In this document: piece after piece, positions 1 to 64,000 of the stretch
Layout of the letters: each line of letters starts with the position of its first letter
Numbering within the stretch: position 1 is the first letter of the stretch
Assembly (NCBI RefSeq): GCF_022180385.2
Contig: NZ_BQME02000001.1
Location: forward strand, 574,501-638,500
Direction of reading: 5' to 3'
Source of the DNA: Paenibacillus sp. L3-i20
GTDB taxonomy: Bacteria; Bacillota; Bacilli; Paenibacillales; Paenibacillaceae
DNA length: 64,000 bases
Position numbers and translations under genes: made by a program
The notes under the pieces: generated by a model
What the model was told of the DNA's origin: nothing
What the model saw: only the letters and a program-made list of their open reading frames with translations
The model's database searches: none

Positions 1-434
1 TTTAAAGCTTCTGCATCATCCCTCTTTAACCCCTCGATCACATGCGTAGTTGCCGCAGTAACGACAGACACTTTGGCCAAATCAAACTTGCGCGTAAGCG
101 GCCCGCTTCCAAGCTCTACATGCTGAACCCGAACCATTGGCACTAATACATTGCTAGTAAAAATTATGCCCGACTCGATTTCTAATTCTTCTTCAAATAG
201 TTCATATTTGAACTTAGCATATTTAACTCGTGGTATTAACCAAGTAAACACAATCAAAGAAACGATGAGCAATCCAGTGCAAATCCACACCGGTATGAGC
301 GTCCACTCTTGCCATAACGCCACACACAGGTACGCAATTATTAACAATAGAAAAACTCCATTGCTAATAAGTTCCGTAATGCGGTACACCTTCAAATAGT
401 CTTGATGTAGTCGTTTTGTAAGTTCTCTGTTCAT
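1..434 (-). CDS. YdbS-like bacterial PH-domain membrane protein (3' part outside window)
   Basis: The gene is cut by the left edge, so about 144 N-terminal codons are visible. It begins with ATG at 434 behind an AGGAGGAG ribosome-binding site. The N-terminus is short and basic and is followed by two closely spaced hydrophobic helices (about residues 21-40 and 45-64). A basic/acidic segment then leads into the typical start of a bPH2 (DUF304) domain, with the motif LVPMVRVQHVELGSGPL and then VVTAATTHVIEGL. This arrangement matches Bacillus YdbS. YdbS and its partner YdbT are membrane proteins of poorly defined function, so no reaction can be given. It follows the Tad operon by 54 bases on the same strand and could be read through from it. 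Confidence 0.8.
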   Translation of the reverse strand, partial: MNRELTKRLHQDYLKVYRITELISNGVFLLLIIAYLCVALWQEWTLIPVWICTGLLIVSLIVFTWLIPRVKYAKFKYELFEEELEIESGIIFTSNVLVPMVRVQHVELGSGPLTRKFDLAKVSVVTAATTHVIEGLKRDDAEAL

Positions 435-488
435 CTCATTTCTCCTCCTAATCTTCCCCTCCTATTACACCAATTTTCCAATAATCCG

Positions 489-974
489 TCAACCCATTAC
501 AAGCTCTGCCGCCCCCTTAATATTCCATTCAATAGGTCCCATTACAGAGAAACGTCTAGGATATTCCATTTTTGCAATTATGATGACACCTGGACGTTGC
601 AAAGTAACTTCGAAATCATAAGTATCGTTGCGATAGTAAAATGGAAAGCTTTTATCGCTATTTATAATATCAAAAACAACGACTTCTACTTGGTCCTTAA
701 GGAACGAATTGTGCAGCGGCATTAGACTTGCATCTAGCAATAAATTTGCTTGTAAATAAAGTAAAGCTGCACCCTTAGCCGAGGAACTATCTATCTTCAA
801 AACACCTTCGCTTAACGCTGTTTTATCAAACTGTTGAGCGGCCGCATGAGCCGCCCTATTAACGGCACGTTTGCCTTGAAACAATGTCTTCATAGCCATT
901 TCTTCTTCAACCTGGAGCAGATGAACCGATAGCCACACGATCATCATCGCAACAATAAGCACAAGCTTGTACAA
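489..974 (-). CDS. Pseudopilin-like membrane-anchored protein, last gene of the Tad operon
   Basis: 161 residues. The start is TTG at 974, behind AAGGAGG about 10 bases upstream. One N-terminal hydrophobic helix (residues 3-20) is followed by an acidic stretch (EEE) and an extracellular domain rich in alternating hydrophobic residues. That is the general shape of TadE/TadF-type minor pilins, but I do not recognise a named family. Placement at the end of a cpaB-cpaE-cpaF-tadB-tadC cluster supports a minor pilin role in the same apparatus. It lies 20 bases after the preceding gene, so co-transcription is likely. Function is inferred from context. Confidence 0.65.
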   Translation of the reverse strand: MYKLVLIVAMMIVWLSVHLLQVEEEMAMKTLFQGKRAVNRAAHAAAQQFDKTALSEGVLKIDSSSAKGAALLYLQANLLLDASLMPLHNSFLKDQVEVVVFDIINSDKSFPFYYRNDTYDFEVTLQRPGVIIIAKMEYPRRFSVMGPIEWNIKGAAELVMG

Positions 975-994
975 CTTCCTCGTGCCTCCTTCCC

Positions 995-1420
995 CTACGG
1001 AACATACTCACTCATCTTCATACCATATGCACGCATTGACGCATCTGCTGACACTGGTGTTATACCAATTAAGGAATCGATGACAAATAAGTTTTCATAA
1101 GGATAACTGATGGAAAGCGATATGCCCGTTCCTCTTGATACAGGAGCACTTCTAATTGTGGGATCAACGCCGCTGGTGGTGCTATATTCATAACGAATGG
1201 AGCCCGCTTTCAGTCCAAACTTAACGAGACGTTCACTCGATTGCCTCTCCATATCCTTGCTTATGTATCCATATGCTCCGCTAGCACCAACCTCAAGCAA
1301 GTAATCGACTTCCTGTTGCAGTACAGCTTGTCTTACAATAACAACATGTTTGTAGATAGGAGAAAACATGATCCAGCACAACATTGCAGAAAACAGAACA
1401 AACAATAAAATCTGCTTCAT
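995..1420 (-). CDS. TadE/pseudopilin-like membrane-anchored protein
   Basis: 141 residues with a single N-terminal hydrophobic helix (about residues 4-25), then a helical stalk (VVIVRQAVLQQEVDYLLEVG) and a beta-rich C-terminal part. This is the usual shape of a pseudopilin subunit. The start ATG overlaps the stop codon of the preceding 58-codon gene (CCATGA), so the two are probably translationally coupled. The position in the Tad operon suggests a minor pilin. No prepilin peptidase cleavage motif is convincing, so the assignment rests on shape and neighbours. Confidence 0.65.
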   Translation of the reverse strand: MKQILLFVLFSAMLCWIMFSPIYKHVVIVRQAVLQQEVDYLLEVGASGAYGYISKDMERQSSERLVKFGLKAGSIRYEYSTTSGVDPTIRSAPVSRGTGISLSISYPYENLFVIDSLIGITPVSADASMRAYGMKMSEYVP

Positions 1421-1593
1421 GGGCTCATTCCCTTAATATATTCACCCATTGCTCCGCCCGATCGTTTGACTTGACGTTTCATTCCGTTTTCTCCCTCTGC
1501 AACAGACGTATAGATCAGAACCGCCGTTATAATCAACATTAACGTTGCGAGAATCGCGCGTATACTTAAGCACCTCCAACTTCCAAACTCCAT
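1417..1593 (-). CDS. Very small membrane protein in the Tad operon (58 aa or shorter)
   Basis: An open frame on the minus strand gives a 58-residue protein with one transmembrane helix (ATLMLIITAVLIYTSVAEG) and a basic tail ending in GEYIKGMSP. Its stop overlaps the ATG of the next gene. The upstream ATG at 1593 has no ribosome-binding site. The only good Shine-Dalgarno sequence (GGAGGT at about 1577-1572) lies inside the frame and sits 8 bases before an ATA codon at 1563. Either the gene starts at ATG 1593 with weak initiation, or it uses a rare ATA start giving about 48 residues. The size and single helix fit a small pilin or an assembly peptide of the Tad system. Confidence 0.55.
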   Translation of the reverse strand: MEFGSWRCLSIRAILATLMLIITAVLIYTSVAEGENGMKRQVKRSGGAMGEYIKGMSP

Positions 1594-1667
1594 TCATCAT
1601 ATTGCAGATTTTTACTTAAACCATATGTTTATCTCTTTCTTCAATATAAGTAACTATGTCATCGCTA

Positions 1668-1817
1668 TTATGGCAATAGCTCGCTAATTTTTGTGTTTGC
1701 TGCATTTCCTTGCGATTGAACCTGGCTTCTCGTTCCTGTTGTATCTTTAGCGATAATGGAGTTGAACAATACAATTACTACAACCAGTAGCATCACCGTC
1801 ATCAAAATATTACGCAT
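1668..1817 (-). CDS. Small single-helix membrane protein, possible Flp-like pilin (49 aa)
   Basis: The start ATG at 1817 is preceded by a strong GGAGGTGAT ribosome-binding site. The frame encodes 49 residues: a short MRN start, one hydrophobic helix (about residues 4-22) and a polar tail rich in Q, N and T. The size, the single helix and the position directly after the TadC-like gene are what a Flp pilin would show. However, the usual glutamate-tyrosine motif next to the helix is absent. I therefore call it a small Tad-locus membrane protein that may be the pilin. Confidence 0.6.
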   Translation of the reverse strand: MRNILMTVMLLVVVIVLFNSIIAKDTTGTRSQVQSQGNAANTKISELLP

Positions 1818-1849
1818 GCTATCACCTCCCTTCAGTTATGAACGATTCA

Positions 1850-2740
1850 TTAACCTAAAGATTGAAACAGCTTTTGACCTTCCATTACCCAAGGATAAAT
1901 AAAAACTTGAAACGTATATAAAATAGGAATACCCGCAATTGTAAACAACACATAAGAGGTTGATTCCTTTCGGCCCTCTTTGGCTAATTCTAGCTTCTCC
2001 TTATAATCGGATATTCGGATTCGAAGAAGCTCGTAATAATGTCCGCTTTCATGCTGACGCAACGCATCGATCGTTTCTATAAAACTCATACCATCATCAG
2101 TACCTAGTCGCAGCTTAAATCCTTTTAAAGCTTGTGAAGGATCTTGATACCATTCAGCCAGTAGCCATTCAAGATCGTTACGCATATATTTAGTGAATGG
2201 AACACACCTCATTAACTTTGAATGAATATGAAGGGCTGAGTCAGATAAATAAAGAAGCTGATTGCTAACGATATAAATCTCCTTTGTCATTTGCAATGAA
2301 CGCATCTTACGAATAGAACGAAGCCAAATACGATCCAACTTCAGCCCGATCAAAACTAAGCTCGGCAATCCTATTAATGCTTGAGCAAACATGGACAGGT
2401 ACGAACCCTTATACAAAATTGCTACAAGCAGAATTAACAACGTAAAAACAATGATTGCGCTTCTTCGGTACAACATGTACCAAGTAGGATCTGTTGTTAC
2501 TCCACATCCTGAAATAAGCAATACACGTTCTTGATTAGACGGCGCTTCTCGCTTAATACCTGTGAATCGAAGCCAGTTCTCTGGTGGAGATGTAGTTCGC
2601 CAATTTAAAAATTGTAACCTCTTCCATCTAACTGAGCGTTTAGGCAATAACCTAAGTAGTGCATATGCTGCTAGTGCAGCGAATACAAATTGCAAAGCAA
2701 TCGAGGCCAACCCAATAGAAGTCGACACCCATTCGTACAT
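1850..2740 (-). CDS. tadC: TadC-like type II secretion F-domain membrane protein
   Basis: 296 residues. Hydrophobic helices lie near residues 10-32 and 92-135, with a final helix near 265-285. Between them is a cytoplasmic helical domain of the T2SF type, with a stretch similar to the repeat seen in PilC/TadB/TadC proteins (SLQMTKEIYIVSNQLLYLSD). TadC works with TadB as the inner-membrane platform that couples the CpaF ATPase to pilus subunit extrusion. The gene follows tadB by 13 bases and precedes the small putative pilin gene. The family is clear; assignment to TadC rather than TadB follows from gene order. Confidence 0.75.
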   Translation of the reverse strand: MYEWVSTSIGLASIALQFVFAALAAYALLRLLPKRSVRWKRLQFLNWRTTSPPENWLRFTGIKREAPSNQERVLLISGCGVTTDPTWYMLYRRSAIIVFTLLILLVAILYKGSYLSMFAQALIGLPSLVLIGLKLDRIWLRSIRKMRSLQMTKEIYIVSNQLLYLSDSALHIHSKLMRCVPFTKYMRNDLEWLLAEWYQDPSQALKGFKLRLGTDDGMSFIETIDALRQHESGHYYELLRIRISDYKEKLELAKEGRKESTSYVLFTIAGIPILYTFQVFIYPWVMEGQKLFQSLG

Positions 2741-2753
2741 ATAAGCAAACCCC

Positions 2754-3689
2754 CTACATTTTTTTGCGAGAAAGCCAAAGCCCCATTAAAAATGAAGCGA
2801 ATATTAGTAGTAAAGCATTAAGGAGCATATCCCTTCCTTGCGGGTCTAACAAATAGTAATAATAAGAATTGGTTTTGTTGTATTTAATATTGATACCAAT
2901 AAATAGGCCAAGGAATAAAATAGGGGTGAAATTTGCAATCCTAATCTCCAGCAGTCTATGCCTCTCCTGTTCATTGGCTCTTCGCGCTTTCCGCATATCT
3001 CCGAGCAGTTCACGTAAGCTTTCTGAAATGGACACGCCCTCCGACAGAGAAACACGTAAAATGTTGACAAAATAATCAGCCCATACATTCCCGAGAGAAG
3101 CAGCCATTAATCTAAGACTAGTATCATCATCTCCGCGAACAGACAAATTACGATACAACTGCTCGAATACTGCCTGCATTGGACCGAGCAACCGTTTCTC
3201 CTCAACAGTCCTTTGCAGCGCAATACGAACTTGTCGCTCACCCGTAACCAAATAACATTGATAGAACAATTCCACAGCAGGCAGAAAATCCATTTGTGCC
3301 CCCATTCTCCGATGAATGAGCAGCCCTCGCAACCATACGTATGGTGCAAGCCCTACAACTAACCCGAATAAAATAGTTCCTTTCGCTGTTTGAAAAAACA
3401 ATCCACCAACGACGACCCCAACTAGAAAAAGCAACCCGGAAATACCAAGAAATATATCACCCTTAATTTTAATTCTCAGCGTCTCCAGCAGCTCAGACAT
3501 ATGCTTGCGGAGCAATCCCCATTGCTTGTACCTGCTACCTAAAAGATGACTGAAATGACGAGGAGCTACATAAGTAAGTCTGTTTTTGAGACGGCGCTTG
3601 TGAACTAAATAAAGTAAAATCGAAAAGATACAAATAAACAAAAGCGTGAATAATAATATGCCGGCTGCAACAATAGAAACATCATTCAT
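2754..3689 (-). CDS. tadB: TadB-like type II secretion F-domain membrane protein
   Basis: 311 residues from ATG 3689. This start has GGAGGT 7 bases upstream and overlaps the cpaF stop by 8 bases, so I prefer it to the longer frame beginning at 3761. The helices near residues 5-28, 80-125 and 270-300 and the cytoplasmic helical T2SF domain (AVELFYQCYLVTGERQVRIAL, then SLSEGVSISESLRELLGDM) are typical of Tad platform proteins. It probably forms a hetero-oligomeric membrane platform with the next gene product, driven by CpaF. The order cpaF-tadB-tadC is the classical Tad order. Confidence 0.8.
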   Translation of the reverse strand: MNDVSIVAAGILLFTLLFICIFSILLYLVHKRRLKNRLTYVAPRHFSHLLGSRYKQWGLLRKHMSELLETLRIKIKGDIFLGISGLLFLVGVVVGGLFFQTAKGTILFGLVVGLAPYVWLRGLLIHRRMGAQMDFLPAVELFYQCYLVTGERQVRIALQRTVEEKRLLGPMQAVFEQLYRNLSVRGDDDTSLRLMAASLGNVWADYFVNILRVSLSEGVSISESLRELLGDMRKARRANEQERHRLLEIRIANFTPILFLGLFIGINIKYNKTNSYYYYLLDPQGRDMLLNALLLIFASFLMGLWLSRKKM

Positions 3690-5058
3690 TCTCGTAACCT
3701 CCCGCTTGCAGCAGCCTTGCTTTTGCCCTTTCAGAAGGTAAATGCGGGTAGATCCAATCATTCTTGTCTACATCAAAGCGGGCCCAATCCCTTACATAGG
3801 TCTCCCCACTCCTCCAGCCAAACTCACCTATTCGAGTAATTACTCTTCGCCCATTCATTACTCGCATTTCGATACCAATTTCCGTTACATTTTCTGCGAC
3901 CCTTTTGGCTAGCCGTTCAGGATTCATCCCCCTCCCGTCCAACATACACATATCGGTTATCGCCTCAGGAACATCTTCCAGGTGACTTGCATGAACCGTA
4001 GTCATACTTCCTGAATGGCCCCTTGTACAAGCGCGAACATAAATATTGGCATCCTCGTCTCTTATTTCAGCATGAATGATTCTTTGCGGCGACTGCCTTA
4101 GCGCTAGTTTGAAAGCTTGACTGGAACGATGTACAGGGTCCTCCTCCGATGTTTCGTATTCGATAATATTTTTACTCGGGAAATCTCTGCCTAACATCAT
4201 TTCAAATCTCCCTTCAATCGTAACGATTCGCTCCTCATCTGCAATCTCTGCAATAAGTGCCTTCATTAAATTAGTTTTGCCAGAGTTGGTTGCACCAATA
4301 ATGACAATGTTAAATCTGGCACGTAATACATCCCTCAACATTCGCAGCAACTGGTTATTAAGCGTATAGTATGGATGTCCACATAAGTTAGCGAGACTAA
4401 TACCGCTAACTGTGTAGAATCGAATTGTTAATGTTGGATTAGCTGTAAAGCCGAAACCAGTCATCGTGACGCGTGACCCGTCTCTTAACATTACTTCAGC
4501 CCAACGTTTGCGAGGATTAATCCGATCATTATTGTATAGCACCAAATTTTGTTGAATACGTTCCACTTCTCTCAAGCAGTCGAAACGATATTTCGAGAGC
4601 GTAGGAATACCTCCCCGAACTTCGTAAATACGTACACCAACTACTTGGATTTCCTCCAGTCCTTCCTTGTTCGAAAGAACAAGCTCTAAAATGTTCAAAC
4701 CAACAACTTCTGCGAACAATGCCTCCGCAAGATTTGTATACGGATGTTTGGATGTATTTACATTATCGATTCTCAGTCTGATCAAGCGATCTTCGATGAG
4801 AGCAAGAATCTGCTCTCGTTCCTGAGCGAAGCCAAGTACCGCACGATTCAATGTTTCGCTATATTGCCTTCGCTCATCCTCCGTTAGTCCCCTAGGAGAA
4901 CTTAGATATGTTCTTATTTCGCTTCCCAATCTATCGAATTGTTCGGCATCTGATACCTTTAACTCCTCCGCAGAAGATACTTCATTTGAAATCGTCAGCT
5001 CGTTACGCATCTTTGCTGCAAATTCAGTTGGCGAAAATTTACTCTGCCCAAGCGTCAA
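3682..5058 (-). CDS. cpaF: CpaF/TadA-type secretion ATPase
   Basis: 458 residues, the usual length for this family. A helical N-terminal domain is followed by a VirB11-type ATPase core. The Walker A motif IIGATNSGKTNLMKAL lies near residue 250, a Walker B/Asp-box region (RIIHAEIRDEDA) near 325, and the His-box segment TRGHSGSMTTVHA near 345. It hydrolyses ATP to drive assembly of Flp/Tad pili or a related secretion machine through the TadBC platform. Its start overlaps the stop of cpaE by 4 bases, and its end overlaps tadB. It is the most confidently recognised member of the operon. Confidence 0.92.
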   Translation of the reverse strand: MTLGQSKFSPTEFAAKMRNELTISNEVSSAEELKVSDAEQFDRLGSEIRTYLSSPRGLTEDERRQYSETLNRAVLGFAQEREQILALIEDRLIRLRIDNVNTSKHPYTNLAEALFAEVVGLNILELVLSNKEGLEEIQVVGVRIYEVRGGIPTLSKYRFDCLREVERIQQNLVLYNNDRINPRKRWAEVMLRDGSRVTMTGFGFTANPTLTIRFYTVSGISLANLCGHPYYTLNNQLLRMLRDVLRARFNIVIIGATNSGKTNLMKALIAEIADEERIVTIEGRFEMMLGRDFPSKNIIEYETSEEDPVHRSSQAFKLALRQSPQRIIHAEIRDEDANIYVRACTRGHSGSMTTVHASHLEDVPEAITDMCMLDGRGMNPERLAKRVAENVTEIGIEMRVMNGRRVITRIGEFGWRSGETYVRDWARFDVDKNDWIYPHLPSERAKARLLQAGGYENE

Positions 5059-5906
5059 GAGGAGCTCACTCCATTCCGATGAGTCAGAAGCTTACGATAC
5101 CAGGGTTGACGGGCAATAGGAGAAAATACCCCTTGCACACCGTGACGTTCCATCAATACTTTAGCTGGTGCCTTCATTGCCACTCTTCCAGCATTATCAT
5201 TTTTTAACCACTCATCATATGCACCTTTGTCTAATCCTGCGAATAACGTATCGTTTAAGTGAAACTCTCCTATTGCTTTTGTTCCAAGCTCTTTACATAT
5301 CTCCTTCATGCGATAACCTCCTGTTCCCCACGGATATTGAACAACCACACAATCGTATTGATTTGCATCTATTTCAAATAGCGGAGAAACTCCTCCAATC
5401 CAGCGGCGACCATCCTCTTGAAAATGCGATAAAGCAGGTGTGGTGACTAGTACACGTGAATCTGCTCTTCGGATTGCACATATCGTGGCAGCATTGTCCC
5501 AATAAGCCCCCAGATCGAGAATAACTAATGAAAAGGTCTTCTCCGCTACACTCAAAAGATGATCAATATCTTCTGGCCTAAAAAACTCTGCCTGATCCCT
5601 ATTTAAATTACCGAATAATACTCGCAAATTAGTTTGTCCTCTTACTTCTTGACTAGCACTCCGAAGCATATCAACCGTCATCGTTGCCGTTCTGAGCTCG
5701 GGCTGGAGCTTATCCAAAGTTACAGTCGGCTCGTCCATTCCGATGTATCGATGCAACTTGGCGCTCTTAAGGTGTAGGCATAAATATCCGATAGGCTTGC
5801 CGCTCCACTCCGCAATTCGGTAAGCGGTTGCAAATGCGGCAGTTGTCGTACCGATATTGGGCGTCGTACCAACAAAGGCTACAAGTGGTGCTGACTTCCT
5901 ACTCAC
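5055..5906 (-). CDS. cpaE: CpaE-like MinD/ParA-family protein with degenerate P-loop
   Basis: 283 residues of the MinD/ParA fold, opening with LVAFVGTTPNIGTTTAA where a deviant Walker A motif should be. Both lysines normally present in KGGxGKT are missing, so nucleotide hydrolysis is doubtful. A hydrophobic strand ending in aspartate (FSLVILDLGAYWDNAA, about residues 125-140) corresponds to the Walker A-prime/Walker B region. CpaE homologues localise the Tad machine. The gene overlaps cpaB and cpaF by 4 bases each, which indicates tight co-translation. Family assignment rests on fold pattern plus context. Confidence 0.78.
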   Translation of the reverse strand: MSRKSAPLVAFVGTTPNIGTTTAAFATAYRIAEWSGKPIGYLCLHLKSAKLHRYIGMDEPTVTLDKLQPELRTATMTVDMLRSASQEVRGQTNLRVLFGNLNRDQAEFFRPEDIDHLLSVAEKTFSLVILDLGAYWDNAATICAIRRADSRVLVTTPALSHFQEDGRRWIGGVSPLFEIDANQYDCVVVQYPWGTGGYRMKEICKELGTKAIGEFHLNDTLFAGLDKGAYDEWLKNDNAGRVAMKAPAKVLMERHGVQGVFSPIARQPWYRKLLTHRNGVSSS

Positions 5907-6643
5907 TTTCCTTCCCCCTCGTTGATCAGGCTTGAATCAGTATCTAGACGATCAAACGATTCTGAACTATATGCTATGACTAGCTTGCTCTCACCACTCT
6001 TACACAATCGATCAATCTGAAGCCACTGCTCTTCAGTCAAATTAAGATTCACATATTCAATCATCGCATTAGCATCACGTCTAGCGACATACATACCATC
6101 CTTATTGCTCTCAGCTAGCGATAACAAGTGTGATTGCTCCAAATTATCAATCTCTACATTTCCCGAACTCTTCACAGAAGCAACAACAACTGCTTGCTGA
6201 AAGATTCTCCTCGATTCATCTTCGTTGCCTGATGTATATAGCACCACGCGATCTCCTGCCCGGATACCGTTTGAAACTGAACGAATGTAATCCTTGGGAA
6301 TTTGGAATGTCGACTCTTCGCCTCGTGGTTGCAGATGATGATCATTGAACTTCCAATTCAAGATTACTTCCCCCTTTCCTAGAGGAATAGCTGCTTCCTT
6401 ACCTACAGCCAAATCTAATTCTGTAACCATCTCATCAGAAAACACTTCGTATGGACGCCTCGCTAACTCCACATCCCCCCGTTCTATCCGCTCCCCTGCT
6501 GAGATAAAACGTGCTGGCACTACAACAGCGATTGTCTCCTGCTGCTGTAGCTGCTGCCTCTGGAGAACATATAGTCCGTATACGAGTGCAGCTGACAACA
6601 ATGCAGCTGTCACACTCATCCACAAATTTCGTCTTCCCCTCAT
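5903..6643 (-). CDS. cpaB: CpaB/RcpC-like SAF-domain protein, first gene of the Tad operon
   Basis: 246 residues from ATG 6643, which has AAGGGG 6 bases upstream; a longer frame reaches 6679 but lacks a site. One N-terminal helix (about residues 10-27) is followed by a SAF domain (about 40-105, with VVVPARFISAGERIERGDVE) and an RcpC-type C-terminal part (SVSNGIRAGDRVVLYTS). In Tad systems this periplasmic or cell-surface protein helps build the channel; in a Gram-positive cell it would sit outside the membrane. It heads the operon behind a promoter and leader hairpin at 6671-6790. Confidence 0.8.
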   Translation of the reverse strand: MRGRRNLWMSVTAALLSAALVYGLYVLQRQQLQQQETIAVVVPARFISAGERIERGDVELARRPYEVFSDEMVTELDLAVGKEAAIPLGKGEVILNWKFNDHHLQPRGEESTFQIPKDYIRSVSNGIRAGDRVVLYTSGNEDESRRIFQQAVVVASVKSSGNVEIDNLEQSHLLSLAESNKDGMYVARRDANAMIEYVNLNLTEEQWLQIDRLCKSGESKLVIAYSSESFDRLDTDSSLINEGEGK

Positions 6644-6670
6644 AACTACCCCTTTCTGAGCAAACAAAAA

Positions 6671-6715
6671 AGAACGCAATCAGTTGCCAGTGTTTCGGCA
6701 AGCTGCTTGCGTTCT
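6671..6715 (-). terminator. Nested hairpin with U-run in the Tad operon leader (attenuator or terminator)
   Basis: Read on the minus strand, AGAACGCAA pairs with TTGCGTTCT over 9 bases, and an inner TTGCC/GGCAA stem nests inside it. The structure is followed at once by TTTTTT. The U-run lies only on the minus-strand side, so it acts on transcription towards cpaB. It lies between the promoter at 6761-6790 and the first gene, so it could be a leader attenuator; otherwise it simply ends the ndoA transcript. I do not recognise a known riboswitch aptamer in it. Confidence 0.6.
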
Positions 6716-6760
6716 TCGCATTATCGTGCTCATATAATTGATCAAAGTTAATTTGAGCCT

Positions 6761-6790
6761 ATAATAGCAAATACTGTCGCTTTTTGTCTA
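6761..6790 (-). promoter_or_regulatory. Putative sigma-A promoter of the Tad operon
   Basis: On the minus strand, TAGACA (6790-6785) and TATTAT (6766-6761) are separated by 18 bases and resemble the -35 and -10 consensus with one or two mismatches each. The predicted start near 6753 would give a leader of about 110 bases that contains the hairpin at 6671-6715. Confidence 0.5.
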
Positions 6791-6904
6791 TCCCTAATTT
6801 TCAAAACCCAAAAAGTTTGTGTATAGATTGTGTCTTTATGAATAATAAAAATGATCGCCAAACATGCCTATGCCCCCACTGTTGACATAAGCTATTGCAC
6901 ATTA

Positions 6905-7255
6905 TTAAAAGTCAATTAAGCCTACGCTAATAAGCAAGGCATCATCTACTTTACGCATCGTTTCATCGTCCAAATGCGTAATTTTATCAGTTAAACGCTG
7001 CTTATCAATAGTTCGGATCTGCTCTAGCAGTACGACAGAATCACGGTCGAAGCCATGCGTAGCCGCATCCATTTCTACATGCGTTGGCAGTTTTGCTTTT
7101 TGAATTTGAGCAGTAATGGCTGCTACTATAACGGTTGGGCTGAAGCGATTTCCTATGTCATTTTGAATAACGAGTACAGGACGAACTCCACCCTGCTCCG
7201 AGCCGACAACTGGGGAAAGATCAGCAAAAAATACATCTCCGCGTTTTACGATCAA
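6905..7255 (-). CDS. ndoA: EndoA mRNA interferase (MazF/PemK-type toxin)
   Basis: 116 residues, nearly identical along its length to the Bacillus EndoA pattern ([20 protein letters not shown], then [20 protein letters not shown]). It is a ribosome-independent endoribonuclease that cuts mRNA at UACAU-type sites and is held inactive by its antitoxin. The conserved arginine in GGVRP and the threonine in [10 protein letters not shown], both needed in EndoA, are present. The gene follows the antitoxin gene by 3 bases, as in Bacillus, and stands downstream of alr and ydcC. Confidence 0.96.
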
Positions 7256-7258
7256 GCT

Positions 7259-7540
7259 CTACACCCCGCTTACAAGACGACCTAATGTATGGTCCGCTTC
7301 TTCCTCCGCTTGAAACGCTTCCGAGGCCATATTCAGGTTTATTTTCGCCATTTCCATATAACCGCGTTGCATAGACTCACGGATTTGACGTTTTTTGCGT
7401 TCAACCAAATACAGCTTCATTGCTTGACGAATAAACTCGCTGCGATTGGAGTTTTCTTTGGCGACGATCCCGTCGACCTCCTCCAATAATTGATCAGGCA
7501 AGCTAATCATGATCCTTTTCGTATTATGCACATTGGCCAC
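7259..7540 (-). CDS. ndoAI: EndoAI antitoxin (ribbon-helix-helix, CopG type)
   Basis: Taken from GTG 7540, which has GGGGGTG 8 bases upstream, the product is 93 residues, the same length as Bacillus EndoAI; the longer frame to 7576 has no ribosome-binding site. The N-terminal ribbon-helix-helix region (RIMISLPDQLLEEVDGIVAK) binds DNA. The C-terminal helix, with RRGYMEMAKIN-like and EEEADHTLGRLVSGV segments, wraps the toxin. It neutralises EndoA and probably represses its own operon weakly. Confidence 0.93.
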   Translation of the reverse strand: MANVHNTKRIMISLPDQLLEEVDGIVAKENSNRSEFIRQAMKLYLVERKKRQIRESMQRGYMEMAKINLNMASEAFQAEEEADHTLGRLVSGV

Positions 7541-7762
7541 CGAACTCGCACCCCCAAAACTTTTCCAAAACCCCATTACACATTATGACAAAATAATGAC
7601 ATAACTATACTTCAACATATCTATGTTGGTCGTATATCATTTATGCTATATACCTATTCAGCATAAATCTTGTAGGAGCGCCCCATACTACATTCGATAC
7701 AACTTTTACTTTCCCTGCATCATAATAAAAATAGTTCCATTGTAATTTTTACCAATCGCTTA

Positions 7763-8959
7763 TTAGATTAAATGATTACGAGCCTTTACAATGTCGCCTG
7801 CCTCTACATAAAGGCGAGGAATTCTAGCAGCCAACATGCATATAACTTCGTAATTAATCGTGCCGAGCTGATCAGCAACTTCCTCTACCGAGATGAAAGC
7901 GTCACCTTGTGAACCGATAAGAACGACCTCTTCTCCAGCATCGATAGACAAGTTTCCGTGAGCCTGTTCGACTGAATCGAGAGCAATCATGCATTGATCC
8001 ATACAAATAGTACCTAGAATCGGGGTTTTCACGCCACGCACCAAGCCATGGGCTTTGCCAGACAGCATTCTACTGAAGCCATCGGCGTAACCGATCGGAA
8101 GAGTGCCGATTCTCTCTTCCTTCTCCGCTATATAACGAGTACCATAGCTTATGCCCCAACCTTGCGGGACTGACTTAACCCAAGATATTTTTGTTTTGAG
8201 CGACAGCACTGGTTTTAGACTAATAAGTGTCCGATTTACCTCTTCAGAAGGATATAAACCGTACATGCCAATGCCAAGTCGAACCATACTCCCCGCCCAA
8301 TGGGGGGTATCAATTCCAGCCGCACTATTCGCAGCATGAATAATTGGAATAGACCAGCCGCGTTCCTTTACCGATTCCGTAATGTCATTAAAACGGTCGA
8401 ATTGCAACTTTGTATAACTTTTATCTAACTCATCCGCTTTGGCATAGTGCGTAAATAATCCCTCTACCTCAAGCTGCGATGTACTTAAACATTTCTCGAT
8501 AAAAGCTATCGCTTCTTCGTGACCAAGCACGCCAAGTCGTCCCATACCTGAATCGATTTTGATATGGACTTTGAGCTTATGGCCATCTCCTGAGATCCCC
8601 AACGTCTCTATTGCTTGCCGAATATCTTCTCGAAACAGACTTATCGTTATCTCGTTGTCCCTAGCAAGCTCCAAAGCTTCAAGCGGAACAAAGCCAAGCA
8701 CAAGAATAGGCATCTTAATGCCTGCCTTGCGTAACTGTAGCGCTTCATCAAGAAAAGCAACGCCCAAATAATCTACTCCGAAGCGCTCAGCAGCTTCTGC
8801 AATTTCTACTGCTCCATGTCCATATGCATTAGCTTTCACTGAAGCCATAAGCAAACATTGTTCCGGTAGTGCGTCTCTCATCGCTTTTAAATTATGTTGA
8901 AGAGCATCTATTGATATTTCTGCCCAAGTATGTCGATAAAACGATTCCAAGACGTTCAC
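7763..8959 (-). CDS. alr: Alanine racemase
   Basis: 398 residues. This PLP-dependent enzyme interconverts L- and D-alanine to supply D-alanine for peptidoglycan. The PLP lysine is K42 in MASVKANAYGHG. The opposite catalytic tyrosine lies in the ISYGTRY segment near residue 274, and the second-domain motif TICMDQCMIAL is present. The frame is full length. It sits between ydcC and the ndoAI-ndoA pair exactly as in Bacillus subtilis. Confidence 0.97.
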   Translation of the reverse strand: MNVLESFYRHTWAEISIDALQHNLKAMRDALPEQCLLMASVKANAYGHGAVEIAEAAERFGVDYLGVAFLDEALQLRKAGIKMPILVLGFVPLEALELARDNEITISLFREDIRQAIETLGISGDGHKLKVHIKIDSGMGRLGVLGHEEAIAFIEKCLSTSQLEVEGLFTHYAKADELDKSYTKLQFDRFNDITESVKERGWSIPIIHAANSAAGIDTPHWAGSMVRLGIGMYGLYPSEEVNRTLISLKPVLSLKTKISWVKSVPQGWGISYGTRYIAEKEERIGTLPIGYADGFSRMLSGKAHGLVRGVKTPILGTICMDQCMIALDSVEQAHGNLSIDAGEEVVLIGSQGDAFISVEEVADQLGTINYEVICMLAARIPRLYVEAGDIVKARNHLI

Positions 8960-8972
8960 CTTCCCCTATTAC

Positions 8973-9035
8973 AAAAAAAATACAGTCCGAGCAGCAAACA
9001 CTAATTAAATTAATGTTATACGTTGCCGCTAGGAC
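8973..9035 (-). terminator. Intrinsic terminator after ydcC
   Basis: On the minus strand an imperfect long stem (AGTCC-AGC/GC-GGCAAC pairing with GTTTGC-GC-GGACT) closes an AT-rich loop and is followed by GTATTTTTTTT. It lies between ydcC and alr, so alr probably has its own promoter or relies on read-through. Confidence 0.65.
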
Positions 9036-9107
9036 TGTCAATGAATTGGGCTCCAGAAATGGCTATAATGTCTCGGATAAATATATGGTAATTTTGTTTA
9101 TATTTAT

Positions 9108-10301
9108 TTATTTACCCATCTCACCTAATACCGATTGGGCTACTTTAGTCATTTCTGACTCTGGTAGATTGTCGCTTGTGAGACGGAATTGACTACCATG
9201 GTAAGTCCATGTGAGCGTTTGAAGATTATCATTTTCACTAGAAGTTAGTTCACCCATAGTGATGCCAAGATCAATGATTGTACCAGGGGTAAACGAAGCT
9301 GCTTGATCCTTTTGCTCTGTCTGTATAAGCGTGTAGCTGTATGCACCATCATACCTTGTAATTTGTCCCGGGCTACCACCATAGACGATATCTGTTGTAT
9401 CCTTTTGTGCAACACCTTCAGGGAAGTATGTAGGACCAAGTACAACAAAGTCTTCCGACTTTATTCCGTCTACTCCGGTAGACGCATCATCGTCAGGAGT
9501 TGTTGCCTCTTCCTCTTCTCCGCTAGACTGTTCTTCTCCGTCTACTGCACTTTCATTCTTTTTGCCTTCACCTTCAACAGCCTGATCGTCTGGGACTACC
9601 GTCTCGTCCGTTTGACCTTCAGGAGTCGTAATAGTAGGCTCCTCGCCATTCTCTCCACTTGTTGGCGGTGCAGCATTCATATTAGCTTCGGTCTCGAATA
9701 CGTTTTTATCAAATTTTTGCCCGAATTTGAAAGAATCAAATTTCACATCTACTAATACAGATGCGTTTGTATCGCTAACTTCTACCTGTACTGGACTGAG
9801 ATCCGACTTGTTGAGCCAAATCTTCTGACGTGCAAGAGATCCATTGTTATAATTCGCCATAACATCGAACACATAAGCATCATCATTTACAGCAAATGAT
9901 CTAGAACCATCTACAATGATGCTTTGGATCAATGTTTGATACAAATAAACTTGACCTTGATTTTGCGGCCAGTCGCTTTGGAAGCGGAACACTTTGTTAA
10001 GCTTTGGTGTCAGAACGAATACTCCCTCATCGTTGCGAAGTACGATTTGGGTAATGCCTTTTTCCTCATTCGTAAGTTTGATGCGATAGTATTGCGGTTG
10101 CTGATAAGAAACTTCCACTTGATATTCCAGCGGCTGCTGGCCGGTATGCAGTGTCATCGTGCCGCTTCCTTGATAGCTTTCCAGGTTGTTTGCTACTTTG
10201 TCGAGTTCCTTAACAACGGACTCGGCGTCCTTTGTACCGCAAGCGGACAATACGATCGAGAAACACAAAACTATTGCCACGGTCCATATCATACGACGCA
10301 T
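9108..10301 (-). CDS. ydcC: YdcC-like lipoprotein with LolA/MucB-type domain
   Basis: 397 residues. A lipoprotein signal peptide ends in the lipobox LSAC (Cys about residue 21). A LolA/RseB-like beta-sheet domain follows (about 30-200, e.g. ESYQGSGTMTLHTGQQPLEYQVEVSY, here a spread-out pattern of antiparallel strands). Next is a very acidic low-complexity linker (about 210-275, rich in E, D, G and T), then a DUF4367-like C-terminal domain (about 280-397). The Bacillus orthologue is a sporulation-associated lipoprotein of unresolved function, next to alr as here. The acidic linker is longer than I would expect in the family. Confidence 0.85.
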   Translation of the reverse strand: MRRMIWTVAIVLCFSIVLSACGTKDAESVVKELDKVANNLESYQGSGTMTLHTGQQPLEYQVEVSYQQPQYYRIKLTNEEKGITQIVLRNDEGVFVLTPKLNKVFRFQSDWPQNQGQVYLYQTLIQSIIVDGSRSFAVNDDAYVFDVMANYNNGSLARQKIWLNKSDLSPVQVEVSDTNASVLVDVKFDSFKFGQKFDKNVFETEANMNAAPPTSGENGEEPTITTPEGQTDETVVPDDQAVEGEGKKNESAVDGEEQSSGEEEEATTPDDDASTGVDGIKSEDFVVLGPTYFPEGVAQKDTTDIVYGGSPGQITRYDGAYSYTLIQTEQKDQAASFTPGTIIDLGITMGELTSSENDNLQTLTWTYHGSQFRLTSDNLPESEMTKVAQSVLGEMGK

Positions 10302-10533
10302 GTGATCATCCCCTCTACAACATCAATTTTACTGGCTGATAACATGTCTATGAGGGGACTTGGACATTTATGCGGACTAGCAACAGCTTGGGCAATTTTT
10401 AATTACGCGATGACCCGCATTATTGGTTGTAATAGATAATTCCGTTTTAAAATACTCAACTTTCGTGTAAAATCAACTTTAAAAATGTCACTAGTAAATG
10501 CTTATAGGCCGTCTAAAAAAGGAGTGATTCGTT

Positions 10534-10956
10534 GTGAATTTTAAAGAAATAAAAAAAGACCTGTTCGCTTTATCAGATGACTATTACTTGGCGCACTGCA
10601 TTTCTTCCGATGCCAAGATGGGAGCAGGAATTGCCGTTGAGTTCAAAAAGAAATTTAAGCTTAAATCTCTTCAAGACATGGCAAATAACAATCCTCTAGA
10701 AATAGGAAAATGCTATAAAGCGGGTAGAGCTTTGAATCTTATCACAAAATCAAAATATTGGCACAAGCCAACATACGAATCAATTACTGCTGCCATTGTA
10801 TCTATGAGAAACGTGTGCTTGGATGATGGAATTACTAAACTTGCTATGCCGCAAATAGGCTGTGGTCTTGACAAGCTTCAATGGGGAAAAGTCAGAGAAA
10901 TTATTCAAGAAACCTTTGAAGATACCGAAATTGATATTGTAATTTGCACATTATAA
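10534..10956 (+). CDS. TARG1/ALC1-like macrodomain protein (ADP-ribose binding)
   Basis: 140 residues, about the size of a single macrodomain. The start is GTG 10534 behind AAAGGAG. Motifs typical of the TARG1-type branch are present: LAHCISSDAKMGAGIAVEF near the start, LITKSKYWHKPTYESI in the middle and PQIGCGLDKLQW near residue 110. These proteins bind ADP-ribose and can remove ADP-ribosyl groups or process O-acetyl-ADP-ribose. The gene stands alone on the plus strand in a region poor in conserved genes and next to an intron remnant, so it is probably accessory. Substrate is unknown. Confidence 0.88.
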   Translation: MNFKEIKKDLFALSDDYYLAHCISSDAKMGAGIAVEFKKKFKLKSLQDMANNNPLEIGKCYKAGRALNLITKSKYWHKPTYESITAAIVSMRNVCLDDGITKLAMPQIGCGLDKLQWGKVREIIQETFEDTEIDIVICTL

Positions 10957-11294
10957 CGAAAAACACTTCATCCATATTGGAAGAAACTTCGGAGAGCAAT
11001 GTCAGTTCGATCAACTATCCCGAAACAGTACAATTCCTTCATGCTTACTTAAGTTTGTTTCGATGCAAATGCCATCTTTCTAACTCTGCTTCATATTCCT
11101 AAAACATAAGAGGATTTAATCCGTTAACCTCTTTTTCAAAATCGACATCTCTTTATTTTTGTAACAGGATTTCTCTGATTTATTCGACATTAAACTGTTG
11201 AGCAAGCAACTCATCCGCTATCGTAAGATCTACTAGCTCTGATTAGTATTTACTCTCTAATATAGCGTGATTTCAATGAAAGATAGGTAATAAT
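10957..11294. other. Intergenic stretch with a possible short coding remnant
   Basis: No intact gene was found. On the minus strand, around 11025-11165, a short frame with one internal stop reads FEKEVNGLNPLMF, stop, EYEAELERWHLHRNKLK. This looks protein-like but is too short to assign. Nothing else stands out apart from AT-rich sequence. Confidence 0.3.
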
Positions 11295-11489
11295 TTATCC
11301 TTCCAGAATAAGAATATAACTAACCATTTTTTTTGCAGCAACTGAAAGATGAGCATTTTGATAGTCGTCTAGTAATTCTAGCAAATAAGTTATTTGCTGA
11401 GTAATCCCGCCTGGATCATTTCTCTTAAACAACGCTCTTACATCCTCCAATTTACTTAGCAGCTCATCAAATTCGTTCATTTCCCTCAT
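11295..11489 (-). CDS. Small hypothetical helical protein (64 aa)
   Basis: 64 residues, predicted almost fully alpha-helical (LLSKLEDVRALFKRNDP, then ITYLLELLDDYQN). It is acidic with no signal peptide and I do not recognise a family. The start ATG 11489 follows directly on the T-run of the upstream terminator; the second ATG (11480) is a possible alternative. It could be an immunity-type or regulatory small protein, but nothing in the sequence proves that. Confidence 0.5.
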   Translation of the reverse strand: MREMNEFDELLSKLEDVRALFKRNDPGGITQQITYLLELLDDYQNAHLSVAAKKMVSYILILEG

Positions 11490-11535
11490 AAAAAAAGGCT
11501 ACCCCACTAGAACATTGCCTTGTGGGACAGCCTAT
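11488..11535 (-). terminator. Terminator after the DUF6881-like gene
   Basis: On the minus strand AGGCT-GTCCCAC pairs with GTGGGG-TAGCCT around a 14-base loop and is followed by TTTTTTT. It separates the DUF6881-like gene from the 64-residue gene. Confidence 0.75.
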
Positions 11536-11556
11536 TCACGATCCAATTTGAATATT

Positions 11557-11829
11557 TTAATTACATTCTTCCCATACCTTTTCGAATTGTTCCTTTGTAA
11601 TAACGGTAACGGCTGTCTCAATCATCTCGCTGAATACAGAAAGCCCAGGAAGAGGCCTGACACCAAGCCAGGTTCTTTCCGACTCATGCGCCTCATCAGC
11701 AAATTCGATCTCGTTATTTCTGTAATACACAACTTTCCTAATCTCATATCCATATTCATCCATCTCAACATAATTGCGTCTTGGCAAAATATTGCCATCA
11801 TCATGATGCTTCCAATACCAATATCTCAT
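11557..11829 (-). CDS. DUF6881-like small protein
   Basis: 90 residues with a clear AGGAGG site 6 bases before the ATG. The pattern MRYWYWKHHDD, then DEYGYEIRKVVYYRNNEIEFAD, resembles DUF6881, a family of small soluble beta-rich proteins sometimes found near polymorphic toxins. The reaction or role is unknown. There is no toxin gene next to it, so an orphan immunity role is only a guess. It ends at a strong terminator. Confidence 0.6.
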   Translation of the reverse strand: MRYWYWKHHDDGNILPRRNYVEMDEYGYEIRKVVYYRNNEIEFADEAHESERTWLGVRPLPGLSVFSEMIETAVTVITKEQFEKVWEECN

Positions 11830-11948
11830 ATATTTCCTCCTATCTTCTAAAAATGTTGGCCATGTCCTAAAATCCTTTTTCTTATATTCAAATCATACCA
11901 AGTTCTACTGACCTGACAACATTGGTGCCTAGTCCCCCGAGCTCTCAT

Positions 11949-11982
11949 ACCACCGGTACATACCGTTTCGGTATACGGTGGT
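11949..11982 (-). ncRNA. Group II intron domain V hairpin
   Basis: 34-base hairpin with arms ACCACC and GGTGGT, the internal bulge region CGTA/GTACCGG and a GAAA tetraloop. It aligns with group IIC domain V (CCGCCGTATACC-type arm). The second base of the probable CGC catalytic triad appears as A, which would weaken catalysis if the alignment is right. Confidence 0.8.
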
Positions 11983-12117
11983 TCATGAATTATTACGTAG
12001 TGAGTTATACCTCTCCGTTAAACTCTTTAATCCGTTAGATAACCAATAACGCTTATCTAACGTGGATTAAAGAATGAGACTACCTGCAATCCTCCAGTAC
12101 TTCTTCCATGTATTACC
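11983..12117 (-). pseudogene. C-terminal remnant of group II intron reverse transcriptase
   Basis: Forty-four codons in one frame match the end of a group IIC maturase: GNTWKKYWRIAGSLIL, then a TAA stop in frame, then a segment ending GLKSLTERYNSLRNNS and a final TGA just before domain V. The fingers, palm and active site are gone. The premature stop and the deletion together make it non-functional. Confidence 0.82.
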
Positions 12118-12373
12118 CCAGGTAAGAGCACTATCTTTCTCTACATCTATCTGAATCATTTACTCTCGCATGCCTTCGGCAGTATGGACTTTGATTTGTT
12201 ATGCAATCTCATCCAACGTACACTAGCCTTATATAAAGTTTATGTTCCTCAGACCAGAGATTTGCCGCCGGCTTCCTTCAGATTCTACCTCATGATGGAC
12301 ACCCTTGCCTTGAGCTATGGTTACTACTGCCTTCACCATTCGGAACTAAAGACAGTGCCCATGCTGGGCACAC

Positions 12374-12410
12374 AAAAAAAAAGTATGACAACTGTCTGTC
12401 ATACTTTTGA
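12374..12410 (-). terminator. Terminator of siderophore operon 1 and intron target site
   Basis: A perfect 12-base stem (AAAAGTATGACA with TGTCATACTTTT) closes a 6-base loop. On the minus strand it is followed by nine T before the intron 5' end at 12373. It lies 51 bases after the last permease gene and ends that operon. It also forms the hairpin target used by group IIC introns. Confidence 0.88.
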
Positions 12411-12460
12411 ATCTTTCTTATAGCACCCTTCATGGTCAAAAGGCTTTAGGTTTTAGACCA

Positions 12461-13474
12461 CTAACTACTTCCTCTCCCCTTCTTGTGACTCGTTAACATC
12501 AAATAAATGAAAAAAGGTGCACCAAATAACGCGATAAATCCACCTGCTGGAATATCTAAGGGAGAAAATAACGTTCTCCCCATCACATCTGCAATAATAA
12601 GCAACATACCTCCGATACAGCCAGCCGCAGGAATCAAACGTACACTTGGCGAACCGACCCATTTACGTGCCAAATGAGGAGCCATCAAGCCAATAAATGC
12701 TATCCCCCCTGCTATGCTTACGGCTGCTCCCGCTAACAAAACACTAGCTGCAAGCAAAAGAAGACGACTTCTCTGAACTCTACTTCCTAAACCTCCCGCG
12801 ATCTGCTCGCCGAACTGCAGTACATCCATATGTCTAGACGCATACAACACCAGAGGAATAACGACAATAATCCATGGAGTGAGCGTCCAAACCGACAGCC
12901 AAGAAGCTCCATGCACACTGCCTGTCAGCCAGCTCATCGCTTGAGCTGTTAAATAAGTTGGACCCGTTATAATAAAATAGACAATCAATGCAGACATCGC
13001 CGCTGACACACCTAATCCGATTAATACGATTCGTGTTGGAGATACCCCTCTCTTCCACGCGAGAAAATAGATTAATAATCCCGTTACGAGGGAGCCCGCT
13101 ATCGCTACAACAGGCATCCAATGAATACTGAATTGGCCACCTGTCATCGTTAGAAATGCGATTGCTGCTACATTTCCTCCCCCTGTAATTCCGATTAAAT
13201 CTGGAGAGACCAGCGGGTTTTGAATGACACCTTGCATAATGGCACCAGCTACTCCCAGCGCAATCCCCACCAATAAGGCAAGAATTACTCTAGGCAAACG
13301 AATGTCCCATACAATTAAGGAGTATGTCTCATCTCCGAATCCCATTAGCACCTTCGCCACGTCATAAGGAGATATATATAACGATCCCGCTAGTATGCTA
13401 AGAAAAGACAAAAGAAGCAGCAGGGTGAAAAGTATGAACACGATACTTCTCTGCTTTCTAATTATTCCAGCCAC
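12461..13474 (-). CDS. FecCD-family ferric siderophore ABC permease (second subunit)
   Basis: 337 residues with about ten transmembrane helices and family signatures: LPRVILALLVGIALGVAGAIMQGVIQNPLVSPDLIGITGG-type sequence (split here: residues about 57-96), GGIAFIGLMAPHLAR near 265 and the C-terminal GAPFFIYLM. It forms the membrane channel with the upstream permease and receives ligand from the lipoprotein at 14556-15533. No ATPase gene is in the operon, so a shared FeuC/YusV-type ATPase must be encoded elsewhere, as for several Bacillus siderophore importers. It starts 4 bases after its partner gene. Confidence 0.92.
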   Translation of the reverse strand: MAGIIRKQRSIVFILFTLLLLLSFLSILAGSLYISPYDVAKVLMGFGDETYSLIVWDIRLPRVILALLVGIALGVAGAIMQGVIQNPLVSPDLIGITGGGNVAAIAFLTMTGGQFSIHWMPVVAIAGSLVTGLLIYFLAWKRGVSPTRIVLIGLGVSAAMSALIVYFIITGPTYLTAQAMSWLTGSVHGASWLSVWTLTPWIIVVIPLVLYASRHMDVLQFGEQIAGGLGSRVQRSRLLLLAASVLLAGAAVSIAGGIAFIGLMAPHLARKWVGSPSVRLIPAAGCIGGMLLIIADVMGRTLFSPLDIPAGGFIALFGAPFFIYLMLTSHKKGRGSS

Positions 13475-13478
13475 TTAC

Positions 13479-14501
13479 TCACCCTCGCTTTCGAGCTAAA
13501 TAGATAAAGAATGGAACACCTAATACTGCTGTAGCTACACCAATTGGCAAATCTTCTGTTGGCAGTAGCTGCTTTGCAATCAGATCACCATAAACTAACA
13601 AATTGGCGCCTAACACCATGCTGTACGGTATAATTCTACGGTAATTAATACCAACCAAAAATCTTGATACATGCGGAATAATGAGTCCGACTAGTCCAAT
13701 AGGTCCAGTAATCGAGACGGAAGCTCCTGCTAACAATACAACGATGATCGCAAGTACAATCTTAATAAGATTCGTCCGTTGTCCCAGCCCCCTTGATACA
13801 TCTTCTCCCATTGACAAAACATTGAGGGAGCCAGATGTACAGAAAGCACCTATCATCGCAATAATTATATAAGGGAGGACTGCAACCAAATGACTCATTT
13901 CTCGACCTGACAGTGAACCAACAAGCCAGAATAGCACAGTATCCATATTTTCTTTTTTAACCAAATAAATAATAGACGTTAATGAGGAACAAAAAGCTGA
14001 AATTGCCGCGCCTGCCAATACGATATTCACTTGCAAATCGCCACGGCCGAGTAAACCAATACTATATACCAGTACTGCTGTTATTGCAGCCCCTGCAAAT
14101 CCAAACCATACTAAAGCCTGTAAAGTTAGTCCTGAATTAATAAAGCTAATTGCCAAAGTAATAAATAAAACAGCTCCGGCATTTATTCCGAATATAGAAG
14201 GAGACGCCAATGAATTACGTGTTAATGCTTGCATAATGGCACCAGCTACAGCCAAACTAGCTCCTACACAAGCAGCAATTAGCGCTCGTGGAATAGAGAG
14301 TGTCACAATGGTTATATGTGCCTTAGAATCATCATAATGAAAGAGTGCATTGTATAAGGTGTTAATAGAATAAGTATGAAATCCATATAATATGTTACAA
14401 ATGATACCAACAATTAAAAAAACGATACCCAAAATGAAGCAAGAAATTAAACTAAACCTGCTTTGAAGCATAGCTTCGAGATTCCCCTCCCTATAAAGCA
14501 T
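13479..14501 (-). CDS. FecCD-family ferric siderophore ABC permease (first subunit)
   Basis: 340 residues, multi-spanning. The motifs SIPRALIAACVGASLAVAGA, then MQALTRNSLASPSIFGINAG, then GPIGLVGLIIPHVSRFLVG and the ending GVPFFIYLARKRG mark the FeuB/FhuB type. With the downstream permease it forms a heterodimeric iron-siderophore channel. The first codons (MLYREGNLEA) are preceded by no strong site, and the second ATG (MLQSRFSL, 14471) is an alternative start. It is transcribed with the binding protein upstream. Confidence 0.9.
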   Translation of the reverse strand: MLYREGNLEAMLQSRFSLISCFILGIVFLIVGIICNILYGFHTYSINTLYNALFHYDDSKAHITIVTLSIPRALIAACVGASLAVAGAIMQALTRNSLASPSIFGINAGAVLFITLAISFINSGLTLQALVWFGFAGAAITAVLVYSIGLLGRGDLQVNIVLAGAAISAFCSSLTSIIYLVKKENMDTVLFWLVGSLSGREMSHLVAVLPYIIIAMIGAFCTSGSLNVLSMGEDVSRGLGQRTNLIKIVLAIIVVLLAGASVSITGPIGLVGLIIPHVSRFLVGINYRRIIPYSMVLGANLLVYGDLIAKQLLPTEDLPIGVATAVLGVPFFIYLARKRG

Positions 14502-14555
14502 AAACTTTCACTAAAGAGCAGTTCCTCCTCTTCAGTGAAAGTTTTTTAACCAAAT

Positions 14556-15533
14556 CTATTGTATTGTCAGCTTAGAGAATCTCTCTTCGATATCTTGAAT
14601 GAGTAATTTAGCGGCAATAACGCCACCTGCTGTATTCCAAATTGGCTCATTAACATTAAATATGTGTTGTTTAGTAACCACATTTAACTTCTCAGCAAGA
14701 GGGCCTTTCAACCATTCATCTGCTGTTTTGGTAGCACCCGTGTCTCCATCACGGTCTGATGTGAAGTAGAACAACACATCACCATCTAACACATCAATCT
14801 GCTCTTTCGTTACATCTGCAGAAAAATCATCTTTATTTTGTGCGTCCGGTCTAGAGAAACCTAGATCCTCTAGGATTACACCTGCAAAATTTTCTTTGTA
14901 ATATACGCGTACCTTGCCAGGCTGGAAACGAGCTAATGATACTTTTGCTTTGGTCTTATCTCCAAGACGAGATTTCACATCACTGATCGTCTTATTGTAT
15001 GCCTCTAAGAAAGCAGCGCCTTCCTTCTCTTTGTTCAGAGCTTGTGCGTAAAGTTCGAAGTTCTCAATCATGCTATCGCCAAGATTTTCTGTGAGTACAG
15101 TTGGAGCGATCGCTTCAAGCTGTTGATAAATTTTCTCCTGACGAACTTTAGTTCCAAGTATAAGATCAGGCTTCAAACTCGCTATTAGTTCCAAGTTAGG
15201 CTGCGTTTCGTCACCTACTACTGTCACATCTGCCATCTGATCTTTAATATGATCGTACCATGGATCACCAATCCACGACTTTACAGCACCAACAGGCTTA
15301 ATTCCAAGTTCAAGTAAAGACTCCGTCCCTTGGTTTGTGAGCACTACTACACGCTTAGGCTCAGCCGTAACCTTTGCTTCTCCCATCGCATGTTTAACTA
15401 CACGTGGTGCTGCTGGTTCCGAACTTGCTTGCGGAGTTGGTGTTGATTTGTCATTACTTCCCCCACATGCCGTTACAACTATTGAAACAATGAGTAACAT
15501 TAATAGAGCAGATAAACCTTTTTTCTTAAACAA
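14556..15533 (-). CDS. Ferric siderophore-binding lipoprotein
   Basis: 325 residues. A signal peptide ends in the lipobox VTAC (Cys about residue 23), followed by a short linker and a class III (TroA/FeuA-type) binding domain. Motifs include VKHAMGEAKVTAEPKRVVVL, LELGIKPVGAVKSW and ELIASLKPDLILGTK. It captures ferric siderophore at the outer membrane leaflet and delivers it to the two permeases downstream. A Fur box lies upstream at 15572-15590, so iron repression is likely. The siderophore type cannot be told from sequence alone. Confidence 0.92.
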   Translation of the reverse strand: MFKKKGLSALLMLLIVSIVVTACGGSNDKSTPTPQASSEPAAPRVVKHAMGEAKVTAEPKRVVVLTNQGTESLLELGIKPVGAVKSWIGDPWYDHIKDQMADVTVVGDETQPNLELIASLKPDLILGTKVRQEKIYQQLEAIAPTVLTENLGDSMIENFELYAQALNKEKEGAAFLEAYNKTISDVKSRLGDKTKAKVSLARFQPGKVRVYYKENFAGVILEDLGFSRPDAQNKDDFSADVTKEQIDVLDGDVLFYFTSDRDGDTGATKTADEWLKGPLAEKLNVVTKQHIFNVNEPIWNTAGGVIAAKLLIQDIEERFSKLTIQ

Positions 15534-15571
15534 CTTAATTAACCCCTTTCATTTCTTCCATTATTTTTGTT

Positions 15572-15590
15572 GATAATAATAACTATTATC
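15572..15590. promoter_or_regulatory. Fur box of siderophore operon 1
   Basis: GATAATAATAACTATTATC matches the 19-base Fur palindrome (GATAATGATAATCATTATC) at 16 positions. It lies 39 bases before the binding-protein gene and upstream of the divergent TetR gene, so both may respond to iron. Confidence 0.85.
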
Positions 15591-15750
15591 AATACAAAAG
15601 CAAAAAAAATAACTTATAATAATGTATAAGTCTTTTTTTGCTACAAGGTAAACGTAACACTTGTATGATAGTACTATGGACTAGCGTTATGACGCAATGC
15701 TTCTACTTGCCGTTATAACGACAAATAGACAGAATGGAGGATGTGTCAAT

Positions 15751-16296
15751 TTGCAGCCAGCACCTCTTGATTTTTCGTTACAGACCAATGAATGGATCGA
15801 AACCGCACTATTGAAGCTAATGGAAAATAATCATTATACCAAAATAACAATAACCGAGATCGCAGTAACTGCAGGAATCGTTCGGCAAACGCTATATCTG
15901 CACTTTACAGATAAGGATGCTATTCTACTAACTATTTTAAATAAGTTGATGAATGAAGTATGGAAACAATTTGATGATATACGAAGCAATAGAGAGGAAG
16001 TATTTGCTGCCTTATTCCGCAACTGGAAACAACATATCCCTCCCTCTTTGCTATACAATATTACCTTTAAGGATCGTAAAATTAGACAGCTTATTTACAA
16101 AAGCATCACTGATTATGTTGACAAGCAATTTGCGAGTAAACAAACCTCTATTGATTTTTATACAAGACGTGCTTATTGTTCAACCATTCATAATCTGTTA
16201 GTGGAGTGGACGCTACAAGACTTCTATCACTCACCAGAAGACATGGGTGCTCTAGTATGCAAACTGACAGCTTCGATGCGTGAGTGTATGGAATAA
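15751..16296 (+). CDS. TetR/AcrR-family transcriptional regulator
   Basis: 181 residues from TTG 15751, which has GGAGG 10 bases upstream; the ATG at 15697 has no site. The N-terminal TetR helix-turn-helix is visible (ITITEIAVTAGIVRQTLYLHF, split about residues 37-57), followed by an all-helical ligand domain with a DUF-type C-terminal part. It is divergent from siderophore operon 1, with a shared 160-base control region holding the Fur box. It may regulate that operon or itself, but the target is inferred only from orientation. Confidence 0.82.
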   Translation: MQPAPLDFSLQTNEWIETALLKLMENNHYTKITITEIAVTAGIVRQTLYLHFTDKDAILLTILNKLMNEVWKQFDDIRSNREEVFAALFRNWKQHIPPSLLYNITFKDRKIRQLIYKSITDYVDKQFASKQTSIDFYTRRAYCSTIHNLLVEWTLQDFYHSPEDMGALVCKLTASMRECME

Positions 16297-16458
16297 ACTA
16301 CATTATAATGGTTAGAACATACATGCCCCTGCTAACTTCCTATTGTTCGGAAAGCTCATTTACACTGAACGAATGTTAATTCTTAAACTAAACCGTAAGC
16401 AAAGTCGTCCCAACAACTTGTCTTATTAAGTGTTGGAGTTTGGATATATGCAAACAAA

Positions 16459-16490
16459 ACCCTCCATTCCGTTTCACTGGATTGGAGGGT
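16459..16490 (-). terminator. Terminator after lipL
   Basis: ACCCTCCA and TGGAGGGT pair around a 16-base loop that itself has a short ATCC/GGAT stem. On the minus strand TTTTG follows. Confidence 0.7.
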
Positions 16491-16516
16491 TAACGTTTCG
16501 ATGCATCATGAAGCCT

Positions 16517-17350
16517 CTATTCCGGAATAGTATAACGCGCTCGAAGGACTGCAATCATCTCATCGATTTCGGATGGCTCTGGCAAACGAAGATTCATTGA
16601 AGAGGCATTAACACCTTCCTCCGATTGCCGGCTGCGAATGACCGCCTGAATCGCATCGGCGAATTGGTTCGCCGCTTGAGGACCAAGTCCAGCAAGCTCC
16701 TCCAGACTAGCTGTACTGTTACCGACCACAATCGGGTGACCAAGGTCATTATGCCCGCTTGCTGCGATATCGTAGAAGGAACTTACGAAGTCTGCGCGAT
16801 TACTTCCCGAGCCTTCAGCAACAACAAAAGCTTGAATGATGGACGCATGAGTCTTCCGTCTCTGTGCAATACCACAAAACTTGTAACCATCTATACTTAA
16901 ATCGAAATCGCCTGGACAATAAGCACCTGCGATTTCACCCTTCTCGATAATGCGTTTTGTACTACGAAGTGCCTCACTAATCAGTTCATACATATGTTCG
17001 AAATCATCATGGAAGTGGTGATCAAGTACGTTATCCTTAGGAAAGATGAGTGAAATATTGACTACACCAGTATCTAAAGGAACAGCAGCTCCACCTGAAT
17101 TACGTACAATAGTCGCCCACCCCTGTGACTCCAGCCAATGCTGCGCCTTCTTTGCCTCAGGCAATCTGCTGTCACGGTGACCCAATATAAATGCTTGTGG
17201 ATGCCGCCAAATATGACAAATAGGAGGTCCTCCCTTACCCGCGTTATGACATAACAACTCGTCGAGGGCAAATGAGTAAAATGGATCAATATGCTCAAGC
17301 TCATTCATTCGATTCAACAGCAACATTTTACCCCAGTTATCGTTCATCAT
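16517..17350 (-). CDS. lipL: Octanoyl-GcvH:E2 amidotransferase (LipL-like)
   Basis: 277 residues of the biotin/lipoate ligase fold. The signature AGAYCPGDFDLSIDGYKFCGI puts the expected catalytic cysteine at residue 145, as in Bacillus LipL (YwfL). The GGAAVPLDTGVVNISL segment near residue 87 is the substrate-lysine/lipoyl pocket motif. LipL moves octanoyl groups from GcvH to E2 subunits of 2-oxoacid dehydrogenases in the Bacillus lipoylation pathway. It is a single gene with its own terminator. A general lipoate ligase is the alternative, but the YCPG motif favours LipL. Confidence 0.88.
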   Translation of the reverse strand: MMNDNWGKMLLLNRMNELEHIDPFYSFALDELLCHNAGKGGPPICHIWRHPQAFILGHRDSRLPEAKKAQHWLESQGWATIVRNSGGAAVPLDTGVVNISLIFPKDNVLDHHFHDDFEHMYELISEALRSTKRIIEKGEIAGAYCPGDFDLSIDGYKFCGIAQRRKTHASIIQAFVVAEGSGSNRADFVSSFYDIAASGHNDLGHPIVVGNSTASLEELAGLGPQAANQFADAIQAVIRSRQSEEGVNASSMNLRLPEPSEIDEMIAVLRARYTIPE

Positions 17351-17499
17351 TGTCTTTTCCCTCTCTGACTGTAATCATGATGCTACTATCATAACACCCG
17401 CCAAACGAATACATATATACTTCTGCACCGCTCTGTTCATCATTTCCGATATTCGATGACTATTGGTATAATAGTTGCACTATGCTCAAGGAGGCTGTC

Positions 17500-18603
17500 A
17501 TGTTTGTAGTCATTGGAATCGTATTTATCCTTTTATATGCGCTAATCGTATTTTATATTGGCCGAAGCGGTTGGTCATGGATGAAATCTATTGTAACGAA
17601 ACGCTTTCGTATCATTTACATTATCTCGCTTATTTTTTTGGCAAGCTCCTTCATCCTAGCAAGAGTATTTGAGGGTTCCCTCATTTTGAATATAATAGGC
17701 TCTTATTGGCTTGCAATATTCAGTTTACTTGTACTTTTATTACCTCTTGTTCATCTTATTGTTTGGTTAACAAAGCTAACTGCGCTGCCACGTCATCATG
17801 TACAGAAGTGGGCAGGGATCGTTACATTATGTACACTCATCTTCCTTATCGGTTTTGGAAGCTTTAATGCCTACAGCCCTACAGTAAGAAGTTACAACAT
17901 TCATGTGGACAAAAAAGGACCAGCATCCGGCGAGCTAAATATCGTTATGGCATCCGACATGCATTTCGGCTACTTGTCTGGAAAAAGTCATGCAATAACA
18001 ATGGTAAAAGAAATTAATGCACTAAAACCAGATATTGTTCTGTTCCCAGGCGATCTAATTGACGACGACATCGTTCCATATAGAGAACAGGGAATCAATG
18101 ATATTTTGGCACAAATAAAAGCTCCTTACGGCGTATATGCATCTTTAGGAAACCATGATAGATATAAGGGCACGATGGATGAGCTAATTTCGTTTTTGGA
18201 AGAAAGCGGGATGCACATTTTGTACGATGAAAAAGTAGAAGTTGCCGAATGGTTGACACTCATCGGTCGGAAGGACTACAGCGATACTAATCGAGCTGAA
18301 CTTGCAGAGCTAACAACGAACATTAATCGCGACGATGTCACATTTCTGCTCGATCATCAGCCTCATGGTTTAGATATCGCACAGCAGAATGGCATTGATC
18401 TAGTCGTATCAGGGCATACGCACTATGGTCAAATTGCACCTGCAAATCTGATTACTGGCCTTATTTTTGAAAATGATTGGGGTTATCTGCAGAAGAAACA
18501 GCTTCATTCCATTGTCTCCTCTGGTTTTGGCTTCTGGGGGCCTCCTATTCGAATAGGATCGAGAGCTGAAATTGTAAATATTCGTGCTACTTTTAATCAA
18601 TAA
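17500..18603 (+). CDS. Membrane-anchored calcineurin-type metallophosphoesterase (YkuE/YaeI-like)
   Basis: 367 residues from ATG 17500 (AAGGAGG 5 bases upstream; the ATG at 17482 lacks a site). Four hydrophobic helices occupy about residues 1-130. The metallophosphoesterase domain follows with the metal-binding motifs ASDMHFGY, FPGDLIDDD, SLGNHDRY and SGHTHYGQ, all intact. Relatives act on lipid or nucleotide phosphoesters at the membrane; the substrate here is unknown. It is transcribed alone and ends at a bidirectional terminator shared with the MFS gene. Confidence 0.9.
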   Translation: MFVVIGIVFILLYALIVFYIGRSGWSWMKSIVTKRFRIIYIISLIFLASSFILARVFEGSLILNIIGSYWLAIFSLLVLLLPLVHLIVWLTKLTALPRHHVQKWAGIVTLCTLIFLIGFGSFNAYSPTVRSYNIHVDKKGPASGELNIVMASDMHFGYLSGKSHAITMVKEINALKPDIVLFPGDLIDDDIVPYREQGINDILAQIKAPYGVYASLGNHDRYKGTMDELISFLEESGMHILYDEKVEVAEWLTLIGRKDYSDTNRAELAELTTNINRDDVTFLLDHQPHGLDIAQQNGIDLVVSGHTHYGQIAPANLITGLIFENDWGYLQKKQLHSIVSSGFGFWGPPIRIGSRAEIVNIRATFNQ

Positions 18604-18649
18604 CCAACTGTAATCAAATCTTTCTCGTTTCTTAAAAATTTCGTTGTAA

Positions 18650-18695
18650 AAAGGGCAATGATCGATGATCTCTCATCAGTCATTGCCCTTTTCAA
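18650..18695. terminator. Bidirectional terminator between convergent genes
   Basis: AAAGGGCAATGA and TCATTGCCCTTT pair over 12 bases around an 18-base loop, with A and T runs on both flanks. It serves the phosphoesterase (+) and the MFS gene (-). Confidence 0.85.
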
Positions 18696-18702
18696 TTATA
18701 GC

Positions 18703-19989
18703 CTATTTCCTACGGTACCAGATCAAGACAGGGATAAACAATAGAGCCAATATGCCTCCTGTGAGAGAAAGAACCGCATAGCTTGAACTGGCTACAACCA
18801 TGCCCGCCATCGCTCCGCTTGATGCTCCCGCTAGTGCGATCGTTACATCAACCTTACCTTGCGTTCGAGCACGAGTAGTTGGGGTCGTCGCATCCACAAT
18901 AAGAGTTGTTCCGCTAATCAATCCAAAATTCCAACCTAATCCAAGCAATGCAAGTGCGAGGATTAGCAGCAGCATAGAATCAGCAGGTACAGTAGCGGCA
19001 ATTATACCCGCAGCAAGCAAGGTGACACCTGCAGCAATTGCCATAGCAGTACGTCCCAACTTGTCAACGAGAATGCCGGTAATTAATGAAGGTAAATACA
19101 TCGCTCCAACATGAATGCCAATGACTAAGCCTACATCACTTAAACTATGCCCATGGTGACTCATATGTATCGGTGTCATCGTCATAATGGCTACCATAAC
19201 AATTTGGGTTAATACCATAATTGTTGCTCCAACGACGATTCCTCGCGTGTTAGTTGGACGATTCGTATTCGTTTGATTATTGTCTGCTAGTCTCTGCATC
19301 GATGCAATTGCTTTTGCCACAATGAGAGGATCGGGACGCAGCATAACTAGCAGCACTAAGCCAGCAACGATAAATGCGGCAGCTGCAAGAATAAATGGTC
19401 CAGCTAGTGCTGGCACTCCAATCGAAAGAGCAAATCTCCCCATATCATCAACTAAGTTTGGCCCTGCAACAGCACCAAGTGTAGTTGATACCAAGGCGAT
19501 ACTTATTGCAGTTGCTCGCTTTTTGGGGGTTGCTAAGTCTGTTCCCGCATATCTAGCTTGCAAATTTGTAGCCGTACCTGCCCCATAGATAAACAATGAG
19601 ACAAAAAGCAGCGTTACATTTCCTGTAACTGCAGCAATTACAACACCGATTGCCCCGATGCCTCCAGCCAAAAATCCTGCGGCTAATCCTATTCGGCGAC
19701 CATATCTCTCTGAAAGCCTTCCTACCAGCAGTGCTGCAATTGCAGATCCAAGGGTAAAAAGTGCAGTTGGCGCACCCGTTAACCCCTCTGAACCAAGCAT
19801 ATCTTGCGCAAGCAGCGCTCCGACAGTAATACCGGCTGCAAGACCCGCGCCTCCAAAAATTTGTGAAAGGACGATAATAATTAACGTTCGTTTATACAAT
19901 TGCTGCTGCTTAGTTGGTGAATCTACATAACTCTGCAGCCAAGCAGGGGGACTTTCTATTGTGTCCCTGTTTCTATTCTTATTTGGCAT
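18703..19989 (-). CDS. Major facilitator superfamily transporter (drug-efflux type)
   Basis: About 428 residues from ATG 19989 (GAGAGG about 12 bases upstream); a longer frame starts at 20019 without a site. Twelve hydrophobic helices alternate with short loops. The loop 2-3 motif VGRLSERYGRRIGL is the MFS signature, and the matching half in the second domain reads GILVDKLGRTAM. A probable proton antiporter for small molecules. No regulator is adjacent, so the substrate cannot be predicted. Confidence 0.88.
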   Translation of the reverse strand: MPNKNRNRDTIESPPAWLQSYVDSPTKQQQLYKRTLIIIVLSQIFGGAGLAAGITVGALLAQDMLGSEGLTGAPTALFTLGSAIAALLVGRLSERYGRRIGLAAGFLAGGIGAIGVVIAAVTGNVTLLFVSLFIYGAGTATNLQARYAGTDLATPKKRATAISIALVSTTLGAVAGPNLVDDMGRFALSIGVPALAGPFILAAAAFIVAGLVLLVMLRPDPLIVAKAIASMQRLADNNQTNTNRPTNTRGIVVGATIMVLTQIVMVAIMTMTPIHMSHHGHSLSDVGLVIGIHVGAMYLPSLITGILVDKLGRTAMAIAAGVTLLAAGIIAATVPADSMLLLILALALLGLGWNFGLISGTTLIVDATTPTTRARTQGKVDVTIALAGASSGAMAGMVVASSSYAVLSLTGGILALLFIPVLIWYRRK

Positions 19990-20325
19990 ATATGAGGTAG
20001 TCCTCTCTATTAAGTGCATTTACTTTTCAAATAGCTTAATAATGAAATTGCTTCGTTGCCTCATACAAAAGTTCTGTATCTGCACTCTATGAAAGAAGCT
20101 TCTCCGATTCAATTAGATTCCACCTACAATTTAACTTATCACTAACCATTTTCCGAGTCTAATACTTTATTTTCTTTAAACAACATCCGACTCCAACCCC
20201 GACGTCCGTCGCATACATTCCCCGCCTAAAGACCAGCCCCAATAATGGTCGGAGGACCGTTACTTAAACGACTCGCATCCCCTACAATTAGGTTATAGAT
20301 GAGCAACACGAAAGGATGATTGGAT
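19990..20325. other. Intergenic region without recognised gene
   Basis: About 336 bases between the divergent MFS gene and pspC. It must hold promoters for both, but I see no convincing operator or structured RNA. No coding remnant was identified. Confidence 0.4.
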
Positions 20326-20541
20326 ATGAAAAAATTGTTTCGATCAACGACGGATAGCAAGCTTACAGGACTTTGCGGAGGGCTAGCACAATGGTTTGGC
20401 ATTGACTCTACTATTGTAAGACTTCTAGTTGTAATATCAGCATTCTTCAGCTTCGGAGGAACCATTTTAGCTTACTTTATTGCCACCCTGTTTGTCCCAA
20501 AAGATACAAGCAACGGCTTTAGAACAGTCGATCATTATTAA
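20326..20541 (+). CDS. pspC: PspC-domain envelope stress protein
   Basis: 71 residues from ATG 20326. It is a single PspC domain: KLFRSTTDSKLTGLCGGLAQ, then WFGIDSTIVRLLVV, then a transmembrane helix and the ending VPKD. PspC proteins sit in the membrane and help the phage-shock response to envelope stress. The gene precedes a pspA homologue by 63 bases, which supports the assignment. Confidence 0.9.
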   Translation: MKKLFRSTTDSKLTGLCGGLAQWFGIDSTIVRLLVVISAFFSFGGTILAYFIATLFVPKDTSNGFRTVDHY

Positions 20542-20604
20542 TACAAATAGCAGAATGTATAAGAAATAACGGTCAAAATAAAAATGATTGAGGAGAGATG
20601 AGAA

Positions 20605-21273
20605 ATGGGTATTTTACAACGTGTAGTTAGTATGACGAAAGCAGCAGCAAATGAGGTTCTTGATAAAATTGAAAATCCGGTAATGATGCTAAACCATTAC
20701 TTGCGAGACTTGGACGAAGAAATAGCTAAGGTTGAACGTACAATTGCAGCTCAGCAAGCTCAGGTTCGTTTGCTACAATCAAAGATAGCTGAATTACATG
20801 CTCAAGCGAGCTATTACGAAGGAAAAGCAGAACAAGCTGCATTAGAAGGCCGTGAAGCAGAAGCACGTACAGCACTAGAAGCTAAGCTTCTCTATCTGGA
20901 GCAAGCTGAAGAGAACACAAGACTTCACCACCTAGCAGAGCAAGCAACGATAGATCTTACTCATCGCCTTGAGTCCCTTAAGGAAGAAAAGACTAGATTG
21001 CAGGCGAAACGTGATGAGCTGGTTACTCGTGTTAGGCAAACAAGCGGAACAACTGGCACCCCTTCTGCACATTCCCCTTATGGCAGCTCGGCAGCACAAG
21101 GCTTTGAGCGCATTGAGCAAAAGGTAATGGTATGGGAAGCAGAACGTGATCTTGCAAAAGGCTCTTACGGTGTGTATCCTAGCGGGCAGCGATTCGAACA
21201 ACAACAAGAACAACGCAATGCACGTGTAGATGAAGAATTAAATCGTCTTCTGCAAAAGAAACAAAGCAGCTAG
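20605..21273 (+). CDS. pspA: PspA/IM30/LiaH-family envelope stress protein
   Basis: 222 residues, nearly all coiled coil. It opens with MGILQRVVSMTKAAANEVLD and ENPVMMLNHYLRDL, the standard PspA/LiaH N-terminus. This peripheral membrane protein forms large rings or rods that protect the membrane. The ATG 20605 has a GAGGAGAGATGAGAA context. The C-terminal 40 residues are richer in Q, G and S than in LiaH. It is probably co-transcribed with pspC. Confidence 0.92.
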   Translation: MGILQRVVSMTKAAANEVLDKIENPVMMLNHYLRDLDEEIAKVERTIAAQQAQVRLLQSKIAELHAQASYYEGKAEQAALEGREAEARTALEAKLLYLEQAEENTRLHHLAEQATIDLTHRLESLKEEKTRLQAKRDELVTRVRQTSGTTGTPSAHSPYGSSAAQGFERIEQKVMVWEAERDLAKGSYGVYPSGQRFEQQQEQRNARVDEELNRLLQKKQSS

Positions 21274-21288
21274 TGATCGTTATCTATA

Positions 21289-21325
21289 TAGAGACCGACT
21301 TGATACTATATCAATCGGTCTCTTC
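21289..21325 (+). terminator. Terminator-like hairpin after pspA
   Basis: AGAGACCGA and TCGGTCTCT pair, with an inner TGATA/TATCA stem. Only TTCG follows, so termination efficiency is uncertain. Confidence 0.55.
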
Positions 21326-21490
21326 GTGATTTGATTGATCCTATTGATGCAAATGAAATGATAGTCTGTGCATGTAGCCTTCTTTAGTTAGAGCGTTCAA
21401 TAGTTTACATAGCTGCGTGACAGAATAATATTTCAAGTGGTATGCTTCCTAAATATGAGGAAATACATGATGACTTAGGAGGAATGTTAG

Positions 21491-22465
21491 ATGAGGAGAA
21501 GACTAGCCTCTTTTTTCGGAAAAACTAAGGAAACAACGAAAAAAAATGTAATCGATGCTAACTCACAATTCACTCATAAAATACCGCATCAATTGGGCAT
21601 TAACCCGACAATACCACAATTAATTACGATCGTAGAACAGCTCGAAAAGGCTTTGGACGATACCTATATGACTCTTGTGCGCCAGAGATTAATATCAAAA
21701 TATAACTATAGCAACCAAAAATATGATTGGATGCTGCTAGAACTAAAACGTTTCTTCATCCTAACTTCCGTTATGAAGGATGTTCCTATGTATAGTGAAG
21801 ATGTAGATGTCATCTGGCACGAAATGATCCTGCATACGAGAGATTATGAGGTCTTCTGCAGCAACTATTGTGGTCACTTTATCCATCACCAGCCAACCGT
21901 AACAACAGGCGAAGTAAGAAGTGAAAAAGCAAATGAAGATCAACGGGCTATGTTTGATCTCGTTTATAGTCTTCTATTCAACATTTATGATGAAAATAAA
22001 TCTTTAGTGCAGCCATTCTTCCGCTATAATGTGAATGATACGCTATTTTATGATATTGAAACCTTCTCAGAGGGTCATGTAATAGAAAAATACTTCAACA
22101 GGCGGACTAGAGATACGTTTCATAATGTAAAAGTTGATATTATTGAGAATATAAAAAATGCTCATCGAGCTACAAAAAAGGTGAGCGGAAACTTGGCGCT
22201 GAGCAGTCTTCCTGTTACTTCTATGTTGTTCTTTACGCCAACTGCCGAAGTCCCTATGGAGGAGCAAAAGCAGGCTTCATGTAGTACAGTTGCAATCGCT
22301 GCTTGTGGAAGCGGCAATTCCAAAACAAAATCGTCTACTGATTCTGATTCCTCTCATAAAGGTTCTGACGGTTCATCGGGAGGCTCATCTGATGGGGGTT
22401 CATCGGACGGAAGTTCGAGCAGTTCTTCATGCAGCTCATGCGGCGGAGGTTGCGGAAGCAGCTAA
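21491..22465 (+). CDS. Glycine-rich-domain-like protein (DUF1399/GRDP-type) with Ser/Gly/Cys tail
   Basis: 324 residues starting at ATG 21491 behind GGAGG. The middle part has the motif VDVIWHEMILHTRDYEVFC, then GHFIHHQPT (about residues 97-137), which resembles the conserved WH...YxxFC...HH core of glycine-rich domain (DUF1399) proteins. The C-terminus (about 270-324) is low complexity, rich in S, G and D, and ends with CSSCGGGCGSS. No signal peptide or transmembrane helix is seen. Function is unknown. The tail resembles those of other small cysteine/glycine-tailed bacterial proteins whose role is also unresolved. Confidence 0.65.
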   Translation: MRRRLASFFGKTKETTKKNVIDANSQFTHKIPHQLGINPTIPQLITIVEQLEKALDDTYMTLVRQRLISKYNYSNQKYDWMLLELKRFFILTSVMKDVPMYSEDVDVIWHEMILHTRDYEVFCSNYCGHFIHHQPTVTTGEVRSEKANEDQRAMFDLVYSLLFNIYDENKSLVQPFFRYNVNDTLFYDIETFSEGHVIEKYFNRRTRDTFHNVKVDIIENIKNAHRATKKVSGNLALSSLPVTSMLFFTPTAEVPMEEQKQASCSTVAIAACGSGNSKTKSSTDSDSSHKGSDGSSGGSSDGGSSDGSSSSSSCSSCGGGCGSS

Positions 22466-22525
22466 TTACAAAACAATGACACGGAACAATTGAAATTATA
22501 TACGTATATCACATTCTACCCATTA

Positions 22526-22566
22526 GCCCGAGTCCGTTTAGATAACAACGACGAACTCGGGCTCTT
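22526..22566 (+). terminator. Terminator between convergent genes
   Basis: GCCCGAGT and ACTCGGGC pair around a 21-base loop and are followed by TCTTTT on the plus strand. It probably ends the DUF1399-like gene. Confidence 0.75.
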
Positions 22567-22593
22567 TTGGTAACACGCATGAGTGTAAATTAA

Positions 22594-24375
22594 TTATTCT
22601 TTCTCTTTTTCACTTGGAAACGATGACCAAATCAATCGAATCGTCGTTCCCTTGCCCAAAGCAGTATCTACTGTTATCTCACCACCCATTGCTTCAACAA
22701 GACCTCTAGATATAGCCATCCCTAAGCCTGAACCTTCCAACATAGAAGAAGTGTCTGTACCACGATAATATCGATCAAATAGCCTGCTTGCGGACAACTC
22801 ATCCATTCCTTTACCATTATCAGAAAAAGTTATCGTCATCCCCTTCTGATCCATGGGCTCTAATAGAGAAACGGTTAGAAGCGTTTGCGGCGGATTATGA
22901 AGCAGCGCATTTGCTACAATATTCATTACTACTCGTTCTAGCCAAGGCGTGTAGAGCTGAACCATCACGTCTTTGTTCGCAGGTACAAATAAAATTCTAC
23001 TCCTATCAAAAGACGGATTCATCGCAACTTGTTCAAGTGAAGAACGAAGCCAATCATTTAATTCAATCCGATCACCTTTTGGAGCTTCAACGCCTGCACT
23101 CAGTCGGTAAGTCATCGCCAGATCATTGATTAGTGAGTCCATATGGGCTGATTTCTCCAGCATAATTCGGGAAAACTTGCGAACCTCCTTCGGGCTCCAC
23201 TCATAGTTATCCTCCGAGAGCATATGAGCATATCCCTTAATTGAAGATAGAGGTGTCTTTAGATCATGTGTAATACCAGAGATCCATTCCTCCCGATAGT
23301 TGTTGTTCTGTTTGCGTAGCTCATCGTCGCGAAGCAAAGTTGCTGACAATGTTTGAATGGAATCCATTACATCACTGAACACACGATAACGAGAGCGCCA
23401 TCTTCCCTTTCTAGTACGACTTCGAGTAATACCCTTCCTATCCCTAGGTTCTTCATAATTAGATTTTCCCAAAGAATCCAGCCAAGCAAGCATGTGCAGC
23501 ATTGGTCCTCCAAATCGATGGGCGTTCCACAGCGAAAGAAGTATAAATATAACCATTAATGCAAGAAACGTAGACCCTATGCCAATAAGTAAAACTTTCG
23601 TTTCCTCTTTCATCTGTGTACCTTTTCCGTCATTGCTGCCATTGGAATAAGGAAGAGCAACGAGCCAAGTCAGACCTGTCTCCTCATTATAGGATGAATC
23701 GATTCGAAAACCATATTGCTCCTGGTACACAACACGAAGCGATAAATCTTGAAGCGTATAGTTATTTACTACTGAATCTGGCTTATTGAAAGACGCTAAC
23801 TCCATTCCATTAGAGTCCAATAACTGAATATATCCTCCAAGTGCTTTAACCTGTTCTGCTACTCCAGCTGGCAGCTTAAGCCCCTCTTTCGAACTAACTG
23901 ATCCTTCCGTAGCAACTTTCGTTAATAATGTACCTAATTCGTCTCGGACACCGTAAACGATTGAGAATATTTGCCCATCCCGTTCTTTCACCCAAAAGTA
24001 TACGTGATACGGAAATGAATTTTTCTTTGTGAAATACGAAACGAATTGTCCAGGCAAATAACTTTTTGGAACATCACTAGGTGTATTAAAAGATTGAACC
24101 ACTTTCCCGTCCTCATCTAAACTTTGCAGCCAACCATTATTTTGTTTCACTTGTTTAAGAAGTTCAGCATCATACTGAATGCCTTCCTTCGTTACCGTTG
24201 ACGATTCAATGATCTTTACTCCTAGCTCTGGAGACGGGAATATCCGTGAAGAGTCAATATCCGATAATTTAGTCATAATCCAAAAAAAAGAAATTAATCC
24301 TAGCAACAGTGTTACAACGCCTGCAAGTGCCAATTGCAAAATGAATCTTATCGTTAGACGATGCTTCATATTCAT
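22594..24375 (-). CDS. Sensor histidine kinase
   Basis: 593 residues. A first transmembrane helix near residues 10-32, an extracytoplasmic domain of about 230 residues and a second helix near 262-284 are followed by a cytoplasmic kinase. The phospho-acceptor His lies in the segment ISGITHDLKTPLSSIKGY, and the N-box NIVANALLHNP, G1 DNGKGMD and G2 GSGLGMA are intact. It phosphorylates the regulator encoded just upstream; its ATG overlaps the regulator stop (ATGA). The external domain shows no family I know. The divergent M23 lipoprotein gene is a likely target or partner. Confidence 0.92.
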   Translation of the reverse strand: MNMKHRLTIRFILQLALAGVVTLLLGLISFFWIMTKLSDIDSSRIFPSPELGVKIIESSTVTKEGIQYDAELLKQVKQNNGWLQSLDEDGKVVQSFNTPSDVPKSYLPGQFVSYFTKKNSFPYHVYFWVKERDGQIFSIVYGVRDELGTLLTKVATEGSVSSKEGLKLPAGVAEQVKALGGYIQLLDSNGMELASFNKPDSVVNNYTLQDLSLRVVYQEQYGFRIDSSYNEETGLTWLVALPYSNGSNDGKGTQMKEETKVLLIGIGSTFLALMVIFILLSLWNAHRFGGPMLHMLAWLDSLGKSNYEEPRDRKGITRSRTRKGRWRSRYRVFSDVMDSIQTLSATLLRDDELRKQNNNYREEWISGITHDLKTPLSSIKGYAHMLSEDNYEWSPKEVRKFSRIMLEKSAHMDSLINDLAMTYRLSAGVEAPKGDRIELNDWLRSSLEQVAMNPSFDRSRILFVPANKDVMVQLYTPWLERVVMNIVANALLHNPPQTLLTVSLLEPMDQKGMTITFSDNGKGMDELSASRLFDRYYRGTDTSSMLEGSGLGMAISRGLVEAMGGEITVDTALGKGTTIRLIWSSFPSEKEKE

Positions 24376-25130
24376 AAGGCATCGATCCCTTTATTATTTT
24401 TTTGGACGAGCTTATAACCTAGCCCTCTCACATTAATGATGAATTGCGGATTAGATGGATCAACTTCGATTCGTTCCCTTATTCGGTGAATATGTACCAT
24501 AACTGTATTGTCATCTTTAAGCGCATCTATGCCCCATACGGACTCATAAAGCTCGCCTTTGCCAAATATCCGATTAGGGTGCTTGCAAAGAAAAAGCAGC
24601 AGTTGAAATACAAGTGCTGGACACGTTACTGCTTGTCCGTCTACTTGCAGCTCGCAAGCTTCCTCGTTAACTTGAAATCGACCGTAGTCGTATATTTTCG
24701 ATGATTGGCTATTCGATTCTTCAACGGAATGACTTACAACATGTTGACCCCTTTGAGCTGATAAATACCGCCGAAGCTGCGATCTAATTCTCGCAACAAC
24801 CTCAAGTGGATTAAAAGGCTTCGTAATATAATCGTCACCGCCTACAGCAAAACCTGTCAGCTTGTCGAAATCAGATGTTCGAGCTGTTAGAAATAGAATC
24901 GGCGCATTTGTTAATTGCCTTAGAAACGGAGCTACATCTATACCGCTTCGTCCTGGAAGCATAACATCGAGCACAATGATATCAATCCTACTATTCGTAC
25001 AGGCAGTTAGCGCTTCTTCTGCTGATGTCACCTTACTAATAGTAGTAAAACCTTCTTTCTGAAGTACTGTTTCTAGCATATCCAGTATCGCTTGTTCGTC
25101 ATCCACAAGCAGAATTGATGCGTCATTCAA
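24372..25130 (-). CDS. OmpR/PhoB-family response regulator
   Basis: 252 residues. The receiver domain has the acidic pair near the start, the phospho-acceptor Asp in DIIVLDVMLPGRSG (about residue 56) and the conserved Lys in ITKPFNP. The linker is long and serine-rich (about 120-145). The winged-helix output domain carries VWGIDALKDDNTVMVHIHRIR and ends with VRGLGYKL. It is the first gene of a two-gene operon with the kinase and is divergent from the M23 lipoprotein gene across a 210-base gap. Confidence 0.93.
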   Translation of the reverse strand: MNDASILLVDDEQAILDMLETVLQKEGFTTISKVTSAEEALTACTNSRIDIIVLDVMLPGRSGIDVAPFLRQLTNAPILFLTARTSDFDKLTGFAVGGDDYITKPFNPLEVVARIRSQLRRYLSAQRGQHVVSHSVEESNSQSSKIYDYGRFQVNEEACELQVDGQAVTCPALVFQLLLFLCKHPNRIFGKGELYESVWGIDALKDDNTVMVHIHRIRERIEVDPSNPQFIINVRGLGYKLVQKNNKGIDAL

Positions 25131-25341
25131 GCCAGTTCCTCCTAGTAAATGGGTTAGTAGATTATTATTTTATCATGAATTTTAAGTAGACATGCCGATT
25201 GACTCTCTTAACGGAGTCTTAATTTTTATTCGAGTTGCATCCTTCATAATTAAGATCCAGTAAAGATACAGTTTCATAGCACATAAGATTGAGACCTTAT
25301 TATAGAGTTATCAAGGAAAACACATAGGAGGAAATATAAAA

Positions 25342-26379
25342 ATGAAAAAAAGCGAATTGAAGAAACGGACATTTGGAAAATTAACAGGGGTACTTGCTAT
25401 GTGTACACTAGTTTCGATCCTTACTGCATGTGGAAATACTGGTGCTGAACAAAAAAATACTAACAGTAATAAAGTTCAAACAACGTCAACAGCTGCAGTG
25501 GAGCAAAAGAAAGAGGGCGATAAGATTAAACCCGCGGATTTGCCGAAAGCTATGCTTGAAGGTCGTTATGAATCGCTTTATAGTCAGTTCAGTCCATCAT
25601 TTATGAAACATGTCAGTTTAGAAGATTTCAGCAAGATGGGGACAGAATTTACAAGTGGTGTTGATCAATTCGAGCCATTCACGAACTTCAAACAAAACGG
25701 TAATAATTGGCATGTGTGGACATCCCCTTCCGCAGATAAAGGAATATTAGTTGCATTTGATGAGAATGAATCTATTATTGGACTACAAGTTCAGCACCTC
25801 ACCTCTCATCCAGAAACGGACAGTAGCTATACAAATACGGAGTTTTCACCACCATTTAAAGACGATTTGTTTGTGTTTTGGGGCGGTACAAATGTACTGG
25901 CCAACTATCATTACGAGCATGAAAGCCAGCGCTACGCTTATGACTTAGTTCAGTTAAAGGATGATTTCTCCTTTGAAGGCGATCCTTCGAAAAATGAAAG
26001 CTACTATGCATTTGGTCTGCCTATTCTCGCACCTGCTGAAGGGACTGTTGTTTCAGTCGTGAATGATATTGTAGACAATGAGCCTGTTGGCGTTATGAAT
26101 GAAAAAGAGCCTGCTGGTAATATGGTCGTCATTGATCATGGCGGTGAATTTAGTATGTTGGCACATCTAAAGAAGGGTTCTGTCACTGTAAAGGTAGGAG
26201 ATAAAGTTACACGCGGTCAAGAAATCGGTTTGCTTGGTAATTCAGGACATTCAAGTGAAGCTCATTTGCACTTTCAAGTTTCCGATGGAAAAGATCTCTT
26301 CACTTCCAAATCCCTTCATGTAAATTGGAAAGATGGTGTTAAACCTATACGTGGAGAAATCTTTACTGCAAAACCATAA
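25342..26379 (+). CDS. M23-family peptidase-domain lipoprotein
   Basis: 345 residues. The signal peptide ends in LTAC (Cys about residue 30). A DUF3887-like region follows (about 65-150, with RYESLYSQFSPSFMKHVS), then an M23/LysM-type peptidase domain (about 190-345) with NMVVIDHGGEFSMLAHL and the HLHFQV motif. Where the HxxxD ligand pair is expected the sequence reads RYAYD, so one zinc ligand is displaced or missing. It may be a cell-wall hydrolase or a non-catalytic regulator. AGGAGG precedes the ATG. It is divergent from the two-component operon, which may control it. Confidence 0.85.
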   Translation: MKKSELKKRTFGKLTGVLAMCTLVSILTACGNTGAEQKNTNSNKVQTTSTAAVEQKKEGDKIKPADLPKAMLEGRYESLYSQFSPSFMKHVSLEDFSKMGTEFTSGVDQFEPFTNFKQNGNNWHVWTSPSADKGILVAFDENESIIGLQVQHLTSHPETDSSYTNTEFSPPFKDDLFVFWGGTNVLANYHYEHESQRYAYDLVQLKDDFSFEGDPSKNESYYAFGLPILAPAEGTVVSVVNDIVDNEPVGVMNEKEPAGNMVVIDHGGEFSMLAHLKKGSVTVKVGDKVTRGQEIGLLGNSGHSSEAHLHFQVSDGKDLFTSKSLHVNWKDGVKPIRGEIFTAKP

Positions 26380-26402
26380 AAGGGATTGATTCCCTCTTAA
26401 AT

Positions 26403-26434
26403 GTAAAGCATACTTTACGTAAAGCTAACTTTAC
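26403..26434. promoter_or_regulatory. Double palindrome operator upstream of the XRE gene
   Basis: Two adjacent palindromes, each GTAAAG-N4-CTTTAC (spacers CATA and CTAA), are joined without a gap. They end 15 bases before the start codon of the small XRE regulator, inside its expected promoter or leader. This is a strong candidate operator for autoregulation by that protein. Confidence 0.7.
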
Positions 26435-26449
26435 ATTTGGGGTGAATCA

Positions 26450-26653
26450 ATGGAAAATCATATTCGCAGCTTACGCTCGCAATTCAATATGACTCAAGAA
26501 CAATTAGCGGATATTGTAGGTGTATCTAGGCAATCCATCATCGCCATTGAGTCAACGAGATATAATCCCTCACTGGAATTAGCTTATAAGATCGCGCGTG
26601 CTTTCGGCAAAACGATTGAAGAAGTTTTCATTTTTAGTGAGGGGGATAAATAA
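26450..26653 (+). CDS. Small XRE/Cro-type regulator (YozG-like)
   Basis: 67 residues, essentially one helix-turn-helix: IRSLRSQFNMTQEQLADIVG, then VSRQSIIAIESTRYNPSL. The short one-domain form with this ending is typical of Firmicute regulators paired with a small membrane protein. It probably binds the double palindrome 15 bases upstream and represses its own operon. Its stop is directly followed by the ATG of the membrane protein gene. Confidence 0.9.
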   Translation: MENHIRSLRSQFNMTQEQLADIVGVSRQSIIAIESTRYNPSLELAYKIARAFGKTIEEVFIFSEGDK

Positions 26654-27136
26654 ATGGCGTATGTAGGTTTATATGGTGGATTGATATTTGCATTCTTCGG
26701 CTGGTACTTCGGGAGACGTGCCGCAATCAAAAACAATGCTTTGGATGAAGTGCACCGATATATTTGGAGCAAAGCAAGATCAACGTCGTGGTTTTGTACA
26801 CTTGCTGCTATTTACATCATGCTTATGCTAGGAGCTTCAGGAATTCAAATCGAAATGATGCCTGCTCTATCCATTCTATTAGCAGTGCTTTTGAGCAGTT
26901 GGGGAATCTCTGGCGCTTTCTATTCAATCCGTATGACTTCTGAGCCTTTACAATCTCATTCCAATCCGAAGTTGCACCTGAAACTTTCTTTATACTTTGG
27001 ACTATTCATATTGCTCATCTTCACGATTATTTCAATTGTCACTGGAGATTGGAAGTTTTTATTAGCTGCGATACCACCATTTCTGCTGAATCTTGCCATC
27101 ACTTTTATTATTGTTCGTCGAACTAGTGTTAAATAA
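26654..27136 (+). CDS. Four-helix membrane protein paired with the XRE regulator
   Basis: 160 residues with four hydrophobic helices (about 3-20, 46-66, 73-93 and 115-155 as two close segments). I do not recognise a named domain. Small membrane proteins encoded with YozG-type regulators are common in Bacilli, but their role is not established. It starts with no gap after the regulator, so the two are one transcript, and it ends at a clear terminator. Confidence 0.75.
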   Translation: MAYVGLYGGLIFAFFGWYFGRRAAIKNNALDEVHRYIWSKARSTSWFCTLAAIYIMLMLGASGIQIEMMPALSILLAVLLSSWGISGAFYSIRMTSEPLQSHSNPKLHLKLSLYFGLFILLIFTIISIVTGDWKFLLAAIPPFLLNLAITFIIVRRTSVK

Positions 27137-27145
27137 ACCCTTCTG

Positions 27146-27180
27146 AAGCACCAAGTCTCATAGTCGAGACTTGGCGCTTT
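27146..27180 (+). terminator. Terminator after the XRE-membrane protein pair
   Basis: AAGC-CCAAGTCTC and GAGACTTGG-GCTT pair with a single bulge around a 6-base loop, followed by TTTAC. Confidence 0.8.
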
Positions 27181-27336
27181 ACTCATTTCGGAAAAAACTA
27201 AACTACTGCAATTCCCTACCCCTATCGTAATTAGTGCAGACATATCCAATTTCATATAGCTAAGTGAAACAATTTACGGTATGATGTTGCCTTGTACTAT
27301 AATCGGACCTCGTGGAGAAGGAATGTTGATACGCTG

Positions 27337-28107
27337 ATGGGTATTGAGCTAACTTGGGAGATCATAATTATTATTGTAGTTGGAGGTTTTCTCGCAGCAT
27401 TTATTGATTCCGTTGTAGGCGGAGGCGGACTCATCGCTTTGCCGGCTCTTCTCGCCGCTGGTCTTCCACCCCATTTAGCACTTGGGACGAATAAGCTAGC
27501 AGGAACAATGTCTTCACTGACAAGCACAATTACATTTCTTCGATCAGGGAATATCGACCTTAAAATGACAAGCAAGCTAGTTCCCCTAGCCGCAATAGGA
27601 GCGATTACAGGAACATTGCTTGTACAGTTCGTGCCTTCCGAATGGCTGCGTCCACTAGTGATCGTTCTACTTATAATTGTTACGATCTATACACTATTTC
27701 GTCGTGACTGGGGTTCGATTGCTACATTTCGCTCTCACTCCAAGCGGAGCTGGATTGCAATGGCAGTAACAGCACTTCTCCTCGGCAGCTATGATGGCTT
27801 TTTTGGACCGGGTACAGGCTCATTTCTTATATTCGCCTTTCTTATTCTTGGGCTTGACTTCGTGAAAGCAGCTGGCAATGCTAAATTGCTTAATTTAACA
27901 AGCAATGTATGCAGTCTAGTCGTATTTATTTGTCTCAGCTCGGTATCCTATGGAATCGGACTTTTGATGGGTGCAGCTATGGTATTGGGCTCATTAGTAG
28001 GTTCCCGTGTCGCAATTCGTCAAGGTGCATGTTATGTAAAACCGCTGTTTATTGGAGTTAGTACGCTACTAATTACACGACAGATTTGGGTCATGATTGC
28101 CGGTTAG
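27337..28107 (+). CDS. TSUP/TauE-SafE family membrane permease
   Basis: 256 residues from ATG 27337; the frame extends upstream to a TTG at 27292, but neither start has an ideal site. About eight hydrophobic helices carry the family repeats: FIDSVVGGGGLIALPALLAAGL and LGTNKLAGTMSSLTST early, then DGFFGPGTGSFLIFAFLILGLDF and GNAKLLNLTSN late. TSUP proteins export or import sulfur-containing or organic anions such as sulfite or sulfoacetate. No sulfur genes are nearby, so the substrate is unknown. Confidence 0.88.
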   Translation: MGIELTWEIIIIIVVGGFLAAFIDSVVGGGGLIALPALLAAGLPPHLALGTNKLAGTMSSLTSTITFLRSGNIDLKMTSKLVPLAAIGAITGTLLVQFVPSEWLRPLVIVLLIIVTIYTLFRRDWGSIATFRSHSKRSWIAMAVTALLLGSYDGFFGPGTGSFLIFAFLILGLDFVKAAGNAKLLNLTSNVCSLVVFICLSSVSYGIGLLMGAAMVLGSLVGSRVAIRQGACYVKPLFIGVSTLLITRQIWVMIAG

Positions 28108-28147
28108 GAAGAGATCTTCCGATCTTGTCGGAGACTCACAAAATACT

Positions 28148-28165
28148 TTGTGAAAAAAGTCACAA
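28148..28165. promoter_or_regulatory. Rex operator 1
   Basis: TTGTGAAAAAAGTCACAA matches the Rex consensus (TTGTGAA-N4-TTCACAA) except for one base. It lies 159 bases before the NADH oxidase start, just upstream of a possible -35 (TTGTCA at 28174). Confidence 0.78.
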
Positions 28166-28217
28166 AAAAGTCATTGTCATTTCCGCAAAAATATCATATG
28201 CTAGTAACAAGAAAAGA

Positions 28218-28235
28218 TTGTGAATGTTTTCACAC
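28218..28235. promoter_or_regulatory. Rex operator 2
   Basis: TTGTGAATGTTTTCACAC has both complete half-sites with a single change at the last base. It lies downstream of the likely promoter. Confidence 0.82.
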
Positions 28236-28246
28236 TATAAAATAGG

Positions 28247-28264
28247 TTGTGAAATAATTCACCT
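28247..28264. promoter_or_regulatory. Rex operator 3
   Basis: TTGTGAAATAATTCACCT keeps a full left half-site and a slightly degenerate right half. It starts 29 bases after operator 2, close to three helical turns. Confidence 0.72.
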
Positions 28265-28323
28265 AGTAGGGCATAGCTCAGCTGCAAGTTTCCGCGCCCC
28301 ACTCACCCAAAGGAGGAAATACG

Positions 28324-29661
28324 ATGAAAACAAAAATTGCTGTTATTGGATGTACGCATGCTGGCACTGCTGCCATTACAAATATGGCTCGTTTATACCC
28401 TGAAGCTGAAATAACTGTTTTTGAACGGAATGACAACATCTCTTTCCTATCGTGTGGAATTGCGCTTCATGTTGGTGGGGTTGTGAAGAATGCTCAGGAG
28501 TTGTTCTATGCATCGCCCCAGCAGTTAGCCGAACTTGGTGTAACAACACTTATGCGCCATGATGTGTTAAACGTTGATGCAGCAGCCAAAACGATTGAAG
28601 CACGTAATCTAACAACTGGCGAGCAAACGACCCATAGCTATGATAAGCTTGTTGTCACAACTGGATCGTGGCCGATTATTCCGGGGATGGATGGTATCAA
28701 TTTAGAAAATGTTGTCCTTTGCAAAAACTATAACCATGCACAAACTATTATTGAAAAAGCTAAAACAGCGAATCGAATTACTGTCATTGGTGCAGGCTAC
28801 ATTGGAGTCGAACTTGTAGAAGCATTCGAGATGCTTGGCAAAGAGGTTACATTAATCGATAATATGGATCGTGTATTGTACAAATATTTAGACAAAGAAA
28901 TTACAGACGTAACCGAACAAGCTCTTGTTGAGCGAGGCGTTCAGCTAGCACTTGGACAGATGGTGACATCGTTCGTTGGAGATGAGCACGGCAAAGTTAC
29001 AACTGTCCTGACCACTGCTGGACAATATGAAACAGATCTTGTCGTCCTATGTGTCGGTTTCCGTCCAAACACAGAGCTATTAAAGGGACAAATTGATATG
29101 CTTCCAAATGGTGCAATCCTCGTGGACGACTATATGCGTACGAGCAACCCGGACATTTTCGCTGCTGGAGATAGCTGTGCCGTCCATTACAATCCGACAG
29201 GTGATCATGCCTACATTCCGCTAGCTACCAACGCTGTACGGATGGGAACACTTGTAGCAAGAAACTTGATGGAACCAACGATTAAATACTTGGGTACACA
29301 AGGTACTTCGGGTATCAAAATATATGACTATAACATTGCCGCAACTGGGATGACAGAAACGGCTGCTCTTGAGGCAGGTATGAATGTGAAAAAAGTCACA
29401 ATTGTAGACAACTACCGTCTAGAGTTTATGCCAACTTATGAAGCCGTCACGTTAAAAGTGGTTTACGAAGCGGAAACAGGACGAATTATTGGTGCTCAAC
29501 TATTCTCGAAGGTCGATATGACACAGTCGATCAATACCCTTTCGGTTTGTATCCAAAAAGGTATGACGATGGATGAACTCAGCTTTGTCGACTTCTTCTT
29601 CCAGCCTCATTATAACAAGCCATGGAATTTACTAAACCAAGCTGGCTTGCAGGCTGTTTAA
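28324..29661 (+). CDS. nox: NADH oxidase, water-forming type (CoA-disulfide reductase family)
   Basis: 445 residues. The N-terminal FAD-binding motif starts IAVIGCTHAGTAAI, the active cysteine is C44 in FLSCGIAL, the NAD-binding motif is TVIGAGYIGVELVEAF near residue 160, and the second FAD motif ends with DIFAAGDSCAV. Together these define the Nox/CoADR group, which uses NADH to reduce oxygen to water or a thiol substrate. Three Rex operators upstream imply induction when the NADH/NAD ratio rises, fitting an NADH-recycling role. AAAGGAGG precedes the ATG. Confidence 0.9.
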   Translation: MKTKIAVIGCTHAGTAAITNMARLYPEAEITVFERNDNISFLSCGIALHVGGVVKNAQELFYASPQQLAELGVTTLMRHDVLNVDAAAKTIEARNLTTGEQTTHSYDKLVVTTGSWPIIPGMDGINLENVVLCKNYNHAQTIIEKAKTANRITVIGAGYIGVELVEAFEMLGKEVTLIDNMDRVLYKYLDKEITDVTEQALVERGVQLALGQMVTSFVGDEHGKVTTVLTTAGQYETDLVVLCVGFRPNTELLKGQIDMLPNGAILVDDYMRTSNPDIFAAGDSCAVHYNPTGDHAYIPLATNAVRMGTLVARNLMEPTIKYLGTQGTSGIKIYDYNIAATGMTETAALEAGMNVKKVTIVDNYRLEFMPTYEAVTLKVVYEAETGRIIGAQLFSKVDMTQSINTLSVCIQKGMTMDELSFVDFFFQPHYNKPWNLLNQAGLQAV

Positions 29662-29723
29662 TATAGTATCACGAGAGTGCGGTAACTGATAAACGCACTC
29701 TCAACAAAATATTTTAAGACACA

Positions 29724-29768
29724 GCGGCAGTTCAAGACATGTTAATAATGTCTTGACTGTCGCTTTAT
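29724..29768 (+). terminator. Terminator after nox
   Basis: AGCGGCAGT-CAAGACA and TGTCTTG-ACTGTCGCT pair in a long near-perfect stem followed by TTATT. A second hairpin (GAGAGTGCG/CGCACTCTC, about 29672-29702) lies just upstream. Confidence 0.8.
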
Positions 29769-29815
29769 TGATTCAAAAATCATTCTCCTTTATTGCAACA
29801 ATATGATTGAAACTA

Positions 29816-30065
29816 TTACATACAAGTTATCAACATGTTACCGTCCGGATCTTTGAAATTAAACCAATGACCATTCTCTATATCGGTAGCAAGCTCAATT
29901 TTTCGATCTTTCATGAATTGGTAAGCCTTATGTATATCGTCGGTATTATTTACCTGTTTTATTCATATAGATTTGGGTGCCAATCGAAAGTAGCACATCA
30001 CCCTATTCATGGGATGTCCAATCCATTTGAGCACCATGTGCGGTTGATTACAATGTTCTTCATAT
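29816..30065 (-). pseudogene. Broken VOC/glyoxalase-family gene
   Basis: The minus strand carries pieces of a VOC domain in two frames. The first reads GAQMDWTSHE, a TAG stop, GDVLLSIGTQIYMNKTGK and then another stop. The second reads NTDDIHKAYQFMKDRKIELA and continues to GHWFNFKDPDGNMLITCM. The last piece is the typical end of glyoxalase-like proteins. At least one in-frame stop and one frameshift are needed to join them, and the N-terminus is missing. This fills most of the gap between nox and the next lipoprotein gene. Confidence 0.78.
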
Positions 30066-30151
30066 AGTATTTTCGTATGCAACCTTAGCATCTCATCCCT
30101 CGTCTACATCTTTGAAAGTTTATATCACTCATCAAACTCTAGGAGACCAAC

Positions 30152-31012
30152 ATGACAAACAACAAGAGCAAACTTCTCAAACTAGCTTCTTTTATCGTAG
30201 CAGTATCGATTATTGCTACTGGCTGTGGTGATTCCAATCAATCTGCAAGCAATAATAAGACGAATGGCGACAATGTTGCCGCTACAAGTTCTCCAACAGC
30301 AAGCCCCTCAGACGAGTCAGCTACAACAGGCGGAGCCCCAGAGCCAACAACGGTGCCAACCCCAACGGTCCCACCTGCGACTATTGCTCCACCAACGGAG
30401 TCGTCTAACCCAGCAACACAAGCACCTACCAAAGAACCAAACGTTAAGCCTACTGCTAAACCGACCCAGAAACCAGAGATCAAACCATCTCAAAAACCAA
30501 CTTTAAAGCCATCCGAAAAGCCAATAACTAAGCCTACACCAAAACCTACGGAGAAACCTTCTAAACCGAATCCAACTCCTAAGCCGACTGGAAAACCAGC
30601 TCCTAACGGCGGTAAGGATAATGTTGCGATATCCGACATTGCTGCAAAAATAGATAAAGAAATTAAAAACTTATCGTTAATGGACGTAGATAAAGCGATG
30701 ATTCCTGACATGTACAACGATATTGATCCTGACAAGTTACTGTCAGAGAGTCTATTCAAACAAGCAATGATTATATTATCCTCCAGTGAATATTCTATAG
30801 TTAAACTTAAGTCCGGAGATAATTACGAAACGATAGAGGAAGCATTCAAATTCCGTGCTGAAGTCGTGAAAAAGTCGTTTGAGTTCTACTTGCCTAACCA
30901 ATATGAACTTGCAAAAAACTATCAAATTATACGTAATGGAAACTATGTCCTATTCTCTATTTCCGAACAGCAGGATGACATTGCTGACATTTTCAATAGC
31001 TACTTCAAATAG
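30152..31012 (+). CDS. Lipoprotein with long Pro/Thr/Lys linker
   Basis: 286 residues. The signal peptide ends in the lipobox ATGC (Cys about residue 25). A low-complexity linker (about 30-155) changes from S/T/A-rich to repeated KPTPKPT-like units, a wall-spanning spacer. The C-terminal domain (about 158-286) is small, helical and acidic. I recognise no family for it. The tether-plus-domain design suggests a surface-exposed binding or sensory domain. It ends at a bidirectional terminator. Confidence 0.75.
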   Translation: MTNNKSKLLKLASFIVAVSIIATGCGDSNQSASNNKTNGDNVAATSSPTASPSDESATTGGAPEPTTVPTPTVPPATIAPPTESSNPATQAPTKEPNVKPTAKPTQKPEIKPSQKPTLKPSEKPITKPTPKPTEKPSKPNPTPKPTGKPAPNGGKDNVAISDIAAKIDKEIKNLSLMDVDKAMIPDMYNDIDPDKLLSESLFKQAMIILSSSEYSIVKLKSGDNYETIEEAFKFRAEVVKKSFEFYLPNQYELAKNYQIIRNGNYVLFSISEQQDDIADIFNSYFK

Positions 31013-31128
31013 TCGCACACAAGCGTAAAACTCTAAAGCCGCCATTTGGAAGCATAGCTATCGTTTCGCGGAGAAATATAAGCCATTTATAAGATATCAA
31101 ACTTATAAACTGTTATATTTCCAAAAAG

Positions 31129-31161
31129 GCAGCATCAGATGATTATTACATCCGATGCTGC
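31129..31161. terminator. Bidirectional terminator between convergent genes
   Basis: GCAGCATC and GATGCTGC pair around a 17-base loop that can form a further GATG/CATC stem. A-rich and T-rich flanks give U-runs in both directions. Confidence 0.78.
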
Positions 31162-31178
31162 TTATTTTGATGATGCTA

Positions 31179-32924
31179 TTATGCTTCATTTTCGATAAAT
31201 TGCTGCTGTACAAGCTTCGCATATAACTCATGTGTTTGAAGCAGCTCTGTATGGGTGCCTTGACCTGTCACTGCTCCATTTTCAAGAACGACAATACTAT
31301 CCGCATTAATGATTGTCGACAGCCGATGTGCGATAACTAACGTTGTTCTAGACTTCATTAGAACTTGCAGAGCTGCTTGTACCAACTTCTCTGAGGCACT
31401 ATCTAAATGAGCCGTCGCTTCATCTAACAACAGAATATCTGGGTCACGCAGCAGTGCTCTTGCTATTGCAAGACGTTGCCGCTGCCCTCCGGACAGCTTC
31501 ACGCCTCTCTCCCCTACCTCTGTTTCCAAACCATCTGGCAACGAATCCATAAACTCACTTAGATTAGCTTGTTCCAACGCTTCTTTCAGCTTGCTGTCGT
31601 TTACTTGTTCTAAGCCATAGGTTAGATTATGACGTATGGATCCTGCCATCATTGGACTTTCTTGAGATACGTATGCAATTCGTTTCCTCCAGTTATCTAG
31701 TGTCATCGATGCAATATCCTCTGTGCCGTATTCGATCCTCCCATCTGTTGGTTGGTAGAACCTTTCAATAAGCGAAAATAACGTCGTTTTACCTGTACCG
31801 CTCGGACCTACTATTGCGGTCATGCCTCTGGGTGCAGCTCTAAATGATAAGGAATGTAAAATGGGTCTATCCGGGGAATAAGAGAAGCTGACGTTTTCAA
31901 AAACGAGCGCTTGCTTATTCATAGATACGACATTGCTACTGACTTTATTTCCTGCAATCGCATCGCTATCTTCCTCTGGTTTTTCATCCATCAATTCAAT
32001 AATACGTTCAGACGCCCCCATCGCTTTTTGAAACTGTGTGAAAAAAGAAGCCATTTGAGTAAACGGCATGACAATCTGGAACATATATAGGATGATTGCT
32101 ACTAGCTCCCCGGTTGAAATTGATCCTTGAGCAACTCTAACGCCACCATATCCAATTAGCATCACTAGAATAAGAAGCATAACGGTCATCATTAATGGGG
32201 TAACAATGGATAATATTTTCGCTTCCTGCAAGCCAAATCGGAATAAACTGCTGATGCGAGTTTTACCTTGGTTATACTCTTCTTTCTCAGCAAGCGAAGC
32301 TTTTACGAGTCTAATCTCTGCAAGCACCCGACCCAAATCGCCTTGGAAATGTGCTGTCTCGTCTTGCATCGCCTTTGATATTTTGAACATTTTACTGCCT
32401 AATGGCCACAAAACAAGAAGAGAAATTGGCACTGCAACAAGCATTAGCAATGTCATTCTCCAATCAATATAGAACAAAATGACGACGCCCCCGATAATGG
32501 AAACGATACCGCCTAAGAACGAAATGACATGTCCTACAATAAAGTCTTTAATGACATTCGTATCGTTGGTGACACGACTCATTGTTTCTCCTGACGTGTT
32601 ACGATCGAAAAATGGTACCGGCAAACGAAGTACATGTCCCCATACTTCCTTACGAAGCCCGCTAATCATATACTGTCCTACATAATACATGGTGTAGACA
32701 GAAAAGCCTGACATCGCTGTTTGTAAGACGAATACTGATCCAAGTAAAACGATAGTCATTGTCTCAAGTGCGGAATTTGAAACTTGTTCTACTAACGTTT
32801 TTGTTAACAATGGAATAAACAACGATAATATCGTTTCACCAAGTCCAAGAATGACTGCGACAGCTACCAGCCACTTTGCCGGCATATGCTTACCAATTAA
32901 TTTAATAAACGGTTTAACGTCCAT
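31179..32924 (-). CDS. ABC exporter, fused permease and ATPase (BmrA/MsbA-like)
   Basis: 581 residues from ATG 32924, which has GGAGGG 7 bases upstream; the frame extends to 32984 without a site. Six transmembrane helices (about residues 15-300) are followed by an ATPase domain with Walker A IVGPSGTGKTTLF, the signature LSGGQRQR and Walker B DILLLDEATAHLD. It works as a homodimer or heterodimer exporting lipids, drugs or peptides. It is a single gene, so homodimeric action like BmrA is likely. The substrate is unknown. Confidence 0.92.
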   Translation of the reverse strand: MDVKPFIKLIGKHMPAKWLVAVAVILGLGETILSLFIPLLTKTLVEQVSNSALETMTIVLLGSVFVLQTAMSGFSVYTMYYVGQYMISGLRKEVWGHVLRLPVPFFDRNTSGETMSRVTNDTNVIKDFIVGHVISFLGGIVSIIGGVVILFYIDWRMTLLMLVAVPISLLVLWPLGSKMFKISKAMQDETAHFQGDLGRVLAEIRLVKASLAEKEEYNQGKTRISSLFRFGLQEAKILSIVTPLMMTVMLLILVMLIGYGGVRVAQGSISTGELVAIILYMFQIVMPFTQMASFFTQFQKAMGASERIIELMDEKPEEDSDAIAGNKVSSNVVSMNKQALVFENVSFSYSPDRPILHSLSFRAAPRGMTAIVGPSGTGKTTLFSLIERFYQPTDGRIEYGTEDIASMTLDNWRKRIAYVSQESPMMAGSIRHNLTYGLEQVNDSKLKEALEQANLSEFMDSLPDGLETEVGERGVKLSGGQRQRLAIARALLRDPDILLLDEATAHLDSASEKLVQAALQVLMKSRTTLVIAHRLSTIINADSIVVLENGAVTGQGTHTELLQTHELYAKLVQQQFIENEA

Positions 32925-33091
32925 TTGTGTTCCCTCCTTGTTTATCTGCTTTGAGCATATCACTTGACGTAACGTTAGGAGCAAGTGATTTTATACATTT
33001 TGTTGTGTCTTTATCGTCAAATTGTATGGAAAGCAGCAAAGGGAACTACCTGAAATTAAGGCAGTTCCCTTGCTATTATTCATTATTATTT

Positions 33092-33559
33092 CTATTTCTT
33101 TTCATTGTCGCCATGTAATTTAACCAACTCTTCATGAAGTTGCTTTGCTGATTTCCCATCCGTAGCGATGCCATGTTTTTGGGCTATCCTTCGAAGATGC
33201 TCCAATCGCTTCGCTTCATGCTCACGCTTGAAAGCTTCCCACTTTTCCTTATTTGTTTCTTTTGCTATGTTTAGTTCATGCTTGAGCTGCTGAGCTGTCT
33301 TCCCTTCAGTTGGGATGTTGAAGTAGACTGCCATCTCCTGTAGCTTTTTCAATCGATACGCCTCAAATTTCTCGCGAGACATTCCGCCCTGATGATGCTT
33401 ATGTTCTGCGTCCTCTAGATGGATTGGTCCCTCAAAAAATGACTTCGCTATCAATCGTTCAGCTTTTACAGGCTGTGCTGAATAAGTAAAAGAAGCAGCT
33501 ATAACAACAGCTGCCGTTAGAGTCACATACATTTTTTTATACATCGGTTGCATAACCAT
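33092..33559 (-). CDS. Small secreted protein with two internal helical repeats
   Basis: 155 residues. A signal peptide (about 1-30, ending near TYSAQPVKA) is followed by two copies of a 45-50 residue unit. Copy one holds YRLKKLQEMAVYFNIPTEGK and TAQQLKHEL; copy two holds AKRLEHLRRIAQKHGIATDG and KSAKQLHEEL. The repeat (basic helix, then IPT/IATDGK turn, then a QLxxEL helix) resembles SHOCT/SAP-like helical hairpins seen in Paenibacillus surface proteins. No function can be assigned. The start could be the second Met (MYKKMYV). Confidence 0.7.
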   Translation of the reverse strand: MVMQPMYKKMYVTLTAAVVIAASFTYSAQPVKAERLIAKSFFEGPIHLEDAEHKHHQGGMSREKFEAYRLKKLQEMAVYFNIPTEGKTAQQLKHELNIAKETNKEKWEAFKREHEAKRLEHLRRIAQKHGIATDGKSAKQLHEELVKLHGDNEKK

Positions 33560-33658
33560 CCTTCTATATCATAAATACATAGACAACCATTCTAATCCAT
33601 CGATCTTTTCTGGATTATTTTGCCCATACGTACATATGATTAGACATGATTCTGCAAA

Positions 33659-34657
33659 TTATGACTGCGACTCTAATGCTTTCAATTCAGAGAGCAGCCA
33701 TTCCTTTGAGAAATGTTCACCTATAAACACCGCAACATCATTAACTTTACCCTGCGGCTCAATACGTATAAAATCAGATTCTTTATAAGCATATTGAAAT
33801 AAAAATCGACTAGTTGCTGAAGTATCTGAAAAAGAGACTATACCTTTCGCTCTATAAATATTATCAGGCAATCGCCGTAACAATTCCTCAAATGCTTTAC
33901 TGCTGACAGCTCCACTGAAATAATGGGTCACGACCATTACATGTTCATGGGAATGATGATGATGTGACAGCTCACTTGATTCTGTACCCGTTAGTTGTTC
34001 CATCTTCGTGTCTTGATAATCAGCTTCTGCCAGCCAGCTCCAATCCTTTAACTGGCAACGAACAGTTGCCGTAATTTCCGCATGTTTGTTCATTTCTCTC
34101 AACATTTGCTGTGCTTCTACAAGTTCTTCCGCCCCAAGCTTATCGCTTTTATTGAGCAGAAGCGTAGTTGCTGTCCGAATCTGATCTCGCATCAACTTAA
34201 ACGTCTTTCCTTTTCCTTTGCGACTTCTCGCAAGCAGCTCAGGCCCATCAACTACTGTAATAACTGAGTTTAAAGCAATCAATTGGTACATTGCAGCATC
34301 CGTCACACTATCTAGCGTTTCCATTGGATTTGCTGCTCCTGTAGATTCAATGATGATAACATCAGGTTTATGCAACTCCACCAATCTACCGATCTCAATA
34401 CCAAGATCCCCTCGGATAGAACAGCAAATACATCCGCTTAGCATCTCCGCCATAGGAACTTCTTTGTCTACAAGCTCACCATCCAAATTAATATCGCCAA
34501 GCTCATTCATTATGACAGCAGGTTTAAGTCCTAAACTTTTGTAATGAGACAATATTTCTGTCAAAAGAGTTGTTTTCCCGCTGCCGAGAAAACCAGACAG
34601 TAAGTGTACAGGTGTTGGTTTAGAGACCTGCTCCCCGTTATTGTGATTTATTATCAT
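33659..34657 (-). CDS. COG0523 (CobW/ZagA-type) G3E GTPase
   Basis: 332 residues from ATG 34657 (AAGGGAG 8 bases upstream); the frame runs further upstream but inside the previous gene. Walker A is GFLGSGKTTLL. The metal-binding motif GCICCS lies near residue 66, an ESTGAANPM switch follows, and the NKSD guanine motif is intact. A His-rich stretch (SHHHHSHEH, about residue 226) and the CobW C-terminal domain complete it. These GTPases deliver zinc or other metals to client enzymes. Its start overlaps the solute-binding protein gene by 20 bases, an unusual coupling. The client is unknown. Confidence 0.9.
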   Translation of the reverse strand: MIINHNNGEQVSKPTPVHLLSGFLGSGKTTLLTEILSHYKSLGLKPAVIMNELGDINLDGELVDKEVPMAEMLSGCICCSIRGDLGIEIGRLVELHKPDVIIIESTGAANPMETLDSVTDAAMYQLIALNSVITVVDGPELLARSRKGKGKTFKLMRDQIRTATTLLLNKSDKLGAEELVEAQQMLREMNKHAEITATVRCQLKDWSWLAEADYQDTKMEQLTGTESSELSHHHHSHEHVMVVTHYFSGAVSSKAFEELLRRLPDNIYRAKGIVSFSDTSATSRFLFQYAYKESDFIRIEPQGKVNDVAVFIGEHFSKEWLLSELKALESQS

Positions 34658-35993
34658 AGTTATAACTCCCTTGTGCCAACGCCTTCTTATGGGCCTCTTG
34701 AATTTTCTCTGCGATCTCCTTTGGATCTCCGCCTGCAAGCAGCTCTTGCAGTCCGTTATTAACAGCTTCTGAACTTCCAGATGTTAATACACCGTCGTAA
34801 ACAGGCGTCAATCGAACACTATTCACCAGGTCATAAACCTCCGCGAAGATCGGTGAAACTTTACTTTTATCGAGATCAATTTTATAACTTACCAACTGAT
34901 TACTTTCAAGTGTACGTCTTTGAGCTTCGGGGCCTGACATTGCATAAATCAGCTTCAGAGCAGCTTCCTTCTTAGCTCCAAGCGCATCTTTGCCAAGCGC
35001 CATGCCAGAGCCTACTACTCCAGCTAACGTATTTGGATCACCTTTACCTCCAGGTATGGTTGGAAATACGGTTGCTCCCATCTCGTTCATTACTTCTTTC
35101 GTAGTGTTGGCAGCAAGTTTCGTCACTGCCCAACCACCATCTATCATCATTGCTGCTTTGCCTTGTGCGAACATAAGCTCCATCTGTATATTATCGATCG
35201 AGTTATAGTCCTTTTGAAATGCATCCGCTTCTGCTAGTTTTTTCATATAGGTCAAAGCCTCTACAAATACTGGATCAGTGAAGCTTGCTCCATCCTGCTT
35301 CGCAGCCTTCATAAACCACTCCGTACCCGTCACACGATCTGCCAACGTGCTGAAAATACTGGATTGTGCAGGCCAAGCAGCTTTATTTCCCAATGCAATC
35401 GGAGTAATACCATTGTCATTCAACTTTTTTATAGCATGCATTAACTCATCCCATGTTTTTGGCACGCATAGATCGTTTTGCTCTAATACTTTTTTGTTAT
35501 AATACAAAATTGATGTTGGAGACAGTCCCATCGGAGCCGCGTAGGTACTCCCATTTTCGGTGAAGGCTTCTAATGAGTTCGGTAGAAATTCATCTCTCCA
35601 AATAGGATAGGCATCTATTAACTCATTAATCGGTTGAATCAATGCAGCAGAAGAAAATTCTTGCGTCATCGCACCGCTCCACATGACAAATACATCCGGC
35701 ATCTCGTCAGCTGCAGCAACTATCTTTAGTCTTGAGCGATAACCATCTGGTGGAATCGCTTGTATATTAAAGGTTATATTGCGGTTCTTTACTTGAAATT
35801 CATCAATAATTGCTCGCATCGTTTGTGCACGCAGATCATCTCCTGTAAAGTTATGCCACAACGAAATTTCTATTTTCTCGTTTGCTTTATCTATTGCTTC
35901 AGCGCCTGTAAAACCGCTTTTTTGGGAGTTGCATGCCGTAACTACGGAAATAAGTAGGGACATCAGAATTATAGCAGAAATCAGCCTTTTCAT
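34638..35993 (-). CDS. Extracellular solute-binding lipoprotein (family 1, sugar type)
   Basis: 451 residues from ATG 35993, with GGGGAGG about 9 bases upstream. A signal peptide ends in VTAC (Cys about 21). The mature part is a family 1 binding protein with IEISLWHNFTGDD, then ILYYNKKVLEQNDLCVPKTW and MFAQGKAAMMIDGGWAV, the usual signatures of carbohydrate-binding lipoproteins. No permease or ATPase genes follow; the next gene is a metal GTPase. It is encoded directly after a YesMN-type pair and may act as a ligand sensor for that pair rather than in transport. Confidence 0.88.
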   Translation of the reverse strand: MKRLISAIILMSLLISVVTACNSQKSGFTGAEAIDKANEKIEISLWHNFTGDDLRAQTMRAIIDEFQVKNRNITFNIQAIPPDGYRSRLKIVAAADEMPDVFVMWSGAMTQEFSSAALIQPINELIDAYPIWRDEFLPNSLEAFTENGSTYAAPMGLSPTSILYYNKKVLEQNDLCVPKTWDELMHAIKKLNDNGITPIALGNKAAWPAQSSIFSTLADRVTGTEWFMKAAKQDGASFTDPVFVEALTYMKKLAEADAFQKDYNSIDNIQMELMFAQGKAAMMIDGGWAVTKLAANTTKEVMNEMGATVFPTIPGGKGDPNTLAGVVGSGMALGKDALGAKKEAALKLIYAMSGPEAQRRTLESNQLVSYKIDLDKSKVSPIFAEVYDLVNSVRLTPVYDGVLTSGSSEAVNNGLQELLAGGDPKEIAEKIQEAHKKALAQGSYNYDNKSQ

Positions 35994-36131
35994 CTCATGC
36001 TTCCTCCCCTTATATGTTTTTCTATCATCCAAGTATAAATAAATGTGGAAAATATGGACAGGGTTAGAATTCGGCAACAAGGTGGGAAAATATCAGATTC
36101 ACTGCCGCTTTTAATCATTTTCAGCCAAAAG

Positions 36132-37550
36132 TTATTTGGTTTTCTCCGTTCTTATACGCTGTAAATACTGGCTATATTCCTGTCCCGTTTCTCGGTGAAA
36201 TACTTCACTGAAATGACTGGCTGATAATTGAACGTAATTTGCAACATGCTCAAGTGTAGGATTTTCGCTCAGATGCTCGTGAATATAGGTTATTGCACGA
36301 TTGATATGAGGTATATTCAACTGCTCTGAAAGTAACGGGTCCGCCTTCATCATTTCCAATAATCGTCCCAGCAATAACTCATCGGCATTTGTTGTAACAC
36401 GTTCTAATGGGATTGGATTCCATAACGATGAAAGGATATTGTTGCTGTCTAGAGGTTGAGTCGATTCGCTACCATCACTTTTCCACCCCAGCAAATTCCT
36501 AGCTGAACTCAATACAGATTGAATGTAAGACAGAAGCGAATTCGGGGTTGTTTCATTGTCTTCTTTCTGAGCCCCAATGATAGCTTCAACCCAAATACGT
36601 AAATGCGCTTCGTTTCGTTGTGCCAAAATAGCTGTTAGTTGGCGCTCTTCTTCTTGTGATATGCGAGTCTTTCCACCTTTTCTTCCTTGAATAGCTTCAT
36701 AAGTAATAGCTCGCTTCAATGGGAGTAATCCATGAAACAAATAGCAATAAGAAGCTGTATCATAGGCATGCGGCAACCCCTCTTTGGTCTCTGCTAATTG
36801 CCCAACACCTGCATAAATTTTGCACTTTAGCTTCATTTCAATCCGCGCAAACTCAACTTCCAATTGTTCTAGAGAAGAGACGTCACCGCTTTGTCTCACT
36901 ACTAACACCACTTTTTTGCCACTAATAACCGCTTCACCTTCTAAGAGCTCACTAATGACATTATGTACAGCGAACAATAGAAGTTTCTGAATACTGCTAT
37001 CTTCTCCCCATCCCGCAGCACCGATCTTTAAGACCAAATAGCTATTCGGCTCATGAAGGATAAGTTTCGGAAGCAGCACCTTTGCTTGCATCCAAGTAGA
37101 CTGGTCGAATTCTCTACCCGTTACAAGCCCCTCCATTACTTCGTCTCGCAGATGATCCCTCTTCAAAGACTCCCCGCGCATAATAATTCGTTGCCTCGCC
37201 CCGCCAACTGCCCTCATAATTTCATCAGGACGACTAGTTTTGAGCAAATAATCACTAACCCCTTCTTGTATCGCCTTCTGTGCATATTTGAATTGATCAT
37301 ACCCAGATAGAATAATCACTTCACTTTCGGGTAGCCTTTTCGTAACTTCCCTCGCCAAGTCTAGACCCGTCAGTCCCGTCATTTGGATATCAGTCACAAT
37401 TATATTCGGCTGCTCGGCATCCAAACGGGCAATCGCCTCCTCCGCTGAAGCAGCTGGCTCAAGAAGCTCATACCCATAATCAGCCCATGGTATGACTGTA
37501 CATAAGCCCGTTCGTATGATCACTTCATCATCTACAATGAGCAGCTTCAT
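36132..37550 (-). pseudogene. YesN-like AraC-type response regulator, C-terminally truncated
   Basis: 472 codons. The receiver domain is intact (phospho-Asp in NIIVTDIQMTGLTGLD, Lys in YLLKTSRPDE). After a long linker the AraC-type domain starts normally (INRAITYIHEHLSENPTLEH, then VQLSASHFSEVFHRETGQ) and stops at RIRTEKTK. The second helix-turn-helix, about 45 residues, is missing. Reading past the TAA gives LLAEND in the same frame, as expected in intact family members, and then another stop. A CAA-to-TAA change plus loss of the remaining sequence explains this. DNA binding is probably lost, though the receiver may still work. Confidence 0.8.
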
Positions 37551-39325
37551 TCGATGTCCTTACCTCCCTCGTTGTCAAACGGAATTGTGAAGGATACGGA
37601 CGTACCTTTATTGATTTCACTATCAATTTTCAGTCCAGATTCTAAGCCATAATGCAAATGTAGACGGCGGTGGACATTACGTAGCCCATAGCTTCCACGC
37701 TCTAGTCTCTCCCGATCTTTCTTCTGATCATTCGGAGCATGGAGTTCCCTCTTTATATCATTCAGCTTTGTTTCATCCATCCCAACACCCGTATCCTCTA
37801 CCGCAAAATGCATCCACTGCGACTCTAATTTTGCACTTACTTTAATTTCTCCCATCGCAGGCTGCTTCTGTATACCGTGAATTAAGGCATTTTCGATTAA
37901 TGGCTGGAGAAGCAACTTAAGCATCCTTGTTTGCAACAATTCAGGTTCAATATCCATTTGAAGCTTGAATTTTCCAGGGAAACGAATGGATTGAATATTA
38001 GCGTAATGCATAGCATGAGCCACCTCCTGATCAACAGAACAAAATTCTTCACCCTTATTCAAACTAAATCTAAGGAAATCGCTTAAGCTTCCTACCATAT
38101 CGGCTATTTTTTCATCCTTATTCATAAGTGCCATCCAGTGGATGGATGACAGGGTGTTATAAAGGAAATGAGGATTAATTTGCGCTTGCAAAGCCTGCAT
38201 ATCTGCTTCCTTCTTATAAGACTCTTCTTGCTTTACTTGATGAGTCAGATGCTCGATCCGATCACTCAGCTTATTGTAGCTCCGAACCAATTGTCCGACT
38301 TCATCCATCGTCGCAACTGGATACGTTTGCAACGGCTCATCGGGATTAGAATGTTTCATAAATTGCGTCAGCATAATAAGTGGGTTCGTCACACGCTGAA
38401 CGAAATAAAGGACAAGAACCGATACTAGCAGTACAGAGACAACAATAACAACAGCCATCAGCTTTAGTACATAGCTATTCTGATTACGATACTCCGCAAA
38501 TGGCATAATACCAGTAAGTGTCCAGCCAACATCACCAACGGAATCATACAGTAGCGTTTGTTTCTCATCGCCCTCCCCATAATTCAGCCAACCTGAACGT
38601 CCATTCAGCTGAAAACCAGGCAACATCGCTTCGATGTTATCATCTATTAACTCATTTCTCGTACTGGACAAAATAGAGCCATCCTTGTTCGAAAGCACTA
38701 CTTCCCCGCTGCCCGGCAAGTTTGCTTGTCGCAAAATTTGCGATATCGCCTTCTCATCCAAGCTAATGACAAGCGTCCCCAATTGTCTGAAACTATTCAA
38801 GCTGCGAATCGGTCTTATTAACGATATAACCTGCTTTGGGCCCGAAGCGGTATCTGTCTTATATCTCGCAGTCCAAAATTTTGTTTCCGATTGATACTGT
38901 GAAATACGCTGATCATCGTCGCCTGTAAGCCCCGTGTCAAAGATTGTTGCGTTAGAAACAGGCGGGTATTTATTGAGAGGATATATCGTTATATCCGAAA
39001 TATAACCCTTTGAGTAGACCAAATTAGAAAGAAACTCAATCATTTGCGTTTGCTTAATCGGATCAACATCCTCACTGCTTAGAAACTTTTGGATGTCTTT
39101 TTGACCAATCATAAACAATGACATATTCTCGATATCATGAACGATAAATTCCAGGTTCATACTTATTTGCCGCAAAATACTTGTGCCCGATTGCTTGGCC
39201 TTTTCTTCTGTTGTTGTAGAAGCCATGTTATATGCGAACAGTCCTAAGGCAAGTAACGGAATTAATACGGAAAAAAGCAATAAAGTCGATAGCTTCCTCT
39301 TCAAAGAGCTGCTAATCCAGCGCAT
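37547..39325 (-). CDS. YesM-like sensor histidine kinase
   Basis: 592 residues from ATG 39325 (GAGGAG 5 bases upstream). Transmembrane helices near residues 15-33 and 288-310 flank a dCache-like external domain. A HAMP domain follows (about 308-362), then the His_kinase domain with INPHFLYNTLSSIHWMAL and a C-terminal ATPase domain with the motif EDTGVGMD and GSYGLRNVHRRL. This is the YesM/LytS class, normally paired with AraC-type regulators for carbohydrate uptake. It overlaps the regulator gene by 4 bases. Its partner lacks half of its DNA-binding domain, so output is uncertain. Confidence 0.93.
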   Translation of the reverse strand: MRWISSSLKRKLSTLLLFSVLIPLLALGLFAYNMASTTTEEKAKQSGTSILRQISMNLEFIVHDIENMSLFMIGQKDIQKFLSSEDVDPIKQTQMIEFLSNLVYSKGYISDITIYPLNKYPPVSNATIFDTGLTGDDDQRISQYQSETKFWTARYKTDTASGPKQVISLIRPIRSLNSFRQLGTLVISLDEKAISQILRQANLPGSGEVVLSNKDGSILSSTRNELIDDNIEAMLPGFQLNGRSGWLNYGEGDEKQTLLYDSVGDVGWTLTGIMPFAEYRNQNSYVLKLMAVVIVVSVLLVSVLVLYFVQRVTNPLIMLTQFMKHSNPDEPLQTYPVATMDEVGQLVRSYNKLSDRIEHLTHQVKQEESYKKEADMQALQAQINPHFLYNTLSSIHWMALMNKDEKIADMVGSLSDFLRFSLNKGEEFCSVDQEVAHAMHYANIQSIRFPGKFKLQMDIEPELLQTRMLKLLLQPLIENALIHGIQKQPAMGEIKVSAKLESQWMHFAVEDTGVGMDETKLNDIKRELHAPNDQKKDRERLERGSYGLRNVHRRLHLHYGLESGLKIDSEINKGTSVSFTIPFDNEGGKDIE

Positions 39326-39506
39326 CGGCACTCCTCATTCCCTCGTAATTTCATCGTTTTATCATTACCAAGATGGCAGCTTACTATATTAATCGAATCC
39401 TATCATACTTTTTTTTAGATTAACAAATTTTTTGTTTGATTTTTCAGTCGTATAGGTGTACCATGTGGTCAAAGAAAAGGTTGATAGTGTGAAAAGGGGA
39501 CATGAA

Positions 39507-40166
39507 ATGGAATCTATCTCGCAGGAATTTTTATTTTTCTCCGAGCTTGCCAAAGGTATTACCGCACAATTCGGTGAAAATTGCGAAGTTGTTATCCATG
39601 ACTGGTCAAAGCCCTATGAAAGTACTATCGTCGCTATAGAGAATGGTCATGTTACTGGTCGCAACGTAGGGGACCCTGGAACCAACTTGGGCTTAGAAAT
39701 TATGCGCGGCACGTCAGAAGGCGACAATCGCCATAACTACGTCACCCAAACGGCAGACGGACGTATCCTTCGTTCTACTTCTATGTATGTGAAGAACAAT
39801 GAAGGAACGATAATTGGAGCGGTATGCATTAACTTTGATATTACCGATCTGATGATGGCAGAAAGAACGCTGCAATCTTTGACAGCAAGCGGCCTTCAGC
39901 CTATACGAGAATCATTCGTAAGCAATGTGAACGAGCTTCTCGATACGTTGTTGCAAGAAACGCAAGAGATTATTGGCAGACCGCCAGCACTTATGAGTAA
40001 AGAAGATAAAATAAGACTGATTCAACTGCTTGACCAGAAAGGTGCCTTCCTTATAAAGAAGTCTGGCGAGAAAATATGCAGCTATTTAGGTATATCCAAG
40101 TTTACACTATACAACTATTTAGAAGAATCAAAATCATCCGATGACTTGGGAGGTTCTAAGGAATGA
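39507..40166 (+). CDS. YheO-like PAS/HTH transcriptional regulator
   Basis: 219 residues from ATG 39507 (AAAAGGGG 7 bases upstream); the frame extends to 39456 without a site. The N-terminal PAS-like YheO domain (ELAKGITAQFGENCEVVIHD, then GTIIGAVCINFDITDL) and the C-terminal DauR-type HTH (GAFLIKKSGEKICSYLGISK, then FTLYNYLEE) are clear. Members such as DauR control D-amino-acid metabolism. The gene overlaps the next by 4 bases and heads the D-amino-acid operon, so it is probably the pathway regulator. Confidence 0.9.
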   Translation: MESISQEFLFFSELAKGITAQFGENCEVVIHDWSKPYESTIVAIENGHVTGRNVGDPGTNLGLEIMRGTSEGDNRHNYVTQTADGRILRSTSMYVKNNEGTIIGAVCINFDITDLMMAERTLQSLTASGLQPIRESFVSNVNELLDTLLQETQEIIGRPPALMSKEDKIRLIQLLDQKGAFLIKKSGEKICSYLGISKFTLYNYLEESKSSDDLGGSKE

Positions 40167-41284
40167 GCCAAAACATAAGCACAAACGTCTTATTCGAAAC
40201 ACCGTGTGTCGTTATTAATAGTGATATGGTGGACCGCAATATTAAAGGGATGGCTGAAACGATTAGTCGAATCGGAATTGAGCTTCGTCCTCATGCGAAG
40301 ACGCATAAGCTTCCTGAGATGGCGCTTCGCCAACTGAAAGCTGGAGCGACTGGCATTACAGTAGCCAAAATTGCAGAGGCAGAAGTGATGGCAGCTGGCG
40401 GAGTTAAAGATATTTTCGTAGCCTATCCCATCGTTGCTGCTAGCAAGCTTGAACGCGCTGTCAAGCTTACTGCGTCTGGCATCCGTCTAATTATAGGAGT
40501 CGATAGCCTAGATGGTGCGAAGCGTATATCCGAAGTAGCCACCCAGCATGGAGTAACACTTGAAGCTCGCCTAGAAATTGAATCTGGTCTTAATCGTACT
40601 GGCGTAGCAGCTTCATCAGCTGCGTTACTTGCGAAGGAAATTGCAGTGCTGGAAGGCGTTAATCTAACAGGCATATTCACCTATCGTGGCGCTATGCTAG
40701 GCGGTGCGCCTACGATGGATTTGCGAGCTGCTGGACATGAAGAAGGGCAAATCATGGTAGCCGTAGCCGAAGCTCTTCGTGCTGAGGGACTTGATATTAA
40801 GGATATAAGTGTAGGATCTTCACCAACAGCCCTGTATGCCGCTGAGATTGAAGGGATTACCGAAGTTCGCCCTGGTACTTATATTTATCAAGATCGGATG
40901 CAAGCTGCGTTTAATATTTGCTCCCTCGAAGAATGTGCGGGAGCAGTATGGGCAACTGTAGTTAGTCGCCCAACTCCTGAACGTATCGTTATCGATGGCG
41001 GAAGCAAAACATTTGCAACCGATGTACAGCCTGACAAAGCACCGCTTAATCTAGCAGGCTTCGGACATATCGTTGGGGATGACGAGGCTATATTCGAACG
41101 TATGAACGAAGAACATGGTGTCATTCGTGTTAGCCCAAGCAGCGAGTATAAAGTTGGTGACGTGATCGCCATTATTCCTAACCATATCTGCAGTACTGTA
41201 AACTTGCATAACTTTGTTTATCTCCAAAATTCCGATGGCGAGCTTTCTAAAGTAGCAGTAGCCGCTCGGGGACTACTAGAGTAG
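40163..41284 (+). CDS. D-threonine aldolase / D-serine dehydratase-like PLP enzyme
   Basis: 373 residues with the alanine-racemase-like N-terminal barrel and D-serine dehydratase-like C-terminal domain. The PLP lysine is K46 in RPHAKTHKLPEM. The C-terminal metal site NHICST carries the expected His and Cys. Members cleave D-3-hydroxy-amino acids such as D-threonine to glycine and aldehyde, or dehydrate D-serine. In this operon it probably degrades D-amino acids released by the downstream deacylase. Exact substrate is uncertain. Confidence 0.9.
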   Translation: MSQNISTNVLFETPCVVINSDMVDRNIKGMAETISRIGIELRPHAKTHKLPEMALRQLKAGATGITVAKIAEAEVMAAGGVKDIFVAYPIVAASKLERAVKLTASGIRLIIGVDSLDGAKRISEVATQHGVTLEARLEIESGLNRTGVAASSAALLAKEIAVLEGVNLTGIFTYRGAMLGGAPTMDLRAAGHEEGQIMVAVAEALRAEGLDIKDISVGSSPTALYAAEIEGITEVRPGTYIYQDRMQAAFNICSLEECAGAVWATVVSRPTPERIVIDGGSKTFATDVQPDKAPLNLAGFGHIVGDDEAIFERMNEEHGVIRVSPSSEYKVGDVIAIIPNHICSTVNLHNFVYLQNSDGELSKVAVAARGLLE

Positions 41285-41314
41285 GGTTGATATGAGAGAG
41301 GAGCTTAGTAAAAC

Positions 41315-42919
41315 ATGTTGGATTTAGTATTGAAAAATGGAAAAATCGTAGATGGCAGCGGCAATCCTTGGTACCTGGGAGATGTCGGTGTAAAAGACGG
41401 TGTTATCGTCTCTGTTGGACAAATCGATCAAGAAGCTCATAACGTTATTGATGTAAATCGCAAAATTATTTCACCTGGCTTCATAGATGGTCATTGTCAC
41501 TCCGATCTCATGATTATCGATCATCCCCATAGTGATATTAAGCTTCAGCAGGGTGTGACAACAGAAGTTGTAGGCAACTGCGGCTTAGCGCCTGCACCAT
41601 TCGTCCGCAGCAAAGCGGAGCTGCTGCAAACCTATGTTCAGCCTGTATTAGGCAGTACAAGCTGGGAATGGCCTTGGGAGACTGTCGGTCAGTATATGGA
41701 TTTTGTCGCCCGCTCCCAACCTTCCGAACATATCGCTACGTATGTTGCACATGGTGCTCTGCGTATTGCTGTTATGGGGTTTGAGAATCGTCCTGCTAAT
41801 TCAGCAGAGATTGCACGGATGAAAGAATTGCTAGAAGAAGGCCTTCGTGCTGGCGCCATTGGTCTATCAATTGGTCTACTCTATGCACCGGGAAGCTATA
41901 CTTCACGAGAAGAATTAGTAGAGCTGTGCAGCGTTCTACCAAAATACAATGGCTTGTTCTCTACCCATATTCGCGGAGAAGGAAACAATCTGCTGCCGTC
42001 CGTTGCTGAGGTTATTTGGATCGCAGAACGTGCCGGCATCTCCCTTCACATCAGTCATTTGAAGGCTGCTGGCAAAGCCAACTGGGGTAAAGTGCTGGAA
42101 GCGCTAGAGCTTGTCGAAAATGCACGTGCACGTGGTATGGATGTTACGGTTGATGTATATCCATACAATGCTGGTTCAACGACACTAACTACCGTTCTTC
42201 CACCATGGGTTCTAGAAGGCGGTATCGAAGCAACATTGGAAGCGTTCCGCAACCCTTCACTAAGAGCACGAATTAAGGAAGAACTCAGTCATGAACAACA
42301 GCATTGGGATAATCTCGTTTGTTCTACTGGTTGGAATAGTATCGTTATCTCTGCTGTTCAATCCGAAGCGAACAAATCACTTGAAGGCAAACATATCGCT
42401 GAAGTTGCAGAGATACGTGGTCAACATCCCGTTGATTGCATGATGGATTTGCTTCTGGAGGAGAATGGACAGATCGCAATCGTCTATTTCCATATGTCAG
42501 ATGATGATGTGAAGCAAGTTATCGCATACGAAAAATCTTTGATCGCATCAGACAGCCTGAATTGTGAAATCGGCAAGCCTCATCCACGTACGTATGGCAC
42601 TTTCCCTCGTGTATTTGCCAAATATGTTCGTGAAGATAAGGTTCTGTCGCTGGAGCAAGCTGTTCGCAAGCTCACTTCATTCCCAGTACAGCGCTTCAAG
42701 CTGGGCAAACGCGGTCTAATCGTTCCAGGTTATCTTGCTGATATTACTGTGTTCGATATGGACACGATTCAGGATACTGCTACCTTCGCAGATCCTCGTC
42801 AATTCCCTACTGGTATTTCCCATGTCGTTGTAAATGGTCAGCTTACGATGCAACATGGTGTTCATACGCATAAACGTGAAGGTTCACTCATTCGCGCACA
42901 ACATTGCTGTTCGATTTAA
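41315..42919 (+). CDS. N-acyl-D-amino-acid deacylase (D-aminoacylase)
   Basis: 534 residues of the amidohydrolase superfamily, subtype III. The metal-binding HxH lies in SPGFIDGHCHSDLMI (about residue 64). EVVGNCGLAPAP carries the ligand cysteine characteristic of D-aminoacylases. Later metal ligands are in THIRGEGN and ISHLKAAGKANWG. It removes acyl groups from N-acyl-D-amino acids to give free D-amino acids. No signal peptide, so it is cytoplasmic. It fits between the PLP enzyme and RidA in one transcript. Confidence 0.93.
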   Translation: MLDLVLKNGKIVDGSGNPWYLGDVGVKDGVIVSVGQIDQEAHNVIDVNRKIISPGFIDGHCHSDLMIIDHPHSDIKLQQGVTTEVVGNCGLAPAPFVRSKAELLQTYVQPVLGSTSWEWPWETVGQYMDFVARSQPSEHIATYVAHGALRIAVMGFENRPANSAEIARMKELLEEGLRAGAIGLSIGLLYAPGSYTSREELVELCSVLPKYNGLFSTHIRGEGNNLLPSVAEVIWIAERAGISLHISHLKAAGKANWGKVLEALELVENARARGMDVTVDVYPYNAGSTTLTTVLPPWVLEGGIEATLEAFRNPSLRARIKEELSHEQQHWDNLVCSTGWNSIVISAVQSEANKSLEGKHIAEVAEIRGQHPVDCMMDLLLEENGQIAIVYFHMSDDDVKQVIAYEKSLIASDSLNCEIGKPHPRTYGTFPRVFAKYVREDKVLSLEQAVRKLTSFPVQRFKLGKRGLIVPGYLADITVFDMDTIQDTATFADPRQFPTGISHVVVNGQLTMQHGVHTHKREGSLIRAQHCCSI

Positions 42920-42964
42920 CGGATAGCAAGCACAAATAATACAATTTAAAAGGAGCTAACTACT

Positions 42965-43429
42965 ATGTCAAAAATCGAACAACGCCTTGCTGAGCTAGGA
43001 ATTACATTGCCAGCAACTACTGAACCAAAATTTCTTTACAAGCCAGTTAACCAAACAGGCAACCTTATTTACACGTCCGGCTTCGATTGCCGTATTGATG
43101 GTGTACTTATGTATGAAGGTAAAGTTGGCTCTGACCTAACGATTGAGCAAGGTCAAGAAGCTGCTCGCCAAGTTGTTATTAACTTGCTTGCTGCTATGAA
43201 AGCTCATCTTGGCGATTTGGATCGCGTTGTAAAAATCGTTAAAATCCTTGCTTTCGTTAACAGCGCACCTGGATTTGGCGACCAACCTTACGTCATTAAC
43301 GGCGCTTCTGATCTGCTTATCGAGGTATTCGGAGAAAACGGTCGTCACGCTCGTTCAGCTATTGGAACTAGCGACTTGCCTTTCCATACGCCAGTTGAAA
43401 TTGAACTAATTGCTGAAGTTCGTGACTAA
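42965..43429 (+). CDS. RidA-family protein (YjgF/TdcF-like)
   Basis: 154 residues in the longer RidA subgroup: GNLIYTSGFDCRIDGVLMYE, GQEAARQVVINLLAAMKAHL and HARSAIGTSDLPFHTPVEIE are the conserved blocks. RidA proteins hydrolyse reactive enamine/imine intermediates made by PLP enzymes that dehydrate serine or threonine. Its place after the PLP enzyme and D-aminoacylase supports detoxification of such intermediates, and so a dehydratase activity for the first enzyme. AAAGGAG precedes the ATG and a strong terminator follows. Confidence 0.92.
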   Translation: MSKIEQRLAELGITLPATTEPKFLYKPVNQTGNLIYTSGFDCRIDGVLMYEGKVGSDLTIEQGQEAARQVVINLLAAMKAHLGDLDRVVKIVKILAFVNSAPGFGDQPYVINGASDLLIEVFGENGRHARSAIGTSDLPFHTPVEIELIAEVRD

Positions 43430-43451
43430 TCATAACACTTCTATATCATGT

Positions 43452-43484
43452 AAAATCCCCAAGCGAACATCGCTTGGGGATTTT
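43452..43484. terminator. Terminator after the D-amino-acid operon
   Basis: A perfect 14-base stem (AAAATCCCCAAGCG with CGCTTGGGGATTTT) closes a 5-base loop. It also works for the opposite strand. Confidence 0.93.
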
Positions 43485-43534
43485 CATGCTATTTCAGCTT
43501 GTGGACACGCTTAAACGCTCATTTATGCAATGAT

Positions 43535-43705
43535 TTAGAACAAGAAAGCACGCGTGATGATAACCAATAAAATGAAGAGTACTAGGATGGCTCCAACGTT
43601 GTTGCTGCATCCGCCTACAACTGGACCACAATGATTGTGATGATGTGCACCTCCTACAGGGAAGTGAGAATTAGCTCCTCCAGAAACGTTCGCTGCATAG
43701 TTCAT
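43535..43705 (-). CDS. YjcZ-family small sporulation-type protein (56 aa)
   Basis: The ATG at 43705 is preceded by AAAAAGGAGATG. The 56 residues have a G/N/H-rich N-terminus with a HHHNHCG metal-binding-like run, then the family hallmark NVGAILVLFILLVII and a short basic end. The pattern matches YjcZ/sporulation small hydrophobic proteins of Bacilli, which are made late in sporulation. It is too short for standard gene callers. A related gene lies 270 bases away on the other strand. Confidence 0.85.
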   Translation of the reverse strand: MNYAANVSGGANSHFPVGGAHHHNHCGPVVGGCSNNVGAILVLFILLVIITRAFLF

Positions 43706-43976
43706 TTTTTCATCTCCTTTTTATTAAGGTACAGTATCCTATGTATATTTGCGCAAGATGTATAGGCTGATGGGAAAATTGTGCGTTTGCGCATATTTGC
43801 AGATTGCCCGCACCTTCCATACTCTGTCACGGCGAATATCTAGTACTTTCTGAGCACTTGTCCATAATTATAGGCATATGCCGAAGTTACTTGCCATGGC
43901 AACAAATGCCCAATCACATTGTTCCAGAGGCGCATAACCTACAGAGTAGTCAAAACGTAAGGAGGTGCATGAAACA

Positions 43977-44114
43977 ATGAGTGGTTGCGGAGTTGGTGGA
44001 TTTGGTAGAGAAAACAATGTAGGGGCTATCTTGGTTCTGTTTATCCTTCTAGTAATCATCGCTTGTAGCTTTGGCTTCGGCGGTGTTGGCGGAGTAGGCG
44101 GCAAATGGTGTTAA
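43977..44114 (+). CDS. YjcZ-family small sporulation-type protein (45 aa)
   Basis: The ATG 43977 lies 11 bases after GGAGG. The 45 residues begin MSGCGVGGFGRENN and continue with the same NVGAILVLFILLVII helix as the neighbouring small gene, ending in a Gly-rich tail and KWC. The shared helix shows that the two genes are divergent paralogues. Role in the spore is inferred from family membership only. Confidence 0.85.
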   Translation: MSGCGVGGFGRENNVGAILVLFILLVIIACSFGFGGVGGVGGKWC

Positions 44115-44173
44115 TTCAATTCTGATAATGTAACCTCCATGCATTCAGACTTGAACACGCCTCATAGAAGACA

Positions 44174-44210
44174 ACAAGGAAGACCCGCATGGGTCTTCCT
44201 TGTCTTTGTG
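44174..44210 (+). terminator. Terminator after the 45-aa YjcZ gene
   Basis: A 13-base perfect stem (ACAAGGAAGACCC with GGGTCTTCCTTGT) with a 4-base loop is followed by CTTTG. It separates this gene from the convergent ECF operon. Confidence 0.88.
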
Positions 44211-44234
44211 TTACTAATCACTGAACCTGCTACT

Positions 44235-44957
44235 TCACAAAAGTCCGTACTTTCTCTTCACACGATCGAGCTTCTCGATCATCGGCTTTGACAGGAAATA
44301 AAGAAATACGATAGTTGAGATTGCATGTATCATGTCAAACCAGAATGCCGACACATACGTTGCAAGCAGCGCATTCCACGAAAATTGGGAAGTAAACATC
44401 ATTAATGATCCTATATTGATGATTCCTCCATAAATAATAAAAGTCGCCAGACCTCCGAATAGGCATAATGAAAACTTCGATTTCTTAAGCCATCCTTTAG
44501 TCGCCAATAAACCAGCCAAATAACCGATAATGCCGAAACAAAACATTTGCCACGGCGTCCAAGGTCCTTGACCAAAGAAAAAATTAGAGACGAACCCCGC
44601 TGTTGCACCAACGAGAAAGCCTGCTTCTGCTCCTAAACTAATACCTGCAATAATGACGATTGCAACGACCGGTTTAAATTGCGGCAACATAAAAAACGCG
44701 CCTCTTCCCGCTACAGCTATAGCCGACATTACTGCTATTATAATTAGCTCGCGCGCTTGCGGCTTCCGATTTTCGAACACTAACGCAAAAGGGATCAGAG
44801 TATACAAAATAATAAGCAGACTAATAAAATAATATTTCCGATCATCCAGAACAAAAATGCCCATTAGAATAGTCGCTGGAATGATAACTAAAATGATAAC
44901 AGCGGCAAGTAGAGCTCGACGATTCATTGGTTTTTTCACACTTTGTAAGGCCGGCAT
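44235..44957 (-). CDS. ECF transporter S component, probably for cobalamin
   Basis: 240 residues with about six hydrophobic helices. The segments VAGRGAFFMLPQFKPVVAI, LGAEAGFLVGATAGFVSNFF and GPWTPWQMFCFGIIGYLAG are typical of ECF substrate-binding S components; the last block is shared by those of vitamin-type transporters. It is the last gene of an operon that starts behind a cobalamin riboswitch, so cobalamin or a precursor is the likely substrate. It overlaps the ATPase gene by 22 bases. Substrate assignment is an inference from regulation. Confidence 0.82.
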   Translation of the reverse strand: MPALQSVKKPMNRRALLAAVIILVIIPATILMGIFVLDDRKYYFISLLIILYTLIPFALVFENRKPQARELIIIAVMSAIAVAGRGAFFMLPQFKPVVAIVIIAGISLGAEAGFLVGATAGFVSNFFFGQGPWTPWQMFCFGIIGYLAGLLATKGWLKKSKFSLCLFGGLATFIIYGGIINIGSLMMFTSQFSWNALLATYVSAFWFDMIHAISTIVFLYFLSKPMIEKLDRVKRKYGLL

Positions 44958-46615
44958 CGGTCCACCACTTCCTCAATCGTAACTGCTTCGCTCCACATAT
45001 GACGAACCATTCGATTAGCTGCTGTTGTATAGAAGCTATTCCCTCCAAAAAATGTCCTCGCTGTATTCGTTGTAATAATTCCCCCATCAAAGAACATCGA
45101 GCACACCTCGCCATGTTTAGCGCAAAACTCAATATCATGGGATACCATCACAATCGTTACACCTTGCGTGATCAGCTTCTTCAGCACTACAGCTAACTTT
45201 TCTTTAAAAAAATTATCTAGTCCTTTCGTCGGCTCATCCAAAAGCAATATCCTTGGTTCCAGAAGCAATATTTTCGCTAATGCTGCCCGCTGCTGTTCCC
45301 CTCCACTCAAATCATAAGGATGCGCAAATTGCACATGTTCAAGCTCAGTTAAACGAACGACTTCGGCTACTTTCTGCGCTTTCACTTCATTAGACAATGG
45401 CGTGCCGGATAACATCTCAAGCAAATCAAGTTCTACCGTCTTCTTCACAAAGATTGACTGTGGATTTTGCGGAAGTACGCCTAAATAGTTTGTAAACCGT
45501 TCCTTTGCTTTCATTGCAGCTGGATTGCTGCCGCCAAGCAGTACTTTGCCACGATAAGGCTTTAGCATACCGCTTATAAGGGACAAGGCAGTCGTCTTGC
45601 CTGTGCCATTCCCTCCAACTATACAATGAAACTGTCCCTCTTTTACTTCAAGCGACAAATCTTTAATCCGATCGGGTCCGTTTTTTTCGTATCTGAACCA
45701 AACATCTTGAAGCGAGATGATCGTTTTTTTCGAGTTATCTGATGGCTCATTGCCAGCTTCTAGAAAATCAGCGGTATCACTTTTATTATGGAGGAGCGAA
45801 TTCACCCATTGCCGTCCCTCTTTCACCGTGAGCGGACTTAACTGCTCATTATCCACTTCAGCATAAATTTGCATTGGCGTTGGCATCGATTGAAAAAGCG
45901 GGTGGCCCATTTGACCCAATAGCCCTCCAACTTTACGAGGTGTATCATTAGCAATGATTGTTCCCTGATCCATAGCTATAACACGATCAGCTGCTGGTAT
46001 AATATCTTCTAATCGATGTTCCGTCATAATAATGGTTGTTCCAAGCTCTCGATTAATCCGCTTTACCGTTTCTAGAAAGTCTGATGCCGCTATCGGGTCA
46101 AGTTGAGAGGTTGGCTCATCCAAAATTAACACTTGCGGATGCATCACCATAATAGATGCCAAACATAACAACTGTTTCTGCCCGCCGGACAGCTCCGATA
46201 CGTTATTATGAAACCATCCTTGAATACCGAAAAAACTTGCCATCTCGGCTACCCGCAATCGAATCGTACGAGTATCCATTCCTAAGCTCTCTAGTCCAAA
46301 TGCCAACTCATGCCATACTTTGTCTGTTACGATCCCGTTGTCAGGATTTTGCAGCACAAATCCAATTTCGGCTGCCTGCTTCCGAGCATCAAGCGACTCA
46401 ATTGGCTCCCCTGAATAATAAATGCAGCCGCTTCTATTTCCATGCGGAGTCAGCGCAGGCTTTAAATGTCGCAGCAAAGTACTTTTCCCACTGCCCGATC
46501 TGCCGCATACTGCAACAAACTCCCCACTTTTAATCGACAAATTAATATGTGATAAAGCTTCCTTATCTCGTTCGGGAAATGTAAAGCTCAACTCTTTGAT
46601 TGCAAAGATCTCCAT
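44936..46615 (-). CDS. ECF transporter ATPase, two ATPase domains fused (EcfA-EcfA')
   Basis: 559 residues from ATG 46615 (GGAGG 7 bases upstream); the longer frame to 46657 lies inside ecfT. The first ATPase has GRSGSGKSTLLRHL, SGGQKQLLCLA and LILDEPTSQLDPIA. A linker follows (about 270-320), then a second ATPase with GGNGTGKTTALSLI, LSGGEQQRAALA and LLLDEPTKGLD. Most ECF systems use two separate genes; here one polypeptide supplies both. It powers uptake together with EcfT and the S component. Confidence 0.92.
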   Translation of the reverse strand: MEIFAIKELSFTFPERDKEALSHINLSIKSGEFVAVCGRSGSGKSTLLRHLKPALTPHGNRSGCIYYSGEPIESLDARKQAAEIGFVLQNPDNGIVTDKVWHELAFGLESLGMDTRTIRLRVAEMASFFGIQGWFHNNVSELSGGQKQLLCLASIMVMHPQVLILDEPTSQLDPIAASDFLETVKRINRELGTTIIMTEHRLEDIIPAADRVIAMDQGTIIANDTPRKVGGLLGQMGHPLFQSMPTPMQIYAEVDNEQLSPLTVKEGRQWVNSLLHNKSDTADFLEAGNEPSDNSKKTIISLQDVWFRYEKNGPDRIKDLSLEVKEGQFHCIVGGNGTGKTTALSLISGMLKPYRGKVLLGGSNPAAMKAKERFTNYLGVLPQNPQSIFVKKTVELDLLEMLSGTPLSNEVKAQKVAEVVRLTELEHVQFAHPYDLSGGEQQRAALAKILLLEPRILLLDEPTKGLDNFFKEKLAVVLKKLITQGVTIVMVSHDIEFCAKHGEVCSMFFDGGIITTNTARTFFGGNSFYTTAANRMVRHMWSEAVTIEEVVDRCRPYKV

Positions 46616-47481
46616 TTTATTTCCTCCAACAGATGGATAATGACAGGCAGCATACATAATAAAAAATATGCAAAATAGATAATGAGGCTAATAGGAGTCA
46701 CTTCCGCTGCTTTTATTGATGGAAAAAACCGCATCTCGATATATCCCCTGATTGCTCCGAAAATAATGACAGCAGATAAACTCGTCATTATAATGGCGAT
46801 AATTTGATCACGTCGTACGAATCGATAAGTTGAAAAGCTGGTTCGATTAGGCAAGCCGTATCCTCTCGATTTCATAGAATCGGCTGTTTCTATAGCATTT
46901 TCAAGCGCCCATGTCGTCATAATAGAAAGAATCGTTAGTCCTTGTCGTGCTCGGTTCAGCAGACTCCCCTGCGAAACATCTCGCCCTATACTTTTCTGAG
47001 CATAAGAGATAACTTTTAATTGGGCAATGTACCTTGGAACGAAACGAAGCACCATGGAGAGGATCAAAGAAAGTGCAGGCATTATTTTGCCAAAAAGGTA
47101 AATAAATTTGTCTGAGGTCATCACTGCATTGTAACAAGAAAACCATATCAGCACGGTTACGAACATACATGCCGCAGCTGCTCCGAACAAAATCGATTCA
47201 AGCGTAATGGGATTGCCGTTTTTTAAATAAAACAAAATGGTAACACCCGCATGATTAAACACAGGGTTCAAAACTGCCATAACAAGGAGTAGCGGGAGCA
47301 TATAGACTAAATTAAATCGAATGGCTCTCCTGCCATTCAGCAAGACAGCGTACAGGACAGCACTTATTAATGCGATGCCTTGCATATAAAGATGCATAAA
47401 TACCATGCTAAACATTAAAACAAGAGCGAAATAGATTATATTGACGACAGGATGATAGGAAGAAAAGCTGTCTCTTTTCAT
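46588..47481 (-). CDS. ecfT: ECF transporter transmembrane coupling protein EcfT
   Basis: 297 residues with five or six helices. The coupling motif lies in NAIETADSMKSRGYGLPNRT, where the SRG signature of EcfT proteins contacts the ATPases. The gene overlaps the DUF4430 protein gene by 4 bases and the ATPase gene by 28 bases, which indicates tight translation coupling of the whole transporter. It links ATP hydrolysis to toppling of the S component. Confidence 0.9.
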   Translation of the reverse strand: MKRDSFSSYHPVVNIIYFALVLMFSMVFMHLYMQGIALISAVLYAVLLNGRRAIRFNLVYMLPLLLVMAVLNPVFNHAGVTILFYLKNGNPITLESILFGAAAACMFVTVLIWFSCYNAVMTSDKFIYLFGKIMPALSLILSMVLRFVPRYIAQLKVISYAQKSIGRDVSQGSLLNRARQGLTILSIMTTWALENAIETADSMKSRGYGLPNRTSFSTYRFVRRDQIIAIIMTSLSAVIIFGAIRGYIEMRFFPSIKAAEVTPISLIIYFAYFLLCMLPVIIHLLEEIKWRSLQSKS

Positions 47482-48407
47482 TCGGCTTTACTCGTTGCAG
47501 CAGTGTCTGCGCCAACGTCACGGCCTAAATCACAAGTGTACACCCACTCAATAACATCACCATCTGTCAAAGCATATCGGCTGCTTCCGTAGTTCGGATA
47601 CCAATCATTCACCTTATATAGCCATCCGCTTAATTCGCCACAGTCAAACTCATATATATTGTTAATGCCTTCTATATAATTGCTGTTATAGATTGGGGTC
47701 ATATTAAATTCCATATGAATTTTATTGTTTTTCATCTCTCTGAGAAGTACATCAAACACAGATTCCCCTTCATAAAAGGCAACTGCTGCCTCGGGGTAGA
47801 TAATCCCGTCTTCCGGCAATACTTCAAGCTTATCTTCATTGAACTTATCCAAGTTATTCAAAATCGTTGCAGCCGATATCGACAACGTCACTGATCCTGT
47901 TTTTTTCTTGTTGATCGTAGTGTCTTGCCACTCAACTGGCTTTGGCTTACCTTCTGGTACTGGTTCTGTTTCATACTTATCTTTTTTCGGTTTTGCTGTT
48001 GTTGTAGGACTCGCTTTAGCTGTCGTCTTGCCAGGCTTTTCAGGATTTTCAGGCTTTGTAGTCTCTGTAGGCTTTGAAGTCTTTGAAGGTTTTTCAAGCT
48101 TTATGGGCTTCTCAACTTCCGGCTTTTTGCTAACTTGACCGGCTGGTTCCGATGTCTCACTCACTTCGGTCGGCTTTACCGTTGGAACAGGTGAAGGTGT
48201 ACTCGTTGGTTGATCTGTCCCTTTAACATTGGTTGTAGGAGTAGGTTCTTGCTGAACTTCCGCAGATGACGCAGACTTTGATTCCGACATTTCCAACGTT
48301 TCGACTGGCAGCTTTTCCGTATCATTCGGCACATCTTCGCCCCAGAAAAAAGCGATAGCCAGTACCCCTGCAATGAGGCAAGCCCAAAGCCAATTCTTCG
48401 CATTCAT
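47478..48407 (-). CDS. Membrane-tethered transcobalamin-like (DUF4430) protein
   Basis: 309 residues from ATG 48407 (GGTGGG about 10 bases upstream). One N-terminal transmembrane helix (NWLWACLIAGVLAIAFFWG, about 5-23) has no lipobox. A long P/T/K/E-rich spacer (about 30-165) with KPTETTKP-like repeats could cross the cell wall. The C-terminal DUF4430 (transcobalamin-like C-terminal) domain runs from about 178 to 295, with VAFYEGESVFDVLLREM, FDCGELSGWLYKVNDWYPNY and GDVIEWVYTCDLGRDVG. Set between the surface protein and EcfT, it is a plausible relay that passes cobalamin to the importer. Confidence 0.88.
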   Translation of the reverse strand: MNAKNWLWACLIAGVLAIAFFWGEDVPNDTEKLPVETLEMSESKSASSAEVQQEPTPTTNVKGTDQPTSTPSPVPTVKPTEVSETSEPAGQVSKKPEVEKPIKLEKPSKTSKPTETTKPENPEKPGKTTAKASPTTTAKPKKDKYETEPVPEGKPKPVEWQDTTINKKKTGSVTLSISAATILNNLDKFNEDKLEVLPEDGIIYPEAAVAFYEGESVFDVLLREMKNNKIHMEFNMTPIYNSNYIEGINNIYEFDCGELSGWLYKVNDWYPNYGSSRYALTDGDVIEWVYTCDLGRDVGADTAATSKAE

Positions 48408-48434
48408 ATTGCAGCATCCCACCTTAAATAGATA

Positions 48435-48462
48435 AGCAAGGGTGTATGCAACCACCCTTGCT
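48435..48462 (-). terminator. Intercistronic hairpin between the surface protein and relay genes
   Basis: A perfect 10-base stem (AGCAAGGGTG with CACCCTTGCT) closes an 8-base loop. The minus-strand flank (TATCTATTT) is only moderately U-rich. It could be a partial terminator or an RNA-stability element setting different amounts of the surface protein and the transporter. Confidence 0.6.
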
Positions 48463-48477
48463 CAGCTCTTTATGTCA

Positions 48478-51400
48478 TTACTTCACGTCGGTCATATCAT
48501 AAAGACGACTTTTACCATTCAAAAATCTTTCGTAAGCTACAAGGGCGTACATCGATTGATCAGTAGCCATAATATCTACTTCGCCTGGTTTCGTCCCTCC
48601 ATTTGTGATGCCTTCTTTTTTAATATGATAGAAACCGCCACCTGGAGCGGCGAAGCTAAGCAATGCGTCTATAGCCGATTTGCCGTTTTTGACAAATCTA
48701 GCATCCCTATGAGGATCGATGCCAAGACCTGTTAAAGCTACAATCACTTGAGCGATGCTTTCAGCATTAATAGAATCGCCGCTTGCGTAGCTTCCATCAG
48801 CCTTTTGAGCTTTAGACAACCAGTTCAAACCTTGTTCTATTGCAAGTTTTGCTTTTGCATTCGTTGCATGGTAAGGCGTCAACGCTTGAATCGCCATTGC
48901 AGTAATATCTGGATCGGCGTTGACAGCTTTTTCGCCTAGCGCCCAACCTCCGCCAGCAATTTCTCTGTTCAAAATAAAGTCGATCAATAACTCCCTTGTC
49001 GTCTGTGTTTTCACATCTTTTACAAGTGGAATTTCATACTTATTACTATCCAATGCTAACAACGCAAAGATAGGTCCGTTAATGCCTTGTTTTGTTAACG
49101 TGTCGAAGTCTGCAAGAGGCTCTCTCAAGTTATAACCTGCTACGTTGTCAACATTTTTTCCAATAGCAGTTAACGCAAGGATTACCCGATCATATTCCGT
49201 ATATTTGATAGAATGCAGCTTGCCGGACTTTTCTTTCAAGATACGTTCAACATTGGCATAATACTTCGCATAGTACGCTTCATCTGCCGGAACATTCGAG
49301 CGCGCTAGAGAAAATACCGTCCATTCTCCACCAATGCTTGCTATAACGGGGTCTTTGACTGTCTTTTGCAGATAAGCCGCTGTTTCTTTTATTTGCTTGT
49401 CAACGGCTGGTTTAAGATCCGCTATGGGATCGACTTGCTTGTTTCCACTCTTATTTTTGTAGTCAAAAGCTCTTAATGCAACAACAGTTGCCATTTCTCT
49501 TGTTACTACATCTTGTGGTTCGAAATTATTTTCGCTTCCTACCATCAATTGTTTTGCAACGATTGATTCTACTGCTTCTTTAGCCCATGAGGACACATCT
49601 TCAATGTCCTTAAGACCAGACTGCCCAGAAATAGCTTGTAATTTGAGCGCTCTGCTTACTGTTACAGCCATTTGCTCACGCGTAATGTTTTGGTTCGGGT
49701 TAAACTTTCCGTTGTAGCCAGTTATATACTCCGCCCCAGCCGCTGCTTGAACATAAGGATAGTACCAGTCTTTAACGGTAACATCACTAAAGCTGCTATT
49801 GCTGGCTTTGCTCGTGTCGAGACCAACTACGGAAACTAGCATTTTTGCAAACTCAGCACGCGTAATGGTGGATTTCGGCTTAAAGCTGCCGTTATTCCCT
49901 TGAACAATACCCTTTGCTGTAGCGTCAGCAACCGCTAGCTTCGCCCAATCGGATATTGTAGCTGCATCACCGTACAACTCTTGAAGTTCAGTCTTTTTTG
50001 TTGTGTAAATAACAAATGATGCTACATAGTTTGTTTTGATGATTAAATCATTGCCTTGAACAAAAGCATAAGCGATACGTTCTTTGCCTTTTGCTGCTGT
50101 GTTGCCCTCTGCTTCCGTTTCATAAGTTGGAATGGACAAGAAAGCACCGTTTGCTATTGTTCCTGACAGCTGACCTTTACCGTCTTTAATTGAAACGGTA
50201 ATCGGTTTATCAACCTTAATCGGATTAGCTGCATCACCGATAACAAAACCATGCTGAATACGATCAAACTTATTTTGACTAGCTAGGCTAGACGCAATAT
50301 ACTCCTGCCACTTTGTCGTTCCTTGCTCCTGTGCTGTAAACAGCTCAAGCTTGTTAGATTTCGTCGTTAGCTTAGTTCCCTTCTCAATACGTGCCGACAG
50401 ATTGCCTTTATTAATCGTAAGCTGCGGAATATCGTTGACAACGTCGACTAGATTTAAGAAAACTTTTGCTTTCACATCAGGGATATTGATAGTTACACTC
50501 TCGATATCAGTCGTTCTTTTCGATAGACGAAGCGTGTAATCCTTCTGAATGTCGCGTGGCACGTCGACCACAGTAAGCTTGCCATTTAGTTCAACTAACT
50601 TCTCTTGCGCAAGTGTTCCAGACGCTCCGCCACCTGAATTCGTCCCGCCCGTTCCGTTATTGGCTTTTAAATCTTCACCCATATTTTTCGTATAGCGCCA
50701 CTCTATCTTGTCGCCATTTTTTAATTCAGTAAGACTAGCTCCGATATTCGGATATGTCCCATTGACGTTATACATCCAGCCGCTGCCGCTTCCATGATTC
50801 AATTCACCGTCGCCAGCAATGGATACAACATATACGCTGTTAAAATTAGAGTACCACCTGTAGTCATACACAATGTTTCTGCTATCAAGTACTCTCTTCA
50901 ATACTGACCAAGCTGTATCGCCAGGAATCAACGTTACAGTCGTAGTCGACACCGTGTATCCCTTATTAATCGTCAGTTTATCAACGGATACCGTTACTTG
51001 GTTAATTGGCAGTGGAGATGTGCTACCGTTATCTTTCGCCGTTGTAGAATAAGCAATAAAATCGGTAAAATGTTTTGTTTTAACGATTAAATCACTACCG
51101 CTATCATAAGCATATTCCCCTTTGCCGCTTGCTTTGCCAAGCTCATCGCTTCCGTACTTTTGAATAACTTGAGCTTTTCCACTTTGTAGGAATGCTGCTT
51201 CTTTACCGGCCATGCCTGCGAACGTTAACGTAACAAAATCACTGAACTCAGTCTTAATCGTACCGCCCATGCGAGTACCAAAAACGAGCTCATTTAAATT
51301 TCTGTTCGAAGGGACAAGATCCCTAATTTTGTTGCGCAGGGACGAATCAGCAACGTCCACATTCGTAATTAATTCAATATTATTGTTGTTGCCGCTAATA

Positions 51401-53787
51401 ATTTTTGTACCTTTTGGAATGACAATTGTCGCTTGGCCTTTAACAGCTTTAATACCCGGAAGATTACTGTCTAGCAATTGCAGGAATACTTTAGACTGTT
51501 TATCGCTAGGGATTGTTATGGCTATATCCTTTGCGCTGTCTGTTAATTTAATTGGAATAAAATATTCTTTATAATCTTGTGGAACTGTAACCTCAGGTTT
51601 ATTGCCCTCTGGAAGATTGATCAGCGTAGGCTTTTCTGGCATCTTCTCAGGAACATCCGTCATATCATAAAAGCGGTTTTTCTTATTAATAAATCGATCA
51701 TATGCATTTAAGGCATATGTCCCTTGATCAGTTGACATACCATTCGCTTTGACTGCCTTAGCATCTTTGGGCAAAGCATGTATGAATCCACCACTTGGCA
51801 CAGCAAAACTTAATAGCGAGTCAAGAGCAGACTTGCCGTTTTTAACAAAACGCGGATCTTTATGCGGATCAATGCCAAGACCCGTTAAAGCTACAATCGT
51901 TTGTGCAGCACTTTCACTTGCGGCTACACCATAGGATACGAAATCACCATTGCTATTTTGTAGCTGTGACAATAGGTTTATACCTCTATCAACAGCAGCC
52001 TTAGCCTCAGCATTCGAATTATAATACGGCGTGAGGCTTTGAATAGCCATTGCGGTCATATCTGGATCTGGTTTTGCTCCAAAGAATGCCCAGCCGCCCC
52101 ACTTTTCCGTTCCCTTATTCAATTCCTTATCAAGAATATTAGTGATAAGATTCTCTCTCGTTGTCTGAGTAATTCCTTCTTTTGCCTTAGGGATTGTATA
52201 TTTATTGCTATCCATCGCCAATAAAGCAAAGACAGAACCGTTAATGCCTTGTTTGCTCGGATAGTTGTGATCCGCAAGCGCAGCACTTAGATCGTATCCG
52301 GCAACATTTTTTATATCTCTGCCAATAGCAGTAAGACCTAATATTGTTCTGGAATGCTCTGTACTGTTGTATTTATGCAGCACTCCATTATTTTTAACCA
52401 TGTTTTCTTTTACTTTTTCAGCGACATTATTGTAATAGGTATCATAATAACCAGGATTTACGGGGTAATTTGATCTCGCCAAAGCAAGAATCGTCCACTC
52501 CATCCCATATTGCAGATTTTGAGACGTTTGAAGTATGTATTCTAACGATTTGACCAAATGACCTTTCGGATCGATGTCGTAATAGAGTACAAAAAATGAC
52601 TTTGTTGCTTTATTGCCTGCCACATCAACGGCATCTACAGTAATCAAATTGTCCTGCTCACTTAGAACAACTTTGTAGGGGCCAGTTGTTTTCTCTAATG
52701 AAACTCCATTCAACTTAACTTCTGTGTCCACTGCGTCATAGATGTTATCTGTTACTGCCACATTAAATGCAATATTATTCGCTGAAACAGACTGATACGC
52801 CGCTAAACCTTCCACCACAATTTCTGGTGCGGTTTTATCTGGCTCGTTAGCTTTTGAAATTGCAGCTTGTAATTGTACATTTGCCGCATCGATACTCTCT
52901 TGTGTACTCTCTAAGTTAGCCAATATTTCATTGGCATGGAGGTAAGCTACTCTAATCGTTTTTTGTAACAGTAGAGCAGTCTTATTCGGATTTACGTTAA
53001 TATCACTAATCGCTACTGTAAGCGCATCTTTGTTCGCTGGCGTTATAACATTACCATCCCAGCCCCCTCCAATATCCGCTCCATAACCGTAGAGAGTAAA
53101 TTGTGTTCTTATGACATCCCCATCTTTAGGGAAATAAGCTGACATCCCTACGCTAAGAAAAGCATTATTGACTGACGCCATCCAGCCGGACATTTTATAA
53201 TAGTCAGATGCTCCAAGCCAATTCGGATCTACTTTTGTTCCTATTGAACCGTCTTTACTTATTGCATCTACTATCTTAGTTGGAATATTAACTGGACGAG
53301 CATCACTATTTTTTATTCCGGTTAAATAAAAGTTTTCTTCGATGCTACCGCCGTTCTTAAAGTTGCCTTCTCCTAGCGCTCTCGCCAAGACGGCAGCGCC
53401 ATTGTCACCTTGGTAAATCGGAGCTTTAATTGGCTCTACTACATATCCTTGTCCTAGGGTGAACTTCTCAACCGTTACCGTTACTTGGCCAGTTAATGGC
53501 TTAGGAGCAGGTGATTCGACTGGAACTATTGGTTTTTCAACAGGTGGTTCTCCTGGAATTTCAATCGGAGGTTCCACTGGAGTTTCAGTTGGTGGTACTA
53601 CTGGAACTTCTACTGGAGGTTCAGCTGGGAGTTCAGTTGGAGGTACTACTGGAACCTCAGCAGGTGTTTCCACTTGAGGTACGACTGTTAGTGCACCATC
53701 TGCAAGTACAGGGGTTAAATTAGTTGAAAACAGCGAAAGAAACACACTAACAATGAGCAACCAAGCTATAAATCTATTCTTTTTCAT
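48478..53787 (-). CDS. Giant SLH surface protein with two transcobalamin-like and two alpha/alpha-toroid domains
   Basis: 1769 residues. A signal peptide (1-30) and a Pro-rich spacer of TPVEPP-like repeats (33-97) come first. DUF4430 domain 1 (about 97-242), a helical linker, an Ig-like domain (314-398) and a prenyltransferase/terpene-cyclase-like toroid 1 (402-709) follow. Then come a beta-rich part, DUF4430 domain 2 (928-1034, with GSGSGWMYNVNGTYPNIGAS), a second beta-rich part, three SLH repeats (about 1274-1442) and toroid 2 (1452-1769). The toroids are close copies of each other (GINGSVFALLAMDSNKY and GINGPIFALLALDSNKY). Animal intrinsic factor also combines a toroid with a DUF4430-like domain. 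With the cobalamin riboswitch upstream, surface cobalamin capture is the likely role. Confidence 0.88.
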   Translation of the reverse strand: MKKNRFIAWLLIVSVFLSLFSTNLTPVLADGALTVVPQVETPAEVPVVPPTELPAEPPVEVPVVPPTETPVEPPIEIPGEPPVEKPIVPVESPAPKPLTGQVTVTVEKFTLGQGYVVEPIKAPIYQGDNGAAVLARALGEGNFKNGGSIEENFYLTGIKNSDARPVNIPTKIVDAISKDGSIGTKVDPNWLGASDYYKMSGWMASVNNAFLSVGMSAYFPKDGDVIRTQFTLYGYGADIGGGWDGNVITPANKDALTVAISDINVNPNKTALLLQKTIRVAYLHANEILANLESTQESIDAANVQLQAAISKANEPDKTAPEIVVEGLAAYQSVSANNIAFNVAVTDNIYDAVDTEVKLNGVSLEKTTGPYKVVLSEQDNLITVDAVDVAGNKATKSFFVLYYDIDPKGHLVKSLEYILQTSQNLQYGMEWTILALARSNYPVNPGYYDTYYNNVAEKVKENMVKNNGVLHKYNSTEHSRTILGLTAIGRDIKNVAGYDLSAALADHNYPSKQGINGSVFALLAMDSNKYTIPKAKEGITQTTRENLITNILDKELNKGTEKWGGWAFFGAKPDPDMTAMAIQSLTPYYNSNAEAKAAVDRGINLLSQLQNSNGDFVSYGVAASESAAQTIVALTGLGIDPHKDPRFVKNGKSALDSLLSFAVPSGGFIHALPKDAKAVKANGMSTDQGTYALNAYDRFINKKNRFYDMTDVPEKMPEKPTLINLPEGNKPEVTVPQDYKEYFIPIKLTDSAKDIAITIPSDKQSKVFLQLLDSNLPGIKAVKGQATIVIPKGTKIISGNNNNIELITNVDVADSSLRNKIRDLVPSNRNLNELVFGTRMGGTIKTEFSDFVTLTFAGMAGKEAAFLQSGKAQVIQKYGSDELGKASGKGEYAYDSGSDLIVKTKHFTDFIAYSTTAKDNGSTSPLPINQVTVSVDKLTINKGYTVSTTTVTLIPGDTAWSVLKRVLDSRNIVYDYRWYSNFNSVYVVSIAGDGELNHGSGSGWMYNVNGTYPNIGASLTELKNGDKIEWRYTKNMGEDLKANNGTGGTNSGGGASGTLAQEKLVELNGKLTVVDVPRDIQKDYTLRLSKRTTDIESVTINIPDVKAKVFLNLVDVVNDIPQLTINKGNLSARIEKGTKLTTKSNKLELFTAQEQGTTKWQEYIASSLASQNKFDRIQHGFVIGDAANPIKVDKPITVSIKDGKGQLSGTIANGAFLSIPTYETEAEGNTAAKGKERIAYAFVQGNDLIIKTNYVASFVIYTTKKTELQELYGDAATISDWAKLAVADATAKGIVQGNNGSFKPKSTITRAEFAKMLVSVVGLDTSKASNSSFSDVTVKDWYYPYVQAAAGAEYITGYNGKFNPNQNITREQMAVTVSRALKLQAISGQSGLKDIEDVSSWAKEAVESIVAKQLMVGSENNFEPQDVVTREMATVVALRAFDYKNKSGNKQVDPIADLKPAVDKQIKETAAYLQKTVKDPVIASIGGEWTVFSLARSNVPADEAYYAKYYANVERILKEKSGKLHSIKYTEYDRVILALTAIGKNVDNVAGYNLREPLADFDTLTKQGINGPIFALLALDSNKYEIPLVKDVKTQTTRELLIDFILNREIAGGGWALGEKAVNADPDITAMAIQALTPYHATNAKAKLAIEQGLNWLSKAQKADGSYASGDSINAESIAQVIVALTGLGIDPHRDARFVKNGKSAIDALLSFAAPGGGFYHIKKEGITNGGTKPGEVDIMATDQSMYALVAYERFLNGKSRLYDMTDVK

Positions 53788-53837
53788 GAATATAATCTTC
53801 CTCTCGTTCTAGTAATGTCTTAATACATGATGGCAAC

Positions 53838-53873
53838 AAAAAAACCTCTTACCGCGGAACGGCAAAGAGGTTT
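53838..53873 (-). terminator. Expression-platform terminator of the cobalamin riboswitch
   Basis: On the minus strand AACCTCTT-CCG pairs with CGG-AAGAGGTT around a short loop, followed by TTTTTTG. It lies between the aptamer and the surface protein gene, so control is probably by transcription termination when cobalamin is bound. Confidence 0.9.
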
Positions 53874-53944
53874 AAACGAACATACAGCAAATATGCATGT
53901 ACAAATAAACACCTTCCTATCCTACGTAGAATTAATGGTGTAGC

Positions 53945-54155
53945 AAAACAGGCAGGTATTCTGGCTCAAGTATCATCATTTCTGCAGCCTTCCCGGTTTC
54001 CCAGTGGCATCTAGCAAAAACTCCTCTTATACAGCGGCGGGACCGCGTGAGATTTGCACTCACTTCCCTTTTAACCAACTCTACGACTGAACTGACATCA
54101 ATTCATATAAAATCATATGACTTTATGTGACATTTTTCGCAATTGGCACCTGTTT
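53945..54155 (-). promoter_or_regulatory. Cobalamin riboswitch
   Basis: The minus strand shows the B12-element landmarks in order: ACAGGTGCC at the 5' end, AAAAGGGAAGTGAGTGCAAA with the following GGTCCCGCCGCTGT block, the segment GATGCCACTGG, and AGCCAGAATACCTGCCTGT at the 3' end. This aptamer senses adenosylcobalamin-type ligands. It precedes the surface protein and ECF genes and is followed by a terminator, so the operon should be off when cobalamin is plentiful. Confidence 0.96.
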
Positions 54156-54310
54156 CATCTATTCAATTATCCTGACAATCATAGCCCATATTTTTCCGCT
54201 TGTCATTCATTTCTTAAATATTTGGTAAATCACTCTATACAGCTCGTTATTCTCGCTAATATAGGTGTTATGTAGTAGAATAGTGACACTATTCCTAAAG
54301 AGGTGTCCGA

Positions 54311-54607
54311 ATGTCTATTAGTTTTGTTTCATCGATTATAAGTCGGTTAAAAAGAGAAATTGAACAGCTTGAAAAAAACAGCAAAGCCGATTCCAAAAAG
54401 AAGGATGGAGCTCTAGCTAAACTAAAACAATTGCAAAAAGATAGCCAAAAAAGTACTTTACCAAGCGATCTAAGCAACAAAATGACTCGCATTGAAAAGC
54501 TAAATGAAGAGCTAAGCGAGATTAATAAACGACAGCTTCAACAATCTAAACAACTAGCGGATAAAAAAGCAGAGCTTCAGACGCATCTTTCTAAGCAGAA
54601 AAAATAA
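54311..54607 (+). CDS. Small coiled-coil protein (98 aa)
   Basis: 98 residues, nearly all charged heptad-like sequence: ISRLKREIEQLEKNSKADSK early, and MTRIEKLNEELSEINKRQLQ late. AAAGAGG precedes the ATG. It is a predicted cytoplasmic coiled coil rich in K, E and Q. It resembles small WXG/YukE-sized helical proteins only in size and lacks the WXG motif. No function is assigned. It is convergent with the Btr-like regulator gene. Confidence 0.6.
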   Translation: MSISFVSSIISRLKREIEQLEKNSKADSKKKDGALAKLKQLQKDSQKSTLPSDLSNKMTRIEKLNEELSEINKRQLQQSKQLADKKAELQTHLSKQKK

Positions 54608-54711
54608 ATGATTACATTTTAGTATGTCGAACTACATCAACTGGCGATCACGAATTCACTATGTTTTGCGTAGATCGCCCATAAGCTGAGATAAAATAAG
54701 TAAACAGTCCC

Positions 54712-56289
54712 TCATAGTTTCATAAGTTCATCCATAATCACTTGTCGGCCTAATGGCGTCCAGCTCATTGCAAACCAATTGTGAATGATTCTAACATGAT
54801 CCTGCTGTACAGCAGGAATACTGCTCCACATATCTGTTTGTACTAATCGCTGGAACATACTATCGCTGCCGGCTAGCACATGATGTTTATGAATAAAAAG
54901 ATACTCCGTTTCTAGAAGCGGCAGAGTTTCAGGCGACATCTCCTGTCTCCATATATCCCCCATTTCTGGAGCGCCAGGCTTTAAAGCGAGATCACCGTAA
55001 ATCAATTCATTTAAAGGATGACCCGCTGTCCCCTGTATTCCGATCGCTCGATGACTGACTTGTATAATCGTTACACTTCGTTTCTCAAACTTTTGTTGCA
55101 GAGCGTGCTTAACCTCCACTGTCCGCATTTCCAGTCGAGTGATCGTTTGATCAGCCATACTCTCCTGACCAAGAAGCTCCGCTACTTTAATAAAATTCCT
55201 CTTCCAATCCCATGCTGATAAATCGAGAAATACGAGAGCTGCAATTTCTTTAAATAATTCTCTAAATTCCGTATGATAATCATCTGCAATAATAAGATCA
55301 GGATTAGACTTAATCAACTCATCTATTTGACTACGGGAATGTTCCCCGTACTCCTTTTCACTTACTCCCGGATAATGAAATAAATCAAGTACACATACAG
55401 GCTCAATACCTATTGCGTTCAAATACTGCTGAAATCCTAGCGAGGAAGCTACCGCTACTCTACATGTTTTTCGTTTCATATATAGGGTAGGCGATACTCC
55501 AACCGTACGCTGAAACATTCTACTGAAGTAGAACTCGCTTCGAAATCCGACATTGGCGGCAACCTCTTTGACACGATTTTGGCTATTGCTCAACAATTGC
55601 TTCGCCTTATTCATTCGAATGGAACCTAAATATTCAACTGGCGTAGATCCGATAATATTAATGAACAAACGGGAATAAGCAACAGGCGACATGCCCGCTA
55701 CTTCGGCGAGCTTCCCAATGCTTATTTTATCGATATAATGTTGTTTCATATAGTCAATGCTCCGATCGATACGCTCATCACTTCGTTCGATCGACTCTGG
55801 CTCAGCTTCAATAATGGAAAGAATTAATTGCTCCAGTTGTAAACGAAGCGATAAACTGTCTTTCGCTCGTTCATTTCTACTGTTGTCATACATATGTACA
55901 ATCCGCTGCAATATTTGTTGTGGCTGGGAGATCGCAATACGGCCTGGAAGGAATGGACCTGAAAGAGAGATCGAACTCGACATTACCATACTCCCTTTTG
56001 TCTTCACTAACGTTATAGGTTGAAAAAATACTCCGTAATATTTAAAGCCATCCGAACGTTCGGATACTTCCACAACCATTCCTGGCACTAGTAAATATAG
56101 TTCAAACGGGCGAATATTACACAACATACCGTCGAGCAATACGATGCCTTCACCTTCAGTAATAAAACATAATAAATAAACCGGAATTCGGTACATTCGA
56201 ACACCTGACTTACCTGCAAACTTTCTTTTTCGTACCGATGAAAAAAGGTATAGCGATTGTGTATGAGTCTGGATAGCATGAGGCAACAT
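54712..56289 (-). CDS. Btr-like AraC regulator fused to a siderophore-binding domain
   Basis: About 525 residues from ATG 56289; a GTG at 56304 is an alternative. The N-terminal cupin-like arm is followed by an AraC helix-turn-helix pair (SIGKLAEVAGMSPVAYSRLF and VKEAANVGFRSEFYFSRMFQ-like, about residues 195-275). A periplasmic-binding-type domain then makes up the C-terminal half (about 285-525, with DELIKSNPDLIIADDYHTEF). This architecture is that of Bacillus Btr, which senses ferric bacillibactin directly and activates its importer. Here it follows siderophore operon 2 on the same strand and is probably its ligand-dependent activator. Confidence 0.9.
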   Translation of the reverse strand: MLPHAIQTHTQSLYLFSSVRKRKFAGKSGVRMYRIPVYLLCFITEGEGIVLLDGMLCNIRPFELYLLVPGMVVEVSERSDGFKYYGVFFQPITLVKTKGSMVMSSSISLSGPFLPGRIAISQPQQILQRIVHMYDNSRNERAKDSLSLRLQLEQLILSIIEAEPESIERSDERIDRSIDYMKQHYIDKISIGKLAEVAGMSPVAYSRLFINIIGSTPVEYLGSIRMNKAKQLLSNSQNRVKEVAANVGFRSEFYFSRMFQRTVGVSPTLYMKRKTCRVAVASSLGFQQYLNAIGIEPVCVLDLFHYPGVSEKEYGEHSRSQIDELIKSNPDLIIADDYHTEFRELFKEIAALVFLDLSAWDWKRNFIKVAELLGQESMADQTITRLEMRTVEVKHALQQKFEKRSVTIIQVSHRAIGIQGTAGHPLNELIYGDLALKPGAPEMGDIWRQEMSPETLPLLETEYLFIHKHHVLAGSDSMFQRLVQTDMWSSIPAVQQDHVRIIHNWFAMSWTPLGRQVIMDELMKL

Positions 56290-56340
56290 TAGGTAAACAA
56301 GCACCTGCCTTCCATAAAACTACAATGTCTATCTCTCTTA

Positions 56341-57309
56341 TTATATGACTCTACGTCGAATCAGCAAAGTAATCATATAAGGTGCTCCAAGCAACGCTGT
56401 AATTAGCCCTACTGGTATTTCGAATGGGGAAAATATAGTTCTTCCCAATAAATCAGCACTCATAACAATTAATCCACCTAAGAGCGCCGCAACAGGCAGC
56501 CGCTTTAAACTTCTGTTGCCAACTAAATGTGAAGCCATATGCGGCGCCATTAATCCAACAAATGATATCGTACCTGCCATTGATACTGCGGAACCCGCTA
56601 ATCCGACACTAAAGAGCAGGAGAGAAAAACGTATTAATTCCAATCGCAATCCTATCCCAACAGCCATGACATCACTTAATTGCAGTAAATCAAGATGGCG
56701 TGTAAATAGTAGCAACAACACAAATAAAAGACTAATCCAAGGTAAAAGCGGCCAAAAATTGTCCCATGTCCGTCCATATAAACTGCCAGCCATCCAAACA
56801 AATGCTTGTGAAACTTTAAATACTTGGCCTATCGTCAACAAATAGGTAATTAGAGCTCCAGCCATCGCAGATATGCCGATTCCAACTAATAAAACTCGTT
56901 CAGTAGAGCTACCCTTTTTCCAAGATAAATTGTAGATGACAAGTGCAGTCACCAAGGCACCACCAAATGCAACCCAAGGCAGATGGCTCATTGAAAACGT
57001 TGGGACAAGCACTAGAACGGCCACTACTGCGGCTGCGGCCCCTGCATTAAGCCCAATGACACCCGGAGAAGCTAATGGATTACGCGTAATAACTTGCAAT
57101 ATCGTCCCCGACAAAGCTAATCCGCACCCTGCCAAAAAACCGACCAGAACTCTTGGCAACCGTAAATGGCGAATGGTAAAAGCATACTCATCATTGCCCA
57201 CACTAAACGCAGTCAAGATCGCATCTATAACAGGAATATTTCTTTCTCCGATTACGTATTCAATAGGAATACGAACACATTCATAACTAACAGAACGGAA
57301 ACGATCCAT
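56341..57309 (-). pseudogene. FecCD siderophore permease with frameshifted N-terminus
   Basis: From ATG 57309 the frame gives 322 residues that match a FecCD permease from VIGERNIPV onward (RLPRVLVGFLAGCGLALSGT, then FVGLMAPHMASHL and GAPYMITLLIRRR). The expected first transmembrane helix is absent in this frame but present in the next one, at about 57320-57255 (FVWIVSVLLVMNVFVFLLNT), just before a stop. A one-base shift near 57250 would join the two. That frame has an ATA where a start codon would sit 9 bases after GGGGGAG. Either the gene is damaged, or the sequence has an error, or a shortened protein is made from ATG 57309. Confidence 0.75.
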
Positions 57310-57337
57310 ACAAAGCGCCTACTTTGGATTAAGGGTA

Positions 57338-58327
57338 TTATAGCGATCTCCCCCGTCTCTGTGCCAAATAAATTAAAAATGGAGCTCCAAAAAATGCTGT
57401 TACAACTCCAACGGGAATTTCCTGTGCAGGGAGTACAAATCGTGAACCAATGTCTGCTAATAATAAAAGAAGTGCGCCGAGTAAAGCAGCATACGGAATA
57501 ATCCATCGATAATTCAATCCAACTAAAGAACGAGCAATATGAGGAATGGCAAGACCTATAAATCCAATCGGACCAGCAATAGCAACCGAACTGCCCGCTA
57601 GAATCACAATGACGATGATACAAAGAACTTTAATAAGAAACACACGCTCACCAAGCCCTTGAGCCATGTGCTCCCCGAGAACGATAATATTTAAATGTTT
57701 GCTGAGACAGAACGCACAAATTAAGCCAAATAGTATGTAAGGAAAAACGGCTATAAACAATTGAATATCTCTGCCCGTAACAGAACCAGCAAGCCAAAAA
57801 CGCATTGTATCCAAAGATTGCTCATTCAAAATGAGTATCCCTTGTGTAATCGATGTAAGCAATAGATTAATGGTCGCTCCCGCCAATACAAGCTTTATAG
57901 GCGTCAACGATTCTCTGCCAATTGAACCAAGCAGGAACACAGACGCACCTGCTATTCCAGCACCTACAATTGCCGACCAAGTAAAAACGGAAAGTGCGGT
58001 GGAATTCATTACAATAGACACAATAACTACTGCTAGAGCAGCACCACTATTTACCCCAAATATTTCGGGACCAGCAAGTGCGTTCCTGCTTAACGCCTGC
58101 ATCAAGCATCCAGCCACTGCAAGTGCTCCGCCTACTGCTGCTGCGATAAGTGCTCTTGGTACCCTGACTGTTCGGATAATTAACTGGTCATATGTTCCAT
58201 CAAATGACCAGATTGCATTTAATGCAGATGTGAATGGAACCTGGACAATGCCAAAGGAAATGCTAGATACAAGCGCAACAGCTACTAGAATAAAAAGAAC
58301 GATCAATCCCATCAATCTGGCCTTCAA
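57338..58327 (-). CDS. FecCD-family siderophore ABC permease (first subunit, operon 2)
   Basis: About 329 residues from TTG 58327, which has GGAGG 8 bases upstream; ATG 58312 with GAAGG is an alternative, and the frame extends to 58396. The motifs VRVPRALIAAAVGGALAVAG, MQALSRNALAGPEIFGVNSG, PIGFIGLAIPHIARSLVG and GAPFLIYLAQRRG are intact. It should pair with the downstream permease as the membrane channel for ferric siderophore. As in operon 1, no ATPase gene is present. Confidence 0.9.
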   Translation of the reverse strand: MKARLMGLIVLFILVAVALVSSISFGIVQVPFTSALNAIWSFDGTYDQLIIRTVRVPRALIAAAVGGALAVAGCLMQALSRNALAGPEIFGVNSGAALAVVIVSIVMNSTALSVFTWSAIVGAGIAGASVFLLGSIGRESLTPIKLVLAGATINLLLTSITQGILILNEQSLDTMRFWLAGSVTGRDIQLFIAVFPYILFGLICAFCLSKHLNIIVLGEHMAQGLGERVFLIKVLCIIVIVILAGSSVAIAGPIGFIGLAIPHIARSLVGLNYRWIIPYAALLGALLLLLADIGSRFVLPAQEIPVGVVTAFFGAPFLIYLAQRRGRSL

Positions 58328-58403
58328 TTTCCATACCTCCAGCGAATATGTATAAAATAAACGAACAAAAATTGGGCCGTCTTGTGGACGACCCAATCTT
58401 TAC

Positions 58404-59396
58404 TTATTTTAGAAGGAAAGTATTTAGATCATCCACTACTTTATTTACTGCTTGAATCCCCAGTCCGCTCATCCAATATTCCCAATCGACGGAATTTACA
58501 CTATTATTTTTTACTCCATTAAGAGTAGCCCATAACGGGCTTTTTTCTATTTTGGCAAACGCATCCGGATCTCTATCAAACCAGAGTATGACATCTCCAT
58601 CTAGTTCAGACATCTGCTCTTCTGTAATATCTTTTGAAAATTCATCTTTATTTTGAGGTGCTGGGCGATTAATTCCGGCATCTGTCATAATCGTACCCGC
58701 AAATGTAGCCTTCATATAAATTTGAATCTTATCTGCACGTGGACGGAATAGGGACACTTCTTTCCCGCCTTTATCAGTTAAATCATTTTTTAATTTATCT
58801 ATTCTTTCCTGATATGCATCAAGCAACTTTTTACCTTCTGCTTGTTTGTTTACTGCTTCTGCATGGAGTTGTAAATTAGATTTCCACGTTACCCCTAAAG
58901 TTTCTACAAACAATGCAGGAGCAATTCCGCCTAATTGTGCGTATATCGCATCATGCGTATCCTTATTGCCGATAATTAAATCTGGTTTTAAAGCATCTAT
59001 CGCTTCCAAATTAGGTTCGTTAACAGACCCAATGTTCTTTATTCCATCAGTCCCTGGCAAATAAGCGGGATATGGATCACCTGCCGCCAAAATCGATGGA
59101 GCTCCAATCGGAATAATTCCTAACGCCAACAGATTATCAAGTGCACCAATATCAAGTACAACAATTTTCGAAGGACTAGTTGGAACTGTTACATCTCCAT
59201 ATGCATCTTTAACCGTACGAGTTGCAGATGTCTCGGCCGATGCCTTAGCATTATTTTCTTTGGATGCCCCGCTGGTTGCGCCATTCTCTTTACCCGATCC
59301 TGAGTTGCCGCAAGCTGAGAGAACCAACATCAATGCCACGATAAGGGAAAGGACCCCTGATGTTTTAAGACGGGAAGATTGACTACTGAATACCAT
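58404..59396 (-). CDS. Ferric siderophore-binding lipoprotein (operon 2)
   Basis: 330 residues. A signal peptide ends in LSAC (Cys about 29) and is followed by a G/S/K/N-rich spacer and a class III binding domain: VKDAYGDVTVPTSPSKIVVL, ALGIIPIGAPSIL, ALKPDLIIGNKDTHDAIYAQ. It is similar in organisation to the lipoprotein of operon 1 but clearly diverged. A Fur box lies just upstream (59422-59440), so iron repression is likely, with the Btr-like regulator as probable activator. Confidence 0.92.
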   Translation of the reverse strand: MVFSSQSSRLKTSGVLSLIVALMLVLSACGNSGSGKENGATSGASKENNAKASAETSATRTVKDAYGDVTVPTSPSKIVVLDIGALDNLLALGIIPIGAPSILAAGDPYPAYLPGTDGIKNIGSVNEPNLEAIDALKPDLIIGNKDTHDAIYAQLGGIAPALFVETLGVTWKSNLQLHAEAVNKQAEGKKLLDAYQERIDKLKNDLTDKGGKEVSLFRPRADKIQIYMKATFAGTIMTDAGINRPAPQNKDEFSKDITEEQMSELDGDVILWFDRDPDAFAKIEKSPLWATLNGVKNNSVNSVDWEYWMSGLGIQAVNKVVDDLNTFLLK

Positions 59397-59421
59397 TTCT
59401 GTATTCCTCCACTTTCTAATT

Positions 59422-59440
59422 AAGAATGATAACCATTATT
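59422..59440. promoter_or_regulatory. Fur box of siderophore operon 2
   Basis: AAGAATGATAACCATTATT matches the Fur palindrome at about 15 of 19 positions, strongest in the central AATGATAACCATTATT part. It lies 26 bases before the lipoprotein gene. Confidence 0.78.
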
Positions 59441-59611
59441 AATAAGGTAACGTATATGCTGGAAATCTGTCCATGCATAAACATATTCATCTCATGTACT
59501 ATTTTTAAACTTATCGTTGAATTATCCAATTAGATCCAGTTAACGCCGTTTAAATGTATACAAAATAGGCCTCTAGTAGATAACTCTACTTTGAGACCCC
59601 TTTTACTCAAA

Positions 59612-59670
59612 CTATGCACTCTTTTTTACATTTACAAGCAGATAGATCAAAAAAGGCGCTCCAATAAATT
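59612..59670 (-). pseudogene. C-terminal tail of a FecCD permease
   Basis: Directly behind the MocR gene stop, the minus strand reads FIGAPFLIYLLVNVKKSA and then a stop. The GAPFLIYLL segment is the standard ending of FecCD permeases. No other part of such a gene is present, so this is a leftover from a deleted permease or a duplicated siderophore cassette. Confidence 0.72.
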
Positions 59671-59677
59671 ATTCCGA

Positions 59678-61090
59678 TTACAAAGTCCGCGACAACGCCG
59701 TCAATCGCTGCATCCCTTCCCGCAATAATATCTCATTAGCGAAGGAGTAGCTGAGCCGAATCCACGATTTCTGTTCACCTAGCGGATCACAAATTTCTCC
59801 GGGAACAAACGAAATTGACTGCTCTCTGCTCGCTCTAAACAGCGTTTCCGCCGACATATCTTCTGGCAGCTTGACCCACAAATTAAGTCCTCCCTCTGGT
59901 GCGCTCCACTCCCAGCCTGCCTGCGTCAGTTCTTCCTCCATAATCTCTTTATGAACTTGAAGCGCGATGCGCAGCTTGCCCAGATGCTGTTGCAGCCGCT
60001 GAGAAGTATAGTAATGTAGAAATATTTTCTGATTAAGCAACGGAGTTCCATTATCCGCCAATGACTTCGCTTTAATTAGCTGCTCCATTAATGGATTTCG
60101 GCAAGCAATTGCACAAATTCGTAGTCCAGGTGCAATATATTTGCTAAAGCTGTTAATATAGATCACCCAACCTTCGGTGTCATAGGCGAATAGCGGCGGA
60201 GGTGGCGGGTTGTTAAAGTAGATGTCACGAAAAGGATCATCCTCCACGAGCAAGCATCTGTACTTTTCCGCAAGCTCCACCAATAACTTGCGTTGCCATG
60301 CAGGAACCGTATAACCCGTAGGATTGTGGTGGGTCGGATTCATATAAAACATACGAGGTTTATACGTTCGCATAACCGTTTCCAGCTCAGCCAAGTCGTA
60401 CCCTACCTGCTTAATTGACACCGCTATTAGCCGAGCACCTTGTCTGCGAAAAATTTCTATCGCTTTGCTGTATGTCGGCCGTTCGATTAATACCGTATCC
60501 ATTGGTCCAAGCATGACTTGGGCGATCATACTAATAGCTTGTTGAGCTCCTGTTGTAATTAACAGCTCATCTGATGACAACTGTAATCGATGATTTTCTC
60601 TGTAATGCTGGCACAGCGACTCTCGAAGCTCATCATCCCCTTGAATATTGGCATATGTCCCCATCACTTTAGGATACAGATCAAACACCTTTTTTACATA
60701 ATCAGATAAGTATATGTTCGGCAGCAAATTGGGATCAATAAGCGCCTGTGAGAACTGGTACTTGGCTGGTATGCGGTGAATTTCGGACAATGTTGTTGGA
60801 ACAGCATTGTTAGTACAGTTGTTCCCTTCTTGAATCTCTCTCGAACAAAAACCCTCTTCTGATACAAAATATCCAGACTTGTCCTTAACATATATTTTTC
60901 CATCCTCAGTCAAACTTCTATATGCTTTAAACACCGTCAGTCGATGTACGTTAATTTCCTCTGCAAGCAAACGTATCGAAGGCAATTTCGTGTGAACTGT
61001 CCACTCTCCCCGATCTATGCGGTTCAACATATAATCATATACTTGACGGAACAACGGATGATTTTGCCGAGAATCGATCACTTTTTTCAT
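59678..61090 (-). CDS. MocR/PdxR-type regulator (GntR HTH fused to aminotransferase domain)
   Basis: 470 residues. The N-terminal GntR winged helix (about 1-75, with WTVHTKLPSIRLLAEEINVH and RLTVFKAYRSLTEDGKIYV) is followed by a fold type I aminotransferase-like domain (about 110-470), with the PLP lysine in YINSFSKYIAPGLRI. MocR proteins bind PLP or amino-compound imines and regulate vitamin B6 or amino-acid genes. The gene is divergent from an EamA exporter, and two 12-base direct repeats in the shared region are likely binding sites. Confidence 0.92.
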   Translation of the reverse strand: MKKVIDSRQNHPLFRQVYDYMLNRIDRGEWTVHTKLPSIRLLAEEINVHRLTVFKAYRSLTEDGKIYVKDKSGYFVSEEGFCSREIQEGNNCTNNAVPTTLSEIHRIPAKYQFSQALIDPNLLPNIYLSDYVKKVFDLYPKVMGTYANIQGDDELRESLCQHYRENHRLQLSSDELLITTGAQQAISMIAQVMLGPMDTVLIERPTYSKAIEIFRRQGARLIAVSIKQVGYDLAELETVMRTYKPRMFYMNPTHHNPTGYTVPAWQRKLLVELAEKYRCLLVEDDPFRDIYFNNPPPPPLFAYDTEGWVIYINSFSKYIAPGLRICAIACRNPLMEQLIKAKSLADNGTPLLNQKIFLHYYTSQRLQQHLGKLRIALQVHKEIMEEELTQAGWEWSAPEGGLNLWVKLPEDMSAETLFRASREQSISFVPGEICDPLGEQKSWIRLSYSFANEILLREGMQRLTALSRTL

Positions 61091-61150
61091 ATGTCTATAT
61101 CACCTTCCCGATACAACCTATTCCCATTATTGTACACGATAACGATATCT

Positions 61151-61181
61151 ATCTGTTCTGCCCTTTAGAATCTGTTCTGCC
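61151..61181. promoter_or_regulatory. Direct repeats in the mocR-eamA control region
   Basis: ATCTGTTCTGCC occurs twice, at 61151 and 61170, exactly 19 bases apart on the same face. MocR-type regulators typically bind direct repeats in divergent promoters, so these are the likely operators. Confidence 0.72.
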
Positions 61182-61224
61182 ACACTCCCTGTATGATTAA
61201 CGAAATACTTCACGAACAGGGGAA

Positions 61225-62142
61225 ATGACGATGATTTTAGTGGCTTATGTATGTATTTGTCTAATCTTTGGTACAACCTTCTTAGCTATCAAAATCGGTG
61301 TAGATGCCGGAGCACCTCCCTTTTTCTCAGCTGGGCTGCGTTTTTTTGTAGCTGGTGTTATCTTGTTCCTTTGGATGGTATGGAGACGGAAAGCAAGCTT
61401 CTCCCTACTTTTGCGTAAAGAAATGTTGTTTATCGGGGTTGCAATGACTTTTGGAACCTTCTCTACCTTGTATTGGGCTGAGCAATATATCTCTTCTGGA
61501 CTCGCAGCAGTTCTGTCTGCTACTGGTCCAATTATGATTCTATTATTGCAAATGATATTTCTTCGTCAAAAAGCTCATGCCTATTCCTTATACGGCGTGT
61601 TCATCGGCTTTAGCGGCGTACTGCTGCTCTTACTGCCTAATCAATCCGTTAATTTTTCAAAGCTGTGGATTATAGGGTGTATAGCCATATTGTTCGGAAA
61701 GTTCTGTTATGCAATCGGCGCTCTTTATTCCAAAAAGGTAATGAACAACATGTCCGAAATGTCTCCCATCGCAATGAACGCCGCACAAATGATGTACGGC
61801 GGTGCGATATTGCTTATTTTATCTCTATTCACCGAGGATGTTCGACTTAATTTCCTCTTCTCATTCGAGGCGGCAGGCTCCATGCTGTATCTCATCGTGA
61901 TCGGTTCCATGATTGGGCATACGTTATTTTACTGGCTTGTAGCCAAAACGAATCCTGTTTTCCCTACCACTTGGCTCTATGTTTCCCCGCCTATTGCAGT
62001 TGGAATAGGCGTACTGTTCTATCGTGAATCCGTCTCTTGGATCACACTCATTGGGATTATGACGATTATTGCGGGTACGCTGCTTGTGAATGCTCATGCA
62101 TTGAAGCAGATGGTGATGAAGAAGCGGGTACGAGCTGTTTAA
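61225..62142 (+). CDS. EamA/DMT-family transporter
   Basis: 305 residues with ten hydrophobic helices in two EamA halves (about 5-135 and 145-290). Typical segments are IFGTTFLAIKIGVDAGAPPF in the first and LYVSPPIAVGIGVLFYRESV in the second. Members export amino acids or related metabolites. Divergent pairing with a MocR regulator suggests control by an amino compound or PLP. AGGGG is only 2 bases from the first ATG; the ATG at 61231 has better spacing and may be the real start. Confidence 0.88.
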   Translation: MTMILVAYVCICLIFGTTFLAIKIGVDAGAPPFFSAGLRFFVAGVILFLWMVWRRKASFSLLLRKEMLFIGVAMTFGTFSTLYWAEQYISSGLAAVLSATGPIMILLLQMIFLRQKAHAYSLYGVFIGFSGVLLLLLPNQSVNFSKLWIIGCIAILFGKFCYAIGALYSKKVMNNMSEMSPIAMNAAQMMYGGAILLILSLFTEDVRLNFLFSFEAAGSMLYLIVIGSMIGHTLFYWLVAKTNPVFPTTWLYVSPPIAVGIGVLFYRESVSWITLIGIMTIIAGTLLVNAHALKQMVMKKRVRAV

Positions 62143-62599
62143 GTATTTACAGTAAGAACAGAAAAGGAAGACCATTTTTGTAGAATTGAGTTACCACACA
62201 ACAATTCGCAGAAAGCAGTCTTCCTATGAGTCATATTGAAATAGATTTGATTTCACCTCTGGTTACAAACCAGTGAAATTGCCAGATTTCGTTCGCACGA
62301 CTATTGTTAGGGTCACGGATACGCTCTATAAAACCTTTTTCCTCTAAATCATCCGCCATCCTTGCTATATTCTTCTTGTCTTTGTTTAGCTTTTCTCAGT
62401 CGGCGATGAAATATATCGCATAAAAGTGGTCAAGCAATTATCCAATCTTATGTGTCGTATGCGGGAACAAGTCGACAGGTTGCACGCTCACACAATCGAT
62501 TCTGTGCATCAAACGAAAAAAAATGATATTATGTATGATGGGTAAAGAACTTTACTATAGCTTATATCGTTTTTAAATGTTGCAACAAGAGGAGATATT
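62143..62599. other. Intergenic region with inverted repeat and gene remnants
   Basis: An AGGAAGAC/GTCTTCCT inverted repeat (62165-62172 and 62216-62223) lies just after the EamA gene. A MarR remnant follows on the minus strand (listed separately). At about 62400-62545 a plus-strand frame without start reads VVKQLSNLMCRMREQVDRL and may be another short remnant. The promoter of dus should lie near 62525-62580. Confidence 0.45.
62245..62395 (-). pseudogene. MarR-family regulator remnant
   Basis: The minus strand encodes LNKDKKNIARMADDLEEKG followed by FIERIRDPNNSRANEIW in one frame. That is the recognition helix and wing of a MarR-type domain (the family pattern is KxxxxRxxDxLExKGxxxRxxDPxDxR). 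The start, the first helices and the C-terminal dimerisation part are missing or unrecognisable. Confidence 0.7.
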
Positions 62600-63577
62600 A
62601 TGAGTAACGAACAAAATTTTTGGCTTGATTTACCAAAGCCGTTTTTTATATTAGCACCAATGGAAGATGTCACAGATGTTGTATTTCGTCATGTCATTAG
62701 TGAAGCTGCAAAACCTGACGTGTTTTTCACAGAATTCACAAGCACAGAAAGTTATTGTCACCCTGTAGGAAAAGACAGTGTACGTGGTCGCTTGACGTTC
62801 ACAGAAGATGAGCAACCGATTGTCGCTCATATTTGGGGCAATAAACCTGCACTTTTTGCACAGATGAGTATTGATATGAAAAAACTTGGTTTTCGCGGTA
62901 TCGATTTAAACATGGGATGCCCCGTACAAAACGTTGCATCCAATGGGAAAGGTGCTGGATTAATCCAACATCCTGACCTTGCAGCAGAAATTATTCAAGC
63001 AGCAAAAGCAGGTGGATTGCCAGTTAGTGTTAAAACAAGATTGGGTTACTTTGAAGTTGACGAGTGGCGCGATTGGTTAGGACATATATTGAAACAAGAT
63101 ATTGCGAATCTTTCCATTCACCTTCGTACAAAAAAAGAAATGAGCAAGGTAGAAGCACACTGGGAACTAATCCCTGAAATAAAAAAATTGCGTGATGAAA
63201 TTGCTCCAAATACGTTGTTAACCATTAATGGAGATATTCCAGACCGCGCAACAGGATTAAAATTAGTAGAACAATACGGCGTTGATGGAGTCATGATTGG
63301 CCGTGGCATTTTCACCAATCCATTTGCTTTTGAAAAAGAACCTAAAGAACATAGTGCGAAGGAATTTCTCAATTTACTTCTTTTACAGTTGGATCTTCAC
63401 GATAAATATTCAACTGAAACGCAGCCACGTTCATTTAAACCACTTCTTCGCTTTTTCAAAATCTATGTTCGTGGATTTAGAGGTGCAAACGAACTTAGAA
63501 TTCAATTAATGGATAGCAAGTCAACAGATGAAGTACGTCGTTTAGTACAAGCTGTTTTAGATCAAGAATTAGATTGA
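62600..63577 (+). CDS. dus: tRNA-dihydrouridine synthase
   Basis: 325 residues of the Dus TIM barrel. The FMN-binding start APMEDVTD, the catalytic cysteine C107 in [38 protein letters not shown] and [12 protein letters not shown] are present. It reduces uridines in tRNA using NADPH and FMN. The sequence [20 protein letters not shown] places it in the DusB/C-like branch. AGGAG precedes the ATG. A/T-rich third positions differ somewhat from neighbouring genes, which may point to separate origin. Confidence 0.94.
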
Positions 63578-63606
63578 ATCATATCGATTTGTACATGATT
63601 AAAAAT

Positions 63607-63657
63607 AATGAGAGACCTCCCAAAAGTTCAATGAACTCTTGAGAGGTCTCTCATTTT
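63607..63657 (+). terminator. Terminator after dus
   Basis: A long stem (AATGAGAGACCTC-CAA-AGTT with GAACTCTTG-GAGGTCTCTCATT) closes a short loop and is followed by TTT. Confidence 0.92.
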
Positions 63658-64000
63658 TGCACGATTTGGTCAAGCAGTGTTTCCTTGAAAGGAAACACTT
63701 GATGCTACTGACTTCTCAGCCTGATTACCGCATAGAGCATTTTTGTGCTCCATCGGCGATGATATCTACCGCTTAAGCGCGGTCCTTCATCATCGAATTA
63801 CTACGATAGTGATTTCATTACATAATGCCGCCAATAAGCTGCCTTTTCAATAAAAAGCAACTGGTCATTATGATCGGCTGCCGCACAGTATTAATAGAAC
63901 TTATATTTATTCGATGTAAAATTCTTCATATATTTTGATTCCTAGAAATTATTTCCCCTCCGCAGCATTCACATGTAGTTTACTTTCATATTGTTTTCCT
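63658..64000. other. Structured intergenic region at the right edge
   Basis: No full gene is visible. An 11-base hairpin (AGTGTTTCCTT with AAGGAAACACT) lies at 63676-63699. A nested hairpin lies at about 63758-63797 (CGATGAT with ATCATCG enclosing ACCGC/GCGGT). On the minus strand, near 63805-63885, a frame reads CAAADHNDQLLFIEKAAYW and then RHYVMKSLS before a stop, perhaps the tail of a lost gene. Confidence 0.4.

Follow-up and report, generated by a model that had tools for sequence, protein, structure and literature searches.

Burroughs et al. (2007) proposed that Gram-positive bacteria scavenge vitamin B12 with surface proteins that join alpha/alpha toroids to DUF4430 domains. In the part of that paper available to us (PMC1796856), exported proteins fuse a DUF4430/SLBB beta-grasp to alpha/alpha toroids, the operons encode a second paralogous SLBB protein together with a CbiO ATPase and a CbiQ membrane protein, and B12 scavenging is deduced for hosts that usually lack key B12 synthesis enzymes. 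On the import side, CbrT is a proven B12 S component, and the accessible text of PMC5997447 states that its complex takes cobalamin and cobinamide. BtuG/BtuB and other Bacteroides surface B12 lipoproteins likewise capture the vitamin ahead of an importer, but they belong to a Gram-negative outer membrane, and their likeness to the system described here is one of function, as judged from the available portions of PMC6143338 and PMC10404256. Searches of the openly licensed literature brought up no experiment in which a DUF4430 or toroid-DUF4430 protein from bacteria was shown to bind B12.

The operon analyzed here lies in a 64,000-nucleotide window of the genome of Paenibacillus sp. L3-i20, a soil-type bacterium. 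The initial annotation listed a riboswitch, genes for an SLH giant and a tethered DUF4430 protein, and an ECF set made up of EcfT, a fused EcfA and the S component. ORFs, Pfam, RF00174 and PDB searches confirm every part, and the ORF list, the RF00174 search and Pfam place them all on the minus strand at the coordinates first given. In order of transcription the features are as follows.

54178..54206, minus strand: candidate sigma-A promoter ATGACA-17-TATGAT, upstream of the riboswitch (consensus scan, 10/12 matches)
53934..54117, minus strand: cobalamin riboswitch aptamer RF00174 (98.1 bits, E 2.8e-23, full model 1-189)
about 53838..53873, minus strand: intrinsic terminator hairpin and U run (RNA folding, pattern scan, sequence)
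48478..53787, minus strand: giant wall-anchored protein, 1769 aa (ORF, Pfam, own domain HMMs)
53059..53493, minus strand: D1, first DUF4430 domain of the giant, residues 99-243 (own HMM; PF14478)
51652..52584, minus strand: B1, alpha/alpha toroid, residues 402-712 (AlphaFold model residues 7-317 of 650, Foldseek, VIA)
51046..51606, minus strand: M1, beta-rich domain between toroid and DUF4430, residues 728-914 (AlphaFold strands 337-522; HMM over relatives)
50668..51000, minus strand: D2, second DUF4430 domain, residues 930-1040 (Pfam 956-1034, model strands 535-638)
49453..49947, minus strand: three SLH domains, residues 1281-1445 (Pfam E 1e-32; PDB matches to S-layer proteins)
48484..49401, minus strand: B2, second alpha/alpha toroid, at the C-terminal end, residues 1463-1768 (identity to B1; SQHop_cyclase_C 1607-1682)
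48433..48464, minus strand: stem-loop between the giant gene and the tethered DUF4430 gene (12-pair stem)
47478..48407, minus strand: D*, membrane-tethered DUF4430 protein, 309 aa (Pfam E 7.7e-15; fold search)
46588..47481, minus strand: EcfT (best PDB match EcfT, E 6.6e-9; sequence also in 6fnp)
44936..46657, minus strand: fused EcfA-EcfA' ATPase, 573 aa (two ABC_tran stretches, TIGR04520 above cut-off)
44235..44957, minus strand: CbrT-like S component (Pfam PF07155/PF12822; PDB 6fnp_A)
44173..44204, minus strand: terminator-like hairpin at the operon end (14-pair stem, T-rich tail after it)

The covariance model identifies a full-length RF00174 aptamer whose score is well above the gathering score of 31.5 bits. 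The terminator hairpin and U run between the aptamer and the first gene form the riboswitch expression platform, and the 53940-53840 segment folds with -29.9 kcal/mol (z = -3.67 versus shuffles). The element is a putative cobalamin-responsive switch. The evidence for the promoter is weak, as the scan found 36 sites where shuffled sequences gave 27.8 on average. Taken as longest ORFs, the giant gene and the D* gene are separated by 22 nt, and the following genes overlap by 4 nt (D*/EcfT), 70 nt (EcfT/EcfA) and 22 nt (EcfA/S component); the starts of the longest ATPase and S component ORFs may be called too early. The 91-nt fold at the intercistronic stem-loop has a z of -3.25, and 0 of 200 shuffles fold as well. 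The most likely D* start is ATG 48407, which is preceded by the ribosome-binding-like sequence AAGGTGGG and gives a protein of the same length as protein P0122. A start at GTG 48455 was rejected; this codon is inside the hairpin at 48464-48433.

The giant protein consists of a signal peptide, D1, an Ig-like stretch, toroid B1, insert M1, D2, M2, three SLH domains and toroid B2. The signal peptide was called by inspecting the N-terminus, and the Ig-like stretch is a Pfam Glucodextran_B match below cut-off. Pfam recognizes the three SLH domains, and it matches DUF4430 and SQHop_cyclase_C (toroid) in two places each. The PF14478 scores of D2, D* and D1 are 70.6, 58.8 and 31.3 bits, all above the curated cut-off of 23.8, and the D1 match in the genome search covers profile positions 34-70. 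The two toroids are 54% identical over 294 aa. The three SLH domains and the export signal point to an SLH-anchored wall protein that would be displayed on the cell surface. D* has a hydrophobic N-terminus that reads as a membrane anchor, with no lipobox in its sequence.

AlphaFold modeling and Foldseek were used to compare these domains with the animal cobalamin carriers. The best 15 of 1056 Foldseek matches to the model running from toroid 1 to DUF4430-2 are transcobalamin, intrinsic factor or haptocorrin chains. One chain of the model holds the B1 toroid followed by the D2 beta domain with M1 inserted between them, and VIA spans 9-640; how the domains are placed relative to each other is uncertain, with a pTM of 0.56 and a two-domain rmsd of 8.8. 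The two structure alignments have 50 rows each, including the window's own piece, taken from 120 listed proteins per search. D2 is a beta-grasp with a hairpin insert, in which helix 564-574 is followed by strands 579-584 and 589-595 (AlphaFold model numbering). A beta-hairpin after the beta-grasp helix is a feature of the transcobalamin-like SLBB clade in the available text of PMC1796856. The D* fold search returned haptocorrin, transcobalamin and intrinsic factor beta domains, and the D* hairpin region after the helix has a pLDDT under 50. Both modeled pieces, the tethered DUF4430 and the segment from toroid 1 to DUF4430-2, show the expected structural similarity to intrinsic factor and transcobalamin. 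Searches of PDB sequences with the giant protein and with alignment profiles of the giant and tethered proteins returned SLH, cyclase and chance-like matches and no transcobalamin, intrinsic factor or haptocorrin chain. The comparison therefore relies on fold, and homology to the animal carriers at the sequence level is not claimed. The giant and the animal carriers share the order of toroid, then beta-grasp domain; the giant differs by its cell-wall anchoring, by having two toroids and two beta domains with a third on D*, and by the beta-rich domain of ~190 aa between toroid and DUF4430. As modeled, its toroid-DUF4430 make-up appears to resemble that of the human stomach B12 carrier.

The acid motif of class II cyclases is DXDD. 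The barrels of the giant carry DPDMTAM and DPDITAM instead, and cobalamin carriers outrank cyclases in Foldseek when DUF4430 is included. A role of the toroids as surface enzymes, either terpene-cyclase-like or carbohydrate-active, with a purely regulatory link to B12 is therefore highly improbable.

The only PDB match of the S component at E ≤1 is CbrT (6fnp_A, E 7e-14, query residues 66-238), and the next row is 4hzu_S with an E of 2.4. This kinship was absent from the initial annotation. EcfT has no Pfam match but is recognized by its similarity to EcfT chains of solved structure, and the fused ATPase also passes the NCBIfam cbiO subfamily cut-off. Composed of a CbrT-like S component, EcfT and two ATPases, the set is a predicted ECF-CbrT-type transporter and would carry cobalamin. 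Compared with ECF-CbrT of Lactobacillus delbrueckii (6FNP), as described in the accessible text of PMC5997447, the S component and EcfT are homologous, whereas here the S component gene is accompanied by those for an ECF module with fused ATPases and for additional surface DUF4430/toroid proteins. The cbiO-level ATPase score would also suit a cobalt importer built from CbiQ/CbiO-like genes and metal-binding surface proteins, as would the D* fold match 3u7z, titled putative metal binding protein, and the mention in the available part of PMC1796856 of CbiO/CbiQ genes implicated in cobalt transport. We consider this reading very unlikely because the S component matches PF12822/PF07155 and CbrT, and because the host has no CbiD, so that cobalt is probably not made into corrin.

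The host genome lacks CbiD, has MetH and keeps genes matching CobT, CobU, CbiB and CobS. Genes of BtuFCD type and for cobinamide salvage lie behind a second B12 riboswitch. Precursors would be useful to such a host, and a separate riboswitch-preceded importer is consistent with an operon devoted to a corrinoid-related molecule other than cobalamin (cobinamide only, alpha-ribazole or a lower-ligand base), with the surface protein tuned to it. This is improbable given that the sole significant PDB relative of the S component belongs to a complex that takes both cobalamin and cobinamide, and that the toroid and DUF4430 build matches carriers of full cobalamin. Across genomes, CbiD occurs in 13 of 84 with a PF14478 match and in 32 of 113 without (Fisher p = 0.04, kinship ignored), a weak link between PF14478 and loss of B12 synthesis.

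The proposed survey of DUF4430 genes behind B12 riboswitches bore out the association. In the host and 58 related genomes, 104 of the 110 DUF4430 places among the matches listed, with the weakest matches left out, are behind a B12 riboswitch. The search covered 61 of 84 DUF4430 genomes, two of which (G018, G044) have no listed place. The riboswitch numbers are lower bounds, as 57-58 of the first-look candidates were scored in most genomes. Seven RF00174 matches below the gathering score did not enter the count. Two of the six places counted without a riboswitch have such a sub-gathering match upstream (G072:C9, G082:C70), and another, G064:C27, is only 410 bases from a contig end.

Gene arrangements were compared in 39 family loci, a non-random sample picked to cover genera and odd cases, and in a phylum sample. 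In several genera a giant gene opens the ECF operon, and in the phylum sample 20 of the 24 loci with a recognized D*, own locus included, have a toroid no more than 1.5 kb from it. Both observations count against the view that the giant is mainly a B12 reservoir or competition device while free corrinoid enters independently of it through the ECF transporter (with D*) and BtuFCD. That view is unlikely, yet it would account for giants that have a B12 riboswitch to themselves and no ECF genes in the stretch retrieved (L048, L049, L075), and for five genomes in which one riboswitch precedes a compact wall protein and another the ECF set. Toroid genes behind another riboswitch in five same-family genomes were considered as evidence for a clamp split between two proteins, a reading that was rejected, since the genes are not toroid-only: toroid, divergent DUF4430 and SLH share one chain there. 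The divergent domain scores 30-38 bits with our own HMM in all five wall proteins, and in L116, the one checked with Pfam, it scores 18.8 bits, below cut-off. The PF14478 search therefore misses some DUF4430 domains. Assignment to the SCO2321 family was rejected (NCBIfam match of 63 bits against a cut-off of 300), and nothing related was found for SCO2321 to SCO2325 in the openly licensed literature.

Toroids without a DUF4430 of their own adjoin the D* gene in several loci. Secreted toroid-only genes of 343-365 aa directly precede D* in L033, L034 and L100 (and in L101, with an open 5' end), and SLH-toroid genes of 545-556 aa, a length that leaves no room for DUF4430, precede it in L050, L076 and L083. 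These loci, together with the close spacing of toroid and D* in the phylum sample, suggest a split transcobalamin at the membrane. We tentatively offer two-stage capture as a possibility. B1 and D2 would form a complete wall clamp, and B2, which has no DUF4430 after it, would pair in trans with the D* encoded next door. The wall clamp would pass corrinoid on to the split clamp, whose two polypeptides would separate to open it and deliver the ligand to the CbrT-type S component. The proposal is weakened by the four weakest of the 24 D* loci (L106, L107, L109, L111), which have no toroid, and by L066-L070, where a DUF4430-EcfT-EcfA-S set has no toroid nearby and the gene for a complete toroid-DUF4430 wall protein lies at another place. 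Any operon, moreover, yields adjacency.

Taken as a whole, the locus is very probably a corrinoid-scavenging operon that combines riboswitch-controlled wall capture with dedicated ECF import. The computed support comprises the riboswitch, the domain make-up, the likeness in fold between transcobalamin and the segment from toroid 1 to DUF4430-2, the CbrT kinship, operon conservation and the riboswitch linkage. At low cellular adenosylcobalamin the riboswitch would permit read-through transcription. Once exported, the giant would be anchored at the cell wall through its SLH domains, and its toroid and DUF4430 modules would clamp cobalamin or cobinamide in the manner of transcobalamin and intrinsic factor. 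D* probably acts near the membrane, and the ECF transporter with its CbrT-type S component would bring the ligand in. Hand-off would presumably start at the wall protein and reach the S component by way of the tethered protein.

A Gram-positive counterpart of the intrinsic factor system, as put forward in the initial annotation, gains support from the fold and the riboswitches and is less new than it seemed, having been proposed in 2007. The operon would be a large, widespread version of the idea predicted then. Relative to the available text of PMC1796856, the additions are the SLH-anchored giant ('S-layer' has 0 occurrences there), the CbrT-type S component, the riboswitch survey, the extra domain that separates the toroid from the beta domain, and the loci with split toroid and tethered DUF4430. 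If the surface modules bind B12, Gram-positives would have at work the bacterial relative of the intrinsic factor/transcobalamin system of humans, in which a single transcription unit unites the regulator, the wall receptor and the importer.

The B12 operon spans window positions 54206-44173 on the minus strand, in the order promoter-like site, riboswitch, terminator, the 1769-residue SLH wall protein (the giant), the membrane-tethered DUF4430 protein (D*), EcfT, fused EcfA and S component. The set of elements described in the initial annotation, on one strand with overlapping genes, is confirmed; the last four genes overlap and the giant and D* genes lie 22 nt apart when the longest ORFs are taken. 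Adenosylcobalamin is described as the effector of the cobalamin riboswitch (PMC3766115). The control elements are:

54117-53934, minus strand: cobalamin riboswitch (RF00174, 98.1 bits)
about 53873-53838, minus strand: terminator hairpin and U run, between riboswitch and giant gene
48464-48433, minus strand: stable intercistronic stem-loop, between the giant and D* genes
downstream of the S component gene at the operon end, minus strand: terminator-like hairpin with a 14-pair stem

The intercistronic stem-loop contains the GTG listed as the D* start in the ORF list, and the ATG at 48407 is the more likely start. Expression may be unequal, since this stem-loop could raise the dose of the wall protein above that of the importer.

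The giant begins with a signal-like N-terminus and has the following domains:

residues 99-243: D1, DUF4430 (our own HMM)
between D1 and B1: Ig-like stretch (Pfam match under the cut-off)
residues 402-712: B1, alpha/alpha toroid (boundaries set by us)
residues 728-914: M1, beta-rich insert (our own HMM)
residues 930-1040: D2, DUF4430 (our own HMM)
between D2 and SLH: M2
residues 1281-1445: three SLH domains
residues 1463-1768: B2, alpha/alpha toroid

B1 and B2 are 54% identical, and D2 is 35% identical to D*. The giant is devoid of cysteine, in contrast to D* (47478-48407, minus strand), where C272 and C308 (325-residue numbering) are conserved in all 50 rows when close relatives are aligned and may form a disulfide or contact the ligand.

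The sole PDB relative of the S component at E up to 1 is 6fnp_A (E 7e-14, query residues 66-238), and the next row is 4hzu_S at E 2.4. 6FNP is the ECF-CbrT structure, and CbrT is reported there to bind cobalamin and cobinamide with high affinity, the ECF-CbrT complex importing both (PMC5997447). By elimination, CbrT must be chain A, which has 182 residues and is labelled 'Membrane protein'. The operon's EcfT has matches among solved EcfT chains, and the top one is a sequence also found in 6fnp.

PF14478 is present in 84 of 197 family genomes, spread over 14 of 19 genera, and the RF00174 search covered 61 of the 84; both sets include the host. Counting only RF00174 matches at or above the gathering score, a same-strand riboswitch lies within 10 kb upstream of 104 of the 110 DUF4430 places listed. 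The 110 places are those listed for 59 of the 61 genomes, each of which has at least one such pair, and 67 of the 160 riboswitches found precede DUF4430 places. Given genomes of some 6 Mb that carry about 2.6 riboswitches each, we estimate a chance expectation well under one pair, an estimate in which DUF4430 places sharing an operon are not independent. Among 39 further family loci of our own selection, read with domain HMMs, 26 hold all three of EcfT, EcfA and S in the order (giant)-DUF4430-T-A-S. The set is incomplete in 13 (an S-like gene alone in L080 and L081; L051 is cut by the contig end). Five more distant loci were checked out of 11 fetched, and RF00174 was found upstream in four: one from a Caldibacillus and three from metagenome-assembled genomes assigned to Peptococcaceae or Clostridia. 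The L035 riboswitch, one of these four, is barely above the cut-off, and none was found upstream of the fifth locus, L034. In a phylum sample of 398 genomes, the tethered domain has matches in 73 at E up to 0.001, and many of the weak ones belong to other DUF4430 proteins. Loci L048, L049 and L075 encode giant toroid/DUF4430/SLH proteins under B12 riboswitches with no ECF genes within the fetched stretch, and an MBOAT acyltransferase gene lies near the giant in L049.

Among the 120 proteins listed as matches to the giant out of 571, a set that includes the window's own, the commonest layouts are D-i-B-m-D-SLH-B (15) and D-i-B-m-D-m-SLH-B (9), where D is DUF4430, i the Ig-like stretch, B a toroid and m an M domain. 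Five genomes of one genus (L116-L120) encode a compact wall protein with a signal-like start, a toroid, a divergent DUF4430 immediately after it and SLH. It measures 691-762 residues in four genomes and 854 in L119 (longest ORF) and has its own B12 riboswitch, the DUF4430-T-A-S set standing under another. The L116 protein, the one of the five checked, scores under the PF14478 cut-off. The compact protein has the plain transcobalamin order plus a wall anchor.

The toroid also occurs as a separate gene immediately before D* (343-365 residues in L033, L034 and L100; L101 is open at its 5' end) and as an SLH-toroid gene of 545-556 residues in L050, L076 and L083, a length that leaves no space for DUF4430. 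D* was recognised in 24 of 30 phylum-sample loci, own locus included; a toroid lies within 1.5 kb upstream in 18 of the 24 and only downstream in two, and EcfT adjoins D* in 19. No toroid was found near D* in L106, L107, L109 and L111, the four with the weakest D* scores. This adjacency, together with toroids lacking a DUF4430 of their own, suggests that B2 and D* would be the two halves of a split, transcobalamin-like clamp.

The host genome (5.3 Mb, two contigs) gave no match to CbiD, so de novo corrin synthesis is probably absent. It has MetH (L045), and another ORF, about 600 residues long (L044), carries a second B12-binding domain. Named close relatives of the giant and D* are mostly from Paenibacillus. 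The only other RF00174 match in the genome (L085, G000:C2 583964-592000) precedes a BtuF-type binding protein, a BtuC-type FecCD permease and an ABC ATPase, and further genes there match CobT, CobU, CbiB, CobS and an aminotransferase, a predicted cobinamide salvage locus plus classical importer. With this gene content, the host looks like a scavenger able to complete cobinamide and equipped with two importers.

Adjoining the B12 operon at 54712-58396 (minus strand) is what looks like an iron-siderophore uptake unit: an AraC-type regulator with a fused periplasmic-binding-protein domain, the fusion matching the bacillibactin regulator Btr far under the cut-off, then two FecCD permeases. Beside the operon end, on the opposite strand (41315-43429, plus), lie an amidohydrolase-family gene and, after it, a YjgF/RidA-type gene. 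A group II catalytic intron (RF02001, 120.6 bits) occupies 12127-12299 on the minus strand.

Burroughs, Balaji, Iyer and Aravind (2007; PMC1796856) described bacterial exported toroid-SLBB fusions, and operons with a second SLBB protein plus CbiO ATPase and CbiQ membrane genes, in species that mostly lack key enzymes of B12 synthesis; their conclusion was that these proteins scavenge B12 or its precursors. UniRef names some such proteins 'Transcobalamin-like C-terminal ...', and the label 'Additional lipoprotein component of putative cobalamin ECF transporter' appears in a table of PMC9963975. The operon is therefore an instance of a kind predicted earlier. Relative to the sections of PMC1796856 drawn on here, it adds an SLH-anchored giant with an inserted domain and near-complete riboswitch linkage, and the CbrT assignment, fold ranking and split arrangement are added by this analysis. 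Riboswitch linkage, the CbrT relationship and the fold ranking support well the original proposal that the predicted products of this operon capture and import B12, by way of a putative binding and relay, a reading that is likely right and testable, yet anticipated.
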